Virus record (IMG/VR): IMGVR_UViG_3300046820_002568 | Coordinates: 1-64,000 of that record | Length of the DNA stretch: 64,000 nucleotides | From: a virus | Strand: one strand, 5' to 3' | Part shown: piece by piece, positions 1 to 64,000 of the stretch | Position numbering within the stretch: position 1 is the first letter of the stretch | How the letters are laid out: each line of letters starts with the position of its first letter | Position numbers and translations under genes: made by a program | Notes under the pieces: model-generated | Databases searched by the model: none | Told to the model about the DNA's origin: nothing | Seen by the model: only the letters and a program-made list of their open reading frames with translations

Positions 1-221
1 CCTCTTACTTCTTTGTATTTTAGAACCCTTACAATATAATCTTTCATCCTCATTTTATTCACGGTGTCAAGCTGGTTCAAATCCGCATCTTGACCAAACT
101 CAAATGAAATACCGTGAGTTCTAAGTATCCTTTGAATAACTTCAGAGGCTTCTTGTTTCACAATCGGAATTGGATTGTAAAGATAGAATTTTGTTACGTC
201 TTCTTTAATTACTTTTCTCAT
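1..221 (-). CDS. Hypothetical protein, 3' end beyond the window
   Basis: An open frame starts with ATG at 219-221 and runs without a stop through the left edge, giving at least 73 residues (starts MRKVIKEDVTKFYLYN). The start codon overlaps the TGA stop of the gene at 218-529 in an ATGA junction, which implies translational coupling and supports the start. The visible part is charged and predicted mostly helical, with no motif that I recognise. Function unknown. Confidence 0.7.
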   Translation of the reverse strand, partial: MRKVIKEDVTKFYLYNPIPIVKQEASEVIQRILRTHGISFEFGQDADLNQLDTVNKMRMKDYIVRVLKYKEVR

Positions 222-529
222 TTACCAATAACAATCTCATTATAATTAAGGGTTTCCATTCCCTTCATATCGTCGGTTATTTCATCATACATATATGCCT
301 TAACCACGCTAGTCAATGATTGTTCGGCTTGAGCAATCTTTGATTCCATCCAGTCATCAAGTTCCTCATTATCTTCCATAATTTCCCACATTTTTTGAGC
401 CAAAGTTGCAATGATGAAAAGTTGTTGCTTTGTCATATAATTTCCATCCTTACCTTCTTTAGTTTCAGTCTTCATTAATTCTTCTTGAATTTTTTGAATC
501 TGTGATTCCGTGAAAATATATTTTGCCAT
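218..529 (-). CDS. Small acidic helical phage protein, function unknown
   Basis: 103 residues beginning MAKYIFTESQ. An in-frame ATG lies 57 bases further upstream, but it sits in the terminator hairpin at 564-589 and would put the TATTTATA element (542-549) inside the coding sequence. The start at 529, preceded by an AAGAAAAG purine tract, is therefore preferred. The protein is acidic and probably all-helical, with a central stretch MWEIMEDNEELDDW. Small acidic helical proteins of this kind are common in T4-like phages, but I cannot assign a role. It is the first gene of a coupled pair with the gene at 1-221. Confidence 0.75.
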   Translation of the reverse strand: MAKYIFTESQIQKIQEELMKTETKEGKDGNYMTKQQLFIIATLAQKMWEIMEDNEELDDWMESKIAQAEQSLTSVVKAYMYDEITDDMKGMETLNYNEIVIGK

Positions 530-541
530 TTTTCTTTTCTT

Positions 542-549
542 TATAAATA
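542..549 (-). promoter_or_regulatory. TATTTATA element, candidate phage promoter
   Basis: In the gene's sense this reads TATTTATA, 12 bases before the start codon at 529 and 15 bases downstream of the terminator at 564-589. The same terminator-element-gene order recurs elsewhere in the window. Confidence 0.5.
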
Positions 550-563
550 GATTGATAATGCAA

Positions 564-589
564 AAAATGAGACCCGAAGGTCTCATTTT
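564..589 (-). terminator. Intrinsic terminator with UUCG tetraloop
   Basis: Perfect 11-bp inverted repeat (564-574 with 579-589). Read on the minus strand it is GAGACC-TTCG-GGTCTC extended by A/T pairs, a cUUCGg tetraloop hairpin ending in TTTT. It ends transcription from the gene at 638-895 and isolates the next unit. Confidence 0.8.
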
Positions 590-637
590 GAGCCCAAATT
601 CACCAGAATTTGTCCACCACTTTGTTATACAAAGATT

Positions 638-895
638 TTAATATTTGATTTTAGCCAATACCTGTTCGGTGTGTGTTACCCTTTCAGCATTTGTGAAAAT
701 CAAACACTCTTTCAAAATACTTGCAGGTATCTGAATCAAAGTATCGGTCACATTGAAATGATGAAACCCTTTTTCAGAATCTATAGATACCTGAACCATA
801 CCCAAAAATAGTTTGAGTTGAACAGCATCTGTAAAGTTTTCAGATACAATTTTACCAAAGGTTGGATGTACTATATTGAGTGTTGTAACTTTCAT
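638..895 (-). CDS. Hypothetical protein
   Basis: 85 residues beginning MKVTTLNIVHPTFGKIVSEN. The frame stays open six codons further upstream to another ATG, but those codons contain the -7 box of a good host-type promoter (900-907), so the start at 893-895 is chosen. With that box the transcript would begin almost at the ATG. No family recognised. It forms a one-gene unit closed by the UUCG terminator at 564-589, and its promoter type suggests early expression. Confidence 0.7.
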   Translation of the reverse strand: MKVTTLNIVHPTFGKIVSENFTDAVQLKLFLGMVQVSIDSEKGFHHFNVTDTLIQIPASILKECLIFTNAERVTHTEQVLAKIKY

Positions 896-899
896 AGTA

Positions 900-931
900 C
901 AAATGTAAGTCAAAAAATCTAAACTTACAAA
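900..931 (-). promoter_or_regulatory. Bacteroidetes-type promoter
   Basis: TTTG (928-931), spacer of exactly 20 bases, TACATTTG (900-907), all in minus-strand sense. This matches the known Bacteroidetes primary-sigma consensus TTTG/TTG-N19-21-TAnnTTTG. The start codon (893-895) follows the -7 box by only 4 bases, implying a leaderless or nearly leaderless mRNA. Confidence 0.75.
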
Positions 932-1201
932 TTATTTTTCTACTTTGATAATAAAATCAGTCTTGCTTTTGGTAAAATCTTCTTTTTGTATTTCGTTCCA
1001 AGTTAATTCATTCAAAAAACTTTGGAAATCTTTATCTTTTATTTTTTTAAGGTACTTCAGAAGGTCCTGTTCTGTTGCATCAGGATTAACCTCCAAATAT
1101 TGTTTGATAATAGGAAACTTCTCTAAATCAATCGCTTGAAGTTCTCTAACTCCTTTGTAGTAGTGCGATTCTACTACGCCAATTTTAATTTCCATATCCA
1201 T
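932..1201 (-). CDS. Hypothetical protein
   Basis: 89 residues beginning MDMEIKIGVVESHYYKGV, with a charged C-terminus rich in Lys and Asp. A second in-frame ATG (1193-1195) is an equally plausible start. The first is preceded by AAGAAAAT and a TATTTATA element (1214-1221). No family recognised. The gene lies downstream of the tRNA terminator at 1275-1298 and so starts a new transcription unit; the next promoter (900-931) overlaps its 3' end region. Confidence 0.65.
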   Translation of the reverse strand: MDMEIKIGVVESHYYKGVRELQAIDLEKFPIIKQYLEVNPDATEQDLLKYLKKIKDKDFQSFLNELTWNEIQKEDFTKSKTDFIIKVEK

Positions 1202-1213
1202 ATTTTCTTACTC

Positions 1214-1221
1214 TATAAATA
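1214..1221 (-). promoter_or_regulatory. TATTTATA element, candidate phage promoter
   Basis: TATTTATA in minus-strand sense, 12 bases before the ATG at 1201, and downstream of the terminator that closes the tRNA/ncRNA unit. Confidence 0.5.
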
Positions 1222-1274
1222 TTTTAAAAATAAGATAATTGCGAACATAAAATATTAAAGTGTCGTTAATAAAT

Positions 1275-1298
1275 AAAAAAAGGTGGGTTACCCCACCT
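1275..1298 (-). terminator. Intrinsic terminator of the ncRNA-tRNA unit
   Basis: Minus-strand hairpin AGGTGGG-GTAA-CCCACCT (arms 1281-1287 and 1292-1298) with a GNRA loop, followed by six T (1275-1280). It stands 8 bases after the tRNA 3' end and closes the transcript that begins near 2283. Confidence 0.85.
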
Positions 1299-1306
1299 GT
1301 CATTTG

Positions 1307-1379
1307 TTGCGGAAACTGGAATCGAACCAGATGTCTTCAGCTTATGAGACTGACGAGGAAACCATTTCTCCCTTCCACA
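1307..1379 (-). tRNA. tRNA-Met (anticodon CAT)
   Basis: 73 nt without encoded CCA. The 7-bp acceptor stem TGTGGAA/TTCCGCA has one T-G pair. The anticodon arm is TCAGT/GCTGA with loop CTCATAA, placing CAT at 34-36. The T loop is TTCGATT, and G at 17-18 sits in the D loop. Oddities: position 8 is G instead of the nearly universal T, the D stem has an A13-C22 mismatch and the T stem a T49-T65 mismatch. There is no initiator-type run of three G-C pairs above the anticodon loop, so it would be elongator Met or, if lysidine-modified, Ile. It is the 3' part of a longer transcript and needs processing, or it may be a degenerate tRNA-like domain of that RNA. Confidence 0.8.
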
Positions 1380-2283
1380 ATATTAAATTAAACGAAGCCT
1401 GAGATTACAGCTTTGATTGAGTACCTTTAGAGTTATTATTTTTTCTACTCTTATCCACAAGATTTTGTCTTGTATTACTCATTGCCAATTGGTAAGGCCA
1501 ATCAATCCTTGACGATACAACTACTCTCTTACTACTCAGCTCTCTTCGAGAATGCCTTCCCAATTAATCCTTGCGAGATTAGAGGTTTTTCGTAAAAATA
1601 TAGTTCAACTTGGGGTCTCACTATGCTCAGAACATCTCTAAGCTATGTGGGCAACTTCCGTTGTACCGTGATGGACACTTTTCCTTTAATTATTGTTCAT
1701 AATTTTAGATTGTGTCGTGGATGTGTCAGAGTAGTGGTCCACCGTAAGCTCCGTCTCCTTTTGGGCGACGAAATACTAAACTACTCCGTGAGATATCCCT
1801 ATCTCCATACTTTCAGTTTACTTCATAAAGAGACCTTGGTAGGTCATCTTTAGGGGTAGTAGCGACACCACTCGTTCTCTACCTTACCTTTCGGTTTTAA
1901 GTCCCCTTCGGTATTGGAATCCGCAATTGTGTAGTTGGAGCTACATTTCTTACTTGATTCCTATGGGTTATTCTTATTGTTCTTCCGAACTCAACTTGAC
2001 AATCCACTTTGCCAAGTCACCTGACCACTTTCCCTACAGTGTTACCCTCGGTACTAAAGGTCTTGTGATATCCCACTTGTGTACTCGAGTTCAAATTCCC
2101 TTTCGGGTTTTCAAACCGCAACCTCCTCAACACGGGGGAGGTCACTTTATCCTACTTTCGTAGTTTATTTAAGGACCATACACGGCCCATTATCGTTTAT
2201 CAGTTATCATCACCCGAGGGTTACTTTCACTGAATGGATAATCTTACTTTTCAAAGAACTTTTCGGTCATTTCCGAATTGTTT
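1380..2283 (-). ncRNA. Large structured non-coding RNA upstream of a tRNA (GOLLD/ROOL-like arrangement)
   Basis: About 0.9 kb without credible coding sequence, visibly richer in G+C than its surroundings. Minus-strand helices (plus-strand coordinates): 2262-2266/2273-2277; 2044-2051/2214-2221 (long range, 8 bp); 2121-2126/2137-2142; 1994-2001/2010-2017 (8 bp, one G-U); 1930-1934/1941-1945; 1832-1836/1841-1845; 1790-1795/1800-1805; 1752-1758/1764-1770 (one mismatch); 1729-1735/1780-1786; 1652-1655/1660-1663; 1457-1462/1468-1473. Several hairpin loops are GNRA only on the minus strand (GGGA at 1796-1799, GGAA at 1656-1659, GAAA at 1889-1892 and 2101-2104), which fixes the RNA strand. Three tandem promoters lie upstream; a tRNA and a terminator lie downstream. 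Large phage RNAs next to tRNAs (GOLLD, ROOL) are known; membership in either family is not shown here. Confidence 0.75.
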
Positions 2284-2285
2284 TA

Positions 2286-2317
2286 CAAATTTAAGTCAAA
2301 ATTTTCAATCTGTCAAA
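2286..2317 (-). promoter_or_regulatory. Bacteroidetes-type promoter, proximal of three
   Basis: TTTG (2314-2317), 20-base spacer, TAAATTTG (2286-2293) in minus-strand sense. The inferred start is near 2282, just before the first hairpin (2262-2277) of the structured RNA. Its sequence context (TTTTACAAAT on the plus strand) recurs about 99 bases upstream. Confidence 0.75.
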
Positions 2318-2384
2318 TTTTTCTTAAACTTTTTTTTGAGATTCGAGACTTGTATCTTAATCGTTCTCCGTCTCAAATCTTTTA

Positions 2385-2416
2385 CAAATATACGGCTAAT
2401 TTTTCAATCTGCCAAA
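2385..2416 (-). promoter_or_regulatory. Bacteroidetes-type promoter, middle of three
   Basis: TTTG (2413-2416), 20-base spacer, TATATTTG (2385-2392). The flanking string CAAATCTTTTACAAATATAC is shared with the distal copy near 2476-2495, so the promoters look like a tandem duplication. Confidence 0.75.
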
Positions 2417-2486
2417 TTTATTTGTATTTTTTTTTAGATTTAACTTTCCGAGTATCTTTCATCACCTATAGGTGTCAAATCTTTTA

Positions 2487-2517
2487 CAAATATACAACTA
2501 TTTTCTTAAAAATCAAA
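2487..2517 (-). promoter_or_regulatory. Bacteroidetes-type promoter, distal of three
   Basis: TTTG (2514-2517), 19-base spacer, TATATTTG (2487-2494). It overlaps the last codons of the Nudix gene. A small palindrome CACCTATAGGTG lies just downstream at 2463-2474. The three copies are spaced 99 and 102 bases apart. Confidence 0.7.
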
Positions 2518-2904
2518 AATTATTTTACAAATAAAATCTTTTAAACTTTTATCCATATTAAGTTTTAACATTTCTTTTTTAGTATAGTATCCACATTCTG
2601 TATGTTCAAATCCATCTTCAGCATGCGATAAATTTGGTTCAATTTCATCATTAACCTCAAACAAATAAATGTTAAGTACATTCTTTAGTTTTCCAGACTT
2701 ATATCTTTTAATCTTACCCAAATACTTTATAGGTTCAACTATTTCTAGGTTTGTCTCCTCATAAAATTCTCTATAAGCCGCATCTTTAGGGTCTTCATTT
2801 TCTTCAACTCCCCCCATTGGTATTGCCCATTTTCCGCTATCCGACCTTTGACAAAGAAGTACTCTGTCTTCAAATTTTACTATAACACCTGAACTTTCTT
2901 TCAT
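2506..2904 (-). CDS. Nudix hydrolase
   Basis: 132 residues, the usual size of a single-domain Nudix protein. The Nudix box starts at G31-G32 and ends in REFYEE (45-50), matching Gx5Ex7REUxEE; the position normally Gly after EE is Asn (EETNLE). Nudix enzymes hydrolyse nucleoside diphosphates linked to another moiety and need Mg bound by the Glu residues; the substrate cannot be told. It probably acts in the cytoplasm in nucleotide-pool cleaning or on capped RNA or cofactors. It is divergent from the DUF192 gene across a 14-bp palindromic promoter element, and its 3' end carries the distal promoter of the ncRNA unit. Confidence 0.9.
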   Translation of the reverse strand: MKESSGVIVKFEDRVLLCQRSDSGKWAIPMGGVEENEDPKDAAYREFYEETNLEIVEPIKYLGKIKRYKSGKLKNVLNIYLFEVNDEIEPNLSHAEDGFEHTECGYYTKKEMLKLNMDKSLKDFICKIIFDF

Positions 2905-2909
2905 AATTG

Positions 2910-2923
2910 ATATTTATAAATAT
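2910..2923. promoter_or_regulatory. Palindromic, probably bidirectional, TATTTATA element
   Basis: ATATTTATAAATAT is a perfect 14-bp palindrome and contains TATTTATA in both directions. On the minus side it stands 6 bases before the Nudix start (2904). On the plus side its last two bases are the AT of the start codon of the DUF192 gene (2922). It is the only shared upstream sequence of this divergent pair. Confidence 0.55.
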
Positions 2924-3278
2924 GTTTGTAACTATAAACGACAATGTTTTTAAAGTCAAAGTCTGTAATTCAGCAAAAGAAAAAGCCGAAGGTATGATGG
3001 GCAAAAAGTTCGAGGGCTTTGAGGGGATGTTGTTTTTTATGGGTGAGGATTATCATTGTTTTTATATGAAGAACTGTATAATCCCGTTAGATATTATTCT
3101 AATTGATAAAGATTTCTCTGTTCAGACAATTTTTGATAATTGTCTTCCTTGCGGAACAGATGATAATTGCACTCAGTACTGTGGTGAGGCAAAATATGTT
3201 TTGGAAATTGAAGGTGGTTCATGCGAGTCTCTTGGAATCTTAGAAGGAGATAAATGCATGTTTACTTTTGAATTTTAA
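2922..3278 (+). CDS. DUF192 family protein
   Basis: 118 residues from MFVTINDNVFKVKV. The frame extends five codons upstream to a TTG inside the promoter palindrome, so the ATG at 2922 is preferred. The central FYMKNCIIPLDIILID (47-62) and the later AKYVLEIEGG are the conserved strands of DUF192, a small beta-rich domain of unknown biochemical role found in bacteria, archaea and some phages. Unusual here are many Cys residues (CLPCGTDDNC...YC), suggesting a metal site or disulfides in an added loop. No signal peptide, unlike many cellular DUF192 proteins. Confidence 0.8.
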   Translation: MFVTINDNVFKVKVCNSAKEKAEGMMGKKFEGFEGMLFFMGEDYHCFYMKNCIIPLDIILIDKDFSVQTIFDNCLPCGTDDNCTQYCGEAKYVLEIEGGSCESLGILEGDKCMFTFEF

Positions 3279-3297
3279 AATTTTTTACGTAACTTTG
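3267..3297 (+). promoter_or_regulatory. Bacteroidetes-type promoter
   Basis: TTTG (3267-3270), 19-base spacer, TAACTTTG (3290-3297). It overlaps the 3' end of the DUF192 gene and lies only 5 bases before the ATG at 3303, so the lytic transglycosylase mRNA would be nearly leaderless. Confidence 0.75.
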
Positions 3298-3302
3298 TAC
3301 TT

Positions 3303-3869
3303 ATGAAAACTAAAATTATATACTCTTTTTTATTTATTTTACTTTGTGTAAGTGTAATTGCTTTCAACGCAAAAACTGAAACCACTTGGAGCAAATATTA
3401 TGAACTTGGTAAGGATGAAGGAGCAATTCCCTCTTACAGGATGTTTTACTTAATTGAGACTTACTCAGATAGTTTTGGTGTTCCAAAGCATATTGCATAT
3501 AATGTAGCATTTAAAGAGACAACATATAGGGGTCCTTTGGATACTACATATAATCCTTATAGAACTTCAAATGCCGGAGCTGTTGGAGCGATGCAAATTA
3601 TGCCAAGATATGCATCTTACTTTGCCGGTTTTAATGTATCAAGAAAACAAGTTATGAATGATTTAGAGCTCAATGTTTGGTTATCAATGAAGATTCTTGC
3701 AAAACATTATAAAACCTATAACAACTGGGCTTTGGCTTGTGGGGCATACAATACAGGTAAACCAGTTTTGAATGGTTACGCAAAGTATTGCGGAAGTACC
3801 AAAGATTTTACTAATCAGTGGGTTGGTCCGGATTCTTTGAAGACTCAATTTTCTCTTGCAAAACTCTGA
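3303..3869 (+). CDS. Secreted lytic transglycosylase (SLT type)
   Basis: 188 residues. An N-terminal signal peptide or anchor (residues 1-21, KTK then a hydrophobic run) precedes a lysozyme-like SLT domain: catalytic Glu72 in AFKETTY, GAVGAMQIMP at 92-101 (consensus GxxGxMQIMP) and AYNTG at 148-152. It would cleave the peptidoglycan glycan strand from the periplasmic side, forming anhydro-muramic ends. Its own host-type promoter and its distance from the amidase at 28 kb suggest a role in entry, local wall opening or superinfection effects rather than the main lysis step; that part is inference. Its 3' end overlaps the convergent DHH gene by 59 bases. Confidence 0.88.
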   Translation: MKTKIIYSFLFILLCVSVIAFNAKTETTWSKYYELGKDEGAIPSYRMFYLIETYSDSFGVPKHIAYNVAFKETTYRGPLDTTYNPYRTSNAGAVGAMQIMPRYASYFAGFNVSRKQVMNDLELNVWLSMKILAKHYKTYNNWALACGAYNTGKPVLNGYAKYCGSTKDFTNQWVGPDSLKTQFSLAKL

Positions 3870-5250
3870 CGAATTCTGTCTGTAACATCTTCAAGAATTT
3901 AATATAAGCCGAATCCTCTTTGTTTGGGTCATACTTATATTTCCCTTTTGGTGGTCTGCTTGACCTTCCAAAGTAATTAAGCCCTGAGATATTTGTAATA
4001 CACTTATGTCCTCCACTGTTTGCTTGGATTATATCCCAAGCTGGAATCTGAATACTATCAAGTTTTTCAAAATCCTCCTCAGAAAGTTCTGAAGTTGGTT
4101 TTGCCATGAGAGCCTTTATCTCCATAAGATACTTTGCCCCATCTTTCATATCCAAAAACTTCTCTCCATAAATTGCCGTGAAATCTTTAAATGTAAAACC
4201 CACCGAACCTTCTTTAGCCGCAGTTTCAGAAATATATTTAATCGTAGAAAGTGGAACCTTTCTATCTTTGAGTTGTTTTTCCCACTTACCAAGTACCTCT
4301 TGGGCAATCTCACCAAGATTAACACCCTTTAGTTCTCTTTCTTTTTTGAATGGATTACAAGAAGCCTGAAGTAATCCTAAAGGCCAAGCAATTACTAAAA
4401 AGTCTGCCTCAGGATTGTTCTTAAATGGAGTATATCTATCATAAGAACCTGGTTTTGTCATTACTCCTCCACCATATTGAACAATAATATTACCCTTAAC
4501 TTCAGGGTATTCTTTCATCTTTTCAACATAAGCTTCTTTGTTCTTTTCAAGAGCTTCAAATCCGGCATATCCTTCATCTTCCATTATCTCCCTTATTTTA
4601 AGGAATAAATTTAAAAGAGAAGGTCTTGACTCCATAACCAGTCTTTCCAAGAAATTTGGTTTGTTTTTGAACGCCAGAAGTAATTTGTTTGTTACAAGTC
4701 CGAGCATCATTCTATTCCTTTTAGCTGAAGAATCTTTATCAAACTTATAAATGTAATTCATCACAATTTCAGGTGTGATTTCATTCTTTGCAAAATCGGC
4801 ACTGTCCACCATTGAAATTGTTGCAACATCTTCTGTTGGAAATAAATCTGACTTTGGTATAATCTGAGAAAGTGTCTCCACATTTGACCTTGACTGTCTA
4901 AATGATTTTGAACCAGTTTCTTCAGCTCCAGCCTGTCTGTCGTGGTGGTCCGTATGAATTATAAACATTGGTTTACCGTGAGCAAAGTCAACAAGGACTG
5001 GCATCACTTCACCATTTGCGTCGGCTTTTTTAACTGCAAATTCCCTGTCACCATATTGTATTACTTCAGTGTCAACAACTTCAATTCCGTTTGACTGAAG
5101 ATAATCTCTCATTGCTATTGCGGTAGTTACTCCGTCAAGCTAAAGGTCCTGGTGAAAGTAGATTTTCGCTTTTTTGTAGCGATTCGCGAGAGATTTAATA
5201 TCTCTCAATCCACTTTCTACCAGGACTATATTGTTTTTTCTGGAAGTCAT
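3811..5250 (-). CDS. DHH-family phosphoesterase interrupted by in-frame TAG (candidate ribosomal bypass)
   Basis: An N-terminal frame starts at ATG 5248-5250, 4 bases after the HNH stop, and reads MTSRKNNIVLVESGL...KIYFHQDL before TAG (5140-5142). The same frame continues LDGVTTAIAMRDYLQ to 3811; the part after TAG alone can be read from an ATG at 5112 as 433 residues. DHH enzymes (RecJ, NrnA, pAp phosphatases) need motif I, H-x-D-x-D-G, and the DHH motif; here HTDHHD is intact but motif I is split as HQDL-stop-LDG. Skipping six bases (CTT TAG CTT read as one CTT) restores HQDLDGVTTA. Starting at 5112 would lose two catalytic Asp. Expected role: Mn-dependent exonuclease or phosphodiesterase. 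Possibilities are bypass, TAG readthrough, a dead gene or an assembly error. Confidence 0.8.
5137..5226 (-). other. Candidate translational bypass element CTT-TAG-CTT with upstream stem-loop
   Basis: Take-off codon CTT (5143-5145), stop TAG (5140-5142), landing codon CTT (5137-5139). Immediately 5' an 8-bp stem, GTCCTGGT/ACCAGGAC (5219-5226 with 5146-5153), is extended by further pairs with a bulge (GAAAGT with ACTTTC). It encloses a perfect 7-bp hairpin (5188-5194 with 5200-5206). The stem ends one base before the take-off codon. T4 gene 60 is the known case of hopping between identical codons across a UAG with stimulatory structure, and is linked to a homing endonuclease; an HNH gene lies 4 bases upstream here. 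Confidence 0.55.
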
Positions 5251-5254
5251 TAAT

Positions 5255-6157
5255 TTATTTTTTAAATAAATACTTAGTTAATTGTATTAATTCATTTATT
5301 TCTATAGAACATTTAGTTTGTTTAGAACAATTTTCATACTCAGATATTATTTCTAAATTTTCTTTAGCCGCCAATATTTCAGGTAATATTTTGTTTTTGA
5401 ATCCTTCGTGAATACTATATTTATGGTCTATATGATAATATCCCCTACCTATTTTTAAATTTTCAGGATTTATAACTTCTTTATATTTTTTATAATTTTT
5501 GGCAGTAATCATTCTCACCTTTTTTTTGAAATTTTCATATTCTATAATTTCTTCCTCGGTTAAGTAAATTTGTATTGACTCATAAAAACATTTTTCACAT
5601 ATAAATTTTTTACCTTTTTTGTTAAAATTTACATATGTTTTATTACTAATGTGACCATTTTCACATTCTACAGTAAATTTACTATTCTTACCATTAATTT
5701 CTGAAATTGATATTAATTTAAATTTTTTTTCTCTTACTACCTTGTTTAAAAATTCTTCATTAATTATATTTTGATTTTTTTTAATTTTAACCTCTTCTCT
5801 TTTGGATGGGTTTAAATCTCCCTTCCATTTTTGGGAATATAATTTTTTTAATCTACTTACTTCATCTTCACCTAAAAAATCATCCCACTTTCTATTATCC
5901 CCATATCTTCCATTTCCTTCACCAGTACACTGACAAGGTCTACATATTTGAATATCTTTAGACATTTTGTCTTTAACTAAATGACAAGCACTAATAGAAT
6001 GTAATTTATCAGGTGTTTTACAGTTCGGATTATCACAAGACCATATAACCTTTAACGCAGAATTTCCCTTCTTTTCTTTCAGTATTTCCAAGTCAACTAA
6101 CTCATAGTAGACAGGCTTTGATTTTAAATAATAGGGCTTCCAAACAGACTTAATCAT
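5255..6157 (-). CDS. Free-standing HNH homing endonuclease
   Basis: 300 residues. N-terminal Cys pairs (CDNPNC, CRPC, later CEKC) suggest zinc-binding DNA-contact modules. Near the C-terminus the HNH core is seen as HIDHKYSIHEGF followed by LAAKENLEIISEYENC, a layout typical of phage HNH endonucleases. Such genes spread by cutting genomes that lack them, usually at a site in a neighbouring gene. It lies directly upstream of the interrupted DHH gene, whose TAG insertion could mark or hide the cleavage site (inference). The TATTTATA element at 6173-6180 precedes it by 15 bases. Confidence 0.85.
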   Translation of the reverse strand: MIKSVWKPYYLKSKPVYYELVDLEILKEKKGNSALKVIWSCDNPNCKTPDKLHSISACHLVKDKMSKDIQICRPCQCTGEGNGRYGDNRKWDDFLGEDEVSRLKKLYSQKWKGDLNPSKREEVKIKKNQNIINEEFLNKVVREKKFKLISISEINGKNSKFTVECENGHISNKTYVNFNKKGKKFICEKCFYESIQIYLTEEEIIEYENFKKKVRMITAKNYKKYKEVINPENLKIGRGYYHIDHKYSIHEGFKNKILPEILAAKENLEIISEYENCSKQTKCSIEINELIQLTKYLFKK

Positions 6158-6172
6158 ACAACTAATATATTA

Positions 6173-6180
6173 TATAAATA
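6173..6180 (-). promoter_or_regulatory. TATTTATA element, candidate phage promoter
   Basis: TATTTATA in the sense of the HNH gene, 15 bases before its ATG, in a 71-base AT-rich gap that shows no other structure. Confidence 0.4.
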
Positions 6181-6228
6181 TATCATTGTAAGTAAAAATC
6201 AATCTAATTCTTTATGAAAATTAAAAAA

Positions 6229-6600
6229 TTATTCTAATGTAAGTAAGTACTTGAGTTTATTAAATCCATGTAACATTTCATCTCTTAAATTTAAGAGGTC
6301 TGAATCTAGTTGTGGGTCAAATACTTCAGTAAGTTCAATCAAGAAAATACAAACTCCATCTATAAAGTTTTGAACGGATATTTCAGAAATGTCCTGTCCT
6401 TGTATTGTGTATCCACCCTGATATGATGGTCTTCCGTGTTTACCCATACATGCTTCAACAAAATCATCAATTAATTCATCTAAATCACCATAAAGATTTC
6501 CGTATGCCTGATGTTTTGCGTAAGATTTTGTTTGCCAGTGTAAAAATTTTAGTTGTATTTGAGATTCAACTAATTTTTTGATTATCTCTGAATTTTCCAT
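6229..6600 (-). CDS. Dps/ferritin-like small protein (DUF5856-like)
   Basis: 123 residues, all-helical. The segment LHWQTKSYAKHQAYGNLYGD followed by LDELIDDFVEACMGKHGRP resembles the first helices of Dps/ferritin-fold proteins (His-Trp-x-T-x-S-Y-x-x-H, then Asp/Glu) and the DUF5856 family known from T4-like phages. The iron ligands cannot be verified by eye and the role in phages is not known. It has its own TATTTATA element (6614-6621) following a terminator, so it is probably expressed as a single gene. Confidence 0.65.
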   Translation of the reverse strand: MENSEIIKKLVESQIQLKFLHWQTKSYAKHQAYGNLYGDLDELIDDFVEACMGKHGRPSYQGGYTIQGQDISEISVQNFIDGVCIFLIELTEVFDPQLDSDLLNLRDEMLHGFNKLKYLLTLE

Positions 6601-6613
6601 TATAGACTTTTTT

Positions 6614-6621
6614 TATAAATA
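6614..6621 (-). promoter_or_regulatory. TATTTATA element, candidate phage promoter
   Basis: 13 bases before the ATG at 6600 and 17 bases downstream of the terminator hairpin at 6639-6655, another terminator-promoter joint. Confidence 0.5.
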
Positions 6622-6638
6622 CTACAATAAATAAAAAA

Positions 6639-6655
6639 GGAGGTCATAGACCTCC
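6639..6655 (-). terminator. Intrinsic terminator overlapping the methyltransferase stop codon
   Basis: Minus-strand GGAGGTC-TAT-GACCTCC (arms 6639-6645 and 6649-6655) followed by TTTTTT. The left arm and loop encode the last two residues and part of the TGA stop of the methyltransferase. Confidence 0.8.
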
Positions 6656-7513
6656 GTTTTCAAATTCGATTTCTTGTTGTTTTTTTTGGTCAACAAATGC
6701 CTGTATTCTTTGTCTTGCAATTTCAGTGTAGTTTGGAGATAATTCAATACCTATCCACCTTCTATCTAATGTTTCAGCGGCCACACAACTGGTTCCGCTT
6801 CCATTGAAGGGGTCCAACACAATATCATTCTTATAAGACAAAATTTTAATTGCTTTGGTTGGAATATCCATTGAGAATGTTGCCTTTGTCATTGGTCTTG
6901 AGTCATTAAGATATTTCCATTGTCCAAAGACTAATTCCATAAATTCCTTTTTATCTTCTTCTTGATAAACCACCTTTGTCTTGAAAGTCCCATCTTCTTG
7001 TTCTATTTGAGTGGGGACTCCCTTCCATTGTGGTTGACCTTTAACTTTCTTGATGTGGTGTTTCTTGTAGGCAAGAATTACACATTCCTTCGGGTTATAA
7101 ATATATGGCGAGCTACAACTCATCCAACTACCCCAAGCAGTGGTTTTACTTCGATGTGGACTATCTTCTTCTAAATCAACAATTCCAAAGAATTTAAACC
7201 CAATTTGTTTCATTACCTGATAAAATTCGGAAACGAAAAAAACTCTACCTCCCCTATCTTGGACATTCACTTCCAATGGTATATTTATTGCAACCCTACC
7301 GTCATCTTTAAGAACTCTATAAACTCCTGTTAACCATTTTTCAGTCCAAATCCAATATTCTTTCATTTGGATATCGTCAATATGTGTGTCATAACTTATT
7401 CCTACATTGTAGGGTGGGCTAGTCACCACTAAATCAATTGAGTTTTCAGGAAATGTTTTGAGAACCTCTACACAATCTCCATTTATTACTTTATTTATAT
7501 AGTTTTCAATCAT
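6644..7513 (-). CDS. Site-specific DNA methyltransferase (beta-class, N4-C or N6-A)
   Basis: 289 residues from MIENYINKVINGDCVEVL. The frame extends 19 codons upstream, but that part overlaps a different, convincing small gene (7506-7643), and the ATG at 7513 overlaps its stop, so 7513 is chosen. Catalytic motif IV TSPPYN is at 31-36 and the AdoMet motif DPFNGSGTS at 234-242; this IV-then-I order defines the beta class (N4-cytosine or N6-adenine). It probably protects phage DNA against host restriction, since no partner endonuclease is adjacent. Last gene of a tight operon with a DUF3310 and a membrane-protein gene. Confidence 0.92.
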   Translation of the reverse strand: MIENYINKVINGDCVEVLKTFPENSIDLVVTSPPYNVGISYDTHIDDIQMKEYWIWTEKWLTGVYRVLKDDGRVAINIPLEVNVQDRGGRVFFVSEFYQVMKQIGFKFFGIVDLEEDSPHRSKTTAWGSWMSCSSPYIYNPKECVILAYKKHHIKKVKGQPQWKGVPTQIEQEDGTFKTKVVYQEEDKKEFMELVFGQWKYLNDSRPMTKATFSMDIPTKAIKILSYKNDIVLDPFNGSGTSCVAAETLDRRWIGIELSPNYTEIARQRIQAFVDQKKQQEIEFENGGL

Positions 7514-7643
7514 TTTCTCTTCCAAATATATTTCTTCTCCACCACTTTCCAAATCTACTTTTTGGTTCATCAGGTATTAATCCGTCAAAGTAAAAAATAC
7601 TTAAAACAAATATAACAAAAGATAAATAAATTTTCCAAAACAT
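7506..7643 (-). CDS. Small single-span membrane protein
   Basis: 45 residues, MFWKIYLSFVIFVLSIFYFD then a basic/aromatic tail PKSRFGKWWRRNIFG. Residues 1-19 form one hydrophobic span; the positive tail suggests N-out, C-in topology. The start follows the TAA of the DUF3310 gene by one base, and the TGA overlaps the methyltransferase ATG by 8 bases (ATGATTGA). This tight packing on both sides, with a coherent amphipathic sequence, supports it as a real gene. Function unknown; tiny phage membrane proteins often act on host membrane proteins or lysis. Confidence 0.75.
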   Translation of the reverse strand: MFWKIYLSFVIFVLSIFYFDGLIPDEPKSRFGKWWRRNIFGREND

Positions 7644-7644
7644 T

Positions 7645-7869
7645 TTATTTCTCTAGATTTTTAATTTTTCTATCCAAATACCAAAGAGCTTTCTTTAGGT
7701 CTTGCAGTTCTTTGTCGGAGTCCTTTTTACCCGCTCTTGCAACATATTTAACTACATTAAATAGATAAGCATCCATATCAAGTCCCCAAGCCTCACATAC
7801 TTTTACGACTTCATATGGATTCGTCGCCCCGCCATAATGGTCAGGATTATTTACCATTTCTTTTGACAT
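7645..7869 (-). CDS. DUF3310 family protein
   Basis: 74 residues with the DUF3310 pattern: NPDHYGGATNPYEVVKVCEA at the start, then NVVKYVARAGKKDSDKELQD and LKKALWYLDRKI. This small phage family is sometimes annotated as nucleotide kinase-like or SaV-like, but its activity is not established. First gene of the operon with the small membrane protein and methyltransferase. No host-type promoter or TATTTATA element is clear upstream. Confidence 0.88.
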   Translation of the reverse strand: MSKEMVNNPDHYGGATNPYEVVKVCEAWGLDMDAYLFNVVKYVARAGKKDSDKELQDLKKALWYLDRKIKNLEK

Positions 7870-7943
7870 ATAATTTAAATTTTTGAAGTAACTTGGCGTG
7901 CTGTTGGATTAATTTACACCATGATATAGATTAGGCCTCCAAA

Positions 7944-8129
7944 TCACTTCTTTGTATTTACAAAATAATCTTTCCCGTACTTACTTTCTTCAACAAGACC
8001 TTGTTCAATTAACTCATTCAAGTATATTCTTGTTTGCTCCACTGTAGTTTTAGTCAAGTGTTGAGCAATATACGTTATGTGTACAGGTCTCCTAAGTTTA
8101 GAGATTAGGGTTTGTTTTAAGGAATTCAT
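7944..8129 (-). CDS. Small winged-helix DNA-binding protein
   Basis: 61 residues from MNSLKQTLISKLRRPVHITY. The frame continues upstream, but that part is out of frame with, and embedded in, the gene at 8098-8271, so the internal ATG (8127-8129) is taken as start. The sequence fits a compact winged helix: helix, THITYIAQHL-like turn (residues 17-25), recognition helix TTVEQTRIYLNELIEQGLV, and a wing ESKYGKDYFVN. Probably a transcriptional regulator of phage or host genes. Confidence 0.65.
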   Translation of the reverse strand: MNSLKQTLISKLRRPVHITYIAQHLTKTTVEQTRIYLNELIEQGLVEESKYGKDYFVNTKK

Positions 8130-8271
8130 CTTTGAGCTGTTCAAATTCGACTTTGATTTCATCATCCACAAATATAAGAGCATCTTGACGAATAAAATAC
8201 TCAATTATTGCTGGATGAGATTTTAATTCCTCAATTGTTTCTTTTCCTACTAGTTTTTTATTTAGTCCCAT
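8098..8271 (-). CDS. Small hypothetical protein in overlapping frame
   Basis: 57 residues, MGLNKKLVGKETIEELKSHP to KDEFLKTNPNL. It overlaps the 3' end of the upstream gene by 14 bases (ATGGGACTAAATAA) and the downstream winged-helix gene by 32 bases, the compact layout of the surrounding cluster. Acidic and helical, with no recognised family. Its amino-acid composition is more protein-like than that of the alternative frame over the same bases. Confidence 0.6.
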   Translation of the reverse strand: MGLNKKLVGKETIEELKSHPAIIEYFIRQDALIFVDDEIKVEFEQLKDEFLKTNPNL

Positions 8272-9022
8272 TATTTTTTAAATTTGATATTGTATTTTTC
8301 TGTATTGTATAATTTAGAATCTTTCTTTTAAATGCAGGTATCAGTGAAGACTCCATCGGGTAATCCATTGTGGTTTGTAGTTCAAATATAGGTAATTTTT
8401 TCTGAAAGTCAAAGTATTCCATAATATTATCGTCAGTTGATTCTATTGTTTTAATTAATATTATGTTCATCTTTGAGTCTATCGTTAGTCTACCCCTATT
8501 TTCTATTTGGTATTTCCACACCATTCTTTTTCCATTTTTGTCAAAATAAAAATATCCTTGGAACTCATTGAAGTGTCTTTCGTTTTTAATAACTTTGAGA
8601 CTTATTGAATCATAAACTATTGTCCATATTGCTTTAACTATATTAAAGTAGTCTAATACTTTTTGTCCTGCAAATTTAACTATTTCTGAAAACTCATCGT
8701 ATTCTTTTTCATCTGTAATCGGTACTGGTTTGAATTTTAAATCTGAAAGAAGAATTTCGTCATCCAAATTATGTAACTTCTTTTCAAAATATAATGTTTT
8801 GAAATCACTTGAAATTGATTGGAGATTTGCAAGATGTATTGAGAGTTCTGTATAGACTGGATAAATTTCAAACTTATCTATTTTCTTGTCGCAGTATTTT
8901 AAGAAATCTAAAAGAACATATTGTTTGTGCTCAAGGTCAATCGGGTCCGAGAAAATCCAGTCTGTCGGTAATTTAAAAATTGATTTTTCCTTTCTCACTT
9001 TATATGTTGTAGCTTCCTCCAT
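8258..9022 (-). CDS. Hypothetical protein
   Basis: 254 residues beginning MEEATTYKVRKEKSIFKLPT. Mixed alpha/beta composition, many aromatic residues, no membrane span and no motif that I recognise. It shares one base (9022) with the upstream 444-residue gene and overlaps the downstream 57-residue gene by 14 bases, so it belongs to the 10356-to-7944 minus-strand operon. Function unknown. Confidence 0.75.
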   Translation of the reverse strand: MEEATTYKVRKEKSIFKLPTDWIFSDPIDLEHKQYVLLDFLKYCDKKIDKFEIYPVYTELSIHLANLQSISSDFKTLYFEKKLHNLDDEILLSDLKFKPVPITDEKEYDEFSEIVKFAGQKVLDYFNIVKAIWTIVYDSISLKVIKNERHFNEFQGYFYFDKNGKRMVWKYQIENRGRLTIDSKMNIILIKTIESTDDNIMEYFDFQKKLPIFELQTTMDYPMESSLIPAFKRKILNYTIQKNTISNLKNNGTK

Positions 9023-10356
9023 TAACTCTGTCTGATTATATAATAAGTCTCGTCATTAAATTCTAGATATTCATAGTTACTATCATAAGATGATAACGCT
9101 CCATAACCTTCATTAGATGCAAGATACTCAACTAAACTATCTTTGTCAAGATAATCTGAAATATCACTACCCATATTACTTAAATATTCATTGTAATTAT
9201 CAACATAATAATCCACAGTATCAGATATTTTGTCTTCTATAGCTTCTTCCTTATACTCTCCTTCAGGACTTTCTTTAATTTCATCAATTTCACTATCAAT
9301 TTCTTCAATTCGTCCTGTCACCTCATCATAATCATCATCTTCAGGTTCCATATTGTGAAGTCTTAATTCAAGTTCACCCTTTTCACTTTCTAATGAGTGA
9401 ATTTCATTTTCTTGACTTTCACTTAATTCCCTATCATCATCACTAAGATATGAATCGAGATTATCTCTTATATCATTTTCATAGGTATCTTCAATATCAC
9501 TTCTTAATCTATCCATATCCAAATGGTCTTCTAAAACACGTCTATAAAATCCTTCACTTCCCATTTCATCAACGTAATTATCCCAGTATTCTTTCGCGGC
9601 CTCATCCATCTCATCTCCATTACCAATACACCATTCTTCGTTTTCATGGTCTTCAATTTCTGATATAAAACAAGTAAGTCCGTAATGAGTATATCTTTGA
9701 GGTACAAGGAAATAAACATCAACTTTGTTTTCTATCTCACTAATTTCTGATTCCATATCATCTATTTCTTCTTGATATTCTTCCTTATCTTCTTCAGGTA
9801 AATCTTCCATTCTTGATTCCAACTTTTGAATTTGGTCTCTTAGTGATTGAATCTCTTCTTGGTCTTCTGGACTTTTTCCTTCAACATTATATTCTTTTAA
9901 CAGAAACTCAAAAAGGGCATTTGCTTTAATTGCCAACTCACCAGCATTTTCAGTCATTTCAAATGCTTTATCTTCTCTTCTTTGTTCAATTCCTCTTAAA
10001 ATTTCAGCTCTTCGTATAGCTTCTCTTTTTCTTGCAATAGGGGTTCCGCCATCGTGTACATACCCTTGAACTTCCACATTTGATATATCAGATATTTCCG
10101 TTCTCGATATATCTAATCCGCCGATTACTTTTATAATAGGTCCGAGTGATTTTATAGGGGTATTAGAAACATCAAGTCTGTTTGTAATGATTATTTTTTT
10201 GTCTTTAAACTTTTTAAGTTTTGACAAAATATCCATGTTATATGAGACGGTTTTTAAATATTGATTAATTTCATCATTTGTCATAGAAATGACACCTTCT
10301 TGCTCTGTCATCTCTTTTATTAATTTCTCAATACTTTTAAGTAATTTCGGACTCAT
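9022..10356 (-). CDS. Large acidic coiled-coil protein with LRR-like N-terminus
   Basis: 444 residues. An N-terminal helical part (1-50) is followed by two leucine-rich-repeat-like units (LDVSNTPIKSLGP and LDISRTEISDISN, about 61-95), a coiled coil around 165-215 (QSLRDQIQKLESRMEDLPEE), a central block containing EEWCIGNGDEMDEA, and a very acidic C-terminal half rich in Asp, Glu and Tyr. The LRR plus W-C block recalls the protein at 16377-17741. Acidic proteins of this kind are often virion-internal or DNA-mimicking, but that is inference. A near-match element (TATTTATTAATAAAT) lies just upstream. Confidence 0.7.
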   Translation of the reverse strand: MSPKLLKSIEKLIKEMTEQEGVISMTNDEINQYLKTVSYNMDILSKLKKFKDKKIIITNRLDVSNTPIKSLGPIIKVIGGLDISRTEISDISNVEVQGYVHDGGTPIARKREAIRRAEILRGIEQRREDKAFEMTENAGELAIKANALFEFLLKEYNVEGKSPEDQEEIQSLRDQIQKLESRMEDLPEEDKEEYQEEIDDMESEISEIENKVDVYFLVPQRYTHYGLTCFISEIEDHENEEWCIGNGDEMDEAAKEYWDNYVDEMGSEGFYRRVLEDHLDMDRLRSDIEDTYENDIRDNLDSYLSDDDRELSESQENEIHSLESEKGELELRLHNMEPEDDDYDEVTGRIEEIDSEIDEIKESPEGEYKEEAIEDKISDTVDYYVDNYNEYLSNMGSDISDYLDKDSLVEYLASNEGYGALSSYDSNYEYLEFNDETYYIIRQS

Positions 10357-10420
10357 ATTTTTTATTTATTAATAAATATCTTTATAAAGATACTATTTCC
10401 TTTTGTAATACAAATAGAAA

Positions 10421-10428
10421 TATTTATA
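10421..10428 (+). promoter_or_regulatory. TATTTATA element upstream of the Cys/Gln peptide gene
   Basis: TATTTATA on the plus strand, 30 bases before the ATG at 10459. It lies in the 102-base divergent gap between the 444-residue gene (minus) and the small plus-strand genes. Confidence 0.45.
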
Positions 10429-10458
10429 TAAATAATAAACTTTTTAATTTTTATTACC

Positions 10459-10611
10459 ATGGGCTGCGGATGCAAGAACAACCAACAAGCAAAGCAACAA
10501 CAAGATGAGTTGCTTCAGCAGGCACAACAGCAACAGTTACAGAAAGAAAATGTAACAAATGCTGTGAAACAGACTATCGAAAAGTATTACCAAAAACCAA
10601 AAGGCCAATAA
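10459..10611 (+). CDS. 50-residue Gln-rich protein with MGCGCK start
   Basis: ATG 10459, TAA 10609-10611. The product starts MGCGCKNNQQAKQQQ, continues Gln-rich (16 Gln of 50) and ends KYYQKPKGQ. The N-terminal Cys-Gly-Cys could bind metal or be lipidated; the Gln-rich middle is probably a helix. It is an isolated unit with a TATTTATA element upstream and a strong terminator (10642-10668) downstream, which argues that it is a real and well-expressed gene despite its size. Function unknown. Confidence 0.7.
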   Translation: MGCGCKNNQQAKQQQDELLQQAQQQQLQKENVTNAVKQTIEKYYQKPKGQ

Positions 10612-10641
10612 CCTTTTGTATATTTCGACTAGTCATCAATT

Positions 10642-10668
10642 AAAGGGGAATTATTTCCCCTTTTTTTT
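10642..10668 (+). terminator. Intrinsic terminator
   Basis: AAAGGGGAA-TTAT-TTCCCCTTT (10642-10663) followed by T to 10668. The T-run leads within two bases into the TATTTATA element of the next unit. Confidence 0.85.
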
Positions 10669-10669
10669 A

Positions 10670-10677
10670 TATTTATA
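10670..10677 (+). promoter_or_regulatory. TATTTATA element fused to preceding terminator
   Basis: TATTTATA directly after the T-tract of the terminator at 10642-10668 and 30 bases before the 11-codon frame at 10708. Confidence 0.5.
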
Positions 10678-10707
10678 GGTAATAAACCATTAACAAAAAA
10701 TAGTACT

Positions 10708-10743
10708 ATGAAAAAAGGTGGTGGTTGCGGTTGTGGAAAATAA
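10708..10743 (+). CDS. Micro-peptide MKKGGGCGCGK
   Basis: An 11-codon frame, ATG 10708 to TAA 10741-10743, encoding MKKGGGCGCGK. It is far below normal gene-finding size. The reasons to list it are that it is the only frame in a transcription unit bounded by a TATTTATA element (10670-10677) and a strong terminator (10773-10798), and that its CGCG motif echoes the MGCGCK start of the neighbouring gene. It could be a metal-binding or modified peptide, or the unit could act as a small RNA. Moderate to low confidence. Confidence 0.45.
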   Translation: MKKGGGCGCGK

Positions 10744-10772
10744 TTTCACCCCGTACAAATTAAACTGAAATC

Positions 10773-10798
10773 AAAGGGGGAATATTTCCCCCTTTTTT
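10773..10798 (+). terminator. Intrinsic terminator
   Basis: AAAGGGGGAA-TAT-TTCCCCCTTT (10773-10795) plus T to 10798. It is nearly the same sequence as the terminator at 10642-10668, suggesting that the two small cassettes share an origin. It is followed at 10801 by TATTTATT just before the next gene. Confidence 0.85.
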
Positions 10799-10811
10799 AA
10801 TATTTATTAAT

Positions 10812-12218
10812 ATGAATTTACAGACAGGTGATTATATAATCATTAGGGGCTACAATAAAGATAACTTTTTCTCTGACAAACATTTTAGAAAGTTATTAAA
10901 TAAACCAACAAGAGTTTGGGATTTTGGTAATAGAGGTGTATATATTGCTCATCCAGATTTGGACTTGATTCCATTAAGTGATGATGTTGTTTATGATAAA
11001 GTCATTGATTCTGAAGATTTACCTGGTCATAAAGAATACAAATCAAAATTTGGTGAATTCTTAAAACTCACTCGTAACGCAGATTTACCAAATGAAAAAC
11101 CTTTTTTAAAATACTTAAAAAAGAAAAAGAAAAATATAAAAGAAGAGGAAGAAAAAAAAGAATCTAAGTTAGATAGAAGTATTTTAAAAATAATTTCAGG
11201 TATACAAGAAGGTGATGTTGATGTAAGTTATATTAATAAAACATTTGGTAGTATGGAAAATTTCATATCTATCGTTTCTAAAAGAAATCTTCTTAGTCAG
11301 ATTGACCCTTTTGATAGTGTTTATTCGGATATTCAAAATGAGTTATTTCACGCATTTGTTAAGTCCGATTCATCTTTTATATGGAGAATAGTTGATGCCC
11401 TTTTATCTGATGTTACCAAAATTGGTAATGATTATTATTATGATACAGATTCAAAAGAATTAAGTGAGTATTTTTACGATGGAAGAAATGATGTGAGTCA
11501 AGATACTATCGCTTCAATACTTGATTTTGAATTTGATTACTGGAGTGATGATTTAACAGATGATGAATACAGAGATATATATGATGAACTAACTCCCGAA
11601 AATAAAAATAAAGTAAAAGATAAATTAAAACAAGAACTAAAAAATTCTGGTGAAATAGAATTTGATTATAAGTACCCTGAATTATTTGGTGAGATATCGT
11701 CTGAGCAAGGAACTGAAGAAAAATTTACAGTTGATGATAATATAATTGAAAGATTACTACAAGATGAAGATTCAATAAGATATTTAATTAACCTTCAGTT
11801 TGACGACGTTAGAAGTGAACTTTATAGTCTATATAGCATGTGTTACAGTGACACTTTAACCGATGACTGGTATGATGAAATAATGGATGAACTTGTTGGA
11901 TTCGTTATTGATGATTCGGCAGGTGAAGAGTATACATATAAGAGAGAAGGCTGGGATAAAGACGGAAAAAGAATAACCAAAACAATGTACGCCAAAAGAT
12001 ATAAAGCAACCAATGCCATTTTTAATAATGTAAAACTTTGGATTGAATCTAACTACAAATATAATGATACAATCGAATATTTTGGAAGTTATGTTGGTTT
12101 AATGAACGACATGTTAAATGATGGTGAATTAGACTATTTGAGAGTTAGATTAGATGATTATCCTGACCATAGAAAAGTTCGTCAATGTCTTAACGATAAT
12201 ATAGATAGTTATATTTAA
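10812..12218 (+). CDS. Acidic hypothetical protein
   Basis: 468 residues beginning MNLQTGDYIIIRGYNKDNFF. After an N-terminal beta-rich part comes a Lys/Glu-rich linker (about 100-120, LKKKKKNIKEEEEKKESK), then a long helical, strongly acidic region with many DDEY/DDWYDE-type clusters. It resembles in composition, though not in clear alignment, the acidic half of the 444-residue protein on the other strand. The start follows TATTTATTAAT with no leader of note. Function unknown; possibly a virion or host-takeover protein. Confidence 0.75.
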   Translation: MNLQTGDYIIIRGYNKDNFFSDKHFRKLLNKPTRVWDFGNRGVYIAHPDLDLIPLSDDVVYDKVIDSEDLPGHKEYKSKFGEFLKLTRNADLPNEKPFLKYLKKKKKNIKEEEEKKESKLDRSILKIISGIQEGDVDVSYINKTFGSMENFISIVSKRNLLSQIDPFDSVYSDIQNELFHAFVKSDSSFIWRIVDALLSDVTKIGNDYYYDTDSKELSEYFYDGRNDVSQDTIASILDFEFDYWSDDLTDDEYRDIYDELTPENKNKVKDKLKQELKNSGEIEFDYKYPELFGEISSEQGTEEKFTVDDNIIERLLQDEDSIRYLINLQFDDVRSELYSLYSMCYSDTLTDDWYDEIMDELVGFVIDDSAGEEYTYKREGWDKDGKRITKTMYAKRYKATNAIFNNVKLWIESNYKYNDTIEYFGSYVGLMNDMLNDGELDYLRVRLDDYPDHRKVRQCLNDNIDSYI

Positions 12219-12260
12219 AAATCTCTTTATAGTTATTTTTTTCTCATTTAAATTTGAATT

Positions 12261-12968
12261 ATGAGAAGATACAAACTTAATAGTCGTCAAGGTCTTTGCA
12301 ATTTCTTTGCAGAATATATTTCAAATGAAATAAGTGAAAACGGAAAATATAAAACAGCCATTTCAGTTGTCGATTGTGAAACACTTTTATTAATCAAAGG
12401 TTATACTGAAAAAGAACAAATACAAGATGTAAAAGAAATAATAAACAAATTTATTTCAACATACTGGTCTGAGTTTAGTTTCATAAACCTTGAGAAAGTT
12501 TCAACACTTGATATGATTACTTTTGGTGAGGAAAAGAAATTCAAAGATAAGACACTTAAATTTAGATTTGAAAGAGATGTTCAGATTCCAAAATTTGATG
12601 TAAACGTAGTTAACACTCCTATTGTATCCTCAAAATTTCCTTACGGATATTCAAAGAATTATTTAAAGAATCTTTATCTATATCTTGAGCATATAATTTA
12701 TAATATTCAGGACCACTTTGGATATAATTTCATAGAACTTACAGTTGAGCAAGATAATAGGGGAGATGTTGAGATAATCGAAATTCTTACTGACTCTTTT
12801 TATTCAACAACCAAACTCAAATCAATAATCTTAGATAACTTTGAGATGAATGTAGGTGAAATTAATGACCTCATTAAAGAACAAGATTTGATAAGAGAGC
12901 TCCCAAATGGAATTATGAATTCACCTTGGCTTGTGATAAAAGAAAATTCAGAATTCAGAGTTATTTAA
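12261..12968 (+). CDS. Hypothetical protein
   Basis: 235 residues beginning MRRYKLNSRQGLCNFFAEYI. Alpha/beta composition, soluble, no motif recognised. It lies 42 bases after the 468-residue gene in the same direction; the short gap contains TAAATTTG at 12249-12256 without a properly spaced TTTG. Its last four bases overlap the end of the convergent gene at 12965-13492. Confidence 0.75.
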   Translation: MRRYKLNSRQGLCNFFAEYISNEISENGKYKTAISVVDCETLLLIKGYTEKEQIQDVKEIINKFISTYWSEFSFINLEKVSTLDMITFGEEKKFKDKTLKFRFERDVQIPKFDVNVVNTPIVSSKFPYGYSKNYLKNLYLYLEHIIYNIQDHFGYNFIELTVEQDNRGDVEIIEILTDSFYSTTKLKSIILDNFEMNVGEINDLIKEQDLIRELPNGIMNSPWLVIKENSEFRVI

Positions 12969-13492
12969 ACTCTCTTTGAGTGACCAATTACTTGATAAAA
13001 ATCTTTTTTTCCGAGACAATAATCTTGCATCATTATTAAAAGATTTTTAAACATGAAAGCACCAGGTGTTTGTTTTTCACAGCGAATAAAAAGTTCAATA
13101 AGTGAAGATAAAAATTCAACAGAAAAATCTCCGTATGAATTAAGTTCTCCGTACTTTTCTGAATGTGGCTGATTATAAATTAAATCGTAATTATCTCTTT
13201 GCTCAACTGAATTAAATGGTTCAAGCTCTTCGTACTTATCAATCCATTCTTTGATATAATCGCAAACAAGAGACGAGTCACTTTGACATTTAATTAATAG
13301 GTCCACAATCCAGTGAGTGTGAGATGGGGCTCTTAGTCTTTTACCTTCTTTTTTGTATTTTACAACAAAATCAAGGTCTGGTCTTGCACCTCTTGACCCC
13401 TGATAAATAACAACAATAATCCCGTCACTTAAAGTCCAATAATTGACAGGATTATGTGTTACTCCTTTTCTATTAAAAACTAAATTTTTCAA
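12965..13492 (-). CDS. Hypothetical protein
   Basis: 175 residues beginning MKNLVFNRKGVTHNPVNYWT. The N-terminal half has PSHTHWIVDLLIKCQ, the C-terminal half is helical. No family recognised. Its ATG overlaps the glutaredoxin stop (ATGA at 13489-13492), so it is the last gene of the tightly coupled run 16028-to-12965. Confidence 0.75.
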   Translation of the reverse strand: MKNLVFNRKGVTHNPVNYWTLSDGIIVVIYQGSRGARPDLDFVVKYKKEGKRLRAPSHTHWIVDLLIKCQSDSSLVCDYIKEWIDKYEELEPFNSVEQRDNYDLIYNQPHSEKYGELNSYGDFSVEFLSSLIELFIRCEKQTPGAFMFKNLLIMMQDYCLGKKDFYQVIGHSKRV

Positions 13493-13758
13493 ATTCTTTC
13501 TTTGATTACTTGAATTGCTTCTTCGAGGGTTCTAAAATCCATATCGGGAGCAAACAATTCAGAACTGGTTGGGTTTTCATCATCGACGACCATAAATGCA
13601 GGTACTAAATCATTTTTAACACTTCTGAAAAGTTCATACTCTTCATTGTGTTCATTAATGTCTCGGTCCATAAATTCAAGTTGTTGTTGTTTTAGTAAAT
13701 CCTTAAATTGACCACAAAAGTGACAACCTTGCATCGTGTACAATACTAAATGTTTCAT
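13489..13758 (-). CDS. Glutaredoxin-like protein
   Basis: 89 residues with a thioredoxin fold. The active site CHFC is at 12-15 after the first strand (HLVLYTMQG), and the cis-Pro loop LVPAFMV places Pro at 53. It reduces disulfides in protein substrates, typically using glutathione or a thioredoxin reductase. In T4-like phages, glutaredoxin/thioredoxin (NrdC) serves ribonucleotide reductase, but no nrd gene is in this window. It overlaps the thioredoxin gene by one base (shared A of stop and start). Confidence 0.88.
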   Translation of the reverse strand: MKHLVLYTMQGCHFCGQFKDLLKQQQLEFMDRDINEHNEEYELFRSVKNDLVPAFMVVDDENPTSSELFAPDMDFRTLEEAIQVIKERI

Positions 13759-14057
13759 TATACGCTTTCTGTTATAAGTTTATTAATTTCAGGAGCACTT
13801 CTAAGTCCTACAGTTGTACTAACTACACTACCTTCTTTAAACATCTTCATAGTTGGGACCGAGCGAACCATGTATTCTCTTGAGAAGTTAACATCCTCTT
13901 CAACATCAATTTTATAGATTGGTGTTTTTGACTCAACCTTCTTTAATTCTTCTTTAAGCATTTTGCACGGACCACACCAGCTGGCACTGAAACTAACTAA
14001 CATAGTTTCCTTATTTGCAATTTTTTCTCTTAATTCACTAACTGATATTTCTTTCAT
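13758..14057 (-). CDS. Thioredoxin
   Basis: 99 residues. FSASWCGPCKML carries the classic active site WCGPC at 27-31, cis-Pro in VRSVPTMKMF (Pro68) and a C-terminal helix. It is a general protein disulfide reductase. It is paired head-to-tail with the glutaredoxin, so the phage supplies two redox proteins from one mRNA. The start overlaps the stop of the preceding gene (ATGA at 14054-14057). Confidence 0.92.
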   Translation of the reverse strand: MKEISVSELREKIANKETMLVSFSASWCGPCKMLKEELKKVESKTPIYKIDVEEDVNFSREYMVRSVPTMKMFKEGSVVSTTVGLRSAPEINKLITESV

Positions 14058-14383
14058 TTTTTTAAACTGGTTAATAATAAATTTATTTGTTGTCGCTCTT
14101 CAAAATTATAATAAATTCTCATTTTATAATTATCAGATGATTCAGTCTTAATTGTTGAATCAAGTGACAAATATATGTAGTATAGTCCTTGAACTTTACA
14201 AATATACTCCAAAATCAATTCTTTTTTATCTTGTAATACAGAATTTTGGTAAATCCCCCATACATTCTTCTTATTCTGTAAAATTTCAGGGGTGAATCCA
14301 TGAACATCATTATATTCTAACATACTCGCATTTGGATTAGTACTATAAATAACACTTTCTTTTTCAAAATTCAATAAGTCCAT
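14054..14383 (-). CDS. Hypothetical protein
   Basis: 109 residues beginning MDLLNFEKESVIYSTNPNAS. A central IYLSLDSTIKTESSDNYKMR block suggests beta strands. No family recognised. It overlaps the PcfJ-like gene by 20 bases and the thioredoxin gene by 4 bases, consistent with one operon. Confidence 0.7.
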   Translation of the reverse strand: MDLLNFEKESVIYSTNPNASMLEYNDVHGFTPEILQNKKNVWGIYQNSVLQDKKELILEYICKVQGLYYIYLSLDSTIKTESSDNYKMRIYYNFEERQQINLLLTSLKK

Positions 14384-16028
14384 AAATTCCCAAATTAATT
14401 GATGTTAATGACGTAATATGTCCACTCAATCCCCATATCAATTCAACAGGGGTTCTTGAATTATAATTGATAAACCACATTTTTGGAAGAGAAAAATCGC
14501 TTACAACTGACATTTTATTTTCTAAAATCTCAATCGCATCTTTCCATTCCTCCTTTGGATTTTCATTAAACCTTGCCCTTGTTTGAGCATTTCTCCAGAT
14601 AACTTTTTTACTTTCAAGTTTCTTTGGGGTAAATTGCATTGTAAGTCTTTCTCCATTTTCATTTCTGAGTGAAATAATTACTGAAGCAATGTTTGAGCAA
14701 TATGTTTTAACACAATTTGACTGGTGAGCACTTTCCTCAATGTATTGACTGTTCTTTTGGAAAAGTACTGGTGTATATCTCACTCCATTAACAATAAATG
14801 GTTTCTCAACGTGTTCAACAAAATTACTATCATATTCTCTGTCGTAGTGTCCTTGAGTGTAGAAATCATATTTCTCGGTAAAAATTACGTGTTCCTCTCT
14901 GAAACTTTTGATGTCTTTTGCATTCCATCTAACTTTTTCATGCTTGCTGATTTCAGTATAAAATCTAACGTGGTCATTAATCGAATGAAGACCAAGTTCT
15001 GATTCAAAGTGAGCAAGTACTGTAAGATAGAAGTTTAATTTTTCTTTTTTACTAAGGACTTCATAAAAATGAACGTTGTTTTTTGAGATTGAGCCAATAT
15101 AAACCCCTCCGTTATTTTGAATAAATGTTCTTATCTCACTCTCGGGTCTTTGAATTAGAAATTCAATGGAGAATAGTTTAACAAGTCCTTGTAGTTCATA
15201 AAAATCAATCTTGTTTGTTGTATGTAAAACTTTTCTAAACTTATCTCCTTTCAGTCCATAGTGTTGCATGTAGGTATCCACCAGTTTCATTCCGTTTTTC
15301 TTAAACAATCTTTGTGGTGGTTTGGTTCCACATTGTTTATATGCAAGGAAGTTGTCAGGAAATTTAATACCTCTGTCAGTCAAATACTTAAAGTAAAAGT
15401 CGGTGGATAAGTCATAATAACTCTCTCTTGGTGAAATACCGATTATACTATAAAACTTACCATAAATCTCGTGGACTTTATTAATATCAATTATCGGAGC
15501 TTGAGGGTACTCTGGATTCTCAACAGTAGTAGTTAAAGGAATTACTTGTCTGTAAATCTCATTCAAATGATTGAAGAAGTGATTACAATTTATTTTTTTA
15601 CTTTTTTTCCTTTTGTTATATCCTGTAATATGACCCGAATAGAAGTTTTTTGTATTCTTATTGAAAGTAAGAAAAAATACACTGCTCTTTCTTGTGAACC
15701 ATACAACACCAGGTTTTCTGTTTTTACTAGTAAGGAAGAGTTTTAATGAAACTTTATTTTCATCTTCTTCGAGACATAAAGTATGTCTTAAAATTTCAAT
15801 GCGGCAAAGGGGATTACCAAAGTCTTTTAATTCAGCATTAACATCTAAATAACGTCTTTTGAAAACCCATTCTGTTTGTTTATATAGAAGGAATCCATAA
15901 TTTAATATTTGGTCCGTAAAAGGGTCCTCAGCATCTTGATTAATAGTTGCCGGCTCTCTCAAAGGACAATTATCCTCATATTCGGTCACCCAAATTCTTT
16001 CATGCACAATCTTATCAATTGTTTCCAT
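14364..16028 (-). CDS. PcfJ-like protein
   Basis: 554 residues. The C-terminal third holds the PcfJ-like pattern: EESAHQSNCVKTYCS, then SVIISLRNENGERLTMQFTP and QTRARFNENP. PcfJ-like domains occur in conjugative plasmids and phages; their biochemical role is not established. The N-terminal two thirds are not recognised. It is the first gene of the operon with the redox pair and has a host-type promoter whose -7 box ends 4 bases before the ATG, so early, nearly leaderless expression is likely. Confidence 0.78.
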   Translation of the reverse strand: METIDKIVHERIWVTEYEDNCPLREPATINQDAEDPFTDQILNYGFLLYKQTEWVFKRRYLDVNAELKDFGNPLCRIEILRHTLCLEEDENKVSLKLFLTSKNRKPGVVWFTRKSSVFFLTFNKNTKNFYSGHITGYNKRKKSKKINCNHFFNHLNEIYRQVIPLTTTVENPEYPQAPIIDINKVHEIYGKFYSIIGISPRESYYDLSTDFYFKYLTDRGIKFPDNFLAYKQCGTKPPQRLFKKNGMKLVDTYMQHYGLKGDKFRKVLHTTNKIDFYELQGLVKLFSIEFLIQRPESEIRTFIQNNGGVYIGSISKNNVHFYEVLSKKEKLNFYLTVLAHFESELGLHSINDHVRFYTEISKHEKVRWNAKDIKSFREEHVIFTEKYDFYTQGHYDREYDSNFVEHVEKPFIVNGVRYTPVLFQKNSQYIEESAHQSNCVKTYCSNIASVIISLRNENGERLTMQFTPKKLESKKVIWRNAQTRARFNENPKEEWKDAIEILENKMSVVSDFSLPKMWFINYNSRTPVELIWGLSGHITSLTSINLGIYGLIEF

Positions 16029-16032
16029 ACAA

Positions 16033-16064
16033 CAAAGATAGTAAAAAAATTTGACTAGTTCAAA
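16033..16064 (-). promoter_or_regulatory. Bacteroidetes-type promoter
   Basis: TTTG (16061-16064), 20-base spacer, TATCTTTG (16033-16040) in minus-strand sense. The PcfJ-like start codon is 4 bases downstream. The upstream box lies within the last codons of the gene at 16055-16345. Confidence 0.75.
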
Positions 16065-16345
16065 ATAAATTCACCCCATTTTGTCTTATGGATGGGGACC
16101 ATAACTTCAATCTCTTTAACCTTTTCAGCACTCTTGTGAAGTTTAACTAAAATGTCAAGAAGTTGTTTTTGTGTAAGAGTAATCTCCTCACCTTTGTCAA
16201 AATTTTGATAAACACAAATTCTGACTTCCATATAGAATTTTTCTTTTTTGATTTCACCAATAAGATTTTTTAAATCTTTTGGATTTTTATCAAAGAAACC
16301 AATGAAACCCGAAATATAAATCTCGCAATCTACATTGTTTTTCAT
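16055..16345 (-). CDS. Hypothetical protein
   Basis: 96 residues beginning MKNNVDCEIYISGFIGFFDK. Predicted small alpha/beta fold with alternating strands (MEVRICVYQNF, KEIEVMVPIH). No family recognised. It is preceded by its own host-type promoter (16367-16398) and followed by that of the PcfJ-like gene. Confidence 0.7.
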   Translation of the reverse strand: MKNNVDCEIYISGFIGFFDKNPKDLKNLIGEIKKEKFYMEVRICVYQNFDKGEEITLTQKQLLDILVKLHKSAEKVKEIEVMVPIHKTKWGEFILN

Positions 16346-16366
16346 ATTATTTTGTTTTTTAGGTTA

Positions 16367-16398
16367 CAAATATAAACTAGTCTTCTCTGAAATACAAA
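16367..16398 (-). promoter_or_regulatory. Bacteroidetes-type promoter
   Basis: TTTG (16395-16398), 20-base spacer, TATATTTG (16367-16374). The upstream box lies in the last codons of the LRR gene. The start codon at 16345 is 21 bases downstream of the -7 box, leaving a short leader. Confidence 0.7.
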
Positions 16399-17741
16399 CC
16401 GTTTCCATAATCCGAGAACTTCTCTTTAACTGATTCAGGTAAATTTCTCTCAGGATTTGAACCGGCAAGTCCAATAAATGAAAGACCTTCCATGTTTGCA
16501 ATTGATTCAGGTAGTCTTTCAAGATTTGGATTATCAGGAAGTGATAAAAACTCAAGATTTTTAAGTTCTGAAATAGAATCCGGAATCTTTCTAACAATTT
16601 TTGATAACATTAAGTTTTCAAGATTTTGGAATCTAGATATTGTTTCAGGAATATCCAAAGATAATGCTTCATTTCCATTATTTTCAACGTGCAATAAGGT
16701 CAGATTATCTGGAATATTGTCAAAAATTTCTTCAAATCCATAAATTGCAACGAACTTACCTGCCGCGCTTCTTGGAATTGAAATAGTTAATTTATCTTCG
16801 TTACTCTTCACAAGGTTTTTGGCAAACTCAGGCTTAAAGTAATCTTTAAGTTCTTTAAGTTTTCCATTTAATAATTGAACCAAATCTTGTTGTCTATCGT
16901 GTCTATCCATAAACTGTTCGTCTTGGAAGTGGAACTGATATCTTTCAACAGGAAGACCTGATATTTGTCCAAGTTCTGATGATTCATTTGGAAGAATTAC
17001 ATAAAGAGGTCCGCGGCTTAGATAACCTTTCCAATAACTAAGACCAGGTGCCGATGTACACCATCTTGATTCACCTTTTTCAGACATTTGATTACCTCCG
17101 TAGAAACAAGCGGCGTCTCTTTGAAGTTCTCCAGTTCCTTCGATTTTAATTACAGTCCACTCGTTACCTCTGAATACTACATTAGCTCCAGGGTGTTCAT
17201 ATGTTTTCTTTGCTTCCTCTTTTTCGCTTTTTGAAGCCTTTGCCTTTTCAAGACTTAAATCTTTTGTAAGTTCAAAAAGACTAGCGGGTGTAAGTTTATT
17301 AATATCTCTCTGTTCTTGTGGAAACTGATTCTTAAATCTTTCGTATTTTTTTAAGTCCTCAGTTGTTTTATACAAATCCTCCATGAACAAACTTTGATAC
17401 TCTCCCACAACTCTTTTATATTCGGGAGTTCCTTTTTCCACATTAGCTCTCTCGTCATTAAATGTTGGAGCTACGAAATTCTTCAATAACCACTGAGTGT
17501 ATTTACCAACTTTAACATTATCCATATCTTCAACGCTCAACGTGTCAATATCTTTACCTTGCGGTACTCTTGTTGTTGGGTCAGCTAGAATAATAGCCTT
17601 TAGGGTTTCAAAGTCCATCAAACCTTTTGGTTTTCTGCCATCTCCTTCACGACCAGGTGCCGGTGCAACCATTTTGTCATAAAGGATTTTAAATCTTGAA
17701 TTTTCTAAGATAATCGATTTTAAAATGTTGGTAAATTTCAT
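16377..17741 (-). CDS. Leucine-rich-repeat protein with a conserved phage W-C domain
   Basis: 454 residues. A helical N-terminus is followed by a domain with NEWTVIKIEGTGELQRDAAC, ESRWCTSAPGLSYW and GPLYVILPN (about 205-270), a pattern I associate with virion-type proteins of large phages. At the C-terminus are about four LRR units (IPETISRFQNLENL, IPDSISELKNLEFL, LPESIANMEGLSFI). The LRRs are of the SDS22/bacterial type and usually mediate protein contact. It may be a structural or injected protein; this is inference. TATTTATA at 17757-17764. Confidence 0.78.
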   Translation of the reverse strand: MKFTNILKSIILENSRFKILYDKMVAPAPGREGDGRKPKGLMDFETLKAIILADPTTRVPQGKDIDTLSVEDMDNVKVGKYTQWLLKNFVAPTFNDERANVEKGTPEYKRVVGEYQSLFMEDLYKTTEDLKKYERFKNQFPQEQRDINKLTPASLFELTKDLSLEKAKASKSEKEEAKKTYEHPGANVVFRGNEWTVIKIEGTGELQRDAACFYGGNQMSEKGESRWCTSAPGLSYWKGYLSRGPLYVILPNESSELGQISGLPVERYQFHFQDEQFMDRHDRQQDLVQLLNGKLKELKDYFKPEFAKNLVKSNEDKLTISIPRSAAGKFVAIYGFEEIFDNIPDNLTLLHVENNGNEALSLDIPETISRFQNLENLMLSKIVRKIPDSISELKNLEFLSLPDNPNLERLPESIANMEGLSFIGLAGSNPERNLPESVKEKFSDYGNGLYFRED

Positions 17742-17756
17742 TTTTAAACTTTTTTA

Positions 17757-17764
17757 TATAAATA
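17757..17764 (-). promoter_or_regulatory. TATTTATA element, candidate phage promoter
   Basis: TATTTATA in minus-strand sense, 15 bases before the ATG at 17741, in the 25-base gap after the Dam-like gene. Confidence 0.45.
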
Positions 17765-17766
17765 TA

Positions 17767-18618
17767 TCAATAATTCATAATTAACAGCTCTTCCCCCATA
17801 TTTTGGGATTTCCCTTTTTTAGCTGCGGCTGCTTTAGCAAATTCCTTCTTTTCCCATCTATATTGGTCTTCAGGAAACCACTCGTGCAAAAGTACGAAAT
17901 CGTAGTAAGATAACGAAAACTTTCCTTCAATAGTTTTCAACACATTTGCCAGTCTTTCGTGGTCATCTCGGTCAAAGTCGTGATTTGAGTAATAATCACC
18001 TTCTCCAACTACAAAATAGGGAGGGTCGTTGTAAAAATACGTTGTTGGGGAATCGTATTTTTTTATTACGTCTTCAAAGTCCATATTCTCAACAAAAGTA
18101 ATTTTTTCAAACATCTTCTGCCATTCAGGATTTTTGAGTTTATTTTTAAATGAAGTAAATTTAGAATGATATTTTCCTTTTAAATCAATGAATTTAGATT
18201 TTGCCGGATTTGCCCCTGAAAAAACTTGGGTTAATACGTATACATATTTTGCAGCAACTTCATAATTTGGCTCATCTCCAATATTAAAATTTTCAGAATA
18301 AAGTTCTTTTTGAAAATTATCAAAATTTTCTTTACATATTGGGTTGGTTGGTTGAATATCTTTTTGTTGGACGATTATCTTTTCACATTCTTTTAGTAAT
18401 CTTTGGTGATTACTAATACATCTATATAAATTATAATTTAAAGGATTGAAGTCATTGTAAACAACTGTCTTTAAATTTGGAAAATTTACTAAATTCATGC
18501 CGAAAAAAATCCAAAATTGACCACTAAAACTTTCTACGTATGTTTCAATGTCTTTAGGTATAAATGGAACTATCCAACTTTGCATGCGTTTCTTTCCCCC
18601 GATGTATGATATACACAT
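17767..18618 (-). CDS. Dam-like (D12 class) adenine-N6 DNA methyltransferase
   Basis: 283 residues. The N-terminal YIGGKKRM (5-12) corresponds to the FxGGK AdoMet motif and NDPPYF (197-202) to catalytic DPPY, in the alpha-class order of Dam. Motif I reads YVESFSGQFW where YVEPFxGxGAV is usual: Ser replaces Pro and Gln-Phe replaces Gly-Ala/Ser. Activity therefore cannot be assumed. Role: methylation of phage DNA against restriction, or regulation. It follows the LAGLIDADG gene by 12 bases. Confidence 0.85.
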   Translation of the reverse strand: MCISYIGGKKRMQSWIVPFIPKDIETYVESFSGQFWIFFGMNLVNFPNLKTVVYNDFNPLNYNLYRCISNHQRLLKECEKIIVQQKDIQPTNPICKENFDNFQKELYSENFNIGDEPNYEVAAKYVYVLTQVFSGANPAKSKFIDLKGKYHSKFTSFKNKLKNPEWQKMFEKITFVENMDFEDVIKKYDSPTTYFYNDPPYFVVGEGDYYSNHDFDRDDHERLANVLKTIEGKFSLSYYDFVLLHEWFPEDQYRWEKKEFAKAAAAKKGKSQNMGEELLIMNY

Positions 18619-18630
18619 AATATTATTTAT

Positions 18631-19434
18631 TTAATTTAAATAACACTTCCACCCTTTGTTTGTTTTTCCTATTCCTCTGGATAAATTTGACATAGTGGAG
18701 TATTTAAGTTTATTATCGTCACAAAATTTACGTAAATTTTTAGTAATAATAACTAATCCATTCGGATTTATCAATCTGTAACATTTCTTATTTTTTGTTT
18801 GAGAATAATCTCTTTTGTATGAATAACTAATTTTGTTGAAAATGTCTAATTTTCTTTTTAAGAATGTTTCAGAATTATTGTAAATGTATTCTTTGAATGA
18901 CTTGATGTCTTCTATTTTAGAAGTTTTCCAAATAGAATAGTTTTTGTAATTATAAATTAAACCTTTAGAAAAAAAATTTTGTATATCATTTATAAAATTC
19001 TTATTTGAACATATACTAATCTGAAATGAATTTGGTCTGTTTTTTACTTTAGAAATACTCCCGTCACCATCAAAGTATCCCCTTATAAAGTGGTTCATCA
19101 AATCTAAAGATATGTTAGGTAATCTAATTTTCTGTGTCTTATTTTGTACACAACCTAATTCAAATAATTTTTTAACCATAATATTTGAATATACACTTAC
19201 CTGACAAAATTTAGATTTACCATCTATTCCACATTTTATAGGTTTTTCACATTCTAAGTCTTTAAGAAATTTTTCAATATGACTGATGTCAGTATCTTTT
19301 AATTTTAATTTGATTTGACCACTTTTACCGTCTTTCATTCTAACATACCCATCGGCATATAGAAAGCCTAACCAGTAAGTTGACTTTTCATTTAAAACAT
19401 CAAAAAAATTTTCATTTAGATTGTATTTTCTCAT
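18631..19434 (-). CDS. LAGLIDADG homing endonuclease with C-terminal NUMOD-like module
   Basis: 267 residues. Two LAGLIDADG helices are seen: YWLGFLYADGYV (20-31) and HFIRGYFDGDGSI (115-127), each ending in the catalytic Asp, so it is a monomeric double-motif enzyme. The C-terminus, YRLINPNGLVIITKNL followed by FCDDNKLKYSTMSN and KGWKCY, resembles NUMOD-type DNA-binding repeats of phage homing enzymes. It is free-standing between a small RHH-like gene, which it overlaps by 23 bases, and the Dam-like gene; either neighbour could contain its cleavage site. Confidence 0.9.
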   Translation of the reverse strand: MRKYNLNENFFDVLNEKSTYWLGFLYADGYVRMKDGKSGQIKLKLKDTDISHIEKFLKDLECEKPIKCGIDGKSKFCQVSVYSNIMVKKLFELGCVQNKTQKIRLPNISLDLMNHFIRGYFDGDGSISKVKNRPNSFQISICSNKNFINDIQNFFSKGLIYNYKNYSIWKTSKIEDIKSFKEYIYNNSETFLKRKLDIFNKISYSYKRDYSQTKNKKCYRLINPNGLVIITKNLRKFCDDNKLKYSTMSNLSRGIGKTNKGWKCYLN

Positions 19435-19570
19435 AATACTCCTTTACCAAATTCTGTATGAACTTGGATACACTAACTTTTTCCAATCTCATTTTATCAA
19501 AAAGATATTTGTCAATACTAATTCCGTATTTAATTTTCTTATCCTTTTCCTCTTTTTTTGGTCTACCCAT
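19412..19570 (-). CDS. Small ribbon-helix-helix-like protein
   Basis: 52 residues, MGRPKKEEKDKKIKYGISID then KYLFDKMRLEKVSVSKFIQN. A basic start is followed by one beta strand and two helices, with the SVSKFIQNLVKEY pattern of CopG/Arc-type repressors. ATG 19568-19570 is 4 bases after a TATTTATA element (19575-19582); TGA is 19412-19414. The 3' end lies inside the start of the LAGLIDADG gene, which may be a result of that element's insertion. Likely a small DNA-binding regulator. Confidence 0.65.
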   Translation of the reverse strand: MGRPKKEEKDKKIKYGISIDKYLFDKMRLEKVSVSKFIQNLVKEYYEKIQSK

Positions 19571-19574
19571 ATTA

Positions 19575-19582
19575 TATAAATA
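19575..19582 (-). promoter_or_regulatory. TATTTATA element, candidate phage promoter
   Basis: 4 bases before the ATG of the RHH-like gene and 48 bases downstream of the terminator at 19631-19654. Confidence 0.5.
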
Positions 19583-19630
19583 TAATTAAATATAGTAAAA
19601 GTGCGTTAAAAAATAAATAGTAAGAATAAA

Positions 19631-19654
19631 AAAAGGACACATATGTGTCCTTTT
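19631..19654 (-). terminator. Intrinsic terminator of the outer-membrane protein gene
   Basis: Perfect 24-bp palindrome, AAAAGGACACAT and its complement, followed on the minus strand by a T-run (19627-19634 are A on the plus strand). It lies 28 bases after the end of the beta-barrel gene. Confidence 0.85.
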
Positions 19655-19682
19655 CTAAAATAAAAAAATTAAAAAAATCAAA

Positions 19683-20498
19683 TTAGAATAACAACAACAA
19701 CGAGGTGTTAAGAGGTCTTCCTGACACACCTGTATTCGGCTGAATTATTGTTTTATAACTTGGATTAACACTCACTGTAAGTTTTGCCTTTGCCGCAAAC
19801 TTTGATGAGAACTCAATATATCTTTTAATTGTGATTCCGACATTTGTAAATCCACCCTTACTTTGGAAGTTAACTTGTGATTCACCAGTTACATATCCCA
19901 TAAACATTTCTGTATTATAAGTTGGGTGATAGTTGAACTGAAAGAAGAATGCTCCCCTGTCATAGTTTTGATTTTGATAGAAAACCATACTTGAGAAGAA
20001 GTCTAATCTTGTATTAGCATCTCCTTTGTAATTAAATGTCGCTTCAAAGAAGTGATTTGTTCTTGATTTATCGTAAACAAAATAATCAGTATCTGAGGAA
20101 AGGATTTGATTTTCAAAATAAATGTCCTGTACTCCGAGTGATATATTATATATGTTAACTTTGGCACTTGTTACGATTTGATTTCCGAAACCTGGTCTGT
20201 ATTGGTTTGCGGCAACATAACTCTTAATTCCAAAAGTTGTCCATTTGCATGGTTCATATTCGGCATCCAAGTAAACACCAGTTTGTTTTCCGACATCAAC
20301 GCCTCTCCAAATATTAGCCGAACCAAGACCAAATTCAGCAGTGAATGGACTTTGTTTTTTCTTTGGTTTATAGAAAATTCCTTTACCTCTTGTTGTATCA
20401 ACAAAAGCCGTGTCTTTGGTTAAAAACTTAACTTGTGAGAATGTAGCCAAAGAACTTAAAAATAAAATAGTTAAAATTAAAATTTTTTTCATCTTCAT
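19683..20498 (-). CDS. Outer-membrane beta-barrel protein with signal peptide (TorF/TIGR02001-like)
   Basis: 271 residues. A typical signal peptide, MKMKKILILTILFLSSLATF-SQ (1-22), is of the Bacteroidetes style. The mature part is made of alternating amphipathic strands with many aromatic residues, contains SANIWRGVDVGKQTG (resembling the WRG motif near the start of TIGR02001/TorF-like barrels), and ends LLLLF with the C-terminal Phe that BAM recognises. A phage-encoded outer-membrane protein could mask or replace a receptor (superinfection exclusion) or aid nutrient or ion flux; this is inference. It forms a monocistronic unit with its own terminator. Confidence 0.78.
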   Translation of the reverse strand: MKMKKILILTILFLSSLATFSQVKFLTKDTAFVDTTRGKGIFYKPKKKQSPFTAEFGLGSANIWRGVDVGKQTGVYLDAEYEPCKWTTFGIKSYVAANQYRPGFGNQIVTSAKVNIYNISLGVQDIYFENQILSSDTDYFVYDKSRTNHFFEATFNYKGDANTRLDFFSSMVFYQNQNYDRGAFFFQFNYHPTYNTEMFMGYVTGESQVNFQSKGGFTNVGITIKRYIEFSSKFAAKAKLTVSVNPSYKTIIQPNTGVSGRPLNTSLLLLF

Positions 20499-20586
20499 TT
20501 TTTAATTGTTTATTATAATATTAAATAGTTTGAAGTATTTAATAAGTTTGAGTAATAATAACAAAAGTTAATCAAAAAAGAAAGTT

Positions 20587-20835
20587 ATGTCAGAAGAAAC
20601 ACAAGGTACTACTTGTAAGAAATGTGGTCAAGCTAAAAAAAGTTGTCCGACATGTAATCAAAAAAAACAGTTTAAAATAAATGAACCAAAGAAAGAAAAG
20701 AAACCTTGTAAATCCTGTAATAAGGCAATTAGACAACTTTTACCAGTAATAATTACAACTATAGTTTTTACTACTTTTTTTGTTTATGGTGTATATGAAT
20801 TCGTAAAACACTTAATTGGATTATTTTCCAATTAA
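20587..20835 (+). CDS. Small membrane protein with three CxxC pairs
   Basis: 82 residues. The N-terminus has CKKC (10-13), CPTC (20-23) and CKSC (41-44) spaced by Lys-rich linkers, followed by one transmembrane span (about 51-70, LLPVIITTIVFTTFFVYGVY). It looks like a zinc-ribbon-like domain on a membrane anchor, the Cys part most likely in the cytoplasm given the flanking Lys. Overlaps the convergent gene at 20821 by 15 bases. Function unknown. Confidence 0.7.
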   Translation: MSEETQGTTCKKCGQAKKSCPTCNQKKQFKINEPKKEKKPCKSCNKAIRQLLPVIITTIVFTTFFVYGVYEFVKHLIGLFSN

Positions 20836-21285
20836 TTTCTTAATTAATTCTTCTTTAGTTATAAGATTAGAAGGTCTTTTAACTACCTTTTCTTCTTTGG
20901 CCACCGGTTTTTGAACTTTTGGCTCTTCCTTTTGTTCGACAACTTGAACCTTCATTTTTGGCGTATCTTCTTCTTGTTCGGCAATCTGAACAGTTACTTT
21001 CTTATTTGTTGCAACTGAAAAATCTGAAGACCATGGTTCAAAATATACATCATCGGCAATTACTTCAAGTCTCATATTACCAACTGTTCCTTCAGGTAAG
21101 AAATTCTTTGTCTTAGGAATTGTTACTTCACATTCCCCATTTGATTGAATGTTACCTTTAAACATGTAGCTCATTTCATCGGATTCTACCACCAGTCTTA
21201 CTTGAGACTTTGCTAGTGATGTTCCTTCAACTTCAATGTTACAGTTGAATTTGTTTGCCTTGTCAGTATATAATTTATAAGCCAT
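20821..21285 (-). CDS. Conserved T4-like phage protein, probably virion assembly
   Basis: 154 residues. The N-terminal part (about 1-95) has a beta-rich pattern (CNIEVEGTSLAKSQVRLVVE, then LEVIADDVYFEPW and KVTVQI) that I recall as conserved among T4-like phages. The C-terminus is a charged linker rich in Lys, Glu and Val ending in a short helix ITKEELIKKLIG. A structural or assembly role is plausible but not shown. A TATTTATA element at 21293-21300 lies inside the end of the upstream gene. Confidence 0.65.
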   Translation of the reverse strand: MAYKLYTDKANKFNCNIEVEGTSLAKSQVRLVVESDEMSYMFKGNIQSNGECEVTIPKTKNFLPEGTVGNMRLEVIADDVYFEPWSSDFSVATNKKVTVQIAEQEEDTPKMKVQVVEQKEEPKVQKPVAKEEKVVKRPSNLITKEELIKKLIGK

Positions 21286-21286
21286 A

Positions 21287-21616
21287 TCAATCTATAAATA
21301 TATTGACTTTTATATTTCTCTGCTCTTTTAAAGAAACTTCTACATCTTTTAATTTGATTTTTACTTTTGTGTTTTTGTTCTTATTTGCCCTTGTTTCAAA
21401 TTGAATCTCGTCAACATTTAACCTAACAAAAAGGCCAATTAAAACTTCTTTGTCTTTTTCAGTTAATGCATCTAATCTTTCTCTTATTTTATAAGAAGGA
21501 ACCGCACCTCCCGCATTGCCAAGAAGTTTTTCAATGACACACCCTTCAGCCCATGTAAATGGTGTATCTAACCAAGCGTAAGGAGCGTCATCCCAAGCAT
21601 AACATATAACCGCCAT
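21287..21616 (-). CDS. Hypothetical protein
   Basis: 109 residues beginning MAVICYAWDDAPYAWLDTPF, with a Trp-rich N-terminus (repeated YAW/FTW) and a C-terminal basic strand region (KNTKVKIKLKDVEVSLKEQ). It ends one base before the start of the next gene. Its last codons NIFID-stop are made by the TATTTATAGAT sequence of the downstream promoter element. No family recognised. Confidence 0.7.
   Translation of the reverse strand: MAVICYAWDDAPYAWLDTPFTWAEGCVIEKLLGNAGGAVPSYKIRERLDALTEKDKEVLIGLFVRLNVDEIQFETRANKNKNTKVKIKLKDVEVSLKEQRNIKVNIFID
21293..21300 (-). promoter_or_regulatory. TATTTATA element embedded in coding end
   Basis: In the sense of the gene at 20821-21285, 7 bases before its ATG. 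The element doubles as the codons for NIFI of the upstream gene. Confidence 0.45.
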
Positions 21617-21620
21617 TAAT

Positions 21621-21628
21621 TATAAATA
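21621..21628 (-). promoter_or_regulatory. TATTTATA element, candidate phage promoter
   Basis: 4 bases before the ATG at 21616, just after the TAG stop of dnaJ. Confidence 0.45.
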
Positions 21629-21632
21629 GAGA

Positions 21633-22565
21633 CTAAACGGCAACTTTTCTTTTGTGTTTAACATGAAGTTTAATATAGAAGTCACCTCTCTCATTTGAAT
21701 ACCCTTTTCCACCAACTTTAAGAGGCTTACTTGAGTCAAATATTTCAGGCATTTTAACATTCAGCTCTCCGTGAGGATGAGGAATTTTTAATTCATCCAT
21801 ATCTAGCTCGTCAATTGAAAGGTACTTTGTATATATGAGGTCACCGGCAGATTTTTCAAATCCATCTTGTGTTACAATTAAAACTTTTAAAATTAAATCA
21901 CCGAACATCCCATCATGGAAATCCCCCATTCCACCAGCCCTTACCATCTGACCATCTGAAATTCCAACAGGAAGTGTCATTGTTATTTTCTGACTTTCAT
22001 TAACCTTACCTTCACCATTGCAAATACCACAAGTAGTTTTAAAATTAAAACCTCTTCCCGAACAATGATTACATGGGCTTTGGAATATATTTTGGAAAAA
22101 CCCATTCCCAACTCTTTGAGTTATGTGTCCACTTCCTCCGCAGTGTGTACAAGATATTCTTTCTCCTCCCTTACCATCACAGCTTCCACAATTTGTTTTC
22201 CTCGTAAAATTAATATCAACCTGTTTTCCAAGGAATGAATCAACTGCCCCAATTTTAATTTCCATTACTTTATCAGGAGCTCTTCGTTGTTGCCTTCCCC
22301 CACCAAACATATTTGCAAATATGTCAAATGGATTACCTCCACCCATATCAAATCCACCAAAAGGATTATTCCTTTGGTTATCATATTGAGCCTTTTTATT
22401 GTCGTCTGAGAGTGTCGAATAGGCTTCGTTTATTTTTTTAAACTCTTCCTCATTTCCTCCCCTATCAGGATGTGATTCTTTAGACTTTGTACGAAATGCT
22501 TTTTTAATTTCATCTTGGCTTGCATCTTCAGAAACTCCAAGTACTTGATAATAATTTTCCAACAC
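21633..22565 (-). CDS. dnaJ: DnaJ co-chaperone
   Basis: 310 residues with the complete type I layout in shortened form: J domain (1-65) with HPD at 32-34, a Gly/Phe-rich linker (68-90), four CxxC zinc motifs (CGSC 126-129, CTHC 139-142, CNHC 165-168, CGIC 179-182), and the C-terminal substrate-binding domain. Cellular DnaJ is about 370 residues, so the C-terminal dimerisation region is trimmed. It would stimulate host DnaK, probably for folding phage structural proteins or remodelling replication complexes. The gene ends with TAG, showing that TAG is a normal stop in this genome. Confidence 0.95.
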   Translation of the reverse strand: MLENYYQVLGVSEDASQDEIKKAFRTKSKESHPDRGGNEEEFKKINEAYSTLSDDNKKAQYDNQRNNPFGGFDMGGGNPFDIFANMFGGGRQQRRAPDKVMEIKIGAVDSFLGKQVDINFTRKTNCGSCDGKGGERISCTHCGGSGHITQRVGNGFFQNIFQSPCNHCSGRGFNFKTTCGICNGEGKVNESQKITMTLPVGISDGQMVRAGGMGDFHDGMFGDLILKVLIVTQDGFEKSAGDLIYTKYLSIDELDMDELKIPHPHGELNVKMPEIFDSSKPLKVGGKGYSNERGDFYIKLHVKHKRKVAV

Positions 22566-22599
22566 TATAATTTTTAAATTTTATTATTAAATTAATAAT

Positions 22600-23241
22600 A
22601 TGAGTGAACCTAATTTTAATGTAATTTTATTCAAAAACAACAAAAAAAGAAAGATACTCAAATCTTTTGTCCGAGAACAAAAAGCTATAGAATTTTACAA
22701 AAAAAAACTTAAAGAATCAAGTGAAATTATATTTTCAGTTGAGTATGAAAGTGGAAAGCCATGTACATATAAGTTAGCACTTGTATCCAAAAATTGTGAG
22801 AATGAAAAAATATATTATATAGATTCTCTCGGAAGAAATATATCGGTGGACCCGAAAATTTCTGATAACTTATATATAAAACAATTAAATATGTTTAACA
22901 AAGAAGAAAAACTTTACGATGTTCAAGAAAACAAAAAAATTAGTTTCAATAATTTTTTAAAGAAATATCTTAGTAAGGATAAAACATTTATGCTTTCAAA
23001 ATTAAATAACAAAGTTGTTCTTCAAGAAGACGACAATTATTTACTTTTCTCTCTTAAAAACGAAGATGATTGCACAAGATTTTTAAATCTAGTTGAGTCA
23101 AAGGCTGAGAAGAAAAATTTTATAATTGTAAGAGATTACTCCTCCCCTCAAAGAAAATACCTATATGACATTTTAATTGAGAAGGGGTTTGATATTGATT
23201 TTCTTTACCGTACTAAGACTACTCATCCAAGAGAAAGATAA
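22600..23241 (+). CDS. Hypothetical protein
   Basis: 213 residues beginning MSEPNFNVILFKNNKKRKIL. Lys-rich, mixed alpha/beta, no membrane span. The C-terminal part (KNFIIVRDYSSPQRKYLYDI) is not recognised. It is a lone plus-strand gene among minus-strand genes and converges with the gene at 23219 with a 23-base overlap. No clear promoter signal in the 34-base gap upstream. Confidence 0.7.
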   Translation: MSEPNFNVILFKNNKKRKILKSFVREQKAIEFYKKKLKESSEIIFSVEYESGKPCTYKLALVSKNCENEKIYYIDSLGRNISVDPKISDNLYIKQLNMFNKEEKLYDVQENKKISFNNFLKKYLSKDKTFMLSKLNNKVVLQEDDNYLLFSLKNEDDCTRFLNLVESKAEKKNFIIVRDYSSPQRKYLYDILIEKGFDIDFLYRTKTTHPRER

Positions 23242-23440
23242 AGTCGGTTCCTGATATATCTACTTTGAATTGAGTTTTGTTTTCATCAATACTATCTTCA
23301 AACTGGAGGTAGTATTGATTAAACTCTTCCCTCTGAAGTTCAAACACGATACTGACTTTACCTTTAACAAGTTCTTGGGCTCCCTCGGTTAAAAGAGCCA
23401 GTCTATTTAGAAGTTCAAGGTTTTTTTGATTCTCTGCCAT
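23219..23440 (-). CDS. Small hypothetical phage protein
   Basis: 73 residues beginning MAENQKNLELLNRLALLTEG. An N-terminal helix is followed by two beta segments (KVSIVFELQ, TQFKVDISGTDFIFLL). It overlaps the 59-residue gene upstream by 34 bases. No family recognised. Confidence 0.65.
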   Translation of the reverse strand: MAENQKNLELLNRLALLTEGAQELVKGKVSIVFELQREEFNQYYLQFEDSIDENKTQFKVDISGTDFIFLLDE

Positions 23441-23586
23441 AGGGTCATTTTTGGTTTTTTTGGTAAAACATCTTCTTTAGTCAATTTACTTATCTCGTCA
23501 AGTAACTGTTTTTTGTGAAGATTAATTTCCGACTCATCACTCTTCCGTGACTTCTCCAGCCATTTTAACATTCTTTGGTTTTCCAT
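23407..23586 (-). CDS. 59-residue phage protein in a frame overlapping both neighbours
   Basis: Starts at ATG 23584-23586 and ends TAA 23407-23409; sequence MENQRMLKWLEKSRKSDESE to KMTLWQRIKKTLNF. The pattern of charged helix, ELHKKQL-like centre and PKKPKMTLWQRIKK end resembles small proteins seen in many T4-like phages. It overlaps the upstream gene by 50 bases and the downstream gene by 34, and fills what would otherwise be a 96-base gap. Function unknown; the basic amphipathic tail might touch membrane or nucleic acid. Confidence 0.7.
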   Translation of the reverse strand: MENQRMLKWLEKSRKSDESEINLHKKQLLDEISKLTKEDVLPKKPKMTLWQRIKKTLNF

Positions 23587-23977
23587 TTTTACTAATAGGA
23601 ATATCTAAAGGGTTATTTATATCAAATTTTAATGACTTCAAACTATCAAGTGATTGTTTTTCAAAAATATTTTTTAATTCATTAATTTTAGTTTCAAGTA
23701 GTGACTCTTTTTGCTCTCGTTCTAAATTATAATTAATGATTCCAATTATATTATTCTGAGTTACCGTAATCGAATCCTCGTTAGTTTCACACACAAAGGA
23801 CATTCCGATTTTATTTTCATCAACAGTTCCAAGATTAACAAATCTATCCTCAATGATAAATTTCTTTAATATTTTCCAGGTAGATGGGAAATGTATGTCT
23901 ATCACCAAATAATCCTCCACCTTTCTAATCTGATGAAGATAGTTTAATATTGGGCCGAGTTGTATATTAATGTTCAT
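23537..23977 (-). CDS. Hypothetical protein
   Basis: 146 residues beginning MNINIQLGPILNYLHQIRKV. The N-terminal half is alpha/beta; the C-terminal part is a probable helix (REQKESLLETKINELKNIFE) and a polar tail ending GEVTEE. No family recognised. It overlaps the membrane-protein gene upstream by 4 bases. Confidence 0.7.
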   Translation of the reverse strand: MNINIQLGPILNYLHQIRKVEDYLVIDIHFPSTWKILKKFIIEDRFVNLGTVDENKIGMSFVCETNEDSITVTQNNIIGIINYNLEREQKESLLETKINELKNIFEKQSLDSLKSLKFDINNPLDIPISKNGKPKNVKMAGEVTEE

Positions 23978-24156
23978 GTTTGAATTAAATAAGTTACGAT
24001 ATAGGATATTGAAACCCCTAGATACAAAAGCCCCATCAAGCTTAAAATAAATCTCTCAGGCTTGATGAGGGCTCTTATAAATCTAAAAACTACATTGACA
24101 ACATATAATATGTTGAAAACAAGTAGAAAGATGAAAATACTATCGATATTAAGCAT
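23974..24156 (-). CDS. Small membrane protein, two spans
   Basis: 60 residues from MLNIDSIFIFLLVF. An upstream in-frame ATG (24183) lies inside the Hc1-like gene; the ATG at 24154-24156 overlaps that gene's stop (ATGCTTAA) and is preceded by AAGAAAAGAAA, so it is preferred. Two hydrophobic segments (5-24 and about 38-56) flank a short basic loop RFIRALIKPERF, a hairpin-like topology. Function unknown. Confidence 0.65.
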   Translation of the reverse strand: MLNIDSIFIFLLVFNILYVVNVVFRFIRALIKPERFILSLMGLLYLGVSISYIVTYLIQT

Positions 24157-24325
24157 TTTCTTTTCTTTCTTCAAGGATTTCAACTCTAAATGTTTGCAGC
24201 AAAGCCTTTAATTCTTGGGCCGTTTTACGCGCTCTTGTACCTGCACTCTTATTACCCTTATAGAATTTTTCAGCATCTACTGACAAAGCTTCAGTCAATT
24301 CTTTGATTTTTCCTACAGTTTCCAT
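24149..24325 (-). CDS. Histone H1-like protein (Hc1 type)
   Basis: 58 residues: METVGKIKELTEALSVDAEK, then FYKGNKSAGTRARKTAQELK and a C-terminal helix FRVEILEERK. The FYxxGNKxAGTRxRKxxQELK pattern is the hallmark of the small Hc1-type histone-like proteins of Bacteroidetes (and of Chlamydia Hc1), two helices with a basic joint. These proteins bind and compact DNA. ATG 24323-24325, TAA 24149-24151; it overlaps the following membrane-protein gene by 8 bases. Possible roles are packaging or condensing phage DNA, shielding it, or altering the host nucleoid; these are inferences. Confidence 0.8.
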   Translation of the reverse strand: METVGKIKELTEALSVDAEKFYKGNKSAGTRARKTAQELKALLQTFRVEILEERKENA

Positions 24326-24377
24326 TATAACCTATATAAAAAAATGTTTATTACAATATCAAGAATAAGGATTTTTT

Positions 24378-24857
24378 TTAGTTTTGTAAATTATTATTAA
24401 TCAAATTTTTATCGAGAATCACATAAATCTGTTTAAGTAAATCCAAATCAGACATTGTATGAGGACCCTCAAGATTAAAAATCTCATTAAAAAAACGACT
24501 TAACGAATATTTTACCTCATCTATTTTTTGATTATAAAAAGTTTCGATTATAAACCCTTTAAAGAAAACATGGTGTTCTCCGTCTTTTTCAAAATATATT
24601 TCTTCCTTTTTAAAATTATCGACCACCCTACTCCAACACCAGTCAAAATGATTCTCATTATCCTCATTTTCGAGTCTAATGTTTGTGGTCTTGTAGGTGT
24701 CATCACCTAAGTAAGTATCGTACACCAAATTAACTAAAGAAGTTACAAAATCTTCAAATAGCTCAAATTTATTGAAGCAAATATCATTTGCATCAATCCA
24801 AACTTGTAAATCCTCTTTGTCAACAGGTTTTGATATGTACGAAAAAAAATTCTCCAT
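24378..24857 (-). CDS. Conserved hypothetical phage protein
   Basis: 159 residues beginning MENFFSYISKPVDKEDLQVW. Acidic, mostly helical, with HFDWCWSRVVDNFKKE in the centre, a pattern that I associate with small proteins of T4-like phages, without known role. Its first codons form the distal arm of an intrinsic-terminator-like hairpin (24849-24879) that also buries the start codon. Confidence 0.72.
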   Translation of the reverse strand: MENFFSYISKPVDKEDLQVWIDANDICFNKFELFEDFVTSLVNLVYDTYLGDDTYKTTNIRLENEDNENHFDWCWSRVVDNFKKEEIYFEKDGEHHVFFKGFIIETFYNQKIDEVKYSLSRFFNEIFNLEGPHTMSDLDLLKQIYVILDKNLINNNLQN

Positions 24858-24879
24858 ATGAGATGTTCATATGGAGAAT
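24849..24879 (-). terminator. Terminator/attenuator hairpin that contains a start codon
   Basis: Perfect 13-bp inverted repeat, ATTCTCCATATGA and its complement (24849-24861 with 24867-24879), 5-base loop, followed on the minus strand by a T-run that is itself codons 3-5 of the gene at 24378-24857. The ATG (24855-24857) is in the stem. It would terminate the transcript of the upstream 469-residue gene and, in any read-through RNA, hide the ribosome start site. Confidence 0.75.
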
Positions 24880-24906
24880 ATAATTAATAATATTAATTTG
24901 TAACTA

Positions 24907-26316
24907 TTATTGTGATTTCTTGTTGTAACCAATCATTTCTTTCATTCTAACCATTTCTTCAGAAAGAATGTTTTTCTTTTCTTGTGTTTCAACATTTTCA
25001 CTTAACTTATCTAAAGCTTTTTGACCCTTAGTTTTCTTATAACTCTTAGCCCCTTTGTTTTCACCAGCAACATCTACAGGTTGAGTTTGTCTCTTGTATG
25101 ACGCATTCTTTTGTTCTGCACCATAAGCATTGTCCTTATAATTTTTAAAGAATTTTTTACCAACTTCTGTTTCTACTGCGTTTGCATATTCTGATGAATT
25201 ACCCGTTGTCGAATCACCTTCAAGATACTTTTTAATTCTTTCATCATCAGGTTTAATTTCATCAAATGTAAGATTTGTCATTCCAGGATAAGCAAAATCA
25301 GCAACATATTCTTCAACAGCTTCAGATGGAACATATGCCTTTTTATCCATTTTAGCAAGTTCTCCGTTACCCTTTGGGAAATGTTTTGCGTTTTCTTCAA
25401 AACTACCTTTTGAACCAGCTTTAACATAATCCCTCATTTTCTTGAAGGACTCTTTATTCGCCTTTTGGTTAATATCTTCATCCTTCTTGTGAACTCTATC
25501 ATACTCCACAGTTCCTTTTGCTTTTGCCTTTTGTTCAACTACCAATTCTTCAATCATTGAAATCAACTCTTCTTCGGTAAGTTTTAGTGTATCTTTACCA
25601 AAAGAAATTGAATATGAATAGGATTCTTCTAAATCAGAAGTGTCTGTATATGTTTTGTTACCTAACTTAAACTTTTCTCCTTTTTTGGTTTGTTTAAGTT
25701 TTTCAGTAAAAGCATTTCCTTCTTCCATTTCTTCATCGGTTTCTTTCTTCATACTTCTAAGCTTCTCAAAATCAGCCTTTGTAATCTTACCCTTTGGTGG
25801 CGCAACATCTATTTTCTTTTGATTTCCGTGAAGTTCTTCTTCCATTTCACCATCTTCATCTTCGATTCCTAATTCGCTTTTGAGGTGCTCATCATCTGGA
25901 AAAAGATTATAAAGTTGTTTTAAAACTCCTCTTCGATTTTTTGACATGTATTCTTCTCCTTCACCTCGAGCCATTGACTCTTCCATTTCACCGCAATCAC
26001 CTTCCATACATTCTTTTTCTTGTACATAATCAAACTCTCCTGACATCACATCAGTCATCCCTTCTTCCTCCTCCAATTCAACATCAGACAACTTTTCATC
26101 ATCCTCATAACCTTTTTTGCGTCTTGCTTTTTTTAGCATTGCCAAGAATTTCTTGTGAGATGTTACATCATCTTCTTCATAATCATCGTCCATATCTCCC
26201 CATTCTTCTTTCACTTCCTCCCCCATCTTTGAATGGATTTTATTTGCAATTTCATCCGCCTTTTCGTTCAAAGACTCAGAAACAAGTTTTTTTACAAGTT
26301 TATCAATATATTTCAT
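24907..26316 (-). CDS. Charged low-complexity protein, possibly virion-internal
   Basis: 469 residues beginning MKYIDKLVKKLVSESLNEKA. Acidic blocks (EEWGDMDDDYEEDD, VELEEEEGM) alternate with basic ones (KKARRKKGY). The second half has many short Lys/Glu/Gly-rich segments (PKGNGELAKMDKKAY, KKFFKNYKDNAYGAEQKNAS) and ends in a helix EEMVRMKEMIGYN. Such composition is usual in prohead-core or internal head proteins of T4-like phages; no catalytic motif. Assignment is inference. A TATTTATA element (26333-26340) precedes it, and it overlaps the upstream gene by 4 bases. Confidence 0.65.
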   Translation of the reverse strand: MKYIDKLVKKLVSESLNEKADEIANKIHSKMGEEVKEEWGDMDDDYEEDDVTSHKKFLAMLKKARRKKGYEDDEKLSDVELEEEEGMTDVMSGEFDYVQEKECMEGDCGEMEESMARGEGEEYMSKNRRGVLKQLYNLFPDDEHLKSELGIEDEDGEMEEELHGNQKKIDVAPPKGKITKADFEKLRSMKKETDEEMEEGNAFTEKLKQTKKGEKFKLGNKTYTDTSDLEESYSYSISFGKDTLKLTEEELISMIEELVVEQKAKAKGTVEYDRVHKKDEDINQKANKESFKKMRDYVKAGSKGSFEENAKHFPKGNGELAKMDKKAYVPSEAVEEYVADFAYPGMTNLTFDEIKPDDERIKKYLEGDSTTGNSSEYANAVETEVGKKFFKNYKDNAYGAEQKNASYKRQTQPVDVAGENKGAKSYKKTKGQKALDKLSENVETQEKKNILSEEMVRMKEMIGYNKKSQ

Positions 26317-27212
26317 TTTGAATTTGTTTTTTTATAAATATCTTCTAAAACCAGTTTTATAATTAATTCTTCACTAACTCCATATTGTTCTGAAAGTTTC
26401 TTAGCTTTTTTCTTAACTATAGGATTTCTTGTTAATTCAACTGCATTTATGTCTCCCTGATTACAATAAGGGAATGTTTTACACTTCTTCTTAACTTGGA
26501 CGAAAGCTCCACCAGGTATTTGAGTTTTTGACCTTCCTCTCCAATGTTTTGGACTCATAGATTTTGCCCCAAATGCTGGTCCTGAATATTGTCCTGAAGA
26601 GGAGGTACTAGTCGCTTCTTTTGTTTCGGTTTTCTTTGGATTTTCTACCTTTTCTAAATCATCGTAGTAATATGGATTTTCTTTGAGGTGGTCTAAAGCA
26701 ATTTCTTTTGCTTTTTTTAAACCCATTTCATGTTCCATTTCTACTTTCATTCCCTTTTTTAGTTGTCTTTGAAGGGTCACAAACATTTTCTCAATTTTGT
26801 CTTTTTCAGCCTGTTTTTCTGACTTTTCCTTAGCAAACTTTCTTGCCAAATCTTTCAATTGAGCAAGTTCTGTTCTAACCGCCTCATTAATACTTTCTTT
26901 TAATTTTTTCTTTCTTCCTTGGCAATGAGCTCTTTGACTAAATCCTCTTGGATTATTACAATCTATACTTTTCTTATATTTTTCAGACCACTTCTCTTCC
27001 ATCTCTCCTGATAATGCCGGCACAAAACCACCTGCCGACCCTGAAGCAGTTGCTTCTTTAGTTTCAGTATTTATGATATTATCAGTATTAACCATTTTAT
27101 TCTTTATCTCTGATTTATAGTCACCCATGGTTTTCATACTTTCAGGGTCAGATAATCCAGCACTATTAAATTGGGTGGATACCGCATTCATTATTTTTTT
27201 CTTTAAATCCAT
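26313..27212 (-). CDS. Multi-module phage protein with DUF5661-like segment
   Basis: 299 residues. The motif CNNPRGFSQRAHCQGRKKK (84-102) and a DUF5661-like segment GMKVEMEHEMGLKKAKEIAL...HLKENPYYYDDL (154-186) can be seen. Two spacers share the pattern ETKEATxSxSxG (49-60 and about 197-208), suggesting duplication of a linker. All of these are recurrent short modules in large T4-like phages, with no known activity; the protein may be a virion component or a substrate of a phage protease. It overlaps the following 469-residue gene by 4 bases. Confidence 0.68.
   Translation of the reverse strand: MDLKKKIMNAVSTQFNSAGLSDPESMKTMGDYKSEIKNKMVNTDNIINTETKEATASGSAGGFVPALSGEMEEKWSEKYKKSIDCNNPRGFSQRAHCQGRKKKLKESINEAVRTELAQLKDLARKFAKEKSEKQAEKDKIEKMFVTLQRQLKKGMKVEMEHEMGLKKAKEIALDHLKENPYYYDDLEKVENPKKTETKEATSTSSSGQYSGPAFGAKSMSPKHWRGRSKTQIPGGAFVQVKKKCKTFPYCNQGDINAVELTRNPIVKKKAKKLSEQYGVSEELIIKLVLEDIYKKTNSK
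26333..26340 (-). promoter_or_regulatory. TATTTATA element embedded in coding end
   Basis: 16 bases before the ATG at 26316. It lies inside the last codons (IYKK) of the upstream gene, showing that the element is kept even where genes overlap. Confidence 0.45.
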
Positions 27213-27213
27213 C

Positions 27214-27462
27214 TTACCTTACATTTTTAATTCTTGGTTCCCAATAACTTCTTTGTACCCACATGAATTGGTAAAACTCACTGAACATCTTGGCTACCAA
27301 ATCTTTAGTTTCAGTTCCAAGTTTTCCTCTTTTAAGTTCCTTAATTACCATATCCATCATCTTATCCTCAAATTGACGCATGGTATTGGACCCAAGAAAG
27401 TCTTTTATTTCTTTCCTCACCAAAATTTCTATTTCTTTTTTCTCAGTTGCTGTAAGTGCCAT
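27214..27462 (-). CDS. Small helical protein, function unknown
   Basis: 82 residues beginning MALTATEKKEIEILVRKEIK and ending YWEPRIKNVR. Predicted three-helix, charged. A segment MRQFEDKMMDMVIKEL suggests oligomerisation by helices. It shares one base with the upstream gene and is followed after one base by the 299-residue gene. Probably part of the same virion-related operon. Confidence 0.7.
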   Translation of the reverse strand: MALTATEKKEIEILVRKEIKDFLGSNTMRQFEDKMMDMVIKELKRGKLGTETKDLVAKMFSEFYQFMWVQRSYWEPRIKNVR

Positions 27463-28055
27463 TACTGTTCAATTTGTGAGGTTTTCTTTCTAGCAGCTAA
27501 AACTTTAGCCCACTTTGATTTAAACTTTTCATAATATGTCTGAAGCTTTGTAATCATATCCAAAAGGTTTTCATCAAGTTTCATCATTTCTCCTGAGATA
27601 TAAATTCCGTTGCTTTCACCTATTGTATAATAAAATTCAACATCATAATCCACAACAACGCCAGACCATTCAACATTGTTTTTATAAACATTCAATTGAC
27701 CAAAATTTGCAAGGTCAGAAACCTCATTAACAAATTCATCCATAGTCTCTTGAAATGCCGCCTTGTCCTCGGTTGTGAGTTCTACTTCTTTTGAGGTATC
27801 TCCATGAATTACCAAAACACCGCCAGATATTCTATATCCCTGACTCATATCATCTGGTACACCCTCGTTATCCTCAATTTCTTCCTCTGTTGATTTTGTC
27901 ACATTGTACCTTTGGGTATCTCTTGGGCTGTCCTCTTCCTTGATAAGGTATTTTTCCTTAATATCTTTTACGTGTTCTGAAACGATAGGATTTGAGTTTT
28001 GAGCAAGGTCCCTTATCGCTTTAATTTGGTTTTTTATAATTTCAATTTCATTCAT
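27462..28055 (-). CDS. Hypothetical protein of the 28-24 kb operon
   Basis: 197 residues from MNEIEIIKNQIKAIRDLAQN. A start nine codons earlier is possible, but the ATG at 28053-28055 overlaps the amidase stop (ATGAATGA) and is preferred. N-terminal helix, acidic linker (STEEEIEDNEGVPDDM), then a beta-rich domain (ISGGVLVIHGDTSKEVEL, WSGVVVDYDVEFYYTIG) and a C-terminal helix. No family recognised. Confidence 0.7.
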   Translation of the reverse strand: MNEIEIIKNQIKAIRDLAQNSNPIVSEHVKDIKEKYLIKEEDSPRDTQRYNVTKSTEEEIEDNEGVPDDMSQGYRISGGVLVIHGDTSKEVELTTEDKAAFQETMDEFVNEVSDLANFGQLNVYKNNVEWSGVVVDYDVEFYYTIGESNGIYISGEMMKLDENLLDMITKLQTYYEKFKSKWAKVLAARKKTSQIEQ

Positions 28056-28644
28056 CTTCGATTCTATTTTTGAACTCCTCAAAGTTAAAAGACGGACTTG
28101 GGTCCGTGTATTTATTACTATAGTTGCTACGACACACTATACCATTAAATATCTTGATACCATCAACTTTTGTGTTGTGACCAATAAAACTTTTACTAAT
28201 TGAGAATTTTTTTGTAAGTTTCTTACAAAGTTCAGTCAATGAATCTAATTGCTCGTCTGTATATTTTTGCCAATATATCTTTTCTCTCCATTTTCTTTCT
28301 AATACTTCGCCTGAATTTTTCTCATTAATCCAATTATAATGGTCCTCAGAAAGTGGGACTTTTTTAAGCCACCCGAGATTTTCAAGTGAAATAATTATAG
28401 AATTTTTATTGACTTCATAATCCGGAAAAAAGTTAGAGTAACAGTCATCAGGCATAAGTCCAATTATCTCACCGCTTCTTGCAATGAAATAATTTGGAAC
28501 TTTTTTATAATTTTCGTTGTTTCTATATTTCAGAGAATTTAAATACTGATTGTGTCCCCTGAAAGAATTACAAAGAATTATTTGTTTTTTGTTCTTGTTT
28601 TTTTCAAAATTATTGAAATTACCAAACTTGGTAATGTTAGTCAT
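28048..28644 (-). CDS. N-acetylmuramoyl-L-alanine amidase-like endolysin
   Basis: 198 residues with the PGRP/amidase_2 layout: a strand ending CNSFRGHN (likely first zinc His), VPNYFIARSGEIIGLMP, NKNSIIISLENLGWL, a helix YTDEQLDSLTELCKKL, SFIGHNTKVDG (second zinc His) and a final DPSPSFNFEEFKNRI, where DPGPxFxW is usual. This family cuts the bond between muramic acid and the peptide stem. The first zinc ligand should be checked because the usual H-H/T-x context is altered. It is adjacent to two membrane-protein genes, suggesting a lysis cluster. Confidence 0.78.
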   Translation of the reverse strand: MTNITKFGNFNNFEKNKNKKQIILCNSFRGHNQYLNSLKYRNNENYKKVPNYFIARSGEIIGLMPDDCYSNFFPDYEVNKNSIIISLENLGWLKKVPLSEDHYNWINEKNSGEVLERKWREKIYWQKYTDEQLDSLTELCKKLTKKFSISKSFIGHNTKVDGIKIFNGIVCRSNYSNKYTDPSPSFNFEEFKNRIEDE

Positions 28645-29650
28645 TACGTTTAAAATAATTTAATATTTTAGTAGATGGTCCCATCTCAATTGGTTCAGGT
28701 TTTACTTCCTCAATAATTTCTTGTGGAATTTCTTCGGCAATCTCTTCTTTGGTTTCATCACCTGAATATAAATTTTCAGTTTCCTCTGGTTCAAAGAATA
28801 CTTTTCCTATTTCTTCCTCAATTTGAGTTTCAACAACTGGTTTTTCTTCCTCAACGACAGGTTCTTCTTTAATTTCAACCACCTCAGGTTTTCCATATTG
28901 GTTTAATATCTTTTCAATGTTTTCTAATTCCTTTTCATATGGGGTGAACTTTTCGACTTCGTTTTCAGTGAACTTTGGTCCTTCGTATTGAATGTCCTTT
29001 AGAAATTTTTCAAACTTTTCGATGTCACTCATGGTTGGTTTGTACTTCAAGTCCCTTTCTTCCATAAGTTTCTTCTCAATAAATTTTTGTTTCATCTCAT
29101 CATATTCTTCTTCACTCATTTGTTGGGATAGGTCCTCATTCTTTTTAGTAGCATCTTCTTTTACCTTTGTTTCTTCAATTACTTTATTCTGTTCAGAGAA
29201 CTTAACGAGCATGTGAGCGAAAGTTAAAGAAATTATCGGAAGAAGTCCTCCTGTTAAAAATGAAAGAATATTTTTGTGAAAATTAATATCAGTTTTATCC
29301 ACACCCATATTCTCAAAAAGTCCTCCTACCATAGAAATCCAATCTTTAAATGACTCAGAGTTTTCATCAATATAAGAAAATGAAAAGAATATGTTACCAA
29401 CCATTTGAATTATGGTAACAATAATGAATGGGAAATATATAAAATTTCCCATCCTTACTGATACCGCCGCAAGTGCTGAAAGTGCTGCAACTTCAATACC
29501 TACTGAAAGGTAAATTGCCCATGAAATCGGATTAGAAAGACCATAAAAAGAAGTAACATGTGAGATAGACACAAATGCAACCAACAAGATTGGGATAACA
29601 AATGCCGTCGCTATGATATTTCTAAGGTTTCTTTGAATCCACTTTTTCAT
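28637..29650 (-). CDS. Four-span membrane protein with acidic tail, possible holin or membrane scaffold
   Basis: 337 residues. Hydrophobic spans are at about 12-32, 41-63, 70-92 and 131-153, followed by a 180-residue cytoplasmic-type tail that is first Lys/Glu coiled (EEEYDEMKQKFIEKKL) and then strongly acidic (EEPVVEEEKPVVETQIEEE). It sits between a single-span protein and the amidase with overlapping ends, so a role in lysis (holin or regulator) is possible. The long tail is unusual for a holin, and an unrelated membrane-scaffold function is equally possible. Confidence 0.65.
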   Translation of the reverse strand: MKKWIQRNLRNIIATAFVIPILLVAFVSISHVTSFYGLSNPISWAIYLSVGIEVAALSALAAVSVRMGNFIYFPFIIVTIIQMVGNIFFSFSYIDENSESFKDWISMVGGLFENMGVDKTDINFHKNILSFLTGGLLPIISLTFAHMLVKFSEQNKVIEETKVKEDATKKNEDLSQQMSEEEYDEMKQKFIEKKLMEERDLKYKPTMSDIEKFEKFLKDIQYEGPKFTENEVEKFTPYEKELENIEKILNQYGKPEVVEIKEEPVVEEEKPVVETQIEEEIGKVFFEPEETENLYSGDETKEEIAEEIPQEIIEEVKPEPIEMGPSTKILNYFKRND

Positions 29651-29925
29651 TTTCTAGATTCACTCTTATAATGATTTATTGGCATTTTGTTCTTGTCAGA
29701 TAACTCTTCTATTTCCAAAGTCTGCCATAGTGTTGTAGTTTCAAGAATGTTTTTCATTTCTTGTTCTGTCAAAACTATATTAGTTAACGAATCTACTTTA
29801 ACTTTTAATTCAGTGTTTTGTTCCTTAATTGTCTTCAACTGAGTTGTAGTACCACAGCTTTTAATAAAAAGGATGAAAACAAGTGCCAGTGTCACTGGTA
29901 ATAAAAATTTTTGAATCTTTTCCAT
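29647..29925 (-). CDS. Single-span coiled-coil protein, possible spanin-like or lipoprotein
   Basis: 92 residues. One hydrophobic segment (8-24, LLPVTLALVFILFIKSC) ends in Cys24, a weak lipobox (Lys at -2 is atypical), then a helical region LKTIKEQNTELKVKVDSLTN with heptad spacing. N-terminal anchor plus coiled coil is the layout of inner-membrane spanins; its place before a membrane protein and an amidase fits. Overlaps the next gene by 4 bases. Evidence is positional, so confidence is moderate. Confidence 0.6.
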   Translation of the reverse strand: MEKIQKFLLPVTLALVFILFIKSCGTTTQLKTIKEQNTELKVKVDSLTNIVLTEQEMKNILETTTLWQTLEIEELSDKNKMPINHYKSESRK

Positions 29926-29970
29926 TTTAAAGTTTTTCTAAAAATATATTATATTATAATAAATACTAAA

Positions 29971-30789
29971 TTAAAGATAATCAAACAAATTTGATGACTC
30001 ATTTCTCAATTTTCTTAGTCCTCTCTCTTTAATTTGTCGTACTCTTTCCTTTGTAAGGTTGAAGTCCTCCCCGATATCTTCGAGTGTTCTTGGCGTTCCT
30101 GACAATCCATAATAGTCCATAATAATCTGTCTTTCACGACTATCAAGTACATCCAAAATCGCCATAAGACCTTCTTTAACTTGTTTGTCACTATTAAAGG
30201 AATGGTCGGGTCTTAGTGAATCCTTATTCTCAATAAGGTCAATCAAAGTATCTCCATCCTCATTAATCTGTGATTCCAAATTAATTACATTTGGTAGGTT
30301 TGCAAATTTACCATCCATAGCATCACCAGTCTTTTCAACACGCTTTCTTTCTTTATGAAGGTCCTGTACAACATTGACTGGAAGTCGAATGGTACGAGAA
30401 TTCTCATTCAAAGACTGAAGAATTGATTGACGAATCCACCACACTGCGTAAGAGATAAATCTCAAATTCTTTGTCCAATCAAAGCTATTTATAGCCCTCA
30501 TAAGTCCAATATTACCCTCTGCAATCAAGTCGGATAAGTCAAGACCTTGGTTTTGGTATTGTTTTGCAATTGTAATTACAAATCGCAAATTACCTTCCAA
30601 TAATTCTCGGTTAATCTCCTCCTTTTCAAAATTGGAAATTTCTCCACTTTGAATTTTCTTTGAGAGTTCCTTTTCCCTTTCAGGTGTCATCACCTTAATA
30701 CGACGAAGTTCTTTCAGATAATACTGAATCTCATCTTGATTAATTGGTGAAGAATTTTTCTCTTGTTTCTCATCCTTTTGAATACTCAT
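29971..30789 (-). CDS. RNA polymerase sigma factor (sigma-70 family, RpoD-like)
   Basis: 272 residues with regions 1.2 (EIQYYLKELRRIKVMTPERE), 2 (LDLSDLIAEGNIGLMRAINS and FISYAVWWIRQSI), 3 (ENSRTIRLPVNVVQDLHKER) and 4 (LEDIGEDFNLTKERVRQIKE), no region 1.1 and a size close to the Bacteroidetes housekeeping sigma (about 290). It looks like an acquired host-type sigma rather than the short T4 gp55 late factor. It would direct host polymerase to phage promoters, possibly the TATTTATA class. Overlaps the upstream gene by 20 bases. Confidence 0.93.
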   Translation of the reverse strand: MSIQKDEKQEKNSSPINQDEIQYYLKELRRIKVMTPEREKELSKKIQSGEISNFEKEEINRELLEGNLRFVITIAKQYQNQGLDLSDLIAEGNIGLMRAINSFDWTKNLRFISYAVWWIRQSILQSLNENSRTIRLPVNVVQDLHKERKRVEKTGDAMDGKFANLPNVINLESQINEDGDTLIDLIENKDSLRPDHSFNSDKQVKEGLMAILDVLDSRERQIIMDYYGLSGTPRTLEDIGEDFNLTKERVRQIKERGLRKLRNESSNLFDYL

Positions 30790-31324
30790 CTAATATAATT
30801 TTTTCGGTTACTGTTAATGATTCAATTCCATTTTCGTTTATTTTGTCCAAAATCTCATCAAGAGTCGGAACATCCTCGCAATTTTCCTCTTCATTCATAA
30901 ATCGTGATAGGTCAACTCCAAGAAATTCTGACAGTCCGTTGATGAATTCATCACTTTCAACACTTATAATGTCATTTTGGATATCATCCAAATTATAATC
31001 CACTTTAATACTATCTGACAAATTGTCAGTATTTACTGTCTCATTGAACAGGTGATTTTGGATTTTCTTGTCATCAATATAGAAATTAACATTTCTATTA
31101 AACGGAACCATAAAATACATTGCGGTCAATTGTTGTAATGGTTCAGCAATTTTCTTCTTAATCTCACCGGTCTTCATAAGTGAAGAAAAGTGATAAATTG
31201 CCCCTGAGTCTCCAAATTGATATTTAACATCCACTGAGGATACTTCGCTTAACAATTTTGCTATGTTTTTGAGAATAAATGGGTGTTCATTGTAATTACC
31301 GTAAACAAAAAGTAGATACTTCAT
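30770..31324 (-). CDS. Hypothetical protein in the sigma-factor operon
   Basis: 184 residues beginning MKYLLFVYGNYNEHPFILKN. The N-terminal half is an alpha/beta domain (VKYQFGDSGAIYHFSS, MYFMVPFNRNVNFYIDD), the C-terminal half acidic and helical. It overlaps the sigma gene by 20 bases and is preceded by a host-type promoter. Because of the fixed link it may regulate or accompany the sigma factor, but no motif shows this. Confidence 0.7.
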   Translation of the reverse strand: MKYLLFVYGNYNEHPFILKNIAKLLSEVSSVDVKYQFGDSGAIYHFSSLMKTGEIKKKIAEPLQQLTAMYFMVPFNRNVNFYIDDKKIQNHLFNETVNTDNLSDSIKVDYNLDDIQNDIISVESDEFINGLSEFLGVDLSRFMNEEENCEDVPTLDEILDKINENGIESLTVTEKIILDEYSKG

Positions 31325-31337
31325 AATTAATTTTTTA

Positions 31338-31369
31338 CAAAAATACGACTGATTTATTTATCTGCCAAA
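31338..31369 (-). promoter_or_regulatory. Bacteroidetes-type promoter of the sigma-factor operon
   Basis: TTTG (31366-31369), 20-base spacer, TATTTTTG (31338-31345), 13 bases before the ATG at 31324. The phage sigma factor thus appears to be made from a promoter read by the host sigma. Confidence 0.75.
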
Positions 31370-31373
31370 TCTT

Positions 31374-33743
31374 TTAATTAACAATTTTACTAATGTTGTC
31401 AACCTTCTTCACTTTGATTGTGTTATCAGCCCACTGCGAAATTAGTGGATTGTGGGTAATAACCAAAATATTTTCAAAATATTCTTTAATCTTAATAAAG
31501 AACTCATAAACCATTTCAAGATTGTCATTTGATATCTTACCAAATACCTCATCAAATACAACTATGTTTGGTTTAGGTAGCGAACAAACTTTAGAAAGGA
31601 CCGCTCTCAAAGCAAGTGATGCGATTGTCTTTTCATATCCCGAACCAGAGACCATAAGTTTTTCAATCTGGGTATTGTTATCAATCATCCAAAACTCAAC
31701 CTCATTCTTTTCAGATATTCTAACCTCAAGTCTAAAGTAACAAGAGTCTTGAAGTAGTCTTTGTAGCTCGGAGTTGATAAGTGGCATCATATTCTTCATA
31801 ATCTTTTTGGCAATACCATTCTTACCATAAAGTTCCAAATAGACCTTATACTTACCTTCTTTGGTTTGTTCTTCTTTAATCTTATCAATCAGGTCAAGGT
31901 TTTTAATCACCTTTTCGTTGTTCTTTGATATTTCAAAATTTGAATTAGATATTGCTCTTTCAACCGTAGATAGTTCAGTTTTAAGTTCATTCAGTCTTAA
32001 ATCAGCTTTAACAATCAAACTATCGGTGTTGTTATTCTTTTGAATAATGTCTTGAACTTCATCATACCTTTTTAACTTATCTTCCAAACTTTGCTTCTTT
32101 GTTTCAAGATTTTCTATTGTTGCTTGATACTTTTCAAATATAAGTTTGTTCTTCTCATACTCATCAAAGTCTTTTTTAAGTTGGACGAAACCCTGTTCTT
32201 TGCTGGAAAGTTCCATCATTACCCCTTCAATCTTGGTTTTTTGCTCGGAAAATCCATCAAGTTCAGCAATTTTTGACTGAGTAATTGCAGCATTCATAAG
32301 TTCAATTCCACAGTGTTCGCACTTTATTCCCCCACTAACTGAACTTTTAAGTCGTTCAATTTCTTTAATTTTACTCTCAACTTCAACCTTTTCTCGGAAC
32401 TGTTTGTTGTATTCATCTTTGATTTTGTCGTGCTGGTCCTCGTGATAATATTCCTTTGGCTCAACGACTTTAACATTGTCTCGGTCGGTTGTGTTTTTGT
32501 TAATCTGAAATTCATATTGCTTAATTTCATTTTGAGTATTCTCAGGGTTCAAAAGTGATATTTCTCTGTCAACTGAAACTTTTGATTTAAGGAGGTTATC
32601 CCTATAATCTTGACCTTTCTTTAGTCTATCATTAATGTCAGTAAGCTTTCCTTCACTCTCGGTAATTAAATTTTGGAGTTCCTTATTCTTCTCTTGAATG
32701 GTTTCATTCTCTTGTTTCAAACTCTCTGTATTATAGATGTTTGAAATCATAGACTTTGAGAACTCCGAGTAGATTTGTTTACCGGTCTCTTCCTTTCTTT
32801 TAAGAAAGTCTAGTCCCAAAAATCTTGATATAACTTGTCCTCTTGCCGTTGGCTTCGACTCAAGTAAATCTTCAAGGTTTGTTCCAGTTGTTAGAATTGT
32901 CATTAAAAAGTCATCGTAATTACCAATAGATTGTTTAATGAAATTTTCTGTCTCTCTTCTCTGTTCTCCTGTAAATTTAACTAGTGAACCATCAGGATAC
33001 TTTTTGAAGAAGTCCAGTTCAGTTTTAACATTCCATTCACCTGATTTTGCTTTCTTTCTTTCAAGTTCCCTTACAATAATGTAGTCTTCACCATCAATTT
33101 CAATCTCACCTTTAACAATAACTTTATTGCTGTCTGAATATCTGTTGAAGATTTCTTCAGCCTTATTTGTTTTTGTTGTGGTATTGAAGAAAAGGAACAT
33201 TAGAAGGTCAACGGACAATACTGTCTTTCCTCCAAAGTTTGGTGGGTCCGATTCAATTACGGTAATCCCACCAAGCTTTTGAAAGTTTAATTTTTGATTT
33301 TCACCATAAGATAAGAAGTTTGAAAATTCAATTGTCTTGATGTACCACTTCTTAAATGCGGGAGTTTCCTCTTGTTCTGATAACATTTTGTTTTCAACTG
33401 CGTTGTCAATCTTTATAATTTCTTCATAAAGGTCTCCCTGATTCTTGGATTCTAAAATACCTTTCAAAAGTTCATGCTGATAGTTTTTGTCCATAATATT
33501 AAGGGACACATCAACATTGTCTTCAACATCTTCAGTCTTCTTTAGTTTTGTAACCAGATTAACTGAAGTTGTATTGTATTTCTTTTGAAAGTATTGCTTT
33601 ACACTCTTTAATTTTTCTTGTGTAAAGTTTTCAGGATAGTCTTCCCATACCACTTGGATTGGGGGATTATCCAATATTTCTAAATCCAAATCTTTTAGCA
33701 TTCTTTTTGGTGTTAAATCTATGTAATTACTGAACAGGTCCAC
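31374..33743 (-). CDS. 46: Recombination endonuclease subunit, SbcC/Rad50 family (T4 gp46-like)
   Basis: 789 residues. Walker A reads PPNFGGKTVL (167-176), retaining N-x-G-GKT but with Pro in place of the first Gly. Long coiled-coil arms flank a zinc hook CEHC, followed by the signature VSGSGYEKTIASLALR and Walker B NIVVFDEVFG. The ATPase pairs with the gp47-like nuclease for resection of ends in recombination-dependent replication. About 130 residues precede the ATPase core; T4 gp46 (about 560 residues) lacks such an extension, and its function is unknown. The nuclease partner lies three genes upstream. Confidence 0.93.
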   Translation of the reverse strand: MDLFSNYIDLTPKRMLKDLDLEILDNPPIQVVWEDYPENFTQEKLKSVKQYFQKKYNTTSVNLVTKLKKTEDVEDNVDVSLNIMDKNYQHELLKGILESKNQGDLYEEIIKIDNAVENKMLSEQEETPAFKKWYIKTIEFSNFLSYGENQKLNFQKLGGITVIESDPPNFGGKTVLSVDLLMFLFFNTTTKTNKAEEIFNRYSDSNKVIVKGEIEIDGEDYIIVRELERKKAKSGEWNVKTELDFFKKYPDGSLVKFTGEQRRETENFIKQSIGNYDDFLMTILTTGTNLEDLLESKPTARGQVISRFLGLDFLKRKEETGKQIYSEFSKSMISNIYNTESLKQENETIQEKNKELQNLITESEGKLTDINDRLKKGQDYRDNLLKSKVSVDREISLLNPENTQNEIKQYEFQINKNTTDRDNVKVVEPKEYYHEDQHDKIKDEYNKQFREKVEVESKIKEIERLKSSVSGGIKCEHCGIELMNAAITQSKIAELDGFSEQKTKIEGVMMELSSKEQGFVQLKKDFDEYEKNKLIFEKYQATIENLETKKQSLEDKLKRYDEVQDIIQKNNNTDSLIVKADLRLNELKTELSTVERAISNSNFEISKNNEKVIKNLDLIDKIKEEQTKEGKYKVYLELYGKNGIAKKIMKNMMPLINSELQRLLQDSCYFRLEVRISEKNEVEFWMIDNNTQIEKLMVSGSGYEKTIASLALRAVLSKVCSLPKPNIVVFDEVFGKISNDNLEMVYEFFIKIKEYFENILVITHNPLISQWADNTIKVKKVDNISKIVN

Positions 33744-33909
33744 TTAATTCTTCGGCTGATTGATTCTCGGTCATTCCACTTAGTTTATCGAGATACTTTT
33801 GCATTTCTTCATTCATTAATTTAGAATAAAGTTTTTTTGCGGCTTCAACTTTTTTGTGTCTAGATTGAACTTTCGCTTTGTGGTTTTTGCGTTGTCTTGA
33901 TTTTGGCAT
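33727..33909 (-). CDS. Small basic protein
   Basis: 60 residues, MPKSRQRKNHKAKVQSRHKK then a helix KLYSKLMNEEMQKYLDKL. The very basic start (11 Arg/Lys in the first 20) suggests nucleic-acid binding. Similar short proteins starting MPKSRQRKxH are common in T4-like phages, without assigned role. Its end overlaps the gp46-like gene by 17 bases. Confidence 0.7.
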   Translation of the reverse strand: MPKSRQRKNHKAKVQSRHKKVEAAKKLYSKLMNEEMQKYLDKLSGMTENQSAEELSGPVQ

Positions 33910-33920
33910 AATATATTAAA

Positions 33921-34280
33921 TTAATTGTTATTCTGAGATGGTCGGTTTTGTTCAAACCATTCGATTATTGCGTTTATTGCCCACACGGCTCCTGAGGACA
34001 TAATTCCATCGAAAAACCAGCTTATCCATATTGGTGACCCAAACAGTTCTAAACTAGGTGAGAAGACAAATAAAGACAAGAAAAATCCACCCCAAGTTGA
34101 GAAACACATAGGACAAGATAGTATTCCTGAAATGAACTCTCCGAGAGGTCTAAATGGTGAATATGGATTATCTCCCCAATTCGAGAAAAAATCTCTAAAT
34201 CTTTTAAAGATTGAGCCGTAAACCATAATGTTCATTAGTCCATAGCTCAAAAGAAACCAACCTAATACTTTAATTAACAT
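33921..34280 (-). CDS. DUF1360-like membrane protein
   Basis: 119 residues with three or four hydrophobic segments. The motif LSCPMCFSTWGGFFLSL in the second third is the conserved CxxCxxxW signature that I associate with DUF1360 membrane proteins of bacteria and phages. The function of the family is unknown. It is placed within the DNA-metabolism block. Confidence 0.75.
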   Translation of the reverse strand: MLIKVLGWFLLSYGLMNIMVYGSIFKRFRDFFSNWGDNPYSPFRPLGEFISGILSCPMCFSTWGGFFLSLFVFSPSLELFGSPIWISWFFDGIMSSGAVWAINAIIEWFEQNRPSQNNN

Positions 34281-34300
34281 ATTTTCTATTTTTTTATTGT

Positions 34301-34753
34301 TTATAATCTATCTTTTAAATTTGAATTCTTCAGGTAGAAAGCATAAGAACTTTTTGTCAAACCTTCAAGGTCATTAACCTTTGAAATCAATTCTTTTATT
34401 GTTTTATTTTTATCTCCAAGTTGTCGGTTAAGCTCAAGTAAGGTTTCTTGTAGTTTTCCACATTCTAATTCTTTTTGGTCTTGGAGTTTGACCTTTAAAC
34501 TTTCTATTTCACTTTGTAACTCTTCAATCTTTGATTTGTCTTCAACCAAAACTTCTTTCTCGAACTCCCTTTCTATAATATCAGGTAATTTACCTTGATT
34601 TAAAAGTCCGTATTTTTCAATTATCAGTCCTTTTCGGAAACATAACATAACAAAACCATCAATATCTGTAATCTCATTTAATTCACAAAACGAAATTAAA
34701 TCTTTATGGTCTTGTTTACTAATATCAATAGTTAACAAATTTTTCTGTTCCAT
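34301..34753 (-). CDS. Coiled-coil protein between gp46- and gp47-like genes
   Basis: 150 residues. The N-terminus (KNLLTIDISKQDHKDLISFC) is alpha/beta. Residues about 75-135 form a heptad coiled coil (KIEELQSEIESLKVKLQDQK). It overlaps the gp47-like gene by 29 bases and may be an accessory of the recombination complex, judged only by position. Confidence 0.68.
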   Translation of the reverse strand: MEQKNLLTIDISKQDHKDLISFCELNEITDIDGFVMLCFRKGLIIEKYGLLNQGKLPDIIEREFEKEVLVEDKSKIEELQSEIESLKVKLQDQKELECGKLQETLLELNRQLGDKNKTIKELISKVNDLEGLTKSSYAFYLKNSNLKDRL

Positions 34754-35504
34754 TTTCTATATCTTCATATGAGTTTATTCTAAATGAAAGGAATGGTTTT
34801 GGGTTATGGAGGTCAACAGTTACGTATTCATCTTTCTCAACATCATAAATTCCATATCCATGTTTGGTCACTGTTTCACCGTAATTTTGGCAAATTGTTG
34901 AGCCAATCATGTAAGCCTTCTTTCCACCAGGTATGTCAAATATTTGACGCTTATGTATATCACCACAAAGAACCAAATCACATCCTGCAAACTTAGAGCT
35001 TTCAAATCCATCTTCAAACTTAAATCCAAGATTTGTTGTTAGTCCTTGGACTGGTCCGTGAAATAACCCAATCTTAACTCTATCATTTTTCTCTATATCA
35101 GGTGGAATATTATGGTCCATAAGTGAATAAACACACCAGTCAATATTATCATCCTGATAAACACCTCTGTTTTTATAGTAAACAACCATTTCATTTTGGA
35201 GTGAATCAACAACAGGTGTAAGAGCATCTAACCTTTCCATATTGGTTTCCAAGAAGTCGTGGTTTCCAGGAATCAATACTGTCTTTGCAATCTTAGAACA
35301 TTCGGTTAAGACCCAAGCTATAAACTCGACTAGCTCAGGGGTCATTTGGTTTTTTGAATGTACTAGGTCACCTGTAAACACAATGCGGTCAGGAGCAATA
35401 TCTCTCCACTGTTTGAAAGCATCTTCCAAGATACTCTTATAAAGGGCATGGTCCTTATACAACCTTACGTGAAGGTCACTAAAGTGAACGATTTTTTTAA
35501 TCAT
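34725..35504 (-). CDS. 47: Recombination endonuclease subunit, SbcD/Mre11 family (T4 gp47-like)
   Basis: 259 residues with all metallophosphoesterase motifs: SDLHVR (Asp10, His12), GDLVHS (45-50), GNHDF (80-84), GLFHGPVQG and CGDIHKR. It is shorter than T4 gp47 (about 340), the reduction being in the C-terminal DNA-capping part. It is the nuclease partner of the gp46-like ATPase in processing DNA ends for recombination-dependent replication. Its start overlaps the zinc-ribbon gene stop by one base. Confidence 0.93.
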   Translation of the reverse strand: MIKKIVHFSDLHVRLYKDHALYKSILEDAFKQWRDIAPDRIVFTGDLVHSKNQMTPELVEFIAWVLTECSKIAKTVLIPGNHDFLETNMERLDALTPVVDSLQNEMVVYYKNRGVYQDDNIDWCVYSLMDHNIPPDIEKNDRVKIGLFHGPVQGLTTNLGFKFEDGFESSKFAGCDLVLCGDIHKRQIFDIPGGKKAYMIGSTICQNYGETVTKHGYGIYDVEKDEYVTVDLHNPKPFLSFRINSYEDIENGTEKFVNY

Positions 35505-35740
35505 TAAAGTTCGATTTTTGGGGTGTCTTCAAAAAATGGATTAAGTTCATCATTAACATGCCCGCAGTCTTTGCAAGCATATGTTGGGAATGGAACAATC
35601 GTATCTTGAGGTGAGCCAGTCATAAGGGCTGGAACCTTCTTAAGCATTGATACTTCTTCAAACAATTTACATCCACATTTTTCACATTGAATTTGGTCCA
35701 TCTGACTTAGTTCAATCTTTGGTCTAATAATTTCGCTCAT
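35504..35740 (-). CDS. Small zinc-ribbon protein conserved in T4-like phages
   Basis: 78 residues with CEKCGC (19-24) and CKDCGH (56-61), a two-Cys-pair ribbon. The middle VPALMTGSPQDTIVPFPTYA is a pattern that I recall from short proteins of cyanophages and other T4-like phages beside recombination genes. Function unknown; a DNA- or protein-binding accessory is likely. Confidence 0.78.
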   Translation of the reverse strand: MSEIIRPKIELSQMDQIQCEKCGCKLFEEVSMLKKVPALMTGSPQDTIVPFPTYACKDCGHVNDELNPFFEDTPKIEL

Positions 35741-35777
35741 ATTTTTTTATAAAATTTAGTAATAATTTATTGTAAAA

Positions 35778-36635
35778 TCAACTCAAGTAATTTTTCATAT
35801 CCATTTCTAAAATTGTATCAATTACTTTTTGTGGAACTCTAAATTCCTCAAACTCAGAATCTTCTCTAAGTAATGTGACAATACAACCATATAATTTTAA
35901 ATTTTCATACTTGGTTCCTTCAAGCATTTTAAGAATTAATTTACCATAAAGAGGTAGTTGGAGGTAATAGTGACCAAGTGCAGTATCATCTATTTCACCG
36001 AATGGGTATTTCATTTTTTTGGTAAATTGATTTGGCATGAAATTCTTTGGTTTGTTAGTCTTATAATCCGTTATAATAAGTCCAAATCCCGTCTTTTGTT
36101 TGTTTTCAACTATCCAAACTTTATCAGGTTGTCCTGTATACCCAATTTCTGAATGCCCTAAAACCATTTCAGTATCTAATAAAACACAATTTCTTTCTTT
36201 CATAATTTTGAGGAATTTATTTCCAGCACTTATCATACTATCCCCCTTTAATATCTGTTCAAAGTCACAATTAAAATCTGGTTTTCTAACTTCTTTAATA
36301 ATATTAAAAATTTCATGTGATTTTTTTTCAAGCATATAGTGAACTCTGCTTCCCATATTGGTTGAATAATCTCCAGCGGCTTTCCATTCCGCAAGTAATC
36401 TTTGTTGTTCTACAAGGTCACCCTTAGCCTTATTATATGATATTGTTTCAGAATCAAATTCAGTGTAAAATTTTTTTAATACTTTACTAACTGAAGGCCA
36501 ATTACTATGTAAAGTACCATCAGTATCTAACATAGTGTATTTGTGAGTAGACTCCTCAAAAGTTAATTGTAACTCTTTTTGTTTTTCAGATATTATATTT
36601 AAAATATCTTCTCTTATTTTATATAAATCCATCAT
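35778..36635 (-). CDS. PD-(D/E)XK nuclease, RecB/Cas4-like
   Basis: 285 residues. Core motifs in order: TEMVLGHSEIGYTGQPDKVW (Glu, then the GxPD-type Asp), LIITDYKTNKP (DxK) and HYYLQLPLYGKLI (QxxxY), the usual order in RecB-like/Cas4-like exonucleases. There is no C-terminal Cys cluster, so no iron-sulfur site as in Cas4. An N-terminal YTMLDTDGTLHSNWPSVSKV region resembles the front part of phage exonucleases. It probably processes DNA ends in replication or recombination. Overlaps the primase stop by one base. Confidence 0.85.
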   Translation of the reverse strand: MMDLYKIREDILNIISEKQKELQLTFEESTHKYTMLDTDGTLHSNWPSVSKVLKKFYTEFDSETISYNKAKGDLVEQQRLLAEWKAAGDYSTNMGSRVHYMLEKKSHEIFNIIKEVRKPDFNCDFEQILKGDSMISAGNKFLKIMKERNCVLLDTEMVLGHSEIGYTGQPDKVWIVENKQKTGFGLIITDYKTNKPKNFMPNQFTKKMKYPFGEIDDTALGHYYLQLPLYGKLILKMLEGTKYENLKLYGCIVTLLREDSEFEEFRVPQKVIDTILEMDMKNYLS

Positions 36636-37531
36636 TAATAGTTCATTTTATAATAGTAGTCATCAATCTTACCCCTCAAATCACAAACATCTTTATCCTG
36701 AGGTAATTTTAATATTTTTATTCTTCCGTGTAGTTTTCCTCCATTTAACTGCTGATATATTTTTTTTGCGTTTTCAAAAGCGTCTCCATCCAAACAAATT
36801 GTTATGTCTCCTTTGGCCCTTTCATATAATTCACCAAATAATAACTCAGGAAGATGTTTTCCAAGAAGAGGTATTGAGTTTTCCAAAAAGAATGAATCAA
36901 ACACTCCCTCACACAAATATATAGGTTTTCCCCAGTCAATCAAACTTTCGTTGAAAATAATAAGTTCTTTTGGAGCTTGGGGGTTCTTGTATTTGCTCTT
37001 TGTTTTAAACCAAGCCCTTGATACAAAGAAGTTTAACTCTCCTTCTTTATCGTAAGATGGAACAATTATTCTTCCAGCATATTCACCCTCACTTGCAAAA
37101 CCAATTCCATACTTTTCTATAATTTCATCAGTTATTCCCCTATCTCTTAAATAATTTCTCGCCTGTTTATGTGGAACATGGAGGGGATTGTAATCTTTAA
37201 ATGATGTAAATTCCTTTGGTAATCTTAAATAAGCTCTTTTTCTTTCTTCTTTTTCTATCTCAGCTGGTTTGAAAATGGAATATAGTTTCTTTTGTTTTTT
37301 GTTTCCGACAAAATCAACAAGTTTTCCTAGAGCCCCTTGGGTTCCATTTATTTCACAACAAGACCAGCATTTATAAACATGGTGATGAATATTGACTTCA
37401 AGATTTCCTTTATTTCTTCCTTCATCACATACATAACAATTGAATGCAATTTGTCCTTTGCTTGGGTAATATTGTTTTTCTTTCCCAAGCATGTCCCTTA
37501 ATAAATCCACTAAAACTTCTTCGTCTTCCAT
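36635..37531 (-). CDS. DnaG-type DNA primase
   Basis: 298 residues. A zinc finger (CYVC 32-35 and CWSC 55-58, with HHHVY before the second pair) is followed by a TOPRIM core: GIGFASEGEYAGRIIVPSYD, the acidic motif YLCEGVFDSF and CLDGDAFENAKK. It lacks the C-terminal helicase-binding domain of cellular DnaG (about 580-600 residues), as do phage primases such as T4 gp61 (342). Makes RNA primers for lagging-strand synthesis. First gene of the block running from 37531 downwards; TATTTTTG with a TTG 22 bases upstream could be its promoter. Confidence 0.9.
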   Translation of the reverse strand: MEDEEVLVDLLRDMLGKEKQYYPSKGQIAFNCYVCDEGRNKGNLEVNIHHHVYKCWSCCEINGTQGALGKLVDFVGNKKQKKLYSIFKPAEIEKEERKRAYLRLPKEFTSFKDYNPLHVPHKQARNYLRDRGITDEIIEKYGIGFASEGEYAGRIIVPSYDKEGELNFFVSRAWFKTKSKYKNPQAPKELIIFNESLIDWGKPIYLCEGVFDSFFLENSIPLLGKHLPELLFGELYERAKGDITICLDGDAFENAKKIYQQLNGGKLHGRIKILKLPQDKDVCDLRGKIDDYYYKMNY

Positions 37532-37599
37532 TTGCCCAAAAATATAATAAAAAACTTTGATTAAATCAACTTCACAAAGTTTTGCTACTTTCTATATTT

Positions 37600-37833
37600 A
37601 TGAATATGCCGACTTCAGTGACATTATCATACACTAACTCAACTGCTGAACCATTTGAGGTTTATTTATGTCTTTCAGGTGGTAGCCCATGTTACTACAT
37701 TGATTACATTAATACTGTGGATGTGCCCTATACATTCAGCGCACCAATACCAATTCAAAATGAACCAGGGTATTGTTTAAAGGTCATTGACTCGGTCAAT
37801 TGTGAAATAACAAATTGTTTTACCATAAGTTAA
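37600..37833 (+). CDS. Small fibre-associated domain protein
   Basis: 77 residues from MNMPTSVTLSYTNST (an alternative ATG is two codons later). The frame is open to a TTG upstream, but TATTTATGAATATG precedes the ATG as in other starts here. The core PFEVYLCLSGGSPCYYID and GYCLKVIDSVNCEITNC matches in layout the start of the protein at 53410-53787 (PFDIYMCDIGMVECVFIE, IKIIDANGCQ), so the two are paralogues. It ends one base before the giant adhesin gene and is probably a fibre tip, chaperone or collar subunit. Confidence 0.68.
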   Translation: MNMPTSVTLSYTNSTAEPFEVYLCLSGGSPCYYIDYINTVDVPYTFSAPIPIQNEPGYCLKVIDSVNCEITNCFTIS

Positions 37834-37834
37834 A

Positions 37835-40800
37835 GTGAGCGCAATAGTTTGGTATAAATTTTCAGGTTGTTGTAATGGAGAAATATTCCAAACACAAGCA
37901 ACTACCCCACCCGCAGGATTTTCAATTAATGGGGTATATTATCTACAAACAGATACATACATAGGCTGCGCATCATTATTATCAACAGGATTCACAACAA
38001 GTGTTAATGTTTATAATTTAGTTAATTATGATTCAACAGATTATGGTGACTCATCTACTTGCCAAGCATATTATCCTTGTATAGATTACCCAACAATAAC
38101 CCCTACTGATACTCCAGCACCAACACCTACACAAACCGCCACAGTAACTAGAACCACAACACCGGCAATAACTCCCGGTCCAAGTAATTCTCAAAGTGCG
38201 ACCGCAACCCCAACAAAAACTCCAACAAGAACTCCTCAATCAACAGTTACCCCAACTCCAACAAGAACTCCATCAAATTGTCCAGATGTTGGGTTGGATA
38301 TTACCTTAATTTCTGGTAATACTTATGTTAGACTAACAAACCTAACAAACGAATTAATTTATATTTTCGATGCCGATAATTTACCTTATTTATATTTTTT
38401 AATACCTTCAGGTACTACAGATATTATATTATCTCGATTCACAACTGGTGTTATCGGTACCAGTCTTTCAAGTACACTATCTAATTGTATAATTTGTAGA
38501 AGTGCCTATACATCGGAAATTTGCGATTGCTCAGAAATAGTAAATGCCAGCCCTGTACCTACATTAACACCAACAAAAACTCCAACACCTACAAATACAC
38601 CAACTAATACTATAACCCCAACAAATTCAATTACGCCAACTATAACCCCAACAAATTCAATTACGCCAACAAAAACAGTTACACCATCTATAACACCAAC
38701 AAAAACAGTTACACCATCTATAACACCAACAAACACCCCAACAACAACCCCACCATTAACACCATTACCAGCAATTTCACCATCTAACAGTTCAACAAAC
38801 ACCCCAACACCAACAAACACCCAAACACCTAGTTCAACTTATTATCAATATTGCCCAACTAGTAGTTTTTGTATTTTTACAAATAATTCAAACTATTCGC
38901 AATACGACGGAACATACTATAACTATACTTCAACAACCTACAACGATAAGGCTGTTTTTTATTGTGCCAGTTGTTCGTCTCCTTCATTTATTTATTATAA
39001 TTCAGGAGACACTAAATGGATATTATCTGATACAATAGGAGGTGGGGCAATTATATTTGGTCCATCAAATAGTTCTAGTTTATGTCCTGATTTTAACTCA
39101 GGATTCTTTAACACTATTTGTCCAACGCCAACTCCAAGTTATAGTGCAGTTTGTCAAACCTTTGATTTTTCAGCAGATTTTAGTTGTTTTATTACAGGTA
39201 CAACTTCAACTCCAACAATCACGCCAACTTCAACTACAACCCCAACACCTAGTATTACTAATGACCAATGTCCATCTAAATTTATTGTAGTATATGGGAC
39301 AACTTTTAACTACAACCCAATAACTCCAACACCATCAATAACCCCTCCAATAACTTATCAAAATTGTATTATCGATGCTAGTACAACATATGATATATTC
39401 CAAGCAAGTTTTGTTAGTAGTTTTAGTAGAATTCTAAGAAATTGTGCGAGTTCTGTTGAATATGTTGTAAATTATCCGATACCTTTTAATACTGGGGCAA
39501 CATTTAACGCAATTATAAATGGATTAGGTGTATGTGTGACTTATATAGGTGACACATTTAGTCCAGGTATTGACTATTTATCATCTCTTCAAAGTGGAAA
39601 CTTATTTAATTGTAGTTTTTGTTCTCCATTAGTTACACCTAGCGCGAGTTTAACTCCATCTATAACTCCAACTATAACTCCTACAATTTCTCTAACACCT
39701 AGTTTAACATCTTGTTTAAATGTTGGTGTCGACTATTCGTTTTTAACAAGTACCGGATTTGATTCTGTGACATATATGCACAGAATTAAAAAACTTTCAG
39801 GTGGAACATATTTAGTTGCTGGAGATTTTACTTCATACAATTCTTTCCCAGCAAAAGGTTTAGTAAAAATATCTTCATCAGGATTCCCAGTTACAAGTTT
39901 CAATACTTCTAATGGATTTTCTTCATCACCATTACAAACATTTTCACCTTCAGATTTTATAGAACAACCAGATGGTAGAATAGTTTGTTGTGGATATTTC
40001 ACAGAATATAGTGGAGTACCACTAAATTATATTTGTAGATTAAATTCTGACGCAACTATTGACTCTACATTTAGTGCTGGTACAGGATTCAGTGGTTTTG
40101 CTTATACTTTAGGTATTCAATCCGATGGTAAAATAATAGTCGGAGGAGGATTTACTTCATATAATGGTATTAACTGTAACAACATTTGTAGACTTAATAC
40201 TGATGGTACATTTGACTATACTTTTAACTCAGGTGGTACAGGTTTTAATAATTTCGTTAGAGGAGTACACATACTTGAAGATGATTCAATTATTGTTGCG
40301 GGTGGTTTTACAGCCTACAATGAAACCACTTGGTATAGATTAATTAAATTAGATTCAGAAGGTAATATAGATATTACTTTTGGTCAACCTTTAGGTTACA
40401 ACGGTAACATAATGGAATTGTTAGTTTCAAGTATCGGAGAGATTTATGTTTCAGGATACTTTACAGAATATAATGGTACCGCAATTCCTTCATACATATC
40501 AAAATTAGATACTTTTGGGGGAATAGATGTTACATTTTTCTCGAACATTGGCTCAGGATTATCAATTGCTTATAGTAATTCAATAGTTGAGGATGTTAAT
40601 GGGGATATTTTATTATTCCCAACTTTAGGTTCTACTTTTAATGGTGTTAACTATAATGGTATTTTGAAAATATCTTCAAGTGGAATTGTTAATGGTCAAA
40701 TTAATGCATATCCTGGTTTTAATGGGAATGTGTCGGATGCTATAATTACAAATGAAAATAAAATAATTTGTATTGGTAATTTTACATCATATAATACTCA

Positions 40801-43800
40801 ATCAAGAAATGGAATTACTGGATTATATCCATGTCAGTCAAATGTTACAACATCGACTCCAACACCATCTCCAACTCAATTGTGCCCATTCGTAACTAAT
40901 ACAATACAATTATCAGGACAACCAAGCTCAATTGTTTTTGACACATTAAATGAATTTATTTATGTTGCATATGATAGTGGAAATTATGTATCAGTTTTAA
41001 ATAAAAATTTTGTAAGTTTATTTAATATAACCACAACTAGTTTTGTAGAGTCAATGTCTTTTGATTCTAATAACAACAAAATTTATATACCAGAATTTTA
41101 CACTGGTATTGTAAATATTTTTAATACATCTACTTTGTCTTTAGAGGCCCCAATTACGACTTATGTAGGGGGTTATCCTACATCGTCAGTGCATGATTCT
41201 AATAATTCATTAGTATGTGTAGTATATTCTGATAATAGTACAATATCATTTATTAATACTTTTTCTCAAACTGTAATTGATACTTTAGTTATACCAAATA
41301 CCAATAGAGGAAAAATTACATTAGACCCAAATAACAATGAGTTATACATAACTAATAGAGGTGGGTCAGCATATACTAATGTGTATGTTGTAAATACTGT
41401 AAATAAAACTTTAGATTATACAATATCTGCAGGTACCGGGAATAATTTAGATATACTATATAATAGTAATAATTCATATGTTTATGTTTTAGATGGTGAC
41501 TCAGGTAAAATCTGGTATATTGATACCTCAACTAAAACAGTACTAGGTTCGGTAAATTTATCATATTCAGGTTCTTTATTCTCTATGATATATGATGTAA
41601 ACAAAAATTACATTTATATCTCATCAAATGATGGTAAAGATATGATTTCTGTTGATTGCTCAACTAATACTCAAGTGGGTACTTTATATAATGCGGCTGA
41701 AGGCGGATATGTTAGTGCTGGAATGGCATATAAACAATCGAATGGTGAAATTTTTTATGGGTCAACATTAAATTCGAACATTAATGTTATGTGTACTAAT
41801 TTTACACCAATACCATCCTCAACTCCAACATCCACACCAACACCAACTCTGACTCAAACACCTTCAATTACACCTTCATCGTCTACACAAATATTATCTT
41901 GTCCATATTTAATCACTTCATTTATTGAATCTCAAAATATTAGGACAATAACCTCTGACTTATATAATAATTATATTTGGATAATCGATAATCAAGGTAA
42001 TCAGATATATTATAACAATTCTTATAACTTGGTTGGTTATGGTTCATTCTCTATTTCAACGGGTGTTACTTCATCCGTTTTTGATAGTCTAAACAATAAG
42101 GTATTTATTGGTGGATATAACAAGATAACAAGTTTCAATGTAACATCTTACCCATTTGGTGTTGGTTCAATAATTAGTTTACCCTCATCTAATATAGTAG
42201 ATTTAGCAGTAAACCAAAACTACTTAGTTGCTGTTGATGATTTATTATCAGGGGTAACAATATTTGACGCATATAGTGAAACACAGATAGGAAGTATAGT
42301 TTTAAATAACATAACTTCTGATAGTAAAGTAGTTTTCGACACTAATTTAAATTCGGCATACATTTGTAATTCAAGTACGGCGGAAATTTTTGTAGTTGCT
42401 CCAAATACTTACACCTTAACCAATACTATTATAATTGGTACATCATTTAATTTAGATTTAGTTTATGTTCCGATATTGGGTTACATTTATGTATTAGAAC
42501 AAAATTACGGATTATGGTATTTTGATTGTTCATCTTTATTAGTATTAGGTAGTATACCTTTGACTTTTACATCATCATTAGATTCTATATCTTACGACCC
42601 TAATAATTATTTGATTTATGTTTCAAGTAATGGTGGCTCTGACTTAATAGTAGTTGATGTTGTTACTAATTCTCAATTAACAACTAAATCTAACATAGGT
42701 TCTTTTACTGGTGGTACAGTAATAAATCATTTTGATACAATTAATAATTCAATATACATTTCAGAATGGAGTAGTTCGACTATTTCAGTTTTATGTACTG
42801 ACACTACAATAATATACCCAACCGTAACTCCGACAACAACTCCAACAACAACTCCAACAACAACTCCAACATCTAGTCAAACTCCAACACCTACTGTTAG
42901 TCAAACTCCAACTATAACACCAACAAAAACAACCACTCCAACTATAACGCCAACAACTTCAATTACTCCAACTATAACCCCCAGTCCAATATGTCCTTTT
43001 GAAGTTGGTTCAATTAATTTATCAGTATTTTCAGGGTTATGTGCAACCACAGGAGCATTAACAGTTTTTGCCGACCAATCAAGTTATGTATACATAACAT
43101 CATTAGATTGTGGTTTGTTTGTTTATAATTCAGGTCAAACACTTGTTTATTCGGCACAATCAGCAAATTATCAAGGAATTAATTCAATATCATATAATTC
43201 ATTAAGTGCTAATACATATTTAGTTAATCAGAGTCAGTCAATAATTGAGGTTTTAGATGTATCATCGTTTAGTTCAGTTACAACTATTTCAACTTCAATA
43301 ACTAATCCTTTTAAATCTTCTTTTGATTCATATAATAATATATTGGTAGTTATTGATGGTATAAATAATGAGATTGAATTCATAGATGATATTTCATACT
43401 CATCTTTAGGGACATCATCCGCTTCTACTTACTATCAAGGTGCTATTGCTTACGATTCTGTAAATTATTTACATTATGTTGTTGGTAGAACAAATGATAC
43501 AATTTCAATTATTAATTCTAATTTACAAGCTGAAGAATATACAATTACAAGTGTTGGTGAAACGGGTCGAAATGTTGACATTTTATACAACCCTGTTAAT
43601 TCAAAAATGTATGTTTTAACTAATGGTAGAAGTGTGAGTGTAATAGATACTACATCTCAATCCGTTAGTACTGTAATATCAATTAGTAGTTACAATGGTG
43701 TTAATCTTTCTATGACATATGATTCAATTCAAGACTACATTTATGTTTCTAATAGAAGTTCTACGGGTAGCTATGGATTCATAACAATAGATTGTTTAAC

Positions 43801-45877
43801 TAATAGTGTAATAGGATTTGACGAAGGATTTTATAATGGTTCAGTTAATTCAATAATAGAATTCGATTCAATTTCAAATAAGATATACTATTTGTATAAT
43901 GGTGTAAGTTCTATAGATATTATTTGTCCTTTCTTTATACCACCTAGTCCGACTCCAACTCCAACAAATACACCAACACCTTCAGTAACTGCAACAATTA
44001 CCCCAACAATGAGTCAAACACCTACTAACACACCAACACCTTCAGTTACCCCATCGATTACTGCAAGTATAACTCCAACTATGACAATGACTCCAAGTCC
44101 ATCTCCTTACGCAGTTTCAGCATTTGTAAGTGTTTGGTCAGGTTCGTCAATAACACTTCCATATATCGCATCTGGAACATATAGTGGAACAATTGATTGG
44201 GGTGATGGTTCAACTTCGGCTAACACATATGCTAATAGAACTAAGACCTACTCAACTAGCGGAATATATACTGTAATAATTAATGGAACCGTTACAGGAT
44301 TCAATTTTGGTACTGTTACAACAAGTAGATTAAATATAAGAGAGATTAAACAATGGGGTAATGTAAGAGGCGCTTCGACAAGTAATTCTACTATGTTCTT
44401 TAATTGTACTAACCTTGTTTTGACTGGGGTTACTGATACTATAAATCTATCAGGTATTACAATGCTCACCTCAATGTTTAGACAATGTTCTTCAATTACT
44501 ACCATAAATAACATTAACAGTTGGAATACTTCAGGTGTTACAAATATGGCATCAATGTTTTACTTGGCAACAGGATTCAATGATAATATTAGCAATTGGG
44601 ATGTTTCAAATGTGACTAATTTTGGAGATACTTTTAGACAGGCAACATCTTTCAATCAACCAATTGGTTCTTGGGATACTTCATCAGCAACCTCATTATT
44701 GAGGACTTTTTATAACGCAACATCATTTAATCAATCTCTTAGTGGATGGAATACTTCAAATGTTACAAATTTACAACAAGCTTTCGCCGGTGCAACTAGT
44801 TTCAATCAACCTATAGGAAATTGGGACACTTCGAGTGTAACCAATATGGATAGTACTTTCTATGTCGCATCCTCATTCAATCAACCATTGAGTGGATGGA
44901 ATACTTCAAATGTTACAGATATTTCTTTCATGTTCTCTCAAAGTAATTTCAATCAAAATATCAACAACTGGGATGTATCAAATGTTACTAATTTCCAATC
45001 GACTTTTAGCTCTAGTCCGTTTAATCAACCTTTAAGTGGGTGGAACACATCTGCAGCAACAAGCTTATATGCAATGTTCTCCGGAACAATTAATTTCAAC
45101 CAACCTATTGGAAACTGGGATACTTCAAATGTTACAAATATGGGTTGGGTGTTCCACACACTAGCATCTAACCACACATTTAATCAGCCTCTTAGCGGAT
45201 GGAACACTTCAAAGGTAACATCATTATATAGAACATTTAAGGGTGTATCAGGATTCAATCAAAATATTGGAAATTGGGATACTTCAAAAGTGACTAATTT
45301 CCAAGAAACATTTACTAATACATCATTTAATAATGGTGGTAGTTCATCTATAAGTGGATGGACAACTTCCGCAGCCACTACAATGTATGGAATGTTCTTA
45401 AATTCAGATTTCAATCAACCTATTGGAAACTGGAATGTTTCAAATGTTACAAATATGAATGGTGTGTTCCAACAAACTCCATTTAATCAATCAATTAGTG
45501 GGTGGGATGTATCTAATGTTACAAACATGGATGCAATATTTGCACTTTCATCGTTCAACCAAAACATTAACAATTGGGATGTTTCAAATGTTACATCTAT
45601 GAATAGTATGTTTGAGGACGCTAACTCATTCAACCAACCGTTAAGTGGATGGAATGTATCTAATGTTACCGATATGACTCAAATGTTGGAAAATACATCA
45701 GTTAGTACAATTAATTATGACAACTTATTAATATCTTGGTCAGGTTTAACATTAACATCAGGCGTTACTTTTGGTGTTAATGGTTTAACATACACCTTGT
45801 CAGGTCAAGGAGGAGCAGCAAGAAGTTACATACAATCGGCATATACTTGGACATTTGTAGGAGATACTGGTATTTAA
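37835..45877 (+). CDS. Giant modular fibre/adhesin, 2680 residues
   Basis: Start is GTG (37835), one base after the preceding stop. Modules by approximate residue: CCNG-type N-terminal domain (1-90); Pro/Thr linkers of TPTxTPT type (90-150, 245-340, 445-465, 610-625); a delta-60-like repeat propeller (632-1000, with units such as ICRLNSDATIDSTFSAG and SDGKIIVGGGFTSYNG); three YVTN-like propellers separated by Pro/Thr linkers (1020-1320, 1355-1655, 1720-2030, with SGKIWYIDTSTKTVLGS); a PKD-like domain with TIDWGDGST (about 2095-2155); and BspA/DUF285 repeats (2228-2620, FNQPIGNWDTSNVTNM). No enzyme motif. It is probably a host-recognition fibre. It stands alone on the plus strand opposite the other fibre genes. 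Confidence 0.85.
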   Translation: MSAIVWYKFSGCCNGEIFQTQATTPPAGFSINGVYYLQTDTYIGCASLLSTGFTTSVNVYNLVNYDSTDYGDSSTCQAYYPCIDYPTITPTDTPAPTPTQTATVTRTTTPAITPGPSNSQSATATPTKTPTRTPQSTVTPTPTRTPSNCPDVGLDITLISGNTYVRLTNLTNELIYIFDADNLPYLYFLIPSGTTDIILSRFTTGVIGTSLSSTLSNCIICRSAYTSEICDCSEIVNASPVPTLTPTKTPTPTNTPTNTITPTNSITPTITPTNSITPTKTVTPSITPTKTVTPSITPTNTPTTTPPLTPLPAISPSNSSTNTPTPTNTQTPSSTYYQYCPTSSFCIFTNNSNYSQYDGTYYNYTSTTYNDKAVFYCASCSSPSFIYYNSGDTKWILSDTIGGGAIIFGPSNSSSLCPDFNSGFFNTICPTPTPSYSAVCQTFDFSADFSCFITGTTSTPTITPTSTTTPTPSITNDQCPSKFIVVYGTTFNYNPITPTPSITPPITYQNCIIDASTTYDIFQASFVSSFSRILRNCASSVEYVVNYPIPFNTGATFNAIINGLGVCVTYIGDTFSPGIDYLSSLQSGNLFNCSFCSPLVTPSASLTPSITPTITPTISLTPSLTSCLNVGVDYSFLTSTGFDSVTYMHRIKKLSGGTYLVAGDFTSYNSFPAKGLVKISSSGFPVTSFNTSNGFSSSPLQTFSPSDFIEQPDGRIVCCGYFTEYSGVPLNYICRLNSDATIDSTFSAGTGFSGFAYTLGIQSDGKIIVGGGFTSYNGINCNNICRLNTDGTFDYTFNSGGTGFNNFVRGVHILEDDSIIVAGGFTAYNETTWYRLIKLDSEGNIDITFGQPLGYNGNIMELLVSSIGEIYVSGYFTEYNGTAIPSYISKLDTFGGIDVTFFSNIGSGLSIAYSNSIVEDVNGDILLFPTLGSTFNGVNYNGILKISSSGIVNGQINAYPGFNGNVSDAIITNENKIICIGNFTSYNTQSRNGITGLYPCQSNVTTSTPTPSPTQLCPFVTNTIQLSGQPSSIVFDTLNEFIYVAYDSGNYVSVLNKNFVSLFNITTTSFVESMSFDSNNNKIYIPEFYTGIVNIFNTSTLSLEAPITTYVGGYPTSSVHDSNNSLVCVVYSDNSTISFINTFSQTVIDTLVIPNTNRGKITLDPNNNELYITNRGGSAYTNVYVVNTVNKTLDYTISAGTGNNLDILYNSNNSYVYVLDGDSGKIWYIDTSTKTVLGSVNLSYSGSLFSMIYDVNKNYIYISSNDGKDMISVDCSTNTQVGTLYNAAEGGYVSAGMAYKQSNGEIFYGSTLNSNINVMCTNFTPIPSSTPTSTPTPTLTQTPSITPSSSTQILSCPYLITSFIESQNIRTITSDLYNNYIWIIDNQGNQIYYNNSYNLVGYGSFSISTGVTSSVFDSLNNKVFIGGYNKITSFNVTSYPFGVGSIISLPSSNIVDLAVNQNYLVAVDDLLSGVTIFDAYSETQIGSIVLNNITSDSKVVFDTNLNSAYICNSSTAEIFVVAPNTYTLTNTIIIGTSFNLDLVYVPILGYIYVLEQNYGLWYFDCSSLLVLGSIPLTFTSSLDSISYDPNNYLIYVSSNGGSDLIVVDVVTNSQLTTKSNIGSFTGGTVINHFDTINNSIYISEWSSSTISVLCTDTTIIYPTVTPTTTPTTTPTTTPTSSQTPTPTVSQTPTITPTKTTTPTITPTTSITPTITPSPICPFEVGSINLSVFSGLCATTGALTVFADQSSYVYITSLDCGLFVYNSGQTLVYSAQSANYQGINSISYNSLSANTYLVNQSQSIIEVLDVSSFSSVTTISTSITNPFKSSFDSYNNILVVIDGINNEIEFIDDISYSSLGTSSASTYYQGAIAYDSVNYLHYVVGRTNDTISIINSNLQAEEYTITSVGETGRNVDILYNPVNSKMYVLTNGRSVSVIDTTSQSVSTVISISSYNGVNLSMTYDSIQDYIYVSNRSSTGSYGFITIDCLTNSVIGFDEGFYNGSVNSIIEFDSISNKIYYLYNGVSSIDIICPFFIPPSPTPTPTNTPTPSVTATITPTMSQTPTNTPTPSVTPSITASITPTMTMTPSPSPYAVSAFVSVWSGSSITLPYIASGTYSGTIDWGDGSTSANTYANRTKTYSTSGIYTVIINGTVTGFNFGTVTTSRLNIREIKQWGNVRGASTSNSTMFFNCTNLVLTGVTDTINLSGITMLTSMFRQCSSITTINNINSWNTSGVTNMASMFYLATGFNDNISNWDVSNVTNFGDTFRQATSFNQPIGSWDTSSATSLLRTFYNATSFNQSLSGWNTSNVTNLQQAFAGATSFNQPIGNWDTSSVTNMDSTFYVASSFNQPLSGWNTSNVTDISFMFSQSNFNQNINNWDVSNVTNFQSTFSSSPFNQPLSGWNTSAATSLYAMFSGTINFNQPIGNWDTSNVTNMGWVFHTLASNHTFNQPLSGWNTSKVTSLYRTFKGVSGFNQNIGNWDTSKVTNFQETFTNTSFNNGGSSSISGWTTSAATTMYGMFLNSDFNQPIGNWNVSNVTNMNGVFQQTPFNQSISGWDVSNVTNMDAIFALSSFNQNINNWDVSNVTSMNSMFEDANSFNQPLSGWNVSNVTDMTQMLENTSVSTINYDNLLISWSGLTLTSGVTFGVNGLTYTLSGQGGAARSYIQSAYTWTFVGDTGI
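44520..45700 (+). repeat. Tandem BspA/DUF285 coding repeats
   Basis: About 16 units of 23-26 codons within the adhesin, with consensus SFNQPLSGWNTSNVTNM. DNA copies differ at many third positions, so the repeats are old or diversifying rather than a recent amplification. In bacterial and mycoplasma surface proteins these repeats bind extracellular partners. Confidence 0.85.
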
Positions 45878-45882
45878 TAAAA

Positions 45883-45904
45883 AACCCCGTTAAAAAACGG
45901 GGTT
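45883..45904. terminator. Bidirectional terminator between convergent genes
   Basis: AACCCCGTT-AAAA-AACGGGGTT (arms 45883-45891 and 45896-45904). On the minus strand it is followed by six T; on the plus strand the T-run is short. It separates the plus-strand adhesin (ends 45877) from the minus-strand resolvase (ends 45926). Confidence 0.8.
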
Positions 45905-45925
45905 AAAATAAAAAAACTAACTGAT

Positions 45926-46516
45926 TTATTTTGAATTTAAGTAGCTCAATACAACAGTATAAGAGTCTGACATATCAAAATTTTCCTTCTTTAAAGTATT
46001 GTTTCTAGTGTACATCCACTGAATTTGTGGTTCTCTTTTTGCAACAAGTTCCCAAACTATTTGTTTCTTATCGCAGTCTTTTGGGTAACCTCCAAACAAT
46101 ACAAATTTACCCTTTTCATTCTTTTGCACAAGCTCTGGGAAAGCTTTCTTTCTTGATTCATATGTTGACACATATTCAGGAACAATCCCAAGTACATCAT
46201 AAACTTCTTTACTAATAAGTGTGTTATATCTCAAAAGAGTTCCAATTGTATATGCGTTATTTGAATTAAGGAGAGGTTCCTCAATAATACATTTAACGAT
46301 TCCAAGACTTTTATATTCTTCAAGCTTCTTTCTAAATAAAGAAGATTTAAGTAACATCTCTTCCAACTTGTTGTCAGGAACAGGTTTTGGTCTTGGGGAT
46401 ATGTGTGTTAATTCAAGAAGGTCCCTTGAGGACATATCAAATAATGCCCATCCTATTGTTTTGGTGGACACATCTAAACCCAAAATCTTGGGCGAATTTT
46501 TAATGCTTTTTGCCAT
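45926..46516 (-). CDS. RuvC-like Holliday-junction resolvase
   Basis: 196 residues with an RNase H fold: LGLDVSTKTIGWAL (catalytic Asp15), IIEEPLL (Glu) and ENFDMSDSYTVVLS (final Asp pair). This matches phage/poxvirus RuvC-type resolvases (about 150-190 residues), which cut branched DNA before packaging, the job of endonuclease VII in T4. It lies apart from the other recombination genes, inside the fibre region. Confidence 0.85.
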   Translation of the reverse strand: MAKSIKNSPKILGLDVSTKTIGWALFDMSSRDLLELTHISPRPKPVPDNKLEEMLLKSSLFRKKLEEYKSLGIVKCIIEEPLLNSNNAYTIGTLLRYNTLISKEVYDVLGIVPEYVSTYESRKKAFPELVQKNEKGKFVLFGGYPKDCDKKQIVWELVAKREPQIQWMYTRNNTLKKENFDMSDSYTVVLSYLNSK

Positions 46517-46527
46517 AAGTTAGAAAA

Positions 46528-46549
46528 AAGTTAATAAAATAATTAACTT
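46528..46549 (-). terminator. AT-rich terminator-like hairpin
   Basis: AAGTTAAT-TATTTT-ATTAACTT on the minus strand followed by a T-run. It lies between the end of the 726-residue structural gene (46556) and the resolvase start (46516). The stem is mostly A/T, so strength is uncertain. Confidence 0.5.
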
Positions 46550-46555
46550 TGTAAA

Positions 46556-48736
46556 TTAAAAATCTAACTTCACTGCAACTTGTTGGATTCCTTCTCTTAT
46601 TTGTGGAGACTGAAATTTTGAGAGTACCATAAGATTTTTATCTGAATCGTATAAACCAATTTCTGTCATATACGCATCATAATCTGTTGTCCAAGTCGGG
46701 TTTGAAGAATTGACAAATTGATTATTTGGAAGATTAATTAAATATCTCATTTCATATATAGTTGCCTCGATGTCTGTTTGAATCTCACCATAAAAATAAA
46801 ACTCATCTCCAAAATTAAATTCATTATCGTTTTCTGACACTGGAAGAAACAGGTAATCATTTATGTTATATAAAGGAGCCGAATCATAATTATTATTACT
46901 AATAGTAAAATTAAGTGACTGCATTCCTGTTGGGTCTATAAATCCATTTCCATCAATAAAATTTGCATCTGACAATACGGATGTAAGGTCAATTAATCTC
47001 CACTCGGCAGGATTTGGTCTAGTTCCAGTCACAACTCTTTGAGCTAAAACATAAAATTCTTGAGCACTATATCCAAAAAAGTTACCTTGTGTCATACAAT
47101 CATTACCTGCAAAATCACCTCCAAATGTAACTGTTACATTCATAGAAACTGGAGTATCTCCTGACATACCTGTAATTTTTTGATAATAATTACAATGCAT
47201 TCCTTGCCATGGGCTTCCAAATATATATGTTACCCACAATTGTTCAGTGTCATTGTCTAAAACACCATCAACTCCACCACCACAACTGCCAGGAACAACA
47301 AGTCCTACTCTTGGCGCTGGAAGTGTATAGTTCCTATTTGTAGCATAACTCATAGCCGCAACTATTTCTTCGTCATCAAAAACAATAATTCTATCATCAG
47401 GAAATACTTTACCTACTCTGTTTGGTCTTCCATTAATTGGATTTGGATTCGTATCATATAAATGATAGTATCTTATACCAGGATTATTCATATCTTGGTT
47501 TCTTGTAGATTGTATATAGTGAGGTGTTAATAAATCAAATCCATCAAATCCTGGTGGGTCAATGTAAAAACTTGTTTGGTCACGACAATCAGAATTTTTA
47601 TGCCAAAAAAGTGTGGGTAATGTTATTCTGAAATTTCTTGCCTGTCCTGTCGCACCAGAATTATCAGGGTCATAAGCTTCAGTGGCGAACTTTTCACCAA
47701 AGAAATTTATTATAGTATTATTGGTATAATGTACAATAGCAATGGCCTTTTGGTCCTCAGGGGCAACAATTACTTCCTCACCAAATGAATTATAGTAAGA
47801 AGTCCCTGAAGTATCTGTTTGACCGATGGAAGATTGGTAACCATAATATTCTTTTGTTCCAATATAATTTCTTGAGCCAAATTCAGTATAAGGTAAATTT
47901 TGAGCTGCAAATCCTGCTGGGTCTTCAGTCCAAGGAATATTCATATTCCAAATTTCAACATAACCACTTTCAGGATAACAAACCGATTCAAAATTAATAA
48001 CACTATTTGCCCAATAATTTTCAGGTGTAGGTAAATCAAATCCAATCATATCACCATAATAAAAGTAATATCTAGCCTGATTTTCGTAACCTAAAGAACT
48101 CAAATCAGGGAAAGGTCTATCGACTGTTAAACTTGTACCAGCAAAACTAACTACTCGATATGTTAATATAGGGTGGAATGGGTCATACGCATCACACATA
48201 TCTGTACCATCACCAATCATATATACGGCAACATAAGTTCCGGCTTGGGGTGTGTCAGTTGCGGAGCCATCACATGGACTGCTTATTAAAGTTACACTAG
48301 AACTACTTCCATTAAATGAAGACAAATTAGATACATATTCTGAGTTATAAGTATACTGTCCTGTTTTTCTTGTAATATATTGTGTATCTCCTGTATTAAA
48401 AAATCCAGATAAAGTTGCCGTATTATAAACTTCAGCAACAGATGAGGCTTGATATGGAATTCCATAAGTAACCCCTGAGGTACCTTGTAAATAATAAGGA
48501 TATTTTACATTATTTTTTGTTGATTGTGGAATACCGACATTATTTTGAGCATTATAGGCCGGTTCAAGTACCATAGCCTCTGCTTGGTCATAATCAGTTA
48601 TTGCACTGTAATTAATTTCACTATCCCCTACTTGAAAGTAGCTAATATTAAAATTTCCTTGTGAAATTTTTCTTCTCCCTACATCAGTTAGTCTTGTTAT
48701 TACTAACCCTTGTGTGTCTTTAATAATGTATCCCAT
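46556..48736 (-). CDS. Large tail/baseplate or fibre-base protein
   Basis: 726 residues. The N-terminus VITRLTDVGRRKISQGNFNI followed by YFQVGDSEINY is like the start of tail-collar fibre proteins (DUF3751-type: lTxxGxxxixxg, then favGD). The C-terminus TEIGLYDSDKNLMVLSKFQS resembles the seIGLYDxdGxL motif of the same group, so one such domain seems to be split by a large insertion (about residues 60-670) rich in Tyr, Asn and Gly. Probably links fibres to the baseplate. It follows a TATTTATA element by 6 bases, consistent with late expression. Confidence 0.75.
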   Translation of the reverse strand: MGYIIKDTQGLVITRLTDVGRRKISQGNFNISYFQVGDSEINYSAITDYDQAEAMVLEPAYNAQNNVGIPQSTKNNVKYPYYLQGTSGVTYGIPYQASSVAEVYNTATLSGFFNTGDTQYITRKTGQYTYNSEYVSNLSSFNGSSSSVTLISSPCDGSATDTPQAGTYVAVYMIGDGTDMCDAYDPFHPILTYRVVSFAGTSLTVDRPFPDLSSLGYENQARYYFYYGDMIGFDLPTPENYWANSVINFESVCYPESGYVEIWNMNIPWTEDPAGFAAQNLPYTEFGSRNYIGTKEYYGYQSSIGQTDTSGTSYYNSFGEEVIVAPEDQKAIAIVHYTNNTIINFFGEKFATEAYDPDNSGATGQARNFRITLPTLFWHKNSDCRDQTSFYIDPPGFDGFDLLTPHYIQSTRNQDMNNPGIRYYHLYDTNPNPINGRPNRVGKVFPDDRIIVFDDEEIVAAMSYATNRNYTLPAPRVGLVVPGSCGGGVDGVLDNDTEQLWVTYIFGSPWQGMHCNYYQKITGMSGDTPVSMNVTVTFGGDFAGNDCMTQGNFFGYSAQEFYVLAQRVVTGTRPNPAEWRLIDLTSVLSDANFIDGNGFIDPTGMQSLNFTISNNNYDSAPLYNINDYLFLPVSENDNEFNFGDEFYFYGEIQTDIEATIYEMRYLINLPNNQFVNSSNPTWTTDYDAYMTEIGLYDSDKNLMVLSKFQSPQIREGIQQVAVKLDF

Positions 48737-48742
48737 GTGTTA

Positions 48743-48750
48743 TATAAATA
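48743..48750 (-). promoter_or_regulatory. TATTTATA element, candidate late promoter
   Basis: 6 bases before the ATG of the 726-residue tail protein. Confidence 0.5.
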
Positions 48751-48765
48751 CTCAATTTTTAAATA

Positions 48766-50934
48766 TTAGCAAGCTGGTGTTGGTTTTCCTCCAGTTGTCC
48801 AACTTGCACTTCCATCACTAGTTGTTCTGAAATTATATGTATATATTTGATAATTATTTTGAGATAGTATCACATTTCCTGATACTACCGATAAATTAAT
48901 TAATTCAATTTTTAATGAAATATCAATATACCCTGAACAAGTACCGTTAGATGAACATCCTATTAATTGATATCTTGACCAAGGTATAAAATTTTCAATA
49001 ATTGTCTGTATCTGTGTATTAATACTAGTGTTATTCTTTATTGTAATTTCGTTGCTAATCCACACTAATTGTTTTTTATATCCAACTCCTTCGGTTGAAG
49101 GGTCATTGCAACAACTATTTCCATTTGTATCTTTATACCAACTTCCGTTTAAAAACAAAGGATAAGTTGTTGGAATTGAGCAAACTCCTTCCATAAAATT
49201 AAATGGAATTCCATCAGTTACTGATTGTAAACTTATAGAATTTAAATCAATACTTGCAACGACATCTGGATTAGTAAACCCACTTGGTCCTACAACAACA
49301 TAAGCATCTAATGTAATTTTTATTCTCCCTTTCATAATTGAGTTGTCAGGTAAAAAATTAAAATTAAAAGTAGAAGTGCTATTAATTGTACTTAATAATG
49401 ATTCACCATCTTCAATTCTTGTGGAAGAACCTCCTGGTAATTGTGTTACCCATTCATTTGTGTAATTAGTAATTACACAAGGGTTAAAATTTGAAATAAA
49501 ATCAACCGGGTCAACTGTATTAATTACAAAAGATACTTCATTACTGTTACTACCGTTAGCATCTATAGCCTTTGCCTTATAATTACCAGGTTTTAAATTT
49601 TCAACCACCGGAGTATTTGTTTGATAAATAAAATCATTTTCCCCTGTTAACAAATAACTAACTGGTGAAATTCCGCCGACTGATTGTAATAAAGCCTTTC
49701 CTGATTGTTCATTAGTAACAGGAGTAAAATCTTCCTTAGCAATTAATTGTAAAGATAAACCACAAGGTCCTGAGGTTAAAGTAGCATTTGCGTTTAAATC
49801 TCCAAAAATTTTCCAATCTCCGTCTGGTTGGTCTGAGCGTGGGTTAACATTTTTAGCCGCCGAAAAAGTAAAATTAACTAAAGCACAAGCATTTGGAACG
49901 CTTAACGAAATTGGGAATATTATTGGTTGAGACTCTATAAACCACCCTCCAGGAAGAGCATCCTCAAATCTTAAAACTAATCTTTCACAACCTACTTGTT
50001 CAGGATTATCACAAAGATACCACGCCCTATAATCTATTTTTCTCGGATTTGTTTGTTTTGTAAAACTTAGTCTAAAACTAGTAGAACAATAATCAAAAGT
50101 CATACATAAATTGTCCGGCCAAATAACTTCAGGAGGTCCACCTACTGTACACTGAATATATTGAACATAATATTGGTCTTCATATCTAATGTTATATGTT
50201 CCTTGTCTAATTAAAGTTGGGATTGGTATTTGAAATTGTGAATTACCAAAGTAATATCTGTACGGTGGGGTTCCTGCAGATAATACAATAAAATCTAAAA
50301 TTCCATCAGGTTTGTCGTAAAAAGTATTATCTTGAGTATTACAACCAAATACTGGTAATGGTGGTGGTGCTGTCACAAGACAGGAAATTGGTATTCCAAA
50401 ATCACTAGTAAAATCAGTCACAAAAAAATTATAGGTACCGGCTGATATATTTCTTTTTACCCCATAAAAATCATCTACTTTTGATGCATTAATCACTTGC
50501 CCTGTTATATAATCTCTAATAATGTAGGGAGGCGTACCATTATTAATAAATAAATCAAGGCTACCATCTAAAGAATTTTCATATGTAGGACTAGTTGGAA
50601 AACACTGAACTTGCATCTGTCTTATTGTCGTGACATTACAGTCTGAGGTGGTAACAACTGAACCCTCTCCAAACTGAGAGTGGAATATTGTTTCAGTTGT
50701 TGGGCAAGGATTTGAGGTTAAGCATGTTTCACAATCTGTCTGCTGTGTTAACGAAATTGCATTATATGTGGGTGGAGCATAATTAAGTGCGGGAAGATTA
50801 ACATAAATTGCACAAAATACCGCCCCCTCTTGTGTTTGAATATTATAAACTTCAAACTCTGAAACCGTAGCAGGGACACTATTAATTAAGAAAAAGTTAA
50901 GACCGTTACAACAATCCTGAAATCCAAGAGCCAT
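48766..50934 (-). CDS. Fibre protein with SprB-like repeats (paralogue A)
   Basis: 722 residues. N-terminal CCNG module: FQDCCNGLNFFLINSVPATV, EFEVYNIQTQEG, ending CETCLTSNPCP (1-78). Then SprB-like repeats (DGSLDLFINNGTPPYIIRD with AGTYNFFVTD; DGILDFIVLSAGTPPYRYYF), and a C-terminal beta-rich region ending SDGSASWTTGGKPTPAC. SprB repeats (GGTxPYxY...GLxAGTYxVxVxDxxG) are known from the Flavobacterium gliding adhesin. Paralogous to the next gene, sharing start, repeats and layout. Probable receptor-binding fibre. TATTTATA 4 bases before the ATG. Confidence 0.78.
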   Translation of the reverse strand: MALGFQDCCNGLNFFLINSVPATVSEFEVYNIQTQEGAVFCAIYVNLPALNYAPPTYNAISLTQQTDCETCLTSNPCPTTETIFHSQFGEGSVVTTSDCNVTTIRQMQVQCFPTSPTYENSLDGSLDLFINNGTPPYIIRDYITGQVINASKVDDFYGVKRNISAGTYNFFVTDFTSDFGIPISCLVTAPPPLPVFGCNTQDNTFYDKPDGILDFIVLSAGTPPYRYYFGNSQFQIPIPTLIRQGTYNIRYEDQYYVQYIQCTVGGPPEVIWPDNLCMTFDYCSTSFRLSFTKQTNPRKIDYRAWYLCDNPEQVGCERLVLRFEDALPGGWFIESQPIIFPISLSVPNACALVNFTFSAAKNVNPRSDQPDGDWKIFGDLNANATLTSGPCGLSLQLIAKEDFTPVTNEQSGKALLQSVGGISPVSYLLTGENDFIYQTNTPVVENLKPGNYKAKAIDANGSNSNEVSFVINTVDPVDFISNFNPCVITNYTNEWVTQLPGGSSTRIEDGESLLSTINSTSTFNFNFLPDNSIMKGRIKITLDAYVVVGPSGFTNPDVVASIDLNSISLQSVTDGIPFNFMEGVCSIPTTYPLFLNGSWYKDTNGNSCCNDPSTEGVGYKKQLVWISNEITIKNNTSINTQIQTIIENFIPWSRYQLIGCSSNGTCSGYIDISLKIELINLSVVSGNVILSQNNYQIYTYNFRTTSDGSASWTTGGKPTPAC

Positions 50935-50938
50935 TACC

Positions 50939-50946
50939 TATAAATA
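50939..50946 (-). promoter_or_regulatory. TATTTATA element, candidate late promoter
   Basis: 4 bases before the ATG at 50934 (TATTTATAGGTAATG), in the 42-base gap between the two paralogous fibre genes. Confidence 0.5.
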
Positions 50947-50976
50947 ACCTTTTTTTTGTTTTTGTGAAGATTAAAA

Positions 50977-53406
50977 TTAAGGAGCCCAAGAAGGTATTGA
51001 TGTCGTATTTTGCGATACAAAAACCGCAAGTTTTTGAGTTTCTGTAAGTAAACTAGGACTACCGGATTGATTGACTCCGTATCTGCTATCTAAACCAAAT
51101 CTAAATTTAGTCGTGACAACATTACCTCCAGGAGTTGCACTATTTAAATTATTAGCAGTACTATCTATTTGAACGCATGGTTGGGTTGGCGGAGTCACTA
51201 TATTTCTTGAAAACCAAGATAATGAGATTGAGAATTGATTTGCAGATATTTCTCTAAAATTATTAGTGTTAGGTACATTTAATTTAGCGCATCCTATGGG
51301 TGTGTAACACTGTGGTTGTATTGTGGTACTATCAGTTTCGCGTAAAATAGTTGGTATAAACTCCGGCATATTATTTCTAAGTTTAACTGTATATTTTATA
51401 TAAATTTTAGTATTTGTATTAATTAAAATTGATTCACTATCAAAATAAGTTTGATTTCCAAAATTTTTAGCTCTAGTGTCTCCCTCAATAAAACTACTAA
51501 AACTCCAAGGATTATCACAACTAACCCAATAATTTGGTGAAGTTCTTAAAGTGCCCTGACATAAATCTGGATTATTTCTAATATCCCAAAAACCTAAATT
51601 ATCTTGTCCATAGGTAAAATTTCCTTGATACGGACTAGTGTCAGGTGAAAATCTTAATTCAGGATTTGCATAGAAACTTTGTGGTCCACTACCATTATCC
51701 ACCCAAGCCTCACTAATTTGTAAATTTAGTATTTGAGCAGTTGTCGGTGTATTGTACCCATAATCACCAGTAGTAACTTGATTGTTAAGTGTGGTTCTCA
51801 ATCTTATAGTAAATGAAGCACCTTCTGGAAAATTTGAAAATTCATAATAATTTTCAACTACAGTATTAAATTCTTTATATTGACCTTCTTGTATTGGTCC
51901 ATCTATAGCCGTTCCAGTTATTGTTGCACTTGCAACATTTGAGTAAAAATTCACACTTGATGAACCAACAACTTGATTCGAGGATGATATTGTAAAACTA
52001 ATCACAGAACTTTCAGTTCCAATACTATCTTTAACTTTGATTGAATAGGTTCCAGCAATTAAAGAAAGTTGAGTTGCACTTGTCTGTTGATATGTTATCC
52101 CGTTCGAACTGTAGAAGTAAGTATATGGGGGTCCAAATCCTCCGACCGCTTGGTAAATTACTTGTCCTAATTTAACCGGGGGACCGGCACAGTAATTATC
52201 TGTACTTAAAACTCTTACAGAAGGAGGACATCCCCCAACAGTTATGGGTACTATAGTGCTAATAATTATACCGAGTCCTAAAAAACTACCTTGTGGTAAT
52301 GCAAGAGGTCCCAAACCTGTTCTTTGTAATCTAAATGTATTATTTGTTAAATTACAATTTCCTGGAGGTGTGTCAAATTGTATATCTTCAACTTGTACCA
52401 ATTCATTTGTTGTTACCCATCCAGCACCTCCTCCAAAATTTAACTCATATCTCAACTTTAATTCAGTCATACCAAAGACCGATGGATTTATACAATTGTA
52501 TACAGGTCTATAATTATAAAATTCTGATGTTAATTGGAATGACATTCTGAACTCGGTTCCGCAAAATGTAAAAGTCGCACAAAGATTAGTAGGGTAATTA
52601 GGGTAATCTGGCTGTGTTACAACAGCTTCGACCTCAATTAGATATTCTTCCGAATCTATAACCTGAAAATAATAAGTTCCAGCAAGTAATCCAGTTAATG
52701 GTAATTCAATTGTCTCACCTTCGTAAATTACAGTATAAGGACCTATTCCACCTGTAATATTTAAATCAATTGACCCGTCAGGAGCATTAAAGAAAGATGC
52801 TGGCGTCACAATTGGAACTGCAATTGGTATCGGTGGTGGTCCTGATAATACACAATTTCTTGTTATTGAGAAATCGCCTGTACTGTCAATTGTGGTTATT
52901 GAGTATGTTCCAGCGCTTACATTTTGATATAAAAGATAGATGTCCTCGGTCTGAATAACACTAAGTATGTCTTGAGTTCCAGCACTTATAAAAGTATACG
53001 GAGGAGTACCTCCAACCACAAAAAGTGCAACACTTCCATCAGGTGTATTTGAAAATGTAGGGTTAACTGATTGACATTGTGCAATCATTGGTTGTAATGT
53101 GTTAACCTGACAATCTGTGTCAATTTGAACTGAACCTGCGGTAAATTGATTAACTAAAATAATATCTTCAGCAGGGCATGGGTATAATTCAATGCAGGTA
53201 TTACAGTCTATTTGTTGTGTTAATTCAAGTAAAATATAATTTGGTGCTTGATAATTCAGCGTAGGTATTTGAACATATGTCGAACAAAAGTTTAACCCTT
53301 CAAGAGTTCTAATATAATACACTTCAAATTCAGAAACACTTGCGGGTATCCCTGTTACTGTAAAGTAACTAAATTCATTACAACATTCTCTAAATCCAAA
53401 AGCCAT
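50977..53406 (-). CDS. Fibre protein with SprB-like repeats (paralogue B)
   Basis: 809 residues, starting MAFGFRECCNEFSYFTVTGI with EFEVYYIRTLEG and CNTCIELYPCP (CCNG-type module, 1-80). SprB-like units follow: DGSVALFVVGGTPPYTFISA with AGTYSITTIDSTG; DGSIDLNITGGIGPYTVIYE with LLAGTYYFQVIDSE; and a third (AVGGFGPPYTYFYSS with AGTYSIKVKDSIG). The C-terminal half is beta-rich and unlike paralogue A except in parts. Expected as a trimeric host-binding fibre; repeat number differs between the two copies. Confidence 0.78.
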   Translation of the reverse strand: MAFGFRECCNEFSYFTVTGIPASVSEFEVYYIRTLEGLNFCSTYVQIPTLNYQAPNYILLELTQQIDCNTCIELYPCPAEDIILVNQFTAGSVQIDTDCQVNTLQPMIAQCQSVNPTFSNTPDGSVALFVVGGTPPYTFISAGTQDILSVIQTEDIYLLYQNVSAGTYSITTIDSTGDFSITRNCVLSGPPPIPIAVPIVTPASFFNAPDGSIDLNITGGIGPYTVIYEGETIELPLTGLLAGTYYFQVIDSEEYLIEVEAVVTQPDYPNYPTNLCATFTFCGTEFRMSFQLTSEFYNYRPVYNCINPSVFGMTELKLRYELNFGGGAGWVTTNELVQVEDIQFDTPPGNCNLTNNTFRLQRTGLGPLALPQGSFLGLGIIISTIVPITVGGCPPSVRVLSTDNYCAGPPVKLGQVIYQAVGGFGPPYTYFYSSNGITYQQTSATQLSLIAGTYSIKVKDSIGTESSVISFTISSSNQVVGSSSVNFYSNVASATITGTAIDGPIQEGQYKEFNTVVENYYEFSNFPEGASFTIRLRTTLNNQVTTGDYGYNTPTTAQILNLQISEAWVDNGSGPQSFYANPELRFSPDTSPYQGNFTYGQDNLGFWDIRNNPDLCQGTLRTSPNYWVSCDNPWSFSSFIEGDTRAKNFGNQTYFDSESILINTNTKIYIKYTVKLRNNMPEFIPTILRETDSTTIQPQCYTPIGCAKLNVPNTNNFREISANQFSISLSWFSRNIVTPPTQPCVQIDSTANNLNSATPGGNVVTTKFRFGLDSRYGVNQSGSPSLLTETQKLAVFVSQNTTSIPSWAP

Positions 53407-53409
53407 ATT

Positions 53410-53787
53410 TTATAAACAAATATTATTAATATTATTTGATTTTGTAGGTGTTTGTGTTGGGGTTGGAGTCATTGATAATCCTATTGTAGGTGTAATTGAT
53501 GGGGTTGGGGTAATTGTTGGTGTTGGTGTATTGGTCGGAGTAATCGATGGTGTTGGTGTTGGTGATGGTTGGGTATAAGGTTGAAATAATTGACATCCAT
53601 TTGCATCAATTATTTTTATTATAAATGAAGTTGCTCCTTCTAATGTTGTTGGATATGTTATTATTATCGGATAAGTAGGTGAGGTAACCGTTTCAATAAA
53701 AACACATTCAACCATTCCTATGTCACACATGTATATATCAAAAGGTGAGGTTCCTGATATTGAATTTATTTGTATTTGACAAGCCAT
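53410..53787 (-). CDS. Small fibre-associated domain with Pro/Thr tail
   Basis: 125 residues. The N-terminal domain (SGTSPFDIYMCDIGMVECVF, IKIIDANGCQLF) is paralogous to the gene at 37600. Residues 75-115 are a Pro/Thr repeat tail (SPTPTPSITPTNTPTPTITP) of the same type as the linkers in the giant adhesin. It may be the remains or the modular precursor of such an adhesin, or a linker subunit of paralogue B, from which it is only 3 bases away. Confidence 0.7.
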   Translation of the reverse strand: MACQIQINSISGTSPFDIYMCDIGMVECVFIETVTSPTYPIIITYPTTLEGATSFIIKIIDANGCQLFQPYTQPSPTPTPSITPTNTPTPTITPTPSITPTIGLSMTPTPTQTPTKSNNINNICL

Positions 53788-53799
53788 ATTGTATAAGTA

Positions 53800-54678
53800 T
53801 TACCAACATATGATTACAACTAATCCATTTCCTCCAGCACCTCCTCGTCCTCCTGTAACTCCAGCACCTCCTCCTCCACCTCCTGAGGCGATTGCACCAT
53901 CACCACCCTTTCCTCCTGTACCTGTTCCAAATGAACCTCCTCCTCCGCCTCCTGTAGATAAGAATGGTTGGTAAGATAAGTATCCTCCAGTTCCATTACC
54001 ACCATCTACAATACCGCCACCGACTAAAGGTGTTAATGTCGATGCAACTATTGACCCACCTATAAAACCTATATTATTTGTTCCTACACCAGCACCACCC
54101 GCACCTCCGCTATGTAATACTGCATAACTACCAGAAGTTGGGATTGGAGATAATTGAAATGTTATGCTAGTTCCAGCAGCAGCTCCACTTCCTCCGTTAC
54201 CTCCTCCTTGATTTCCAATAAAAGATGTTACTCCAAGCCCAGCCATTATTGTATTAGTAATCGAATTTGTACCCTGTGAAGCACCTCCTGTGGCGCCAAC
54301 TCCTGTAGCACCTCCTGAAGCAGTAATAAGTCTTGTAGCATTTGAGGTAGAACCTCTTGATAATGTTACAACTGAAGCACCCCCTCCATTACCAGCACTA
54401 GCCGGTGCCCCTCCATTACCACCTATACCTACTGTTATTTCCAAACTATCACTTATGACTGCGGCAGGTACGCAAATTTTAGACATGTTTCCACTTGCGC
54501 CTCCTCCTCCCCCAGCCCTTGAGGTTCCGGCTGCTCCTGAACCTCCACCACTTCCACCACCTCCGGCTCCATATACTTGAATATAAACCATGGAAATTCC
54601 TCTTGGTTTATACCAAACACCAGATGTGTAAAAAAATTGTACTTTCTGACTTGAGTCAGGTAAATTATATAAGTCCAT
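53800..54678 (-). CDS. Glycine-rich fibre-tip protein 1 of 3
   Basis: 292 residues. A conserved N-terminus MDLYNLPDSSQKVQFFYTSG followed by VWYKPRGISMVYIQVYGAGG leads into a Gly-rich body (long GGGGG runs, SGGGSGAAGTSRAGGGGG) and ends NGLVVIICW. The three paralogues share W-x-KP-x-G-I-x-M-V and the GxxxVIxxx end. Gly-rich sandwiches of polyglycine helices form the receptor-binding tip of T-even gp38 adhesins; a similar role is likely but not shown. Confidence 0.75.
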   Translation of the reverse strand: MDLYNLPDSSQKVQFFYTSGVWYKPRGISMVYIQVYGAGGGGSGGGSGAAGTSRAGGGGGASGNMSKICVPAAVISDSLEITVGIGGNGGAPASAGNGGGASVVTLSRGSTSNATRLITASGGATGVGATGGASQGTNSITNTIMAGLGVTSFIGNQGGGNGGSGAAAGTSITFQLSPIPTSGSYAVLHSGGAGGAGVGTNNIGFIGGSIVASTLTPLVGGGIVDGGNGTGGYLSYQPFLSTGGGGGGSFGTGTGGKGGDGAIASGGGGGGAGVTGGRGGAGGNGLVVIICW

Positions 54679-54679
54679 A

Positions 54680-55543
54680 TTACCAACAAGTTATTATTAC
54701 TATTCCATCTCCTCCCTTTCCTCCGGGTCCATTATTAGAAACTGTGCCTCCGTTACCTCCTCCTCCACCTCCACATCCATATCCTCCATCACCTCCGGCC
54801 CCTCCACCAGCTAAAGAGGTATTATACGCACCTCCACCAGAGCCCCCTATCGAGTAAAATGGTGAAAAATTTGTGTAACCATTAACACCTCGGTTATTTG
54901 AGTCCCCGTTTGGTCCTCCTGGAATTGTTTGTATTATATCATTTATTCCTACCACACTTCCTCCACTAAGTCCAACACCTCCAGACCTTCCTCCACCGGC
55001 TGCGGCGGCGTATAAAACATGGGTTGCTGCCGATATTACTGAATTAGTACCACTACCTGAAAGTACTCCGGCAGTTCCTGCTTGTCCAGCAACTGTATTT
55101 ACAATACCCAATGGTCCAAGTCTATAGTTAGTGGTGGTCGCAATTATAGCCGCGGTGCCACCTGCTCCACCACCAGTTCCTCTAGTACCTCCTCCACCAC
55201 CACTTGCGGTAATGACAGTTGTGTCCCCATTCGATGTACTGAAATATACTGAAGATGTTCCTCCTGCGGCGCCATTTGAGTTAACGGTACCTACTCCTCC
55301 CTTTCCCACAACTATTGTTAATGTGTCGGGTAAAAGAACAGCGGGAATTAATATTCTACTAACCCCTCCACTACCTCCAGCACCTCCACCTGTATATTGA
55401 GCATCTCCACTACCTCCAGAACCTCCGCCACCTCCTGCACCAATACAAAGTATTTGAACCATAACAATCCCATCAGGTTTTTTCCATGAACCATTTTCAA
55501 CAAAAATTTGATTTCTATATGAACTATAAGGTAAATTATACAT
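54680..55543 (-). CDS. Glycine-rich fibre-tip protein 2 of 3
   Basis: 287 residues, MYNLPYSSYRNQIFVENGSW then KKPDGIVMVQILCIGAGGGG, a Gly-rich body and the end GKGGDGIVIITCW. Close paralogue of both neighbours with the conserved frame (start and end strands) and divergent loops between Gly runs, the pattern of an adhesin diversified by recombination. It lies one base from the downstream gene. Confidence 0.75.
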   Translation of the reverse strand: MYNLPYSSYRNQIFVENGSWKKPDGIVMVQILCIGAGGGGGSGGSGDAQYTGGGAGGSGGVSRILIPAVLLPDTLTIVVGKGGVGTVNSNGAAGGTSSVYFSTSNGDTTVITASGGGGGTRGTGGGAGGTAAIIATTTNYRLGPLGIVNTVAGQAGTAGVLSGSGTNSVISAATHVLYAAAAGGGRSGGVGLSGGSVVGINDIIQTIPGGPNGDSNNRGVNGYTNFSPFYSIGGSGGGAYNTSLAGGGAGGDGGYGCGGGGGGNGGTVSNNGPGGKGGDGIVIITCW

Positions 55544-55544
55544 A

Positions 55545-56444
55545 TTAATATGAAACTATTATTACTAAACCATTTCCGCCATTTCCACCAGCAGCCCCAA
55601 TTCCTGGAGATGTTCCGGCACCTCCTCCTCCACCTCCTGAACCAATATTTCCATCTCCACCTCTTCCACCATTACCAGAATTAACCGCAGTGGTAGGATT
55701 ACCCCCACCTCCACTACCTCCAACTGATAAAAATCCTTGGTTAAATATTCTAAACATACCTGTTGTTCCGCTAACTCCAGTATTTGCTCCACCTGAGTTA
55801 GTCGCAACAAAAGAAGTAATTCCGACAACATTACCTCCTTGTGAAGCAAGGTTAGTATTAGTAGCTCCTCCTCCTCCGTTTCCTCCTGAGGTTGGGGGAG
55901 TATTTCCTCCAGCCGCAAATGTTATTGTAGGTGTATTTGCCAATCCTCCTCCTCCACCTGATTGTCCGGCACTTGTTGTAAATAAACTTATATTCGTTAA
56001 TTTTTGGTTTGCAATTGCCGAAACTGCATTAGTTCCTCCAGCACCTATAGCTGTAGAACCAGAAGTTCCACCACCTCCACCTGTCGCTCTTGCGATAACA
56101 AAATTAGCCCCTCCATTATAAAATGCCTCAACATAACTATTACCTCCAGTACCTCCAGAAAACGATGAACCAGTTGCTCCATTACCACCGACTCCGACTG
56201 TAACATATAATTCATCGGGTAATAAAGAAGCTTGTAATATTGTATTATAAATAGAACCAGCGGCGCCACCTCCACCTCCAGCTCTGTTAACTCCTGAAGT
56301 TCCATTAAATCCTCCTCCACCTCCACCTCCAGCACCTATACAAGTAATGAAAACCATAGAAATTCCTTTTGGCTTTCTCCAAACACCCGTATTATAAAAA
56401 ATTTGGGTTCTATAATCAGTATTTGCTAAATCAAATAAATCCAT
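55545..56444 (-). CDS. Glycine-rich fibre-tip protein 3 of 3
   Basis: 299 residues, MDLFDLANTDYRTQIFYNTG then VWRKPKGISMVFITCIGAGG, Gly-rich body, end GNGGNGLVIIVSY. The final residue is Tyr where the other two have Trp. It is the first gene of the tandem triplet in transcription order. Confidence 0.75.
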   Translation of the reverse strand: MDLFDLANTDYRTQIFYNTGVWRKPKGISMVFITCIGAGGGGGGGFNGTSGVNRAGGGGGAAGSIYNTILQASLLPDELYVTVGVGGNGATGSSFSGGTGGNSYVEAFYNGGANFVIARATGGGGGTSGSTAIGAGGTNAVSAIANQKLTNISLFTTSAGQSGGGGGLANTPTITFAAGGNTPPTSGGNGGGGATNTNLASQGGNVVGITSFVATNSGGANTGVSGTTGMFRIFNQGFLSVGGSGGGGNPTTAVNSGNGGRGGDGNIGSGGGGGGAGTSPGIGAAGGNGGNGLVIIVSY

Positions 56445-56446
56445 AA

Positions 56447-56635
56447 TTAATGCTCACCCCAAGATGGAAATGGTGGATTTTCATCTATTGTATAACCACC
56501 ATAAGCCCCATCAAATGTTAATGTATTTCCTGATAAATCAGTATATCTTGTTAATTGTGTAAATCGATTATCATATTCAGCATAACCCGTACTAACAGGT
56601 GAACCATATTCAAAATAAATTAAATGATAAATCAT
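56447..56635 (-). CDS. Small protein before the glycine-rich triplet
   Basis: 62 residues, MIYHLIYFEYGSPVSTGYAE to ENPPFPSWGEH. Aromatic- and Gly-rich with likely beta strands. It shares a base with the upstream gene stop and ends 2 bases before the next gene. Possibly a fibre subunit or assembly factor; no family recognised. Confidence 0.62.
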   Translation of the reverse strand: MIYHLIYFEYGSPVSTGYAEYDNRFTQLTRYTDLSGNTLTFDGAYGGYTIDENPPFPSWGEH

Positions 56636-57048
56636 TAGTAATCTCCTCCAATAACTGTCGCAATTATACCACCAGTTGTACTCGTACCAAATGTACAGTA
56701 AATCCTATACCCAGCAGGTAGTGCAAATCCAAGTGGTAATTCGTAGTTTATTGATGCGGCATTTTGTACCAAAGTGTTTGCGGCAACAGTTATTTCATCC
56801 CATAAAGTATTGTTGGTCGCAGTTGTTGTGGCACCACCATTATTAATGAAAACTCTAACTACAGTTGCCGAGTTAGTTCCTTGATGACGAAATCTTATTT
56901 TTTGGACATAACTTCCATTTGTACCTCCAGTAAAAACTGGATATATTGTACCTGAAGTTAAATCAGTTGTGGTGTTAAAAGCTATCATTGACACACTCCA
57001 TTGAGCTTCTCCTGCTATCGAAAATATCGGTTGAGTATTTGCTGGCAC
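56635..57048 (-). CDS. Small beta-rich fibre or decoration protein
   Basis: 137 residues starting at a GTG (57046-57048), MPANTQPIFSIAGEAQWSVS. The body is beta-rich (KIRFRHQGTNSATVVRVFIN, YELPLGFALPAGYRIYCTFG), resembling short phage decoration or tail proteins with LPxGxxLPAGYRI-type motifs. Lies 29 bases after the end of the 1985-residue fibre gene. Confidence 0.65.
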   Translation of the reverse strand: MPANTQPIFSIAGEAQWSVSMIAFNTTTDLTSGTIYPVFTGGTNGSYVQKIRFRHQGTNSATVVRVFINNGGATTTATNNTLWDEITVAANTLVQNAASINYELPLGFALPAGYRIYCTFGTSTTGGIIATVIGGDY

Positions 57049-57077
57049 TTGATTATTGTTTTATTAGTTTATTTTTT

Positions 57078-60000
57078 TTATAAAAAGTTAAAATTATTTG
57101 CTGTAGTGTAAACAGTTCCGAGAGACGACCCTCCTCCTGTTGAATTTATTGTTACGCTTCCTGTACCTCCTGTTGGTGAAATTGTTATATTTGTTCCCGC
57201 AACTATTTGGGTAACTCCTCCTCCACCTCCTGTTCCGGCACTAAATACAAGTGTATTTGTCGCAGCTGAAGTGATGGTTATGTTAATACCACTAAAGTTT
57301 AGGTTTGCAGTATTTGACTCCGCACTAAACTGAGTATTATTGTCAATTTGTATGTTTTTGAATATATTTTGAGACGAACCCCCATCACTATTTGCTATTG
57401 TGAAGTTTGGATAAGTTCCTCCTGTTGTTATACCTGTTCCTCCTGATATTGTAACGGTTTGGTCAGGAGCACTATTTGTTATTGTGAAGTTTGGATAAGT
57501 TCCTCCTGTTGTTATACCTGTTCCTCCTGATATTGTAACAGGTGTAATCCAACTATCTAATTTTCCACTAACATCAGCATATGGTATAGCATTTGCAGTT
57601 GGTGTGGTAGTGCCTACCGCATCTGCACCTCCAAATTTGTGTCTATCGGCATGTGTCTGAATAGTTACACTATTAATTGTACCGGCGCTAGTAATATTAT
57701 TACCACCCATATCAAGATTACCTGACATAGCTCTACCGCCATCCACTAAAAGATATTGTAAGTGGTCATCCGAGGTTAATCCTAACAAATTTCCGTGAAC
57801 TGATGACGCATTAACCCCACCAGCTCTAAATCCAACCGTAGGTCTGATGTCCTCAATTTGGATAATATTGGAATCGCCTTGTCTAATATATATTGAAGCA
57901 ACTTGCGCAACCGAATCTATAAAATATGATGGTGGGGTCGGTAGTAGTGCGTTTTCAGCTTCAACTAAAGTTGTATATTCATCTTGACCTAACACCAACA
58001 TAAATTGTTCGTCCACACCATCCCCCACAACATATAATGTATGTTTAGTATACGCAGATGATGTTAGACCTGTTAATGTACCGTTATTATCATACTGAGT
58101 GTTATTAACTAAAGTTGTTGCAGATGTAATCCAAGTTGACCCTGTCCCGTTTCTATAATATTGTGTAAATGTGATTCCAGTACCTCCACTAGGTGTAAAT
58201 TCATTCGTTGCGTAATAGTATTCACCCTGTGTAACATCTAAAGTAAATAGAGTTGACCCTTCAGTAGTAATTGACCCAAAAGCATAAATAGGCCCTAAAG
58301 CCTCTCTAAATAAACTTCCGTATCTATTTGAAGTGTGTGAAGCATTAAATGGTGATTGGTCAATTATTAATATAGATGACGCATCTGTAACAACTCTACC
58401 AAGTAAAATATTATATGAAGAATCAGGTCTTGTACCCGATGAACTTAATATTTCATTTTCATTATAATATATGTATAAATCAGAGTTTACTGATAGTGAT
58501 AAAGTGCTGGTTGACCAATCAATTCTTTTAACAGTTCCATCATTAATAGATTTTTCTAAATATCCAAATCCTGCGGCCACACTTACGGTAGTTCCTCCTC
58601 CGTCAGATAAAGTCCCACCGCTTATAACTCCCATAGAACCACCCTCAAAAATCAAAGTTGTAAAATCGGTATGTGTTCCATCGGCAAATGTTACAGATGC
58701 CTTTCTAGTTATATCAAATTCACCATCATTAATATCTAAAATGGACCAATACACATCACTACTTAAAGTAAATAATTTTTGGTGATTTGAACTACCGGCA
58801 AGAGTACCAAAAGTATTTACACTTTCAATGTATAAATCCCATTCTCCATTTACAAAACTTGCATTATCAACGTCAAATCTAACTGAACCTCCAACATTTG
58901 GATTTATAATACCATAAGTAAACCCATCACAAGTTATTGTAGATGCGTTTAATTCAGCATTGTCTTGTATGTAATAGGCAGTTGTCCCTGAAACACCATT
59001 ACTCACATTATCCCCAAGAAAAACTGATATGGTAGCGCCACTTCCTGTCGCATAATTACAATATGTTACACCAGTACCCGTTGGGAAATTATAGTAGTTT
59101 TCCATATTAGCAATTGCTAAGTATCCATTATTAGCAACTACTTTTGTTCCGTAGGTGTACTCTCCGTTAAAATCTAAATACTCACCAAAAAACTTGGTGT
59201 CCTGATTATCCACCTCAACCCAAATATTCGTATCACAATCATAAAAAGCCACTTTGTGAGCCTGAGCATAATCCCCAATGTCGTAACAGTATATACCTGC
59301 ATAACCTGAAGGAGCCCCACTAAGTGTTAAAAATGAGACTTCATTATTAACACCAATACTAATTATGTGTTGAGTATTTCCTGATGGTTTAATTAATGTT
59401 GTTTGAATATTGCTACCGACAATACTAACATAAGGTGTAGTCGTTAAATCAATTTCACCTTCTGTAAATTCACCGGGTCCAACAGAAATAATATATCTAT
59501 TAGAACTTGATGTATTTCCTGATAATTTTAAGTAATCGACCGCACTTTTTATAGATGTAAAATCCCCACCTTTTTTACTAACCGTAATTTCTTTTGGGTC
59601 TTGATTAACCTCATAAAGAGGAGAGTCTTGATTGATAATTGTCTTTAAGAAATTATCAGTTCCTTGTATTTTACCTGTCGCCCCTGAATGAGCAATATTT
59701 ACATCAATTGTATTGTTTTCAAAATTTAAAGCAATTGCATCTATACTTGGAGCCGAACCTATTTGAGGGGCATCAATTCCGACAGCCCATCTTTGGAAGT
59801 TAACTGCGGTTAGTCTTAAAAATCCTCCGTTTTCTACATAGAATCCCGTTCCAGCTGCGGCGCCAACCGCCTTAGTTAATAGACATCCATTAACAATGAA
59901 TCCACAACTTGCGGCATCCGCCTTTGCAAAAATAAGACCTGTTGTTGTCACAATTCCACCATTAGTTGATGTAACATTTCTCAACTGCATTCTACCAATA

Positions 60001-63000
60001 CCACTACCACTATTTGTTGCGTAAAATCCTATTGTGAACGGGTAACCACCATACTTAACATTTGAACATTGCATGATGATATTTGCCCCACCATATGCAA
60101 CAACTTTTGCGTGAGTGTAGTTTGTTCCAAATCTAACATTTTCAACATAAGAAATTGCCGAAGATTGTGGTGTTGTTGACGAAGAATATAATACCGCAGA
60201 AACTCCTGTATCGGTACATCCTTGTATTTGACAATCAAAAATTGCCGATTGGTCACTCAAATTAATTAATGTCTGAGATGAATCGTTGGCATTAATAACA
60301 GTTGATATGGAGCTTTCTCCAACAACTGAAACCCAAGAAGGTATTGTAAATGGGTCTTCATTATAAAGACCTCCAGCGACTTTAACTGTATAAGTATTTG
60401 CCGATGTTGCACCTGTAATACTGTTTACAGCGTCTTTTATTGTATTAAAGTCAACATTAGTTGTTGAGCTACCTGTTAAGGCAACTGTTACAGTATTATT
60501 TATAACTACTTGTGGTAGGTTATAATATGTTGTTGCACTCAATGTACCATCTATTCTTGTATTTCCACTAACATCTAAAGCGGCGATTGGTGTTATTGTA
60601 TTTATACCAACTCTTCCATTATTAAATTCACCATAAATTAATGTTGTAGTTGAGTTGTTTGCAATATATAATCTATTGTCTTGAGTTGTTAGTCCTTGAC
60701 CGGCTTGATATCCTAAAACAACATTATAACTTCCAGATGTGACATTACTACCGGCATCTTTACCAATAACAACATTTCCTTGTCCGGCTTGGTTTAAATG
60801 TAAAGTATTTCCACCTATTCCGATGTTATTTAATCCTGTTGTATTGGCAGATAAAGAATTGTACCCTATTGCAATATTATGACTTCCAGTACTTAAAGAA
60901 AGTGGACCACCATTACCAATTGCAATTTCATTCCCACTAGTTCCCCAACCACTCAAATTAGTATCGGTAATCCCTATACTATTACCTGTATAGATAAATT
61001 GTAGACCATTGTTTTCAATAGTTCCTCCAATCACATCATATGTTGTTGCAGATATTGTTGTTGCGGTTATAGTTGTTGTAGATATTGTTGTTGCGGATAT
61101 TGTTGTCGCAAATACTGATGTCCCTGAAAATACACCATCAGCCCTAATAAATGATGTTACAGTTCCTCCTGAATTAAGACCTTGTAATAAACTTGTAACA
61201 TTATCGGCATTACCTGTTCCATTCTTAATAGATAAACCATCTAATGTTGAGTTAATTATAATTTCAGGTTCTGTAGAATTATCGTACGCTTGTTGTAGAG
61301 TTGTTGTTGAGAGTCCGGCAGAACCTCCAATGGCTTCACCAAATTTTGATACATTTGTAAAAATTGCATCATTTATGTTTGTTAAATCGCTAGCGCCATC
61401 TTTAACCGTTAATAAACCAATTAAAATTCCATTTGAAAGATTATTTGGATATGCGACATATTGTTCACTTGGGAGGGCAGCAATTGCTTTTGCAAGTGTT
61501 GGGTAATATTCTTGTCCATATTGAATTCTAACAATCCCTGTTGGAAATAAATAAATTCTTTGGGTAGTGTAGCTACCATTCCCTGGTATATTTGTGACAA
61601 TCCCATTAACATCATAATTAGTGGTGTCAATTGTTGTTGTATTACTAAATGTTCCTCCTGTTTGAGTTCTATATTGGAATGTTGTTGGAGAAGTTCCTGA
61701 TAATACCACATTATTTGGTGATAATTGGTTACTTGACCAGTTAATACCATTTCCCCATAATATACCTGATGATGTATTAATATTTAAATTTGCCCCGTTT
61801 GGTGTTACAATAACACCTTCATTAATTAAATTAAATGATTCCCATAAATCACGAAGAGCGGACATCGGTGATACATCATAATCAACTGTATTGTTAACGT
61901 TTTGTATTGTTGTTCTGTTTGGGTGAACTACTTTACCTATAAAAATATTCTCTCTTCTTTGTTGCGGTGTTGGGTATGTCCCTTGTTGGAAAACGGTTCC
62001 TCCGCTATTAACTAATATATATGTTGAGTCTGAACTTGAAATTCCTGTTATTGGGTATGATGAAGTTCCAGAATATATAACATTTATAACATCAGGTAAT
62101 ATTGCATATTGATAAGTATTCTGAACAATCCATCCCTTCATGGGTGAAATAATAATACTTGTTCCTCCTGTATATGTTAATCCAGTAAAGTCATAAGTAC
62201 CAGTTGATATTACATTACCCTCTAATATATTTCTTTCAATGTCGGTTAATGTTAGGTTTGTATCCTCATTTCTAATACTAACATAAATTTCTCCTGTTGT
62301 AGTCCCTGTCGCTGTGACATAACCAATCTGGTGACTTCTTGAACTAAATTGTAAAGAAGTTGTTCCTGATACATATCCACCAGGGACTGTATCTGATAAA
62401 TAAAGAATTGTACCAATTGGGTAACTAACATTAACCCCCAATAAAATACCCTGATTAATTGCAAGTCCTATTGAACCATTAGGAATATCATTAGCGGCCA
62501 AACCAATAACTTGGTTATTTGTGTTACCCGAAGAAGTTAAAAGAGACGCATTTGGAATCCCGTTTGTTGCACTTTGAATAGCAATTGCCGAGCCTTTTGG
62601 TATTAATGAACCTGTAAAGTTGTTTACTCGAGCATATAATTGTTTACCAATTTTAATTTTAACATTTGGGTCAACAAATGAATAAAATGCAACATCGTTT
62701 GTTAAATTATCATAAAAAAATCTACCTCCAACATTTGATGGATTTGTACTACCTGTATTAAATTGTAAATAATTTCCAATAAATTGAGTCGTTGCCGATA
62801 CCGTATTTGCCGTTAATCCACTTTGGAATATTGTCGCACCTGTTACGGTTCCTCCACTTAATGGTAAGTAATCACCTGTCGTTCCTCCACTTGATGCTGG
62901 TAGATTCAAATAAGTTCCACCTGATACTGTATTAATAACAAATGTTCCACCACTTGTAAGTGTCGCCCAAGTCGTGTTGTTTGTTGTAAAATTTAAAGTA

Positions 63001-63035
63001 TTACCCGAACTATAATATATTCCGTTATTTGCCAT
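57078..63035 (-). CDS. Long tail fibre, 1985 residues, with YadA-like and beta-helix regions
   Basis: Modules in order: N-terminal Thr/Ser/Gly beta repeats (GDYLPLSGGTVTGATIFQSG) shared with the next gene upstream; a beta-rich central domain; a Thr-Ile repeat (SATTISTTTITATTISATT) before YadA/Hep_Hag-like repeats (GSHNIAIGYNSLSANTTG, NVVIGKDAG) at about 725-795; then two right-handed beta-helix-like parts beginning NTIKDAVNSITG (about 865) and FTSIKSAVDYLK (about 1160); and a C-terminal region with a duplicated TISGGTGITTGGTYPNFTI. It ends TTANNFNFL. Probably a long trimeric tail fibre or tailspike; no catalytic residues could be assigned. Confidence 0.82.
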   Translation of the reverse strand: MANNGIYYSSGNTLNFTTNNTTWATLTSGGTFVINTVSGGTYLNLPASSGGTTGDYLPLSGGTVTGATIFQSGLTANTVSATTQFIGNYLQFNTGSTNPSNVGGRFFYDNLTNDVAFYSFVDPNVKIKIGKQLYARVNNFTGSLIPKGSAIAIQSATNGIPNASLLTSSGNTNNQVIGLAANDIPNGSIGLAINQGILLGVNVSYPIGTILYLSDTVPGGYVSGTTSLQFSSRSHQIGYVTATGTTTGEIYVSIRNEDTNLTLTDIERNILEGNVISTGTYDFTGLTYTGGTSIIISPMKGWIVQNTYQYAILPDVINVIYSGTSSYPITGISSSDSTYILVNSGGTVFQQGTYPTPQQRRENIFIGKVVHPNRTTIQNVNNTVDYDVSPMSALRDLWESFNLINEGVIVTPNGANLNINTSSGILWGNGINWSSNQLSPNNVVLSGTSPTTFQYRTQTGGTFSNTTTIDTTNYDVNGIVTNIPGNGSYTTQRIYLFPTGIVRIQYGQEYYPTLAKAIAALPSEQYVAYPNNLSNGILIGLLTVKDGASDLTNINDAIFTNVSKFGEAIGGSAGLSTTTLQQAYDNSTEPEIIINSTLDGLSIKNGTGNADNVTSLLQGLNSGGTVTSFIRADGVFSGTSVFATTISATTISTTTITATTISATTYDVIGGTIENNGLQFIYTGNSIGITDTNLSGWGTSGNEIAIGNGGPLSLSTGSHNIAIGYNSLSANTTGLNNIGIGGNTLHLNQAGQGNVVIGKDAGSNVTSGSYNVVLGYQAGQGLTTQDNRLYIANNSTTTLIYGEFNNGRVGINTITPIAALDVSGNTRIDGTLSATTYYNLPQVVINNTVTVALTGSSTTNVDFNTIKDAVNSITGATSANTYTVKVAGGLYNEDPFTIPSWVSVVGESSISTVINANDSSQTLINLSDQSAIFDCQIQGCTDTGVSAVLYSSSTTPQSSAISYVENVRFGTNYTHAKVVAYGGANIIMQCSNVKYGGYPFTIGFYATNSGSGIGRMQLRNVTSTNGGIVTTTGLIFAKADAASCGFIVNGCLLTKAVGAAAGTGFYVENGGFLRLTAVNFQRWAVGIDAPQIGSAPSIDAIALNFENNTIDVNIAHSGATGKIQGTDNFLKTIINQDSPLYEVNQDPKEITVSKKGGDFTSIKSAVDYLKLSGNTSSSNRYIISVGPGEFTEGEIDLTTTPYVSIVGSNIQTTLIKPSGNTQHIISIGVNNEVSFLTLSGAPSGYAGIYCYDIGDYAQAHKVAFYDCDTNIWVEVDNQDTKFFGEYLDFNGEYTYGTKVVANNGYLAIANMENYYNFPTGTGVTYCNYATGSGATISVFLGDNVSNGVSGTTAYYIQDNAELNASTITCDGFTYGIINPNVGGSVRFDVDNASFVNGEWDLYIESVNTFGTLAGSSNHQKLFTLSSDVYWSILDINDGEFDITRKASVTFADGTHTDFTTLIFEGGSMGVISGGTLSDGGGTTVSVAAGFGYLEKSINDGTVKRIDWSTSTLSLSVNSDLYIYYNENEILSSSGTRPDSSYNILLGRVVTDASSILIIDQSPFNASHTSNRYGSLFREALGPIYAFGSITTEGSTLFTLDVTQGEYYYATNEFTPSGGTGITFTQYYRNGTGSTWITSATTLVNNTQYDNNGTLTGLTSSAYTKHTLYVVGDGVDEQFMLVLGQDEYTTLVEAENALLPTPPSYFIDSVAQVASIYIRQGDSNIIQIEDIRPTVGFRAGGVNASSVHGNLLGLTSDDHLQYLLVDGGRAMSGNLDMGGNNITSAGTINSVTIQTHADRHKFGGADAVGTTTPTANAIPYADVSGKLDSWITPVTISGGTGITTGGTYPNFTITNSAPDQTVTISGGTGITTGGTYPNFTIANSDGGSSQNIFKNIQIDNNTQFSAESNTANLNFSGINITITSAATNTLVFSAGTGGGGGVTQIVAGTNITISPTGGTGSVTINSTGGGSSLGTVYTTANNFNFL
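57386..57539 (-). repeat. 84-bp in-frame tandem duplication in the long fibre
   Basis: Two copies of a 70-base block (57386-57455 and 57470-57539) differ at one base and have a period of 84 bases (28 codons). They encode the two GGTGITTGGTYPNFTI units near the C-terminus. The near-identity at DNA level indicates recent duplication or gene conversion. Confidence 0.8.
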
Positions 63036-63038
63036 TTC

Positions 63039-63671
63039 TTAAATTATTTGAACCCATCCACTTGTTTTATAAATATACAAACCTTCATTATCGTCAGTTA
63101 CAAAAAGAATAAGTCCAATAGGCGGAGTTGATATTGCGTCCCTTTGTACCTTTGTCATTCTTGGAAATAAAACACCTTGAGTTGTTGATGCAATTTCTAT
63201 AATTGCTGCGGCATTTGGATTTGATGTTCCAATACCAATTTGACCTGAAGAATAAAATGTATTTGCGGTTAACCCACTTTGGAATATTGTTACTCCTGTT
63301 ACAGTTCCCCCACTTAATGGAAGGTAGTCTCCTGAAGTACCAGTCGATGCGGTTAATACTATGGTAACCGCTCCTGTTGTTGAATTTGCAGATAATCCAT
63401 CACCAACTGTAATACTTGTAACCCCTGAAGATGGAGTTGCTCCTGATACAGGACCCCAATAAGCATAACCCGTTCCATCAGTTAAAAGAGCATAACCATT
63501 TTGTTCAGTTCCATTTGAATATGTAAAACCACTATTAACCGTAAGTCCTGATTGAAAAATAGGATTGACAGGAATTGAACCACCAATTCTATATACTACA
63601 CCAGTAGATAAATCGGATTGTAATACATAATTGTAACTATCCTTTATTAACTGGTTTGAAATATCTGACAT
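63039..63671 (-). CDS. Tail-fibre protein with Bacteroidetes-phage type C-terminus
   Basis: 210 residues. The N-terminal part has repeats also found in the next gene (GDYLPLSGGTVTGVTIFQSG). The C-terminus IIEIASTTQGVLFPRMTKVQ, then GLILFVTDDNEGLYIYKTSG and W, is the ExxSxxxGxLxPRMTxxQRxxI pattern seen in fibre and surface proteins of Bacteroidetes and their phages. It lies 3 bases from the 1985-residue fibre. Its start follows the tnpB stop by only 6 bases, so its original promoter has probably been displaced. Confidence 0.78.
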   Translation of the reverse strand: MSDISNQLIKDSYNYVLQSDLSTGVVYRIGGSIPVNPIFQSGLTVNSGFTYSNGTEQNGYALLTDGTGYAYWGPVSGATPSSGVTSITVGDGLSANSTTGAVTIVLTASTGTSGDYLPLSGGTVTGVTIFQSGLTANTFYSSGQIGIGTSNPNAAAIIEIASTTQGVLFPRMTKVQRDAISTPPIGLILFVTDDNEGLYIYKTSGWVQII

Positions 63672-63677
63672 TTTGAA

Positions 63678-64000
63678 CTACCCACGAACTAAAGATTCGT
63701 GGGATTCTGAATTATAAATATTCAGAATTTTAGAAGTTTCATCGATTGTGCCGGCTAAAGCTGGTCTTATTTTATCTCCACTTCTGTAATCGTCAGTTCC
63801 TGACGATATAAGTTTATACCCTTCTTTAAGGATGTTTTTACTAGCGTTTAAATCTCTATCTAGTTTTGTATTACAAGATGGACAAGACCATTCACGAATA
63901 CTTAAATCAAGATTTTGATTAATATAACCACAGCAATTGCAAGTTTTACTGGAAGGAAAAAATCTATCAATTTTAACAATTTTTTTGTCATTCCATTCCG
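63678..64000 (-). CDS. tnpB: TnpB (IS200/IS605-type RNA-guided nuclease), C-terminal part, truncated by window edge
   Basis: The frame is open from the window end to TAG at 63678-63680, 107 codons visible. It contains SSKTCNCCGYIN and WSCPSCNTKL, a zinc ribbon, then LDRDLNASKNIL with the catalytic Asp of the RuvC III motif, the signature end of TnpB. After this comes a 50-residue tail. TnpB is a compact nuclease guided by an RNA made from the element's right end. Catalytic completeness and presence of tnpA cannot be judged because the 5' part is outside the window. Confidence 0.88.
   Translation of the reverse strand, partial: EWNDKKIVKIDRFFPSSKTCNCCGYINQNLDLSIREWSCPSCNTKLDRDLNASKNILKEGYKLISSGTDDYRSGDKIRPALAGTIDETSKILNIYNSESHESLVRG
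63681..63728 (-). other. IS200/IS605-like right end with two stacked hairpins (possible omega-RNA scaffold)
   Basis: Two consecutive perfect inverted repeats overlap the last codons of tnpB: ATTCTGAAT/ATTCAGAAT (63704-63712 with 63720-63728, loop 7) and CCCACGAA/TTCGTGGG (63681-63688 with 63696-63703, loop 7). On the minus strand the second hairpin is followed by TAGTTCAAAATG. TCAA is the right-end cleavage tetranucleotide of IS608, and subterminal hairpins are the TnpA recognition sites and part of the omega RNA in this family. Confidence 0.6.

Follow-up and report, generated by a model that had tools for sequence, protein, structure and literature searches.

The record IMGVR_UViG_3300046820_002568 is a linear virus contig (a phage genome) of 139,882 bp. 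The stretch of DNA analysed here, referred to as the window, comprises its first 64,000 nucleotides. Between a small ORF on one side and a NUDIX gene on the other, the minus strand of the window carries, in this order, three promoters, a gene-poor RNA region of about 0.9 kb, a tRNA-Met(CAT) and a terminator. The elements of the unit are as follows.

2487-2517, minus strand: promoter P1, TTTG-N19-TATATTTG, of the Bacteroidota sigma-A type (pattern scan).
2385-2416, minus strand: promoter P2, TTTG-N20-TATATTTG (pattern scan).
2286-2317, minus strand: promoter P3, TTTG-N20-TAAATTTG (pattern scan).
2262-2277, minus strand: leader hairpin UUCGG-AAAUGA-CCGAA at the boxB position.
2251-2259, minus strand: boxA-like element GTTCTTTGA.
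1789-2243, minus strand: GOLLD 5' domain, assigned by homology and covariation.
1396-1788, minus strand: GOLLD 3' domain (RF02032 positions 1-416).
2079-2183, minus strand: PK1, a pseudoknot-type pairing of 2183-2179 with 2083-2079 (GUGUA/UACAC).
1671-1742, minus strand: PK3, pairing of 1742-1737 with 1676-1671.
1481-1655, minus strand: PK2, pairing of 1655-1650 with 1486-1481.
1565-1580, minus strand: hairpin equated with L21a of the solved GOLLD by Rfam alignment position, with a self-complementary GC at 1574-1573 (bridge B8).
1306-1379, minus strand: tRNA-Met(CAT), initiator-like but divergent, the sole tRNA match in the 139,882-bp record.
1275-1298, minus strand: intrinsic terminator, a G+C-rich hairpin (1298-1281) with a T run.

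A preliminary description of this DNA had reported three tandem host-type promoters about 100 bases apart, some 0.9 kb without a credible gene and a tRNA-Met(CAT) followed by a terminator. This layout is confirmed. The promoters are spaced by 101 and 99 bases, no ORF in the interval 1396-2280 exceeds 78 aa, and the tRNA (1379-1306) precedes the hairpin and T run (1298-1281). A protein-coding reading of the interval was rejected on account of the missing long ORF, indels of variable length and dense covariation. Elsewhere, the window encodes an N6/N4 DNA methylase (Pfam PF01555; 6644-7570, minus strand) and a 2680-aa ORF (37835-45877, plus strand) in which threonine/proline-rich tracts separate repeated domains; its product probably belongs to the virion or serves in adhesion.

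To identify the RNA, the window was searched against Rfam with cmscan. Segment 1788-1396 (minus strand) matches the GOLLD model (RF02032) with 294.9 bits (E 2.5e-83), well above the gathering cut-off of 150 bits, and the match is complete from model positions 1 to 416. RF02032 covers the 3' part of GOLLD only, and the 5' half of the RNA has no Rfam match. No ROOL was found in the whole window at gathering thresholds, nor at the locus up to E = 10. Other traits of the family are present as well: a conserved 3' domain follows a less conserved, structured 5' domain, the total length exceeds 800 nt, the RNA lies in a phage genome and the tRNA-Met is 17 nt downstream. We thus assign the minus-strand RNA to the known GOLLD family as a full-length member. 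The preliminary description had called for an Rfam search and left membership in GOLLD or ROOL undecided, favouring an undescribed system; the search speaks for GOLLD and not for ROOL, and the idea of a new class gives way to a match with the entire 416-position GOLLD model.

Compared with env-38 GOLLD, solved by cryo-EM as a 14-mer (PMC12286853), the RNA shares the full 3'-domain match, the succession of 5' and 3' domains, a size of about 0.85-0.9 kb, location in a phage genome, a tRNA-Met neighbour and a self-complementary loop of the L21a type. It differs in having no tRNA in the linker and in being preceded by a covarying hairpin, a boxA-like leader and tandem Bacteroidota promoters. ROOL is likewise a large phage RNA found near tRNAs and forms an RNA cage (PMC12286853), but its Rfam model has no match here.

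Relatives were gathered with three exact DNA patterns inside the RNA, none of which contains the GTTCTTT element discussed below, and the loci obtained were then searched with the window RNA; they are not a random sample. Altogether, 291 loci matched, 176 of them nearly full length, and 91 were left after removal of copies more than 93% identical. The relatives' RNAs measure 869-938 nt and, in a reduced set of 51, are 58-82% identical to the window copy. Near-full-length matches of such number, length and identity indicate that both GOLLD domains are homologous across the set. The full-length RNA was absent from the phage isolates in the 'phages' collection, and one scan of genome contigs for host-genome copies returned only a Mycobacterium. 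Two uncultured megaphage records, LR745206.1 (L004, 634,780 bp) and LR756502.1 (642,428 bp), share the 5' domain. A viral contig (L317) carries GOLLD (322 bits), a tmRNA (117 bits) and several tRNAs.

The comparative evidence for RNA structure is far stronger than the evidence from folding energy (-140.6 kcal/mol for segment 1789-2280, z = -4.1). In the alignment of 51 sequences, the nested structure comprises 190 pairs, 150 of which show double changes, and mutual information added three pairings outside it. The final structure consists of 199 pairs in 40 helix segments; double changes occur in 160 of the pairs, and 96.6% of cells are paired. None of 500 shuffles reached this level, and sliding the partners by 1-3 columns lowers pairing to 38-44%. 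All cells are paired in PK1 (100%; two pairs with double changes); values for PK3 are 99.3% with double changes in five of six pairs, and for PK2, counting five of its six pairs, 99.6% with double changes in four. The Rfam model also contains a long-range helix, here joining about 1667-1660 with 1514-1521. By this alignment, homology and structure extend to the 5' domain, which lies outside the Rfam model; this domain begins with a variable-tip stem (about 2243-2190) followed by a conserved core. The preliminary description had proposed a structured RNA with many helices and a long-range pairing and had named covariation as the test; both the structure and the covariation are found. A helix proposed by RNAalifold to close the RNA (columns 54-58 with 1124-1129, GTTCTTT with the 3' AAAG) was left out of the count because both sides are invariant or nearly so and because GTTCTTT also occurs in tRNA arrays lacking GOLLD.

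Very few RNAs in nature are known to build a cage, and GOLLD is among them. In the solved structure, L21a pairs with itself between the half-shells, switching between GC and CG (PMC12286853). Judging from its position in the Rfam alignment, hairpin 1580-1565 would correspond to L21a. The dinucleotide at this loop is self-complementary in 91 of 91 relatives, being GC in most, CG in 13 and AU in one. Because the self-complementary loop is kept throughout, homo-oligomeric assembly appears to be the best-supported mode of action. Its conservation is evidence for homo-oligomerisation in this branch that does not depend on the published set, and cage formation by the window copy may be expected. The loops equated with L21a and L21b (1580-1538, minus strand) mostly switch together among the 91 relatives (73 GCAA/GGCA, 11 TCGAA/CGCAA, few mixed), which looks like two interface types.

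The promoters were recognized with the Bacteroidota consensus (PMC7366714 and PMC9723704). The window contains 15 sites of the form TTTG-N19/20-TAnnTTTG, whereas Markov sequences give 3.5 +/- 1.8; among 100 randomised windows, none had three such sites within 250 nt. The host type ascribed to these tandem promoters in the preliminary description is borne out, and the promoters are conserved: in 85 relatives, TAnnTTTG averages 2.24 copies per 460 nt upstream of the RNA versus 0.38 elsewhere in the same loci, with at least two upstream copies in 70. Most of these relatives have one such copy 13-15 nt ahead of the 5' end as defined by homology. With the -7 box at -12 to -5 (PMC9723704), the geometry of P3 predicts a transcript start at about 2281. 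Promoter type, the scarcity of Shine-Dalgarno cores (found before only 2 of 38 ORFs) and a primase closest to that of Flavobacterium phage immuto all point, indirectly, to a host among the Bacteroidota. Among the phage's own genes is one for a sigma-70 factor comprising regions 1.2, 2 and 4 (29971-30789, minus strand), which could serve the Bacteroidota-type promoters.

The new part of the locus is an rRNA-style control region; its leader hairpin and boxA-like GTTCTTTGA had been missed in the preliminary description. BoxA is a Nus-factor antitermination signal. Its gammaproteobacterial consensus is GYTCTTTAANA (PMC5725501), and in rRNA leaders boxB and then boxA come just after the promoter (PMC10250234). 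At our locus, the element has the form GTTCTTTGA that is also read in Bacteroidota rRNA leaders (below), and the hairpin occupies the boxB position directly upstream of it, just after the promoter. GTTCTTT is present in all 91 relatives, against a background of 0.016 per 120 nt. The hairpin is found in 66 of 89 relatives versus 17% of shuffles, in the form of many different stems that vary by compensation, and is missing in about a quarter.

For comparison, six Bacteroidota rRNA leaders were read from plasmid records. Exact GTTCTTTGA occurs in three (Parabacteroides, Persicobacter and Aureibacter); Flammeovirga has a boxA with one extra T, and in Flavobacterium and Chryseobacterium the boxA is diverged or not recognisable. 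The first three resemble the phage unit in the short hairpin and the GTTCTTTGA placed before a long structured RNA and, in Parabacteroides and Persicobacter, in the tandem TAnnTTTG promoters. In addition, bacterial rRNA operons often include tRNAs (PMC10250234). The phage unit differs in being a phage gene whose product is GOLLD rather than rRNA, in the leader-boxA distance and in the surrounding sequences. No boxA was found in the GOLLD loci of Acinetobacter phage Herod and a Mycobacterium, so the element is not general to the family. In the searchable literature, nothing relevant was found on GOLLD together with boxA, Nus factors or Bacteroidota.

The reverse test consisted in scanning all viral contigs for a promoter end followed by GTTCTTTGAAA. 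The scan returned GOLLD loci as well as others, and the count was restricted to GOLLD-free sites followed by 400 nt or more of sequence. As many as 13 of 15 promoter-bearing boxA sites are followed by tRNA genes, as against 0 of 16 promoterless ones (p 5e-7; after deduplication 9/11 versus 0/15, p 1.8e-5). At a fourteenth promoter-bearing site, a weak tRNA was missed by ARAGORN. The promoter-boxA leader is therefore a mark of units that make stable RNA, and this argues against its role in GOLLD being structural only. Arrays of phage tRNA genes headed by promoter and GTTCTTTGAAA, with no GOLLD at the site, are those of L305, L306, L309, L310, L321, L324, L328, L339, L341, L345, L352, L353 and L358.

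The identity of the neighbouring tRNA is strongly biased. Directly beside GOLLD, the tRNA is Met in 25 of 28 cases, versus 31 of 221 elsewhere in the same loci (p 8e-16), and it may sit 3' of GOLLD, as in the window, or 5', as in LR745206. Crude classing of tRNA-Met by pairwise identity proved noisy and position-based features were used instead, namely an R11:Y24 pair, a weak 1:72 and G-C pairs at 29-31:39-41 as marks of initiators. The elongator-type Y11:R24 pair occurs in none of the 25 adjacent copies as opposed to 19 of 31 other Met(CAT) tRNAs (p 4e-7), and a Watson-Crick 1:72 pair is missing in 20 of the 25. While the relatives mostly fit the initiator features, the window tRNA has A11:U24 but also a U1-A72 pair and a U31.G39 wobble; its initiator-like character is moderately supported. 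One copy is 85% identical to an E. coli tRNA-Met that occurs as three tandem copies between mltA and amiC, which we take to be metZWV, the initiator tRNA.

Several other readings were weighed against these data. That the RNA represents a new class, or a ROOL, is hardly credible: its 5' half indeed gives no Rfam match, as Rfam models the GOLLD 3' part only, but GOLLD is matched over the full model, ROOL is unmatched, and the two-domain layout and lengths resemble those of the solved GOLLD. If GOLLD it is, GTTCTTTGA could still be a structural piece and not a boxA. RNAalifold pairs its UCUUU with an invariant AAAG near the 3' end, and since this helix is invariant on both strands the alignment cannot reject the pairing. 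By the same token the helix brings no covariation, unlike nearly all others; moreover, the element is also present in rRNA leaders, and the promoter-hairpin-GTTCTTTGAAA leader precedes phage tRNA arrays devoid of GOLLD. A structural GTTCTTTGA is therefore an unlikely explanation.

P3 might be the sole working promoter, with P1 and P2 having decayed or arisen by chance in A+T-rich sequence; the conserved 5' end is predicted by P3 alone, and the copies further upstream differ between relatives in number and position. Yet chance produced no triple in the randomised windows, and the excess of TAnnTTTG in the relatives, with two or more copies in most, makes this rather doubtful. Much less probable is that the task of the unit is to deliver an initiator-like tRNA, GOLLD being a carrier or processing scaffold. 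The Met bias and the absence of the elongator-type 11:24 pair from every adjacent copy would fit this proposal; however, no adjacent tRNA was recognised in 57 of the 82 relatives that could be tested, and conservation of the RNA fold is strong.

Our preferred reading, which we regard as probable, is that a Bacteroidota phage transcribes GOLLD from this locus as a unit controlled like a host rRNA operon, and that the RNA self-assembles into a hollow multimer. Tandem sigma-A promoters, leader hairpin and boxA would together exert this control. The putative boxA would recruit NusB-S10 and other Nus factors, allowing polymerase to traverse some 900 nt of structured, untranslated RNA and escape termination by Rho. 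Cleavage by RNase P at the 5' end of tRNA-Met would produce the trimmed 3' end of GOLLD, and transcription would stop at the intrinsic terminator. The RNA would then fold, its 5' domain as a cap and its 3' domain as a ring, and assemble into the hollow GOLLD multimer. Both Nus-factor binding to the leader and RNase P processing of the GOLLD-tRNA-Met transcript are inferred steps. Against the model, a GOLLD was reported to be dispensable for phage production in Lactobacillus brevis (cited in PMC7567579) and another to be weakly expressed in a Mycobacterium (PMC6582537).

A broader version, for which we see the chances as evenly balanced, is that of a pseudo-rRNA operon. Here host antitermination machinery would make both the cage and an initiator-like tRNA from a leader shared with tRNA arrays, linking GOLLD to ribosome or translation takeover. 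That the cage itself acts on translation is a weakly supported guess, prompted by the co-transcription of GOLLD with an initiator-like tRNA.

In conclusion, two features merit further attention: the control region with its rRNA-like layout and the bias towards an initiator-like tRNA. A control region resembling that of host rRNA genes suggests how such phages could make much GOLLD: it would give a reason for a 0.9-kb untranslated RNA being made in quantity and names a concrete host partner, NusB-S10 and the Nus complex. The strong tRNA-Met bias, with its initiator-like character, points towards the initiation of translation. The poorly known GOLLD 5' domain can now be studied in a new, large alignment of members from Bacteroidota phages, and searching for promoter and boxA together offers a way to other stable-RNA units in phages.
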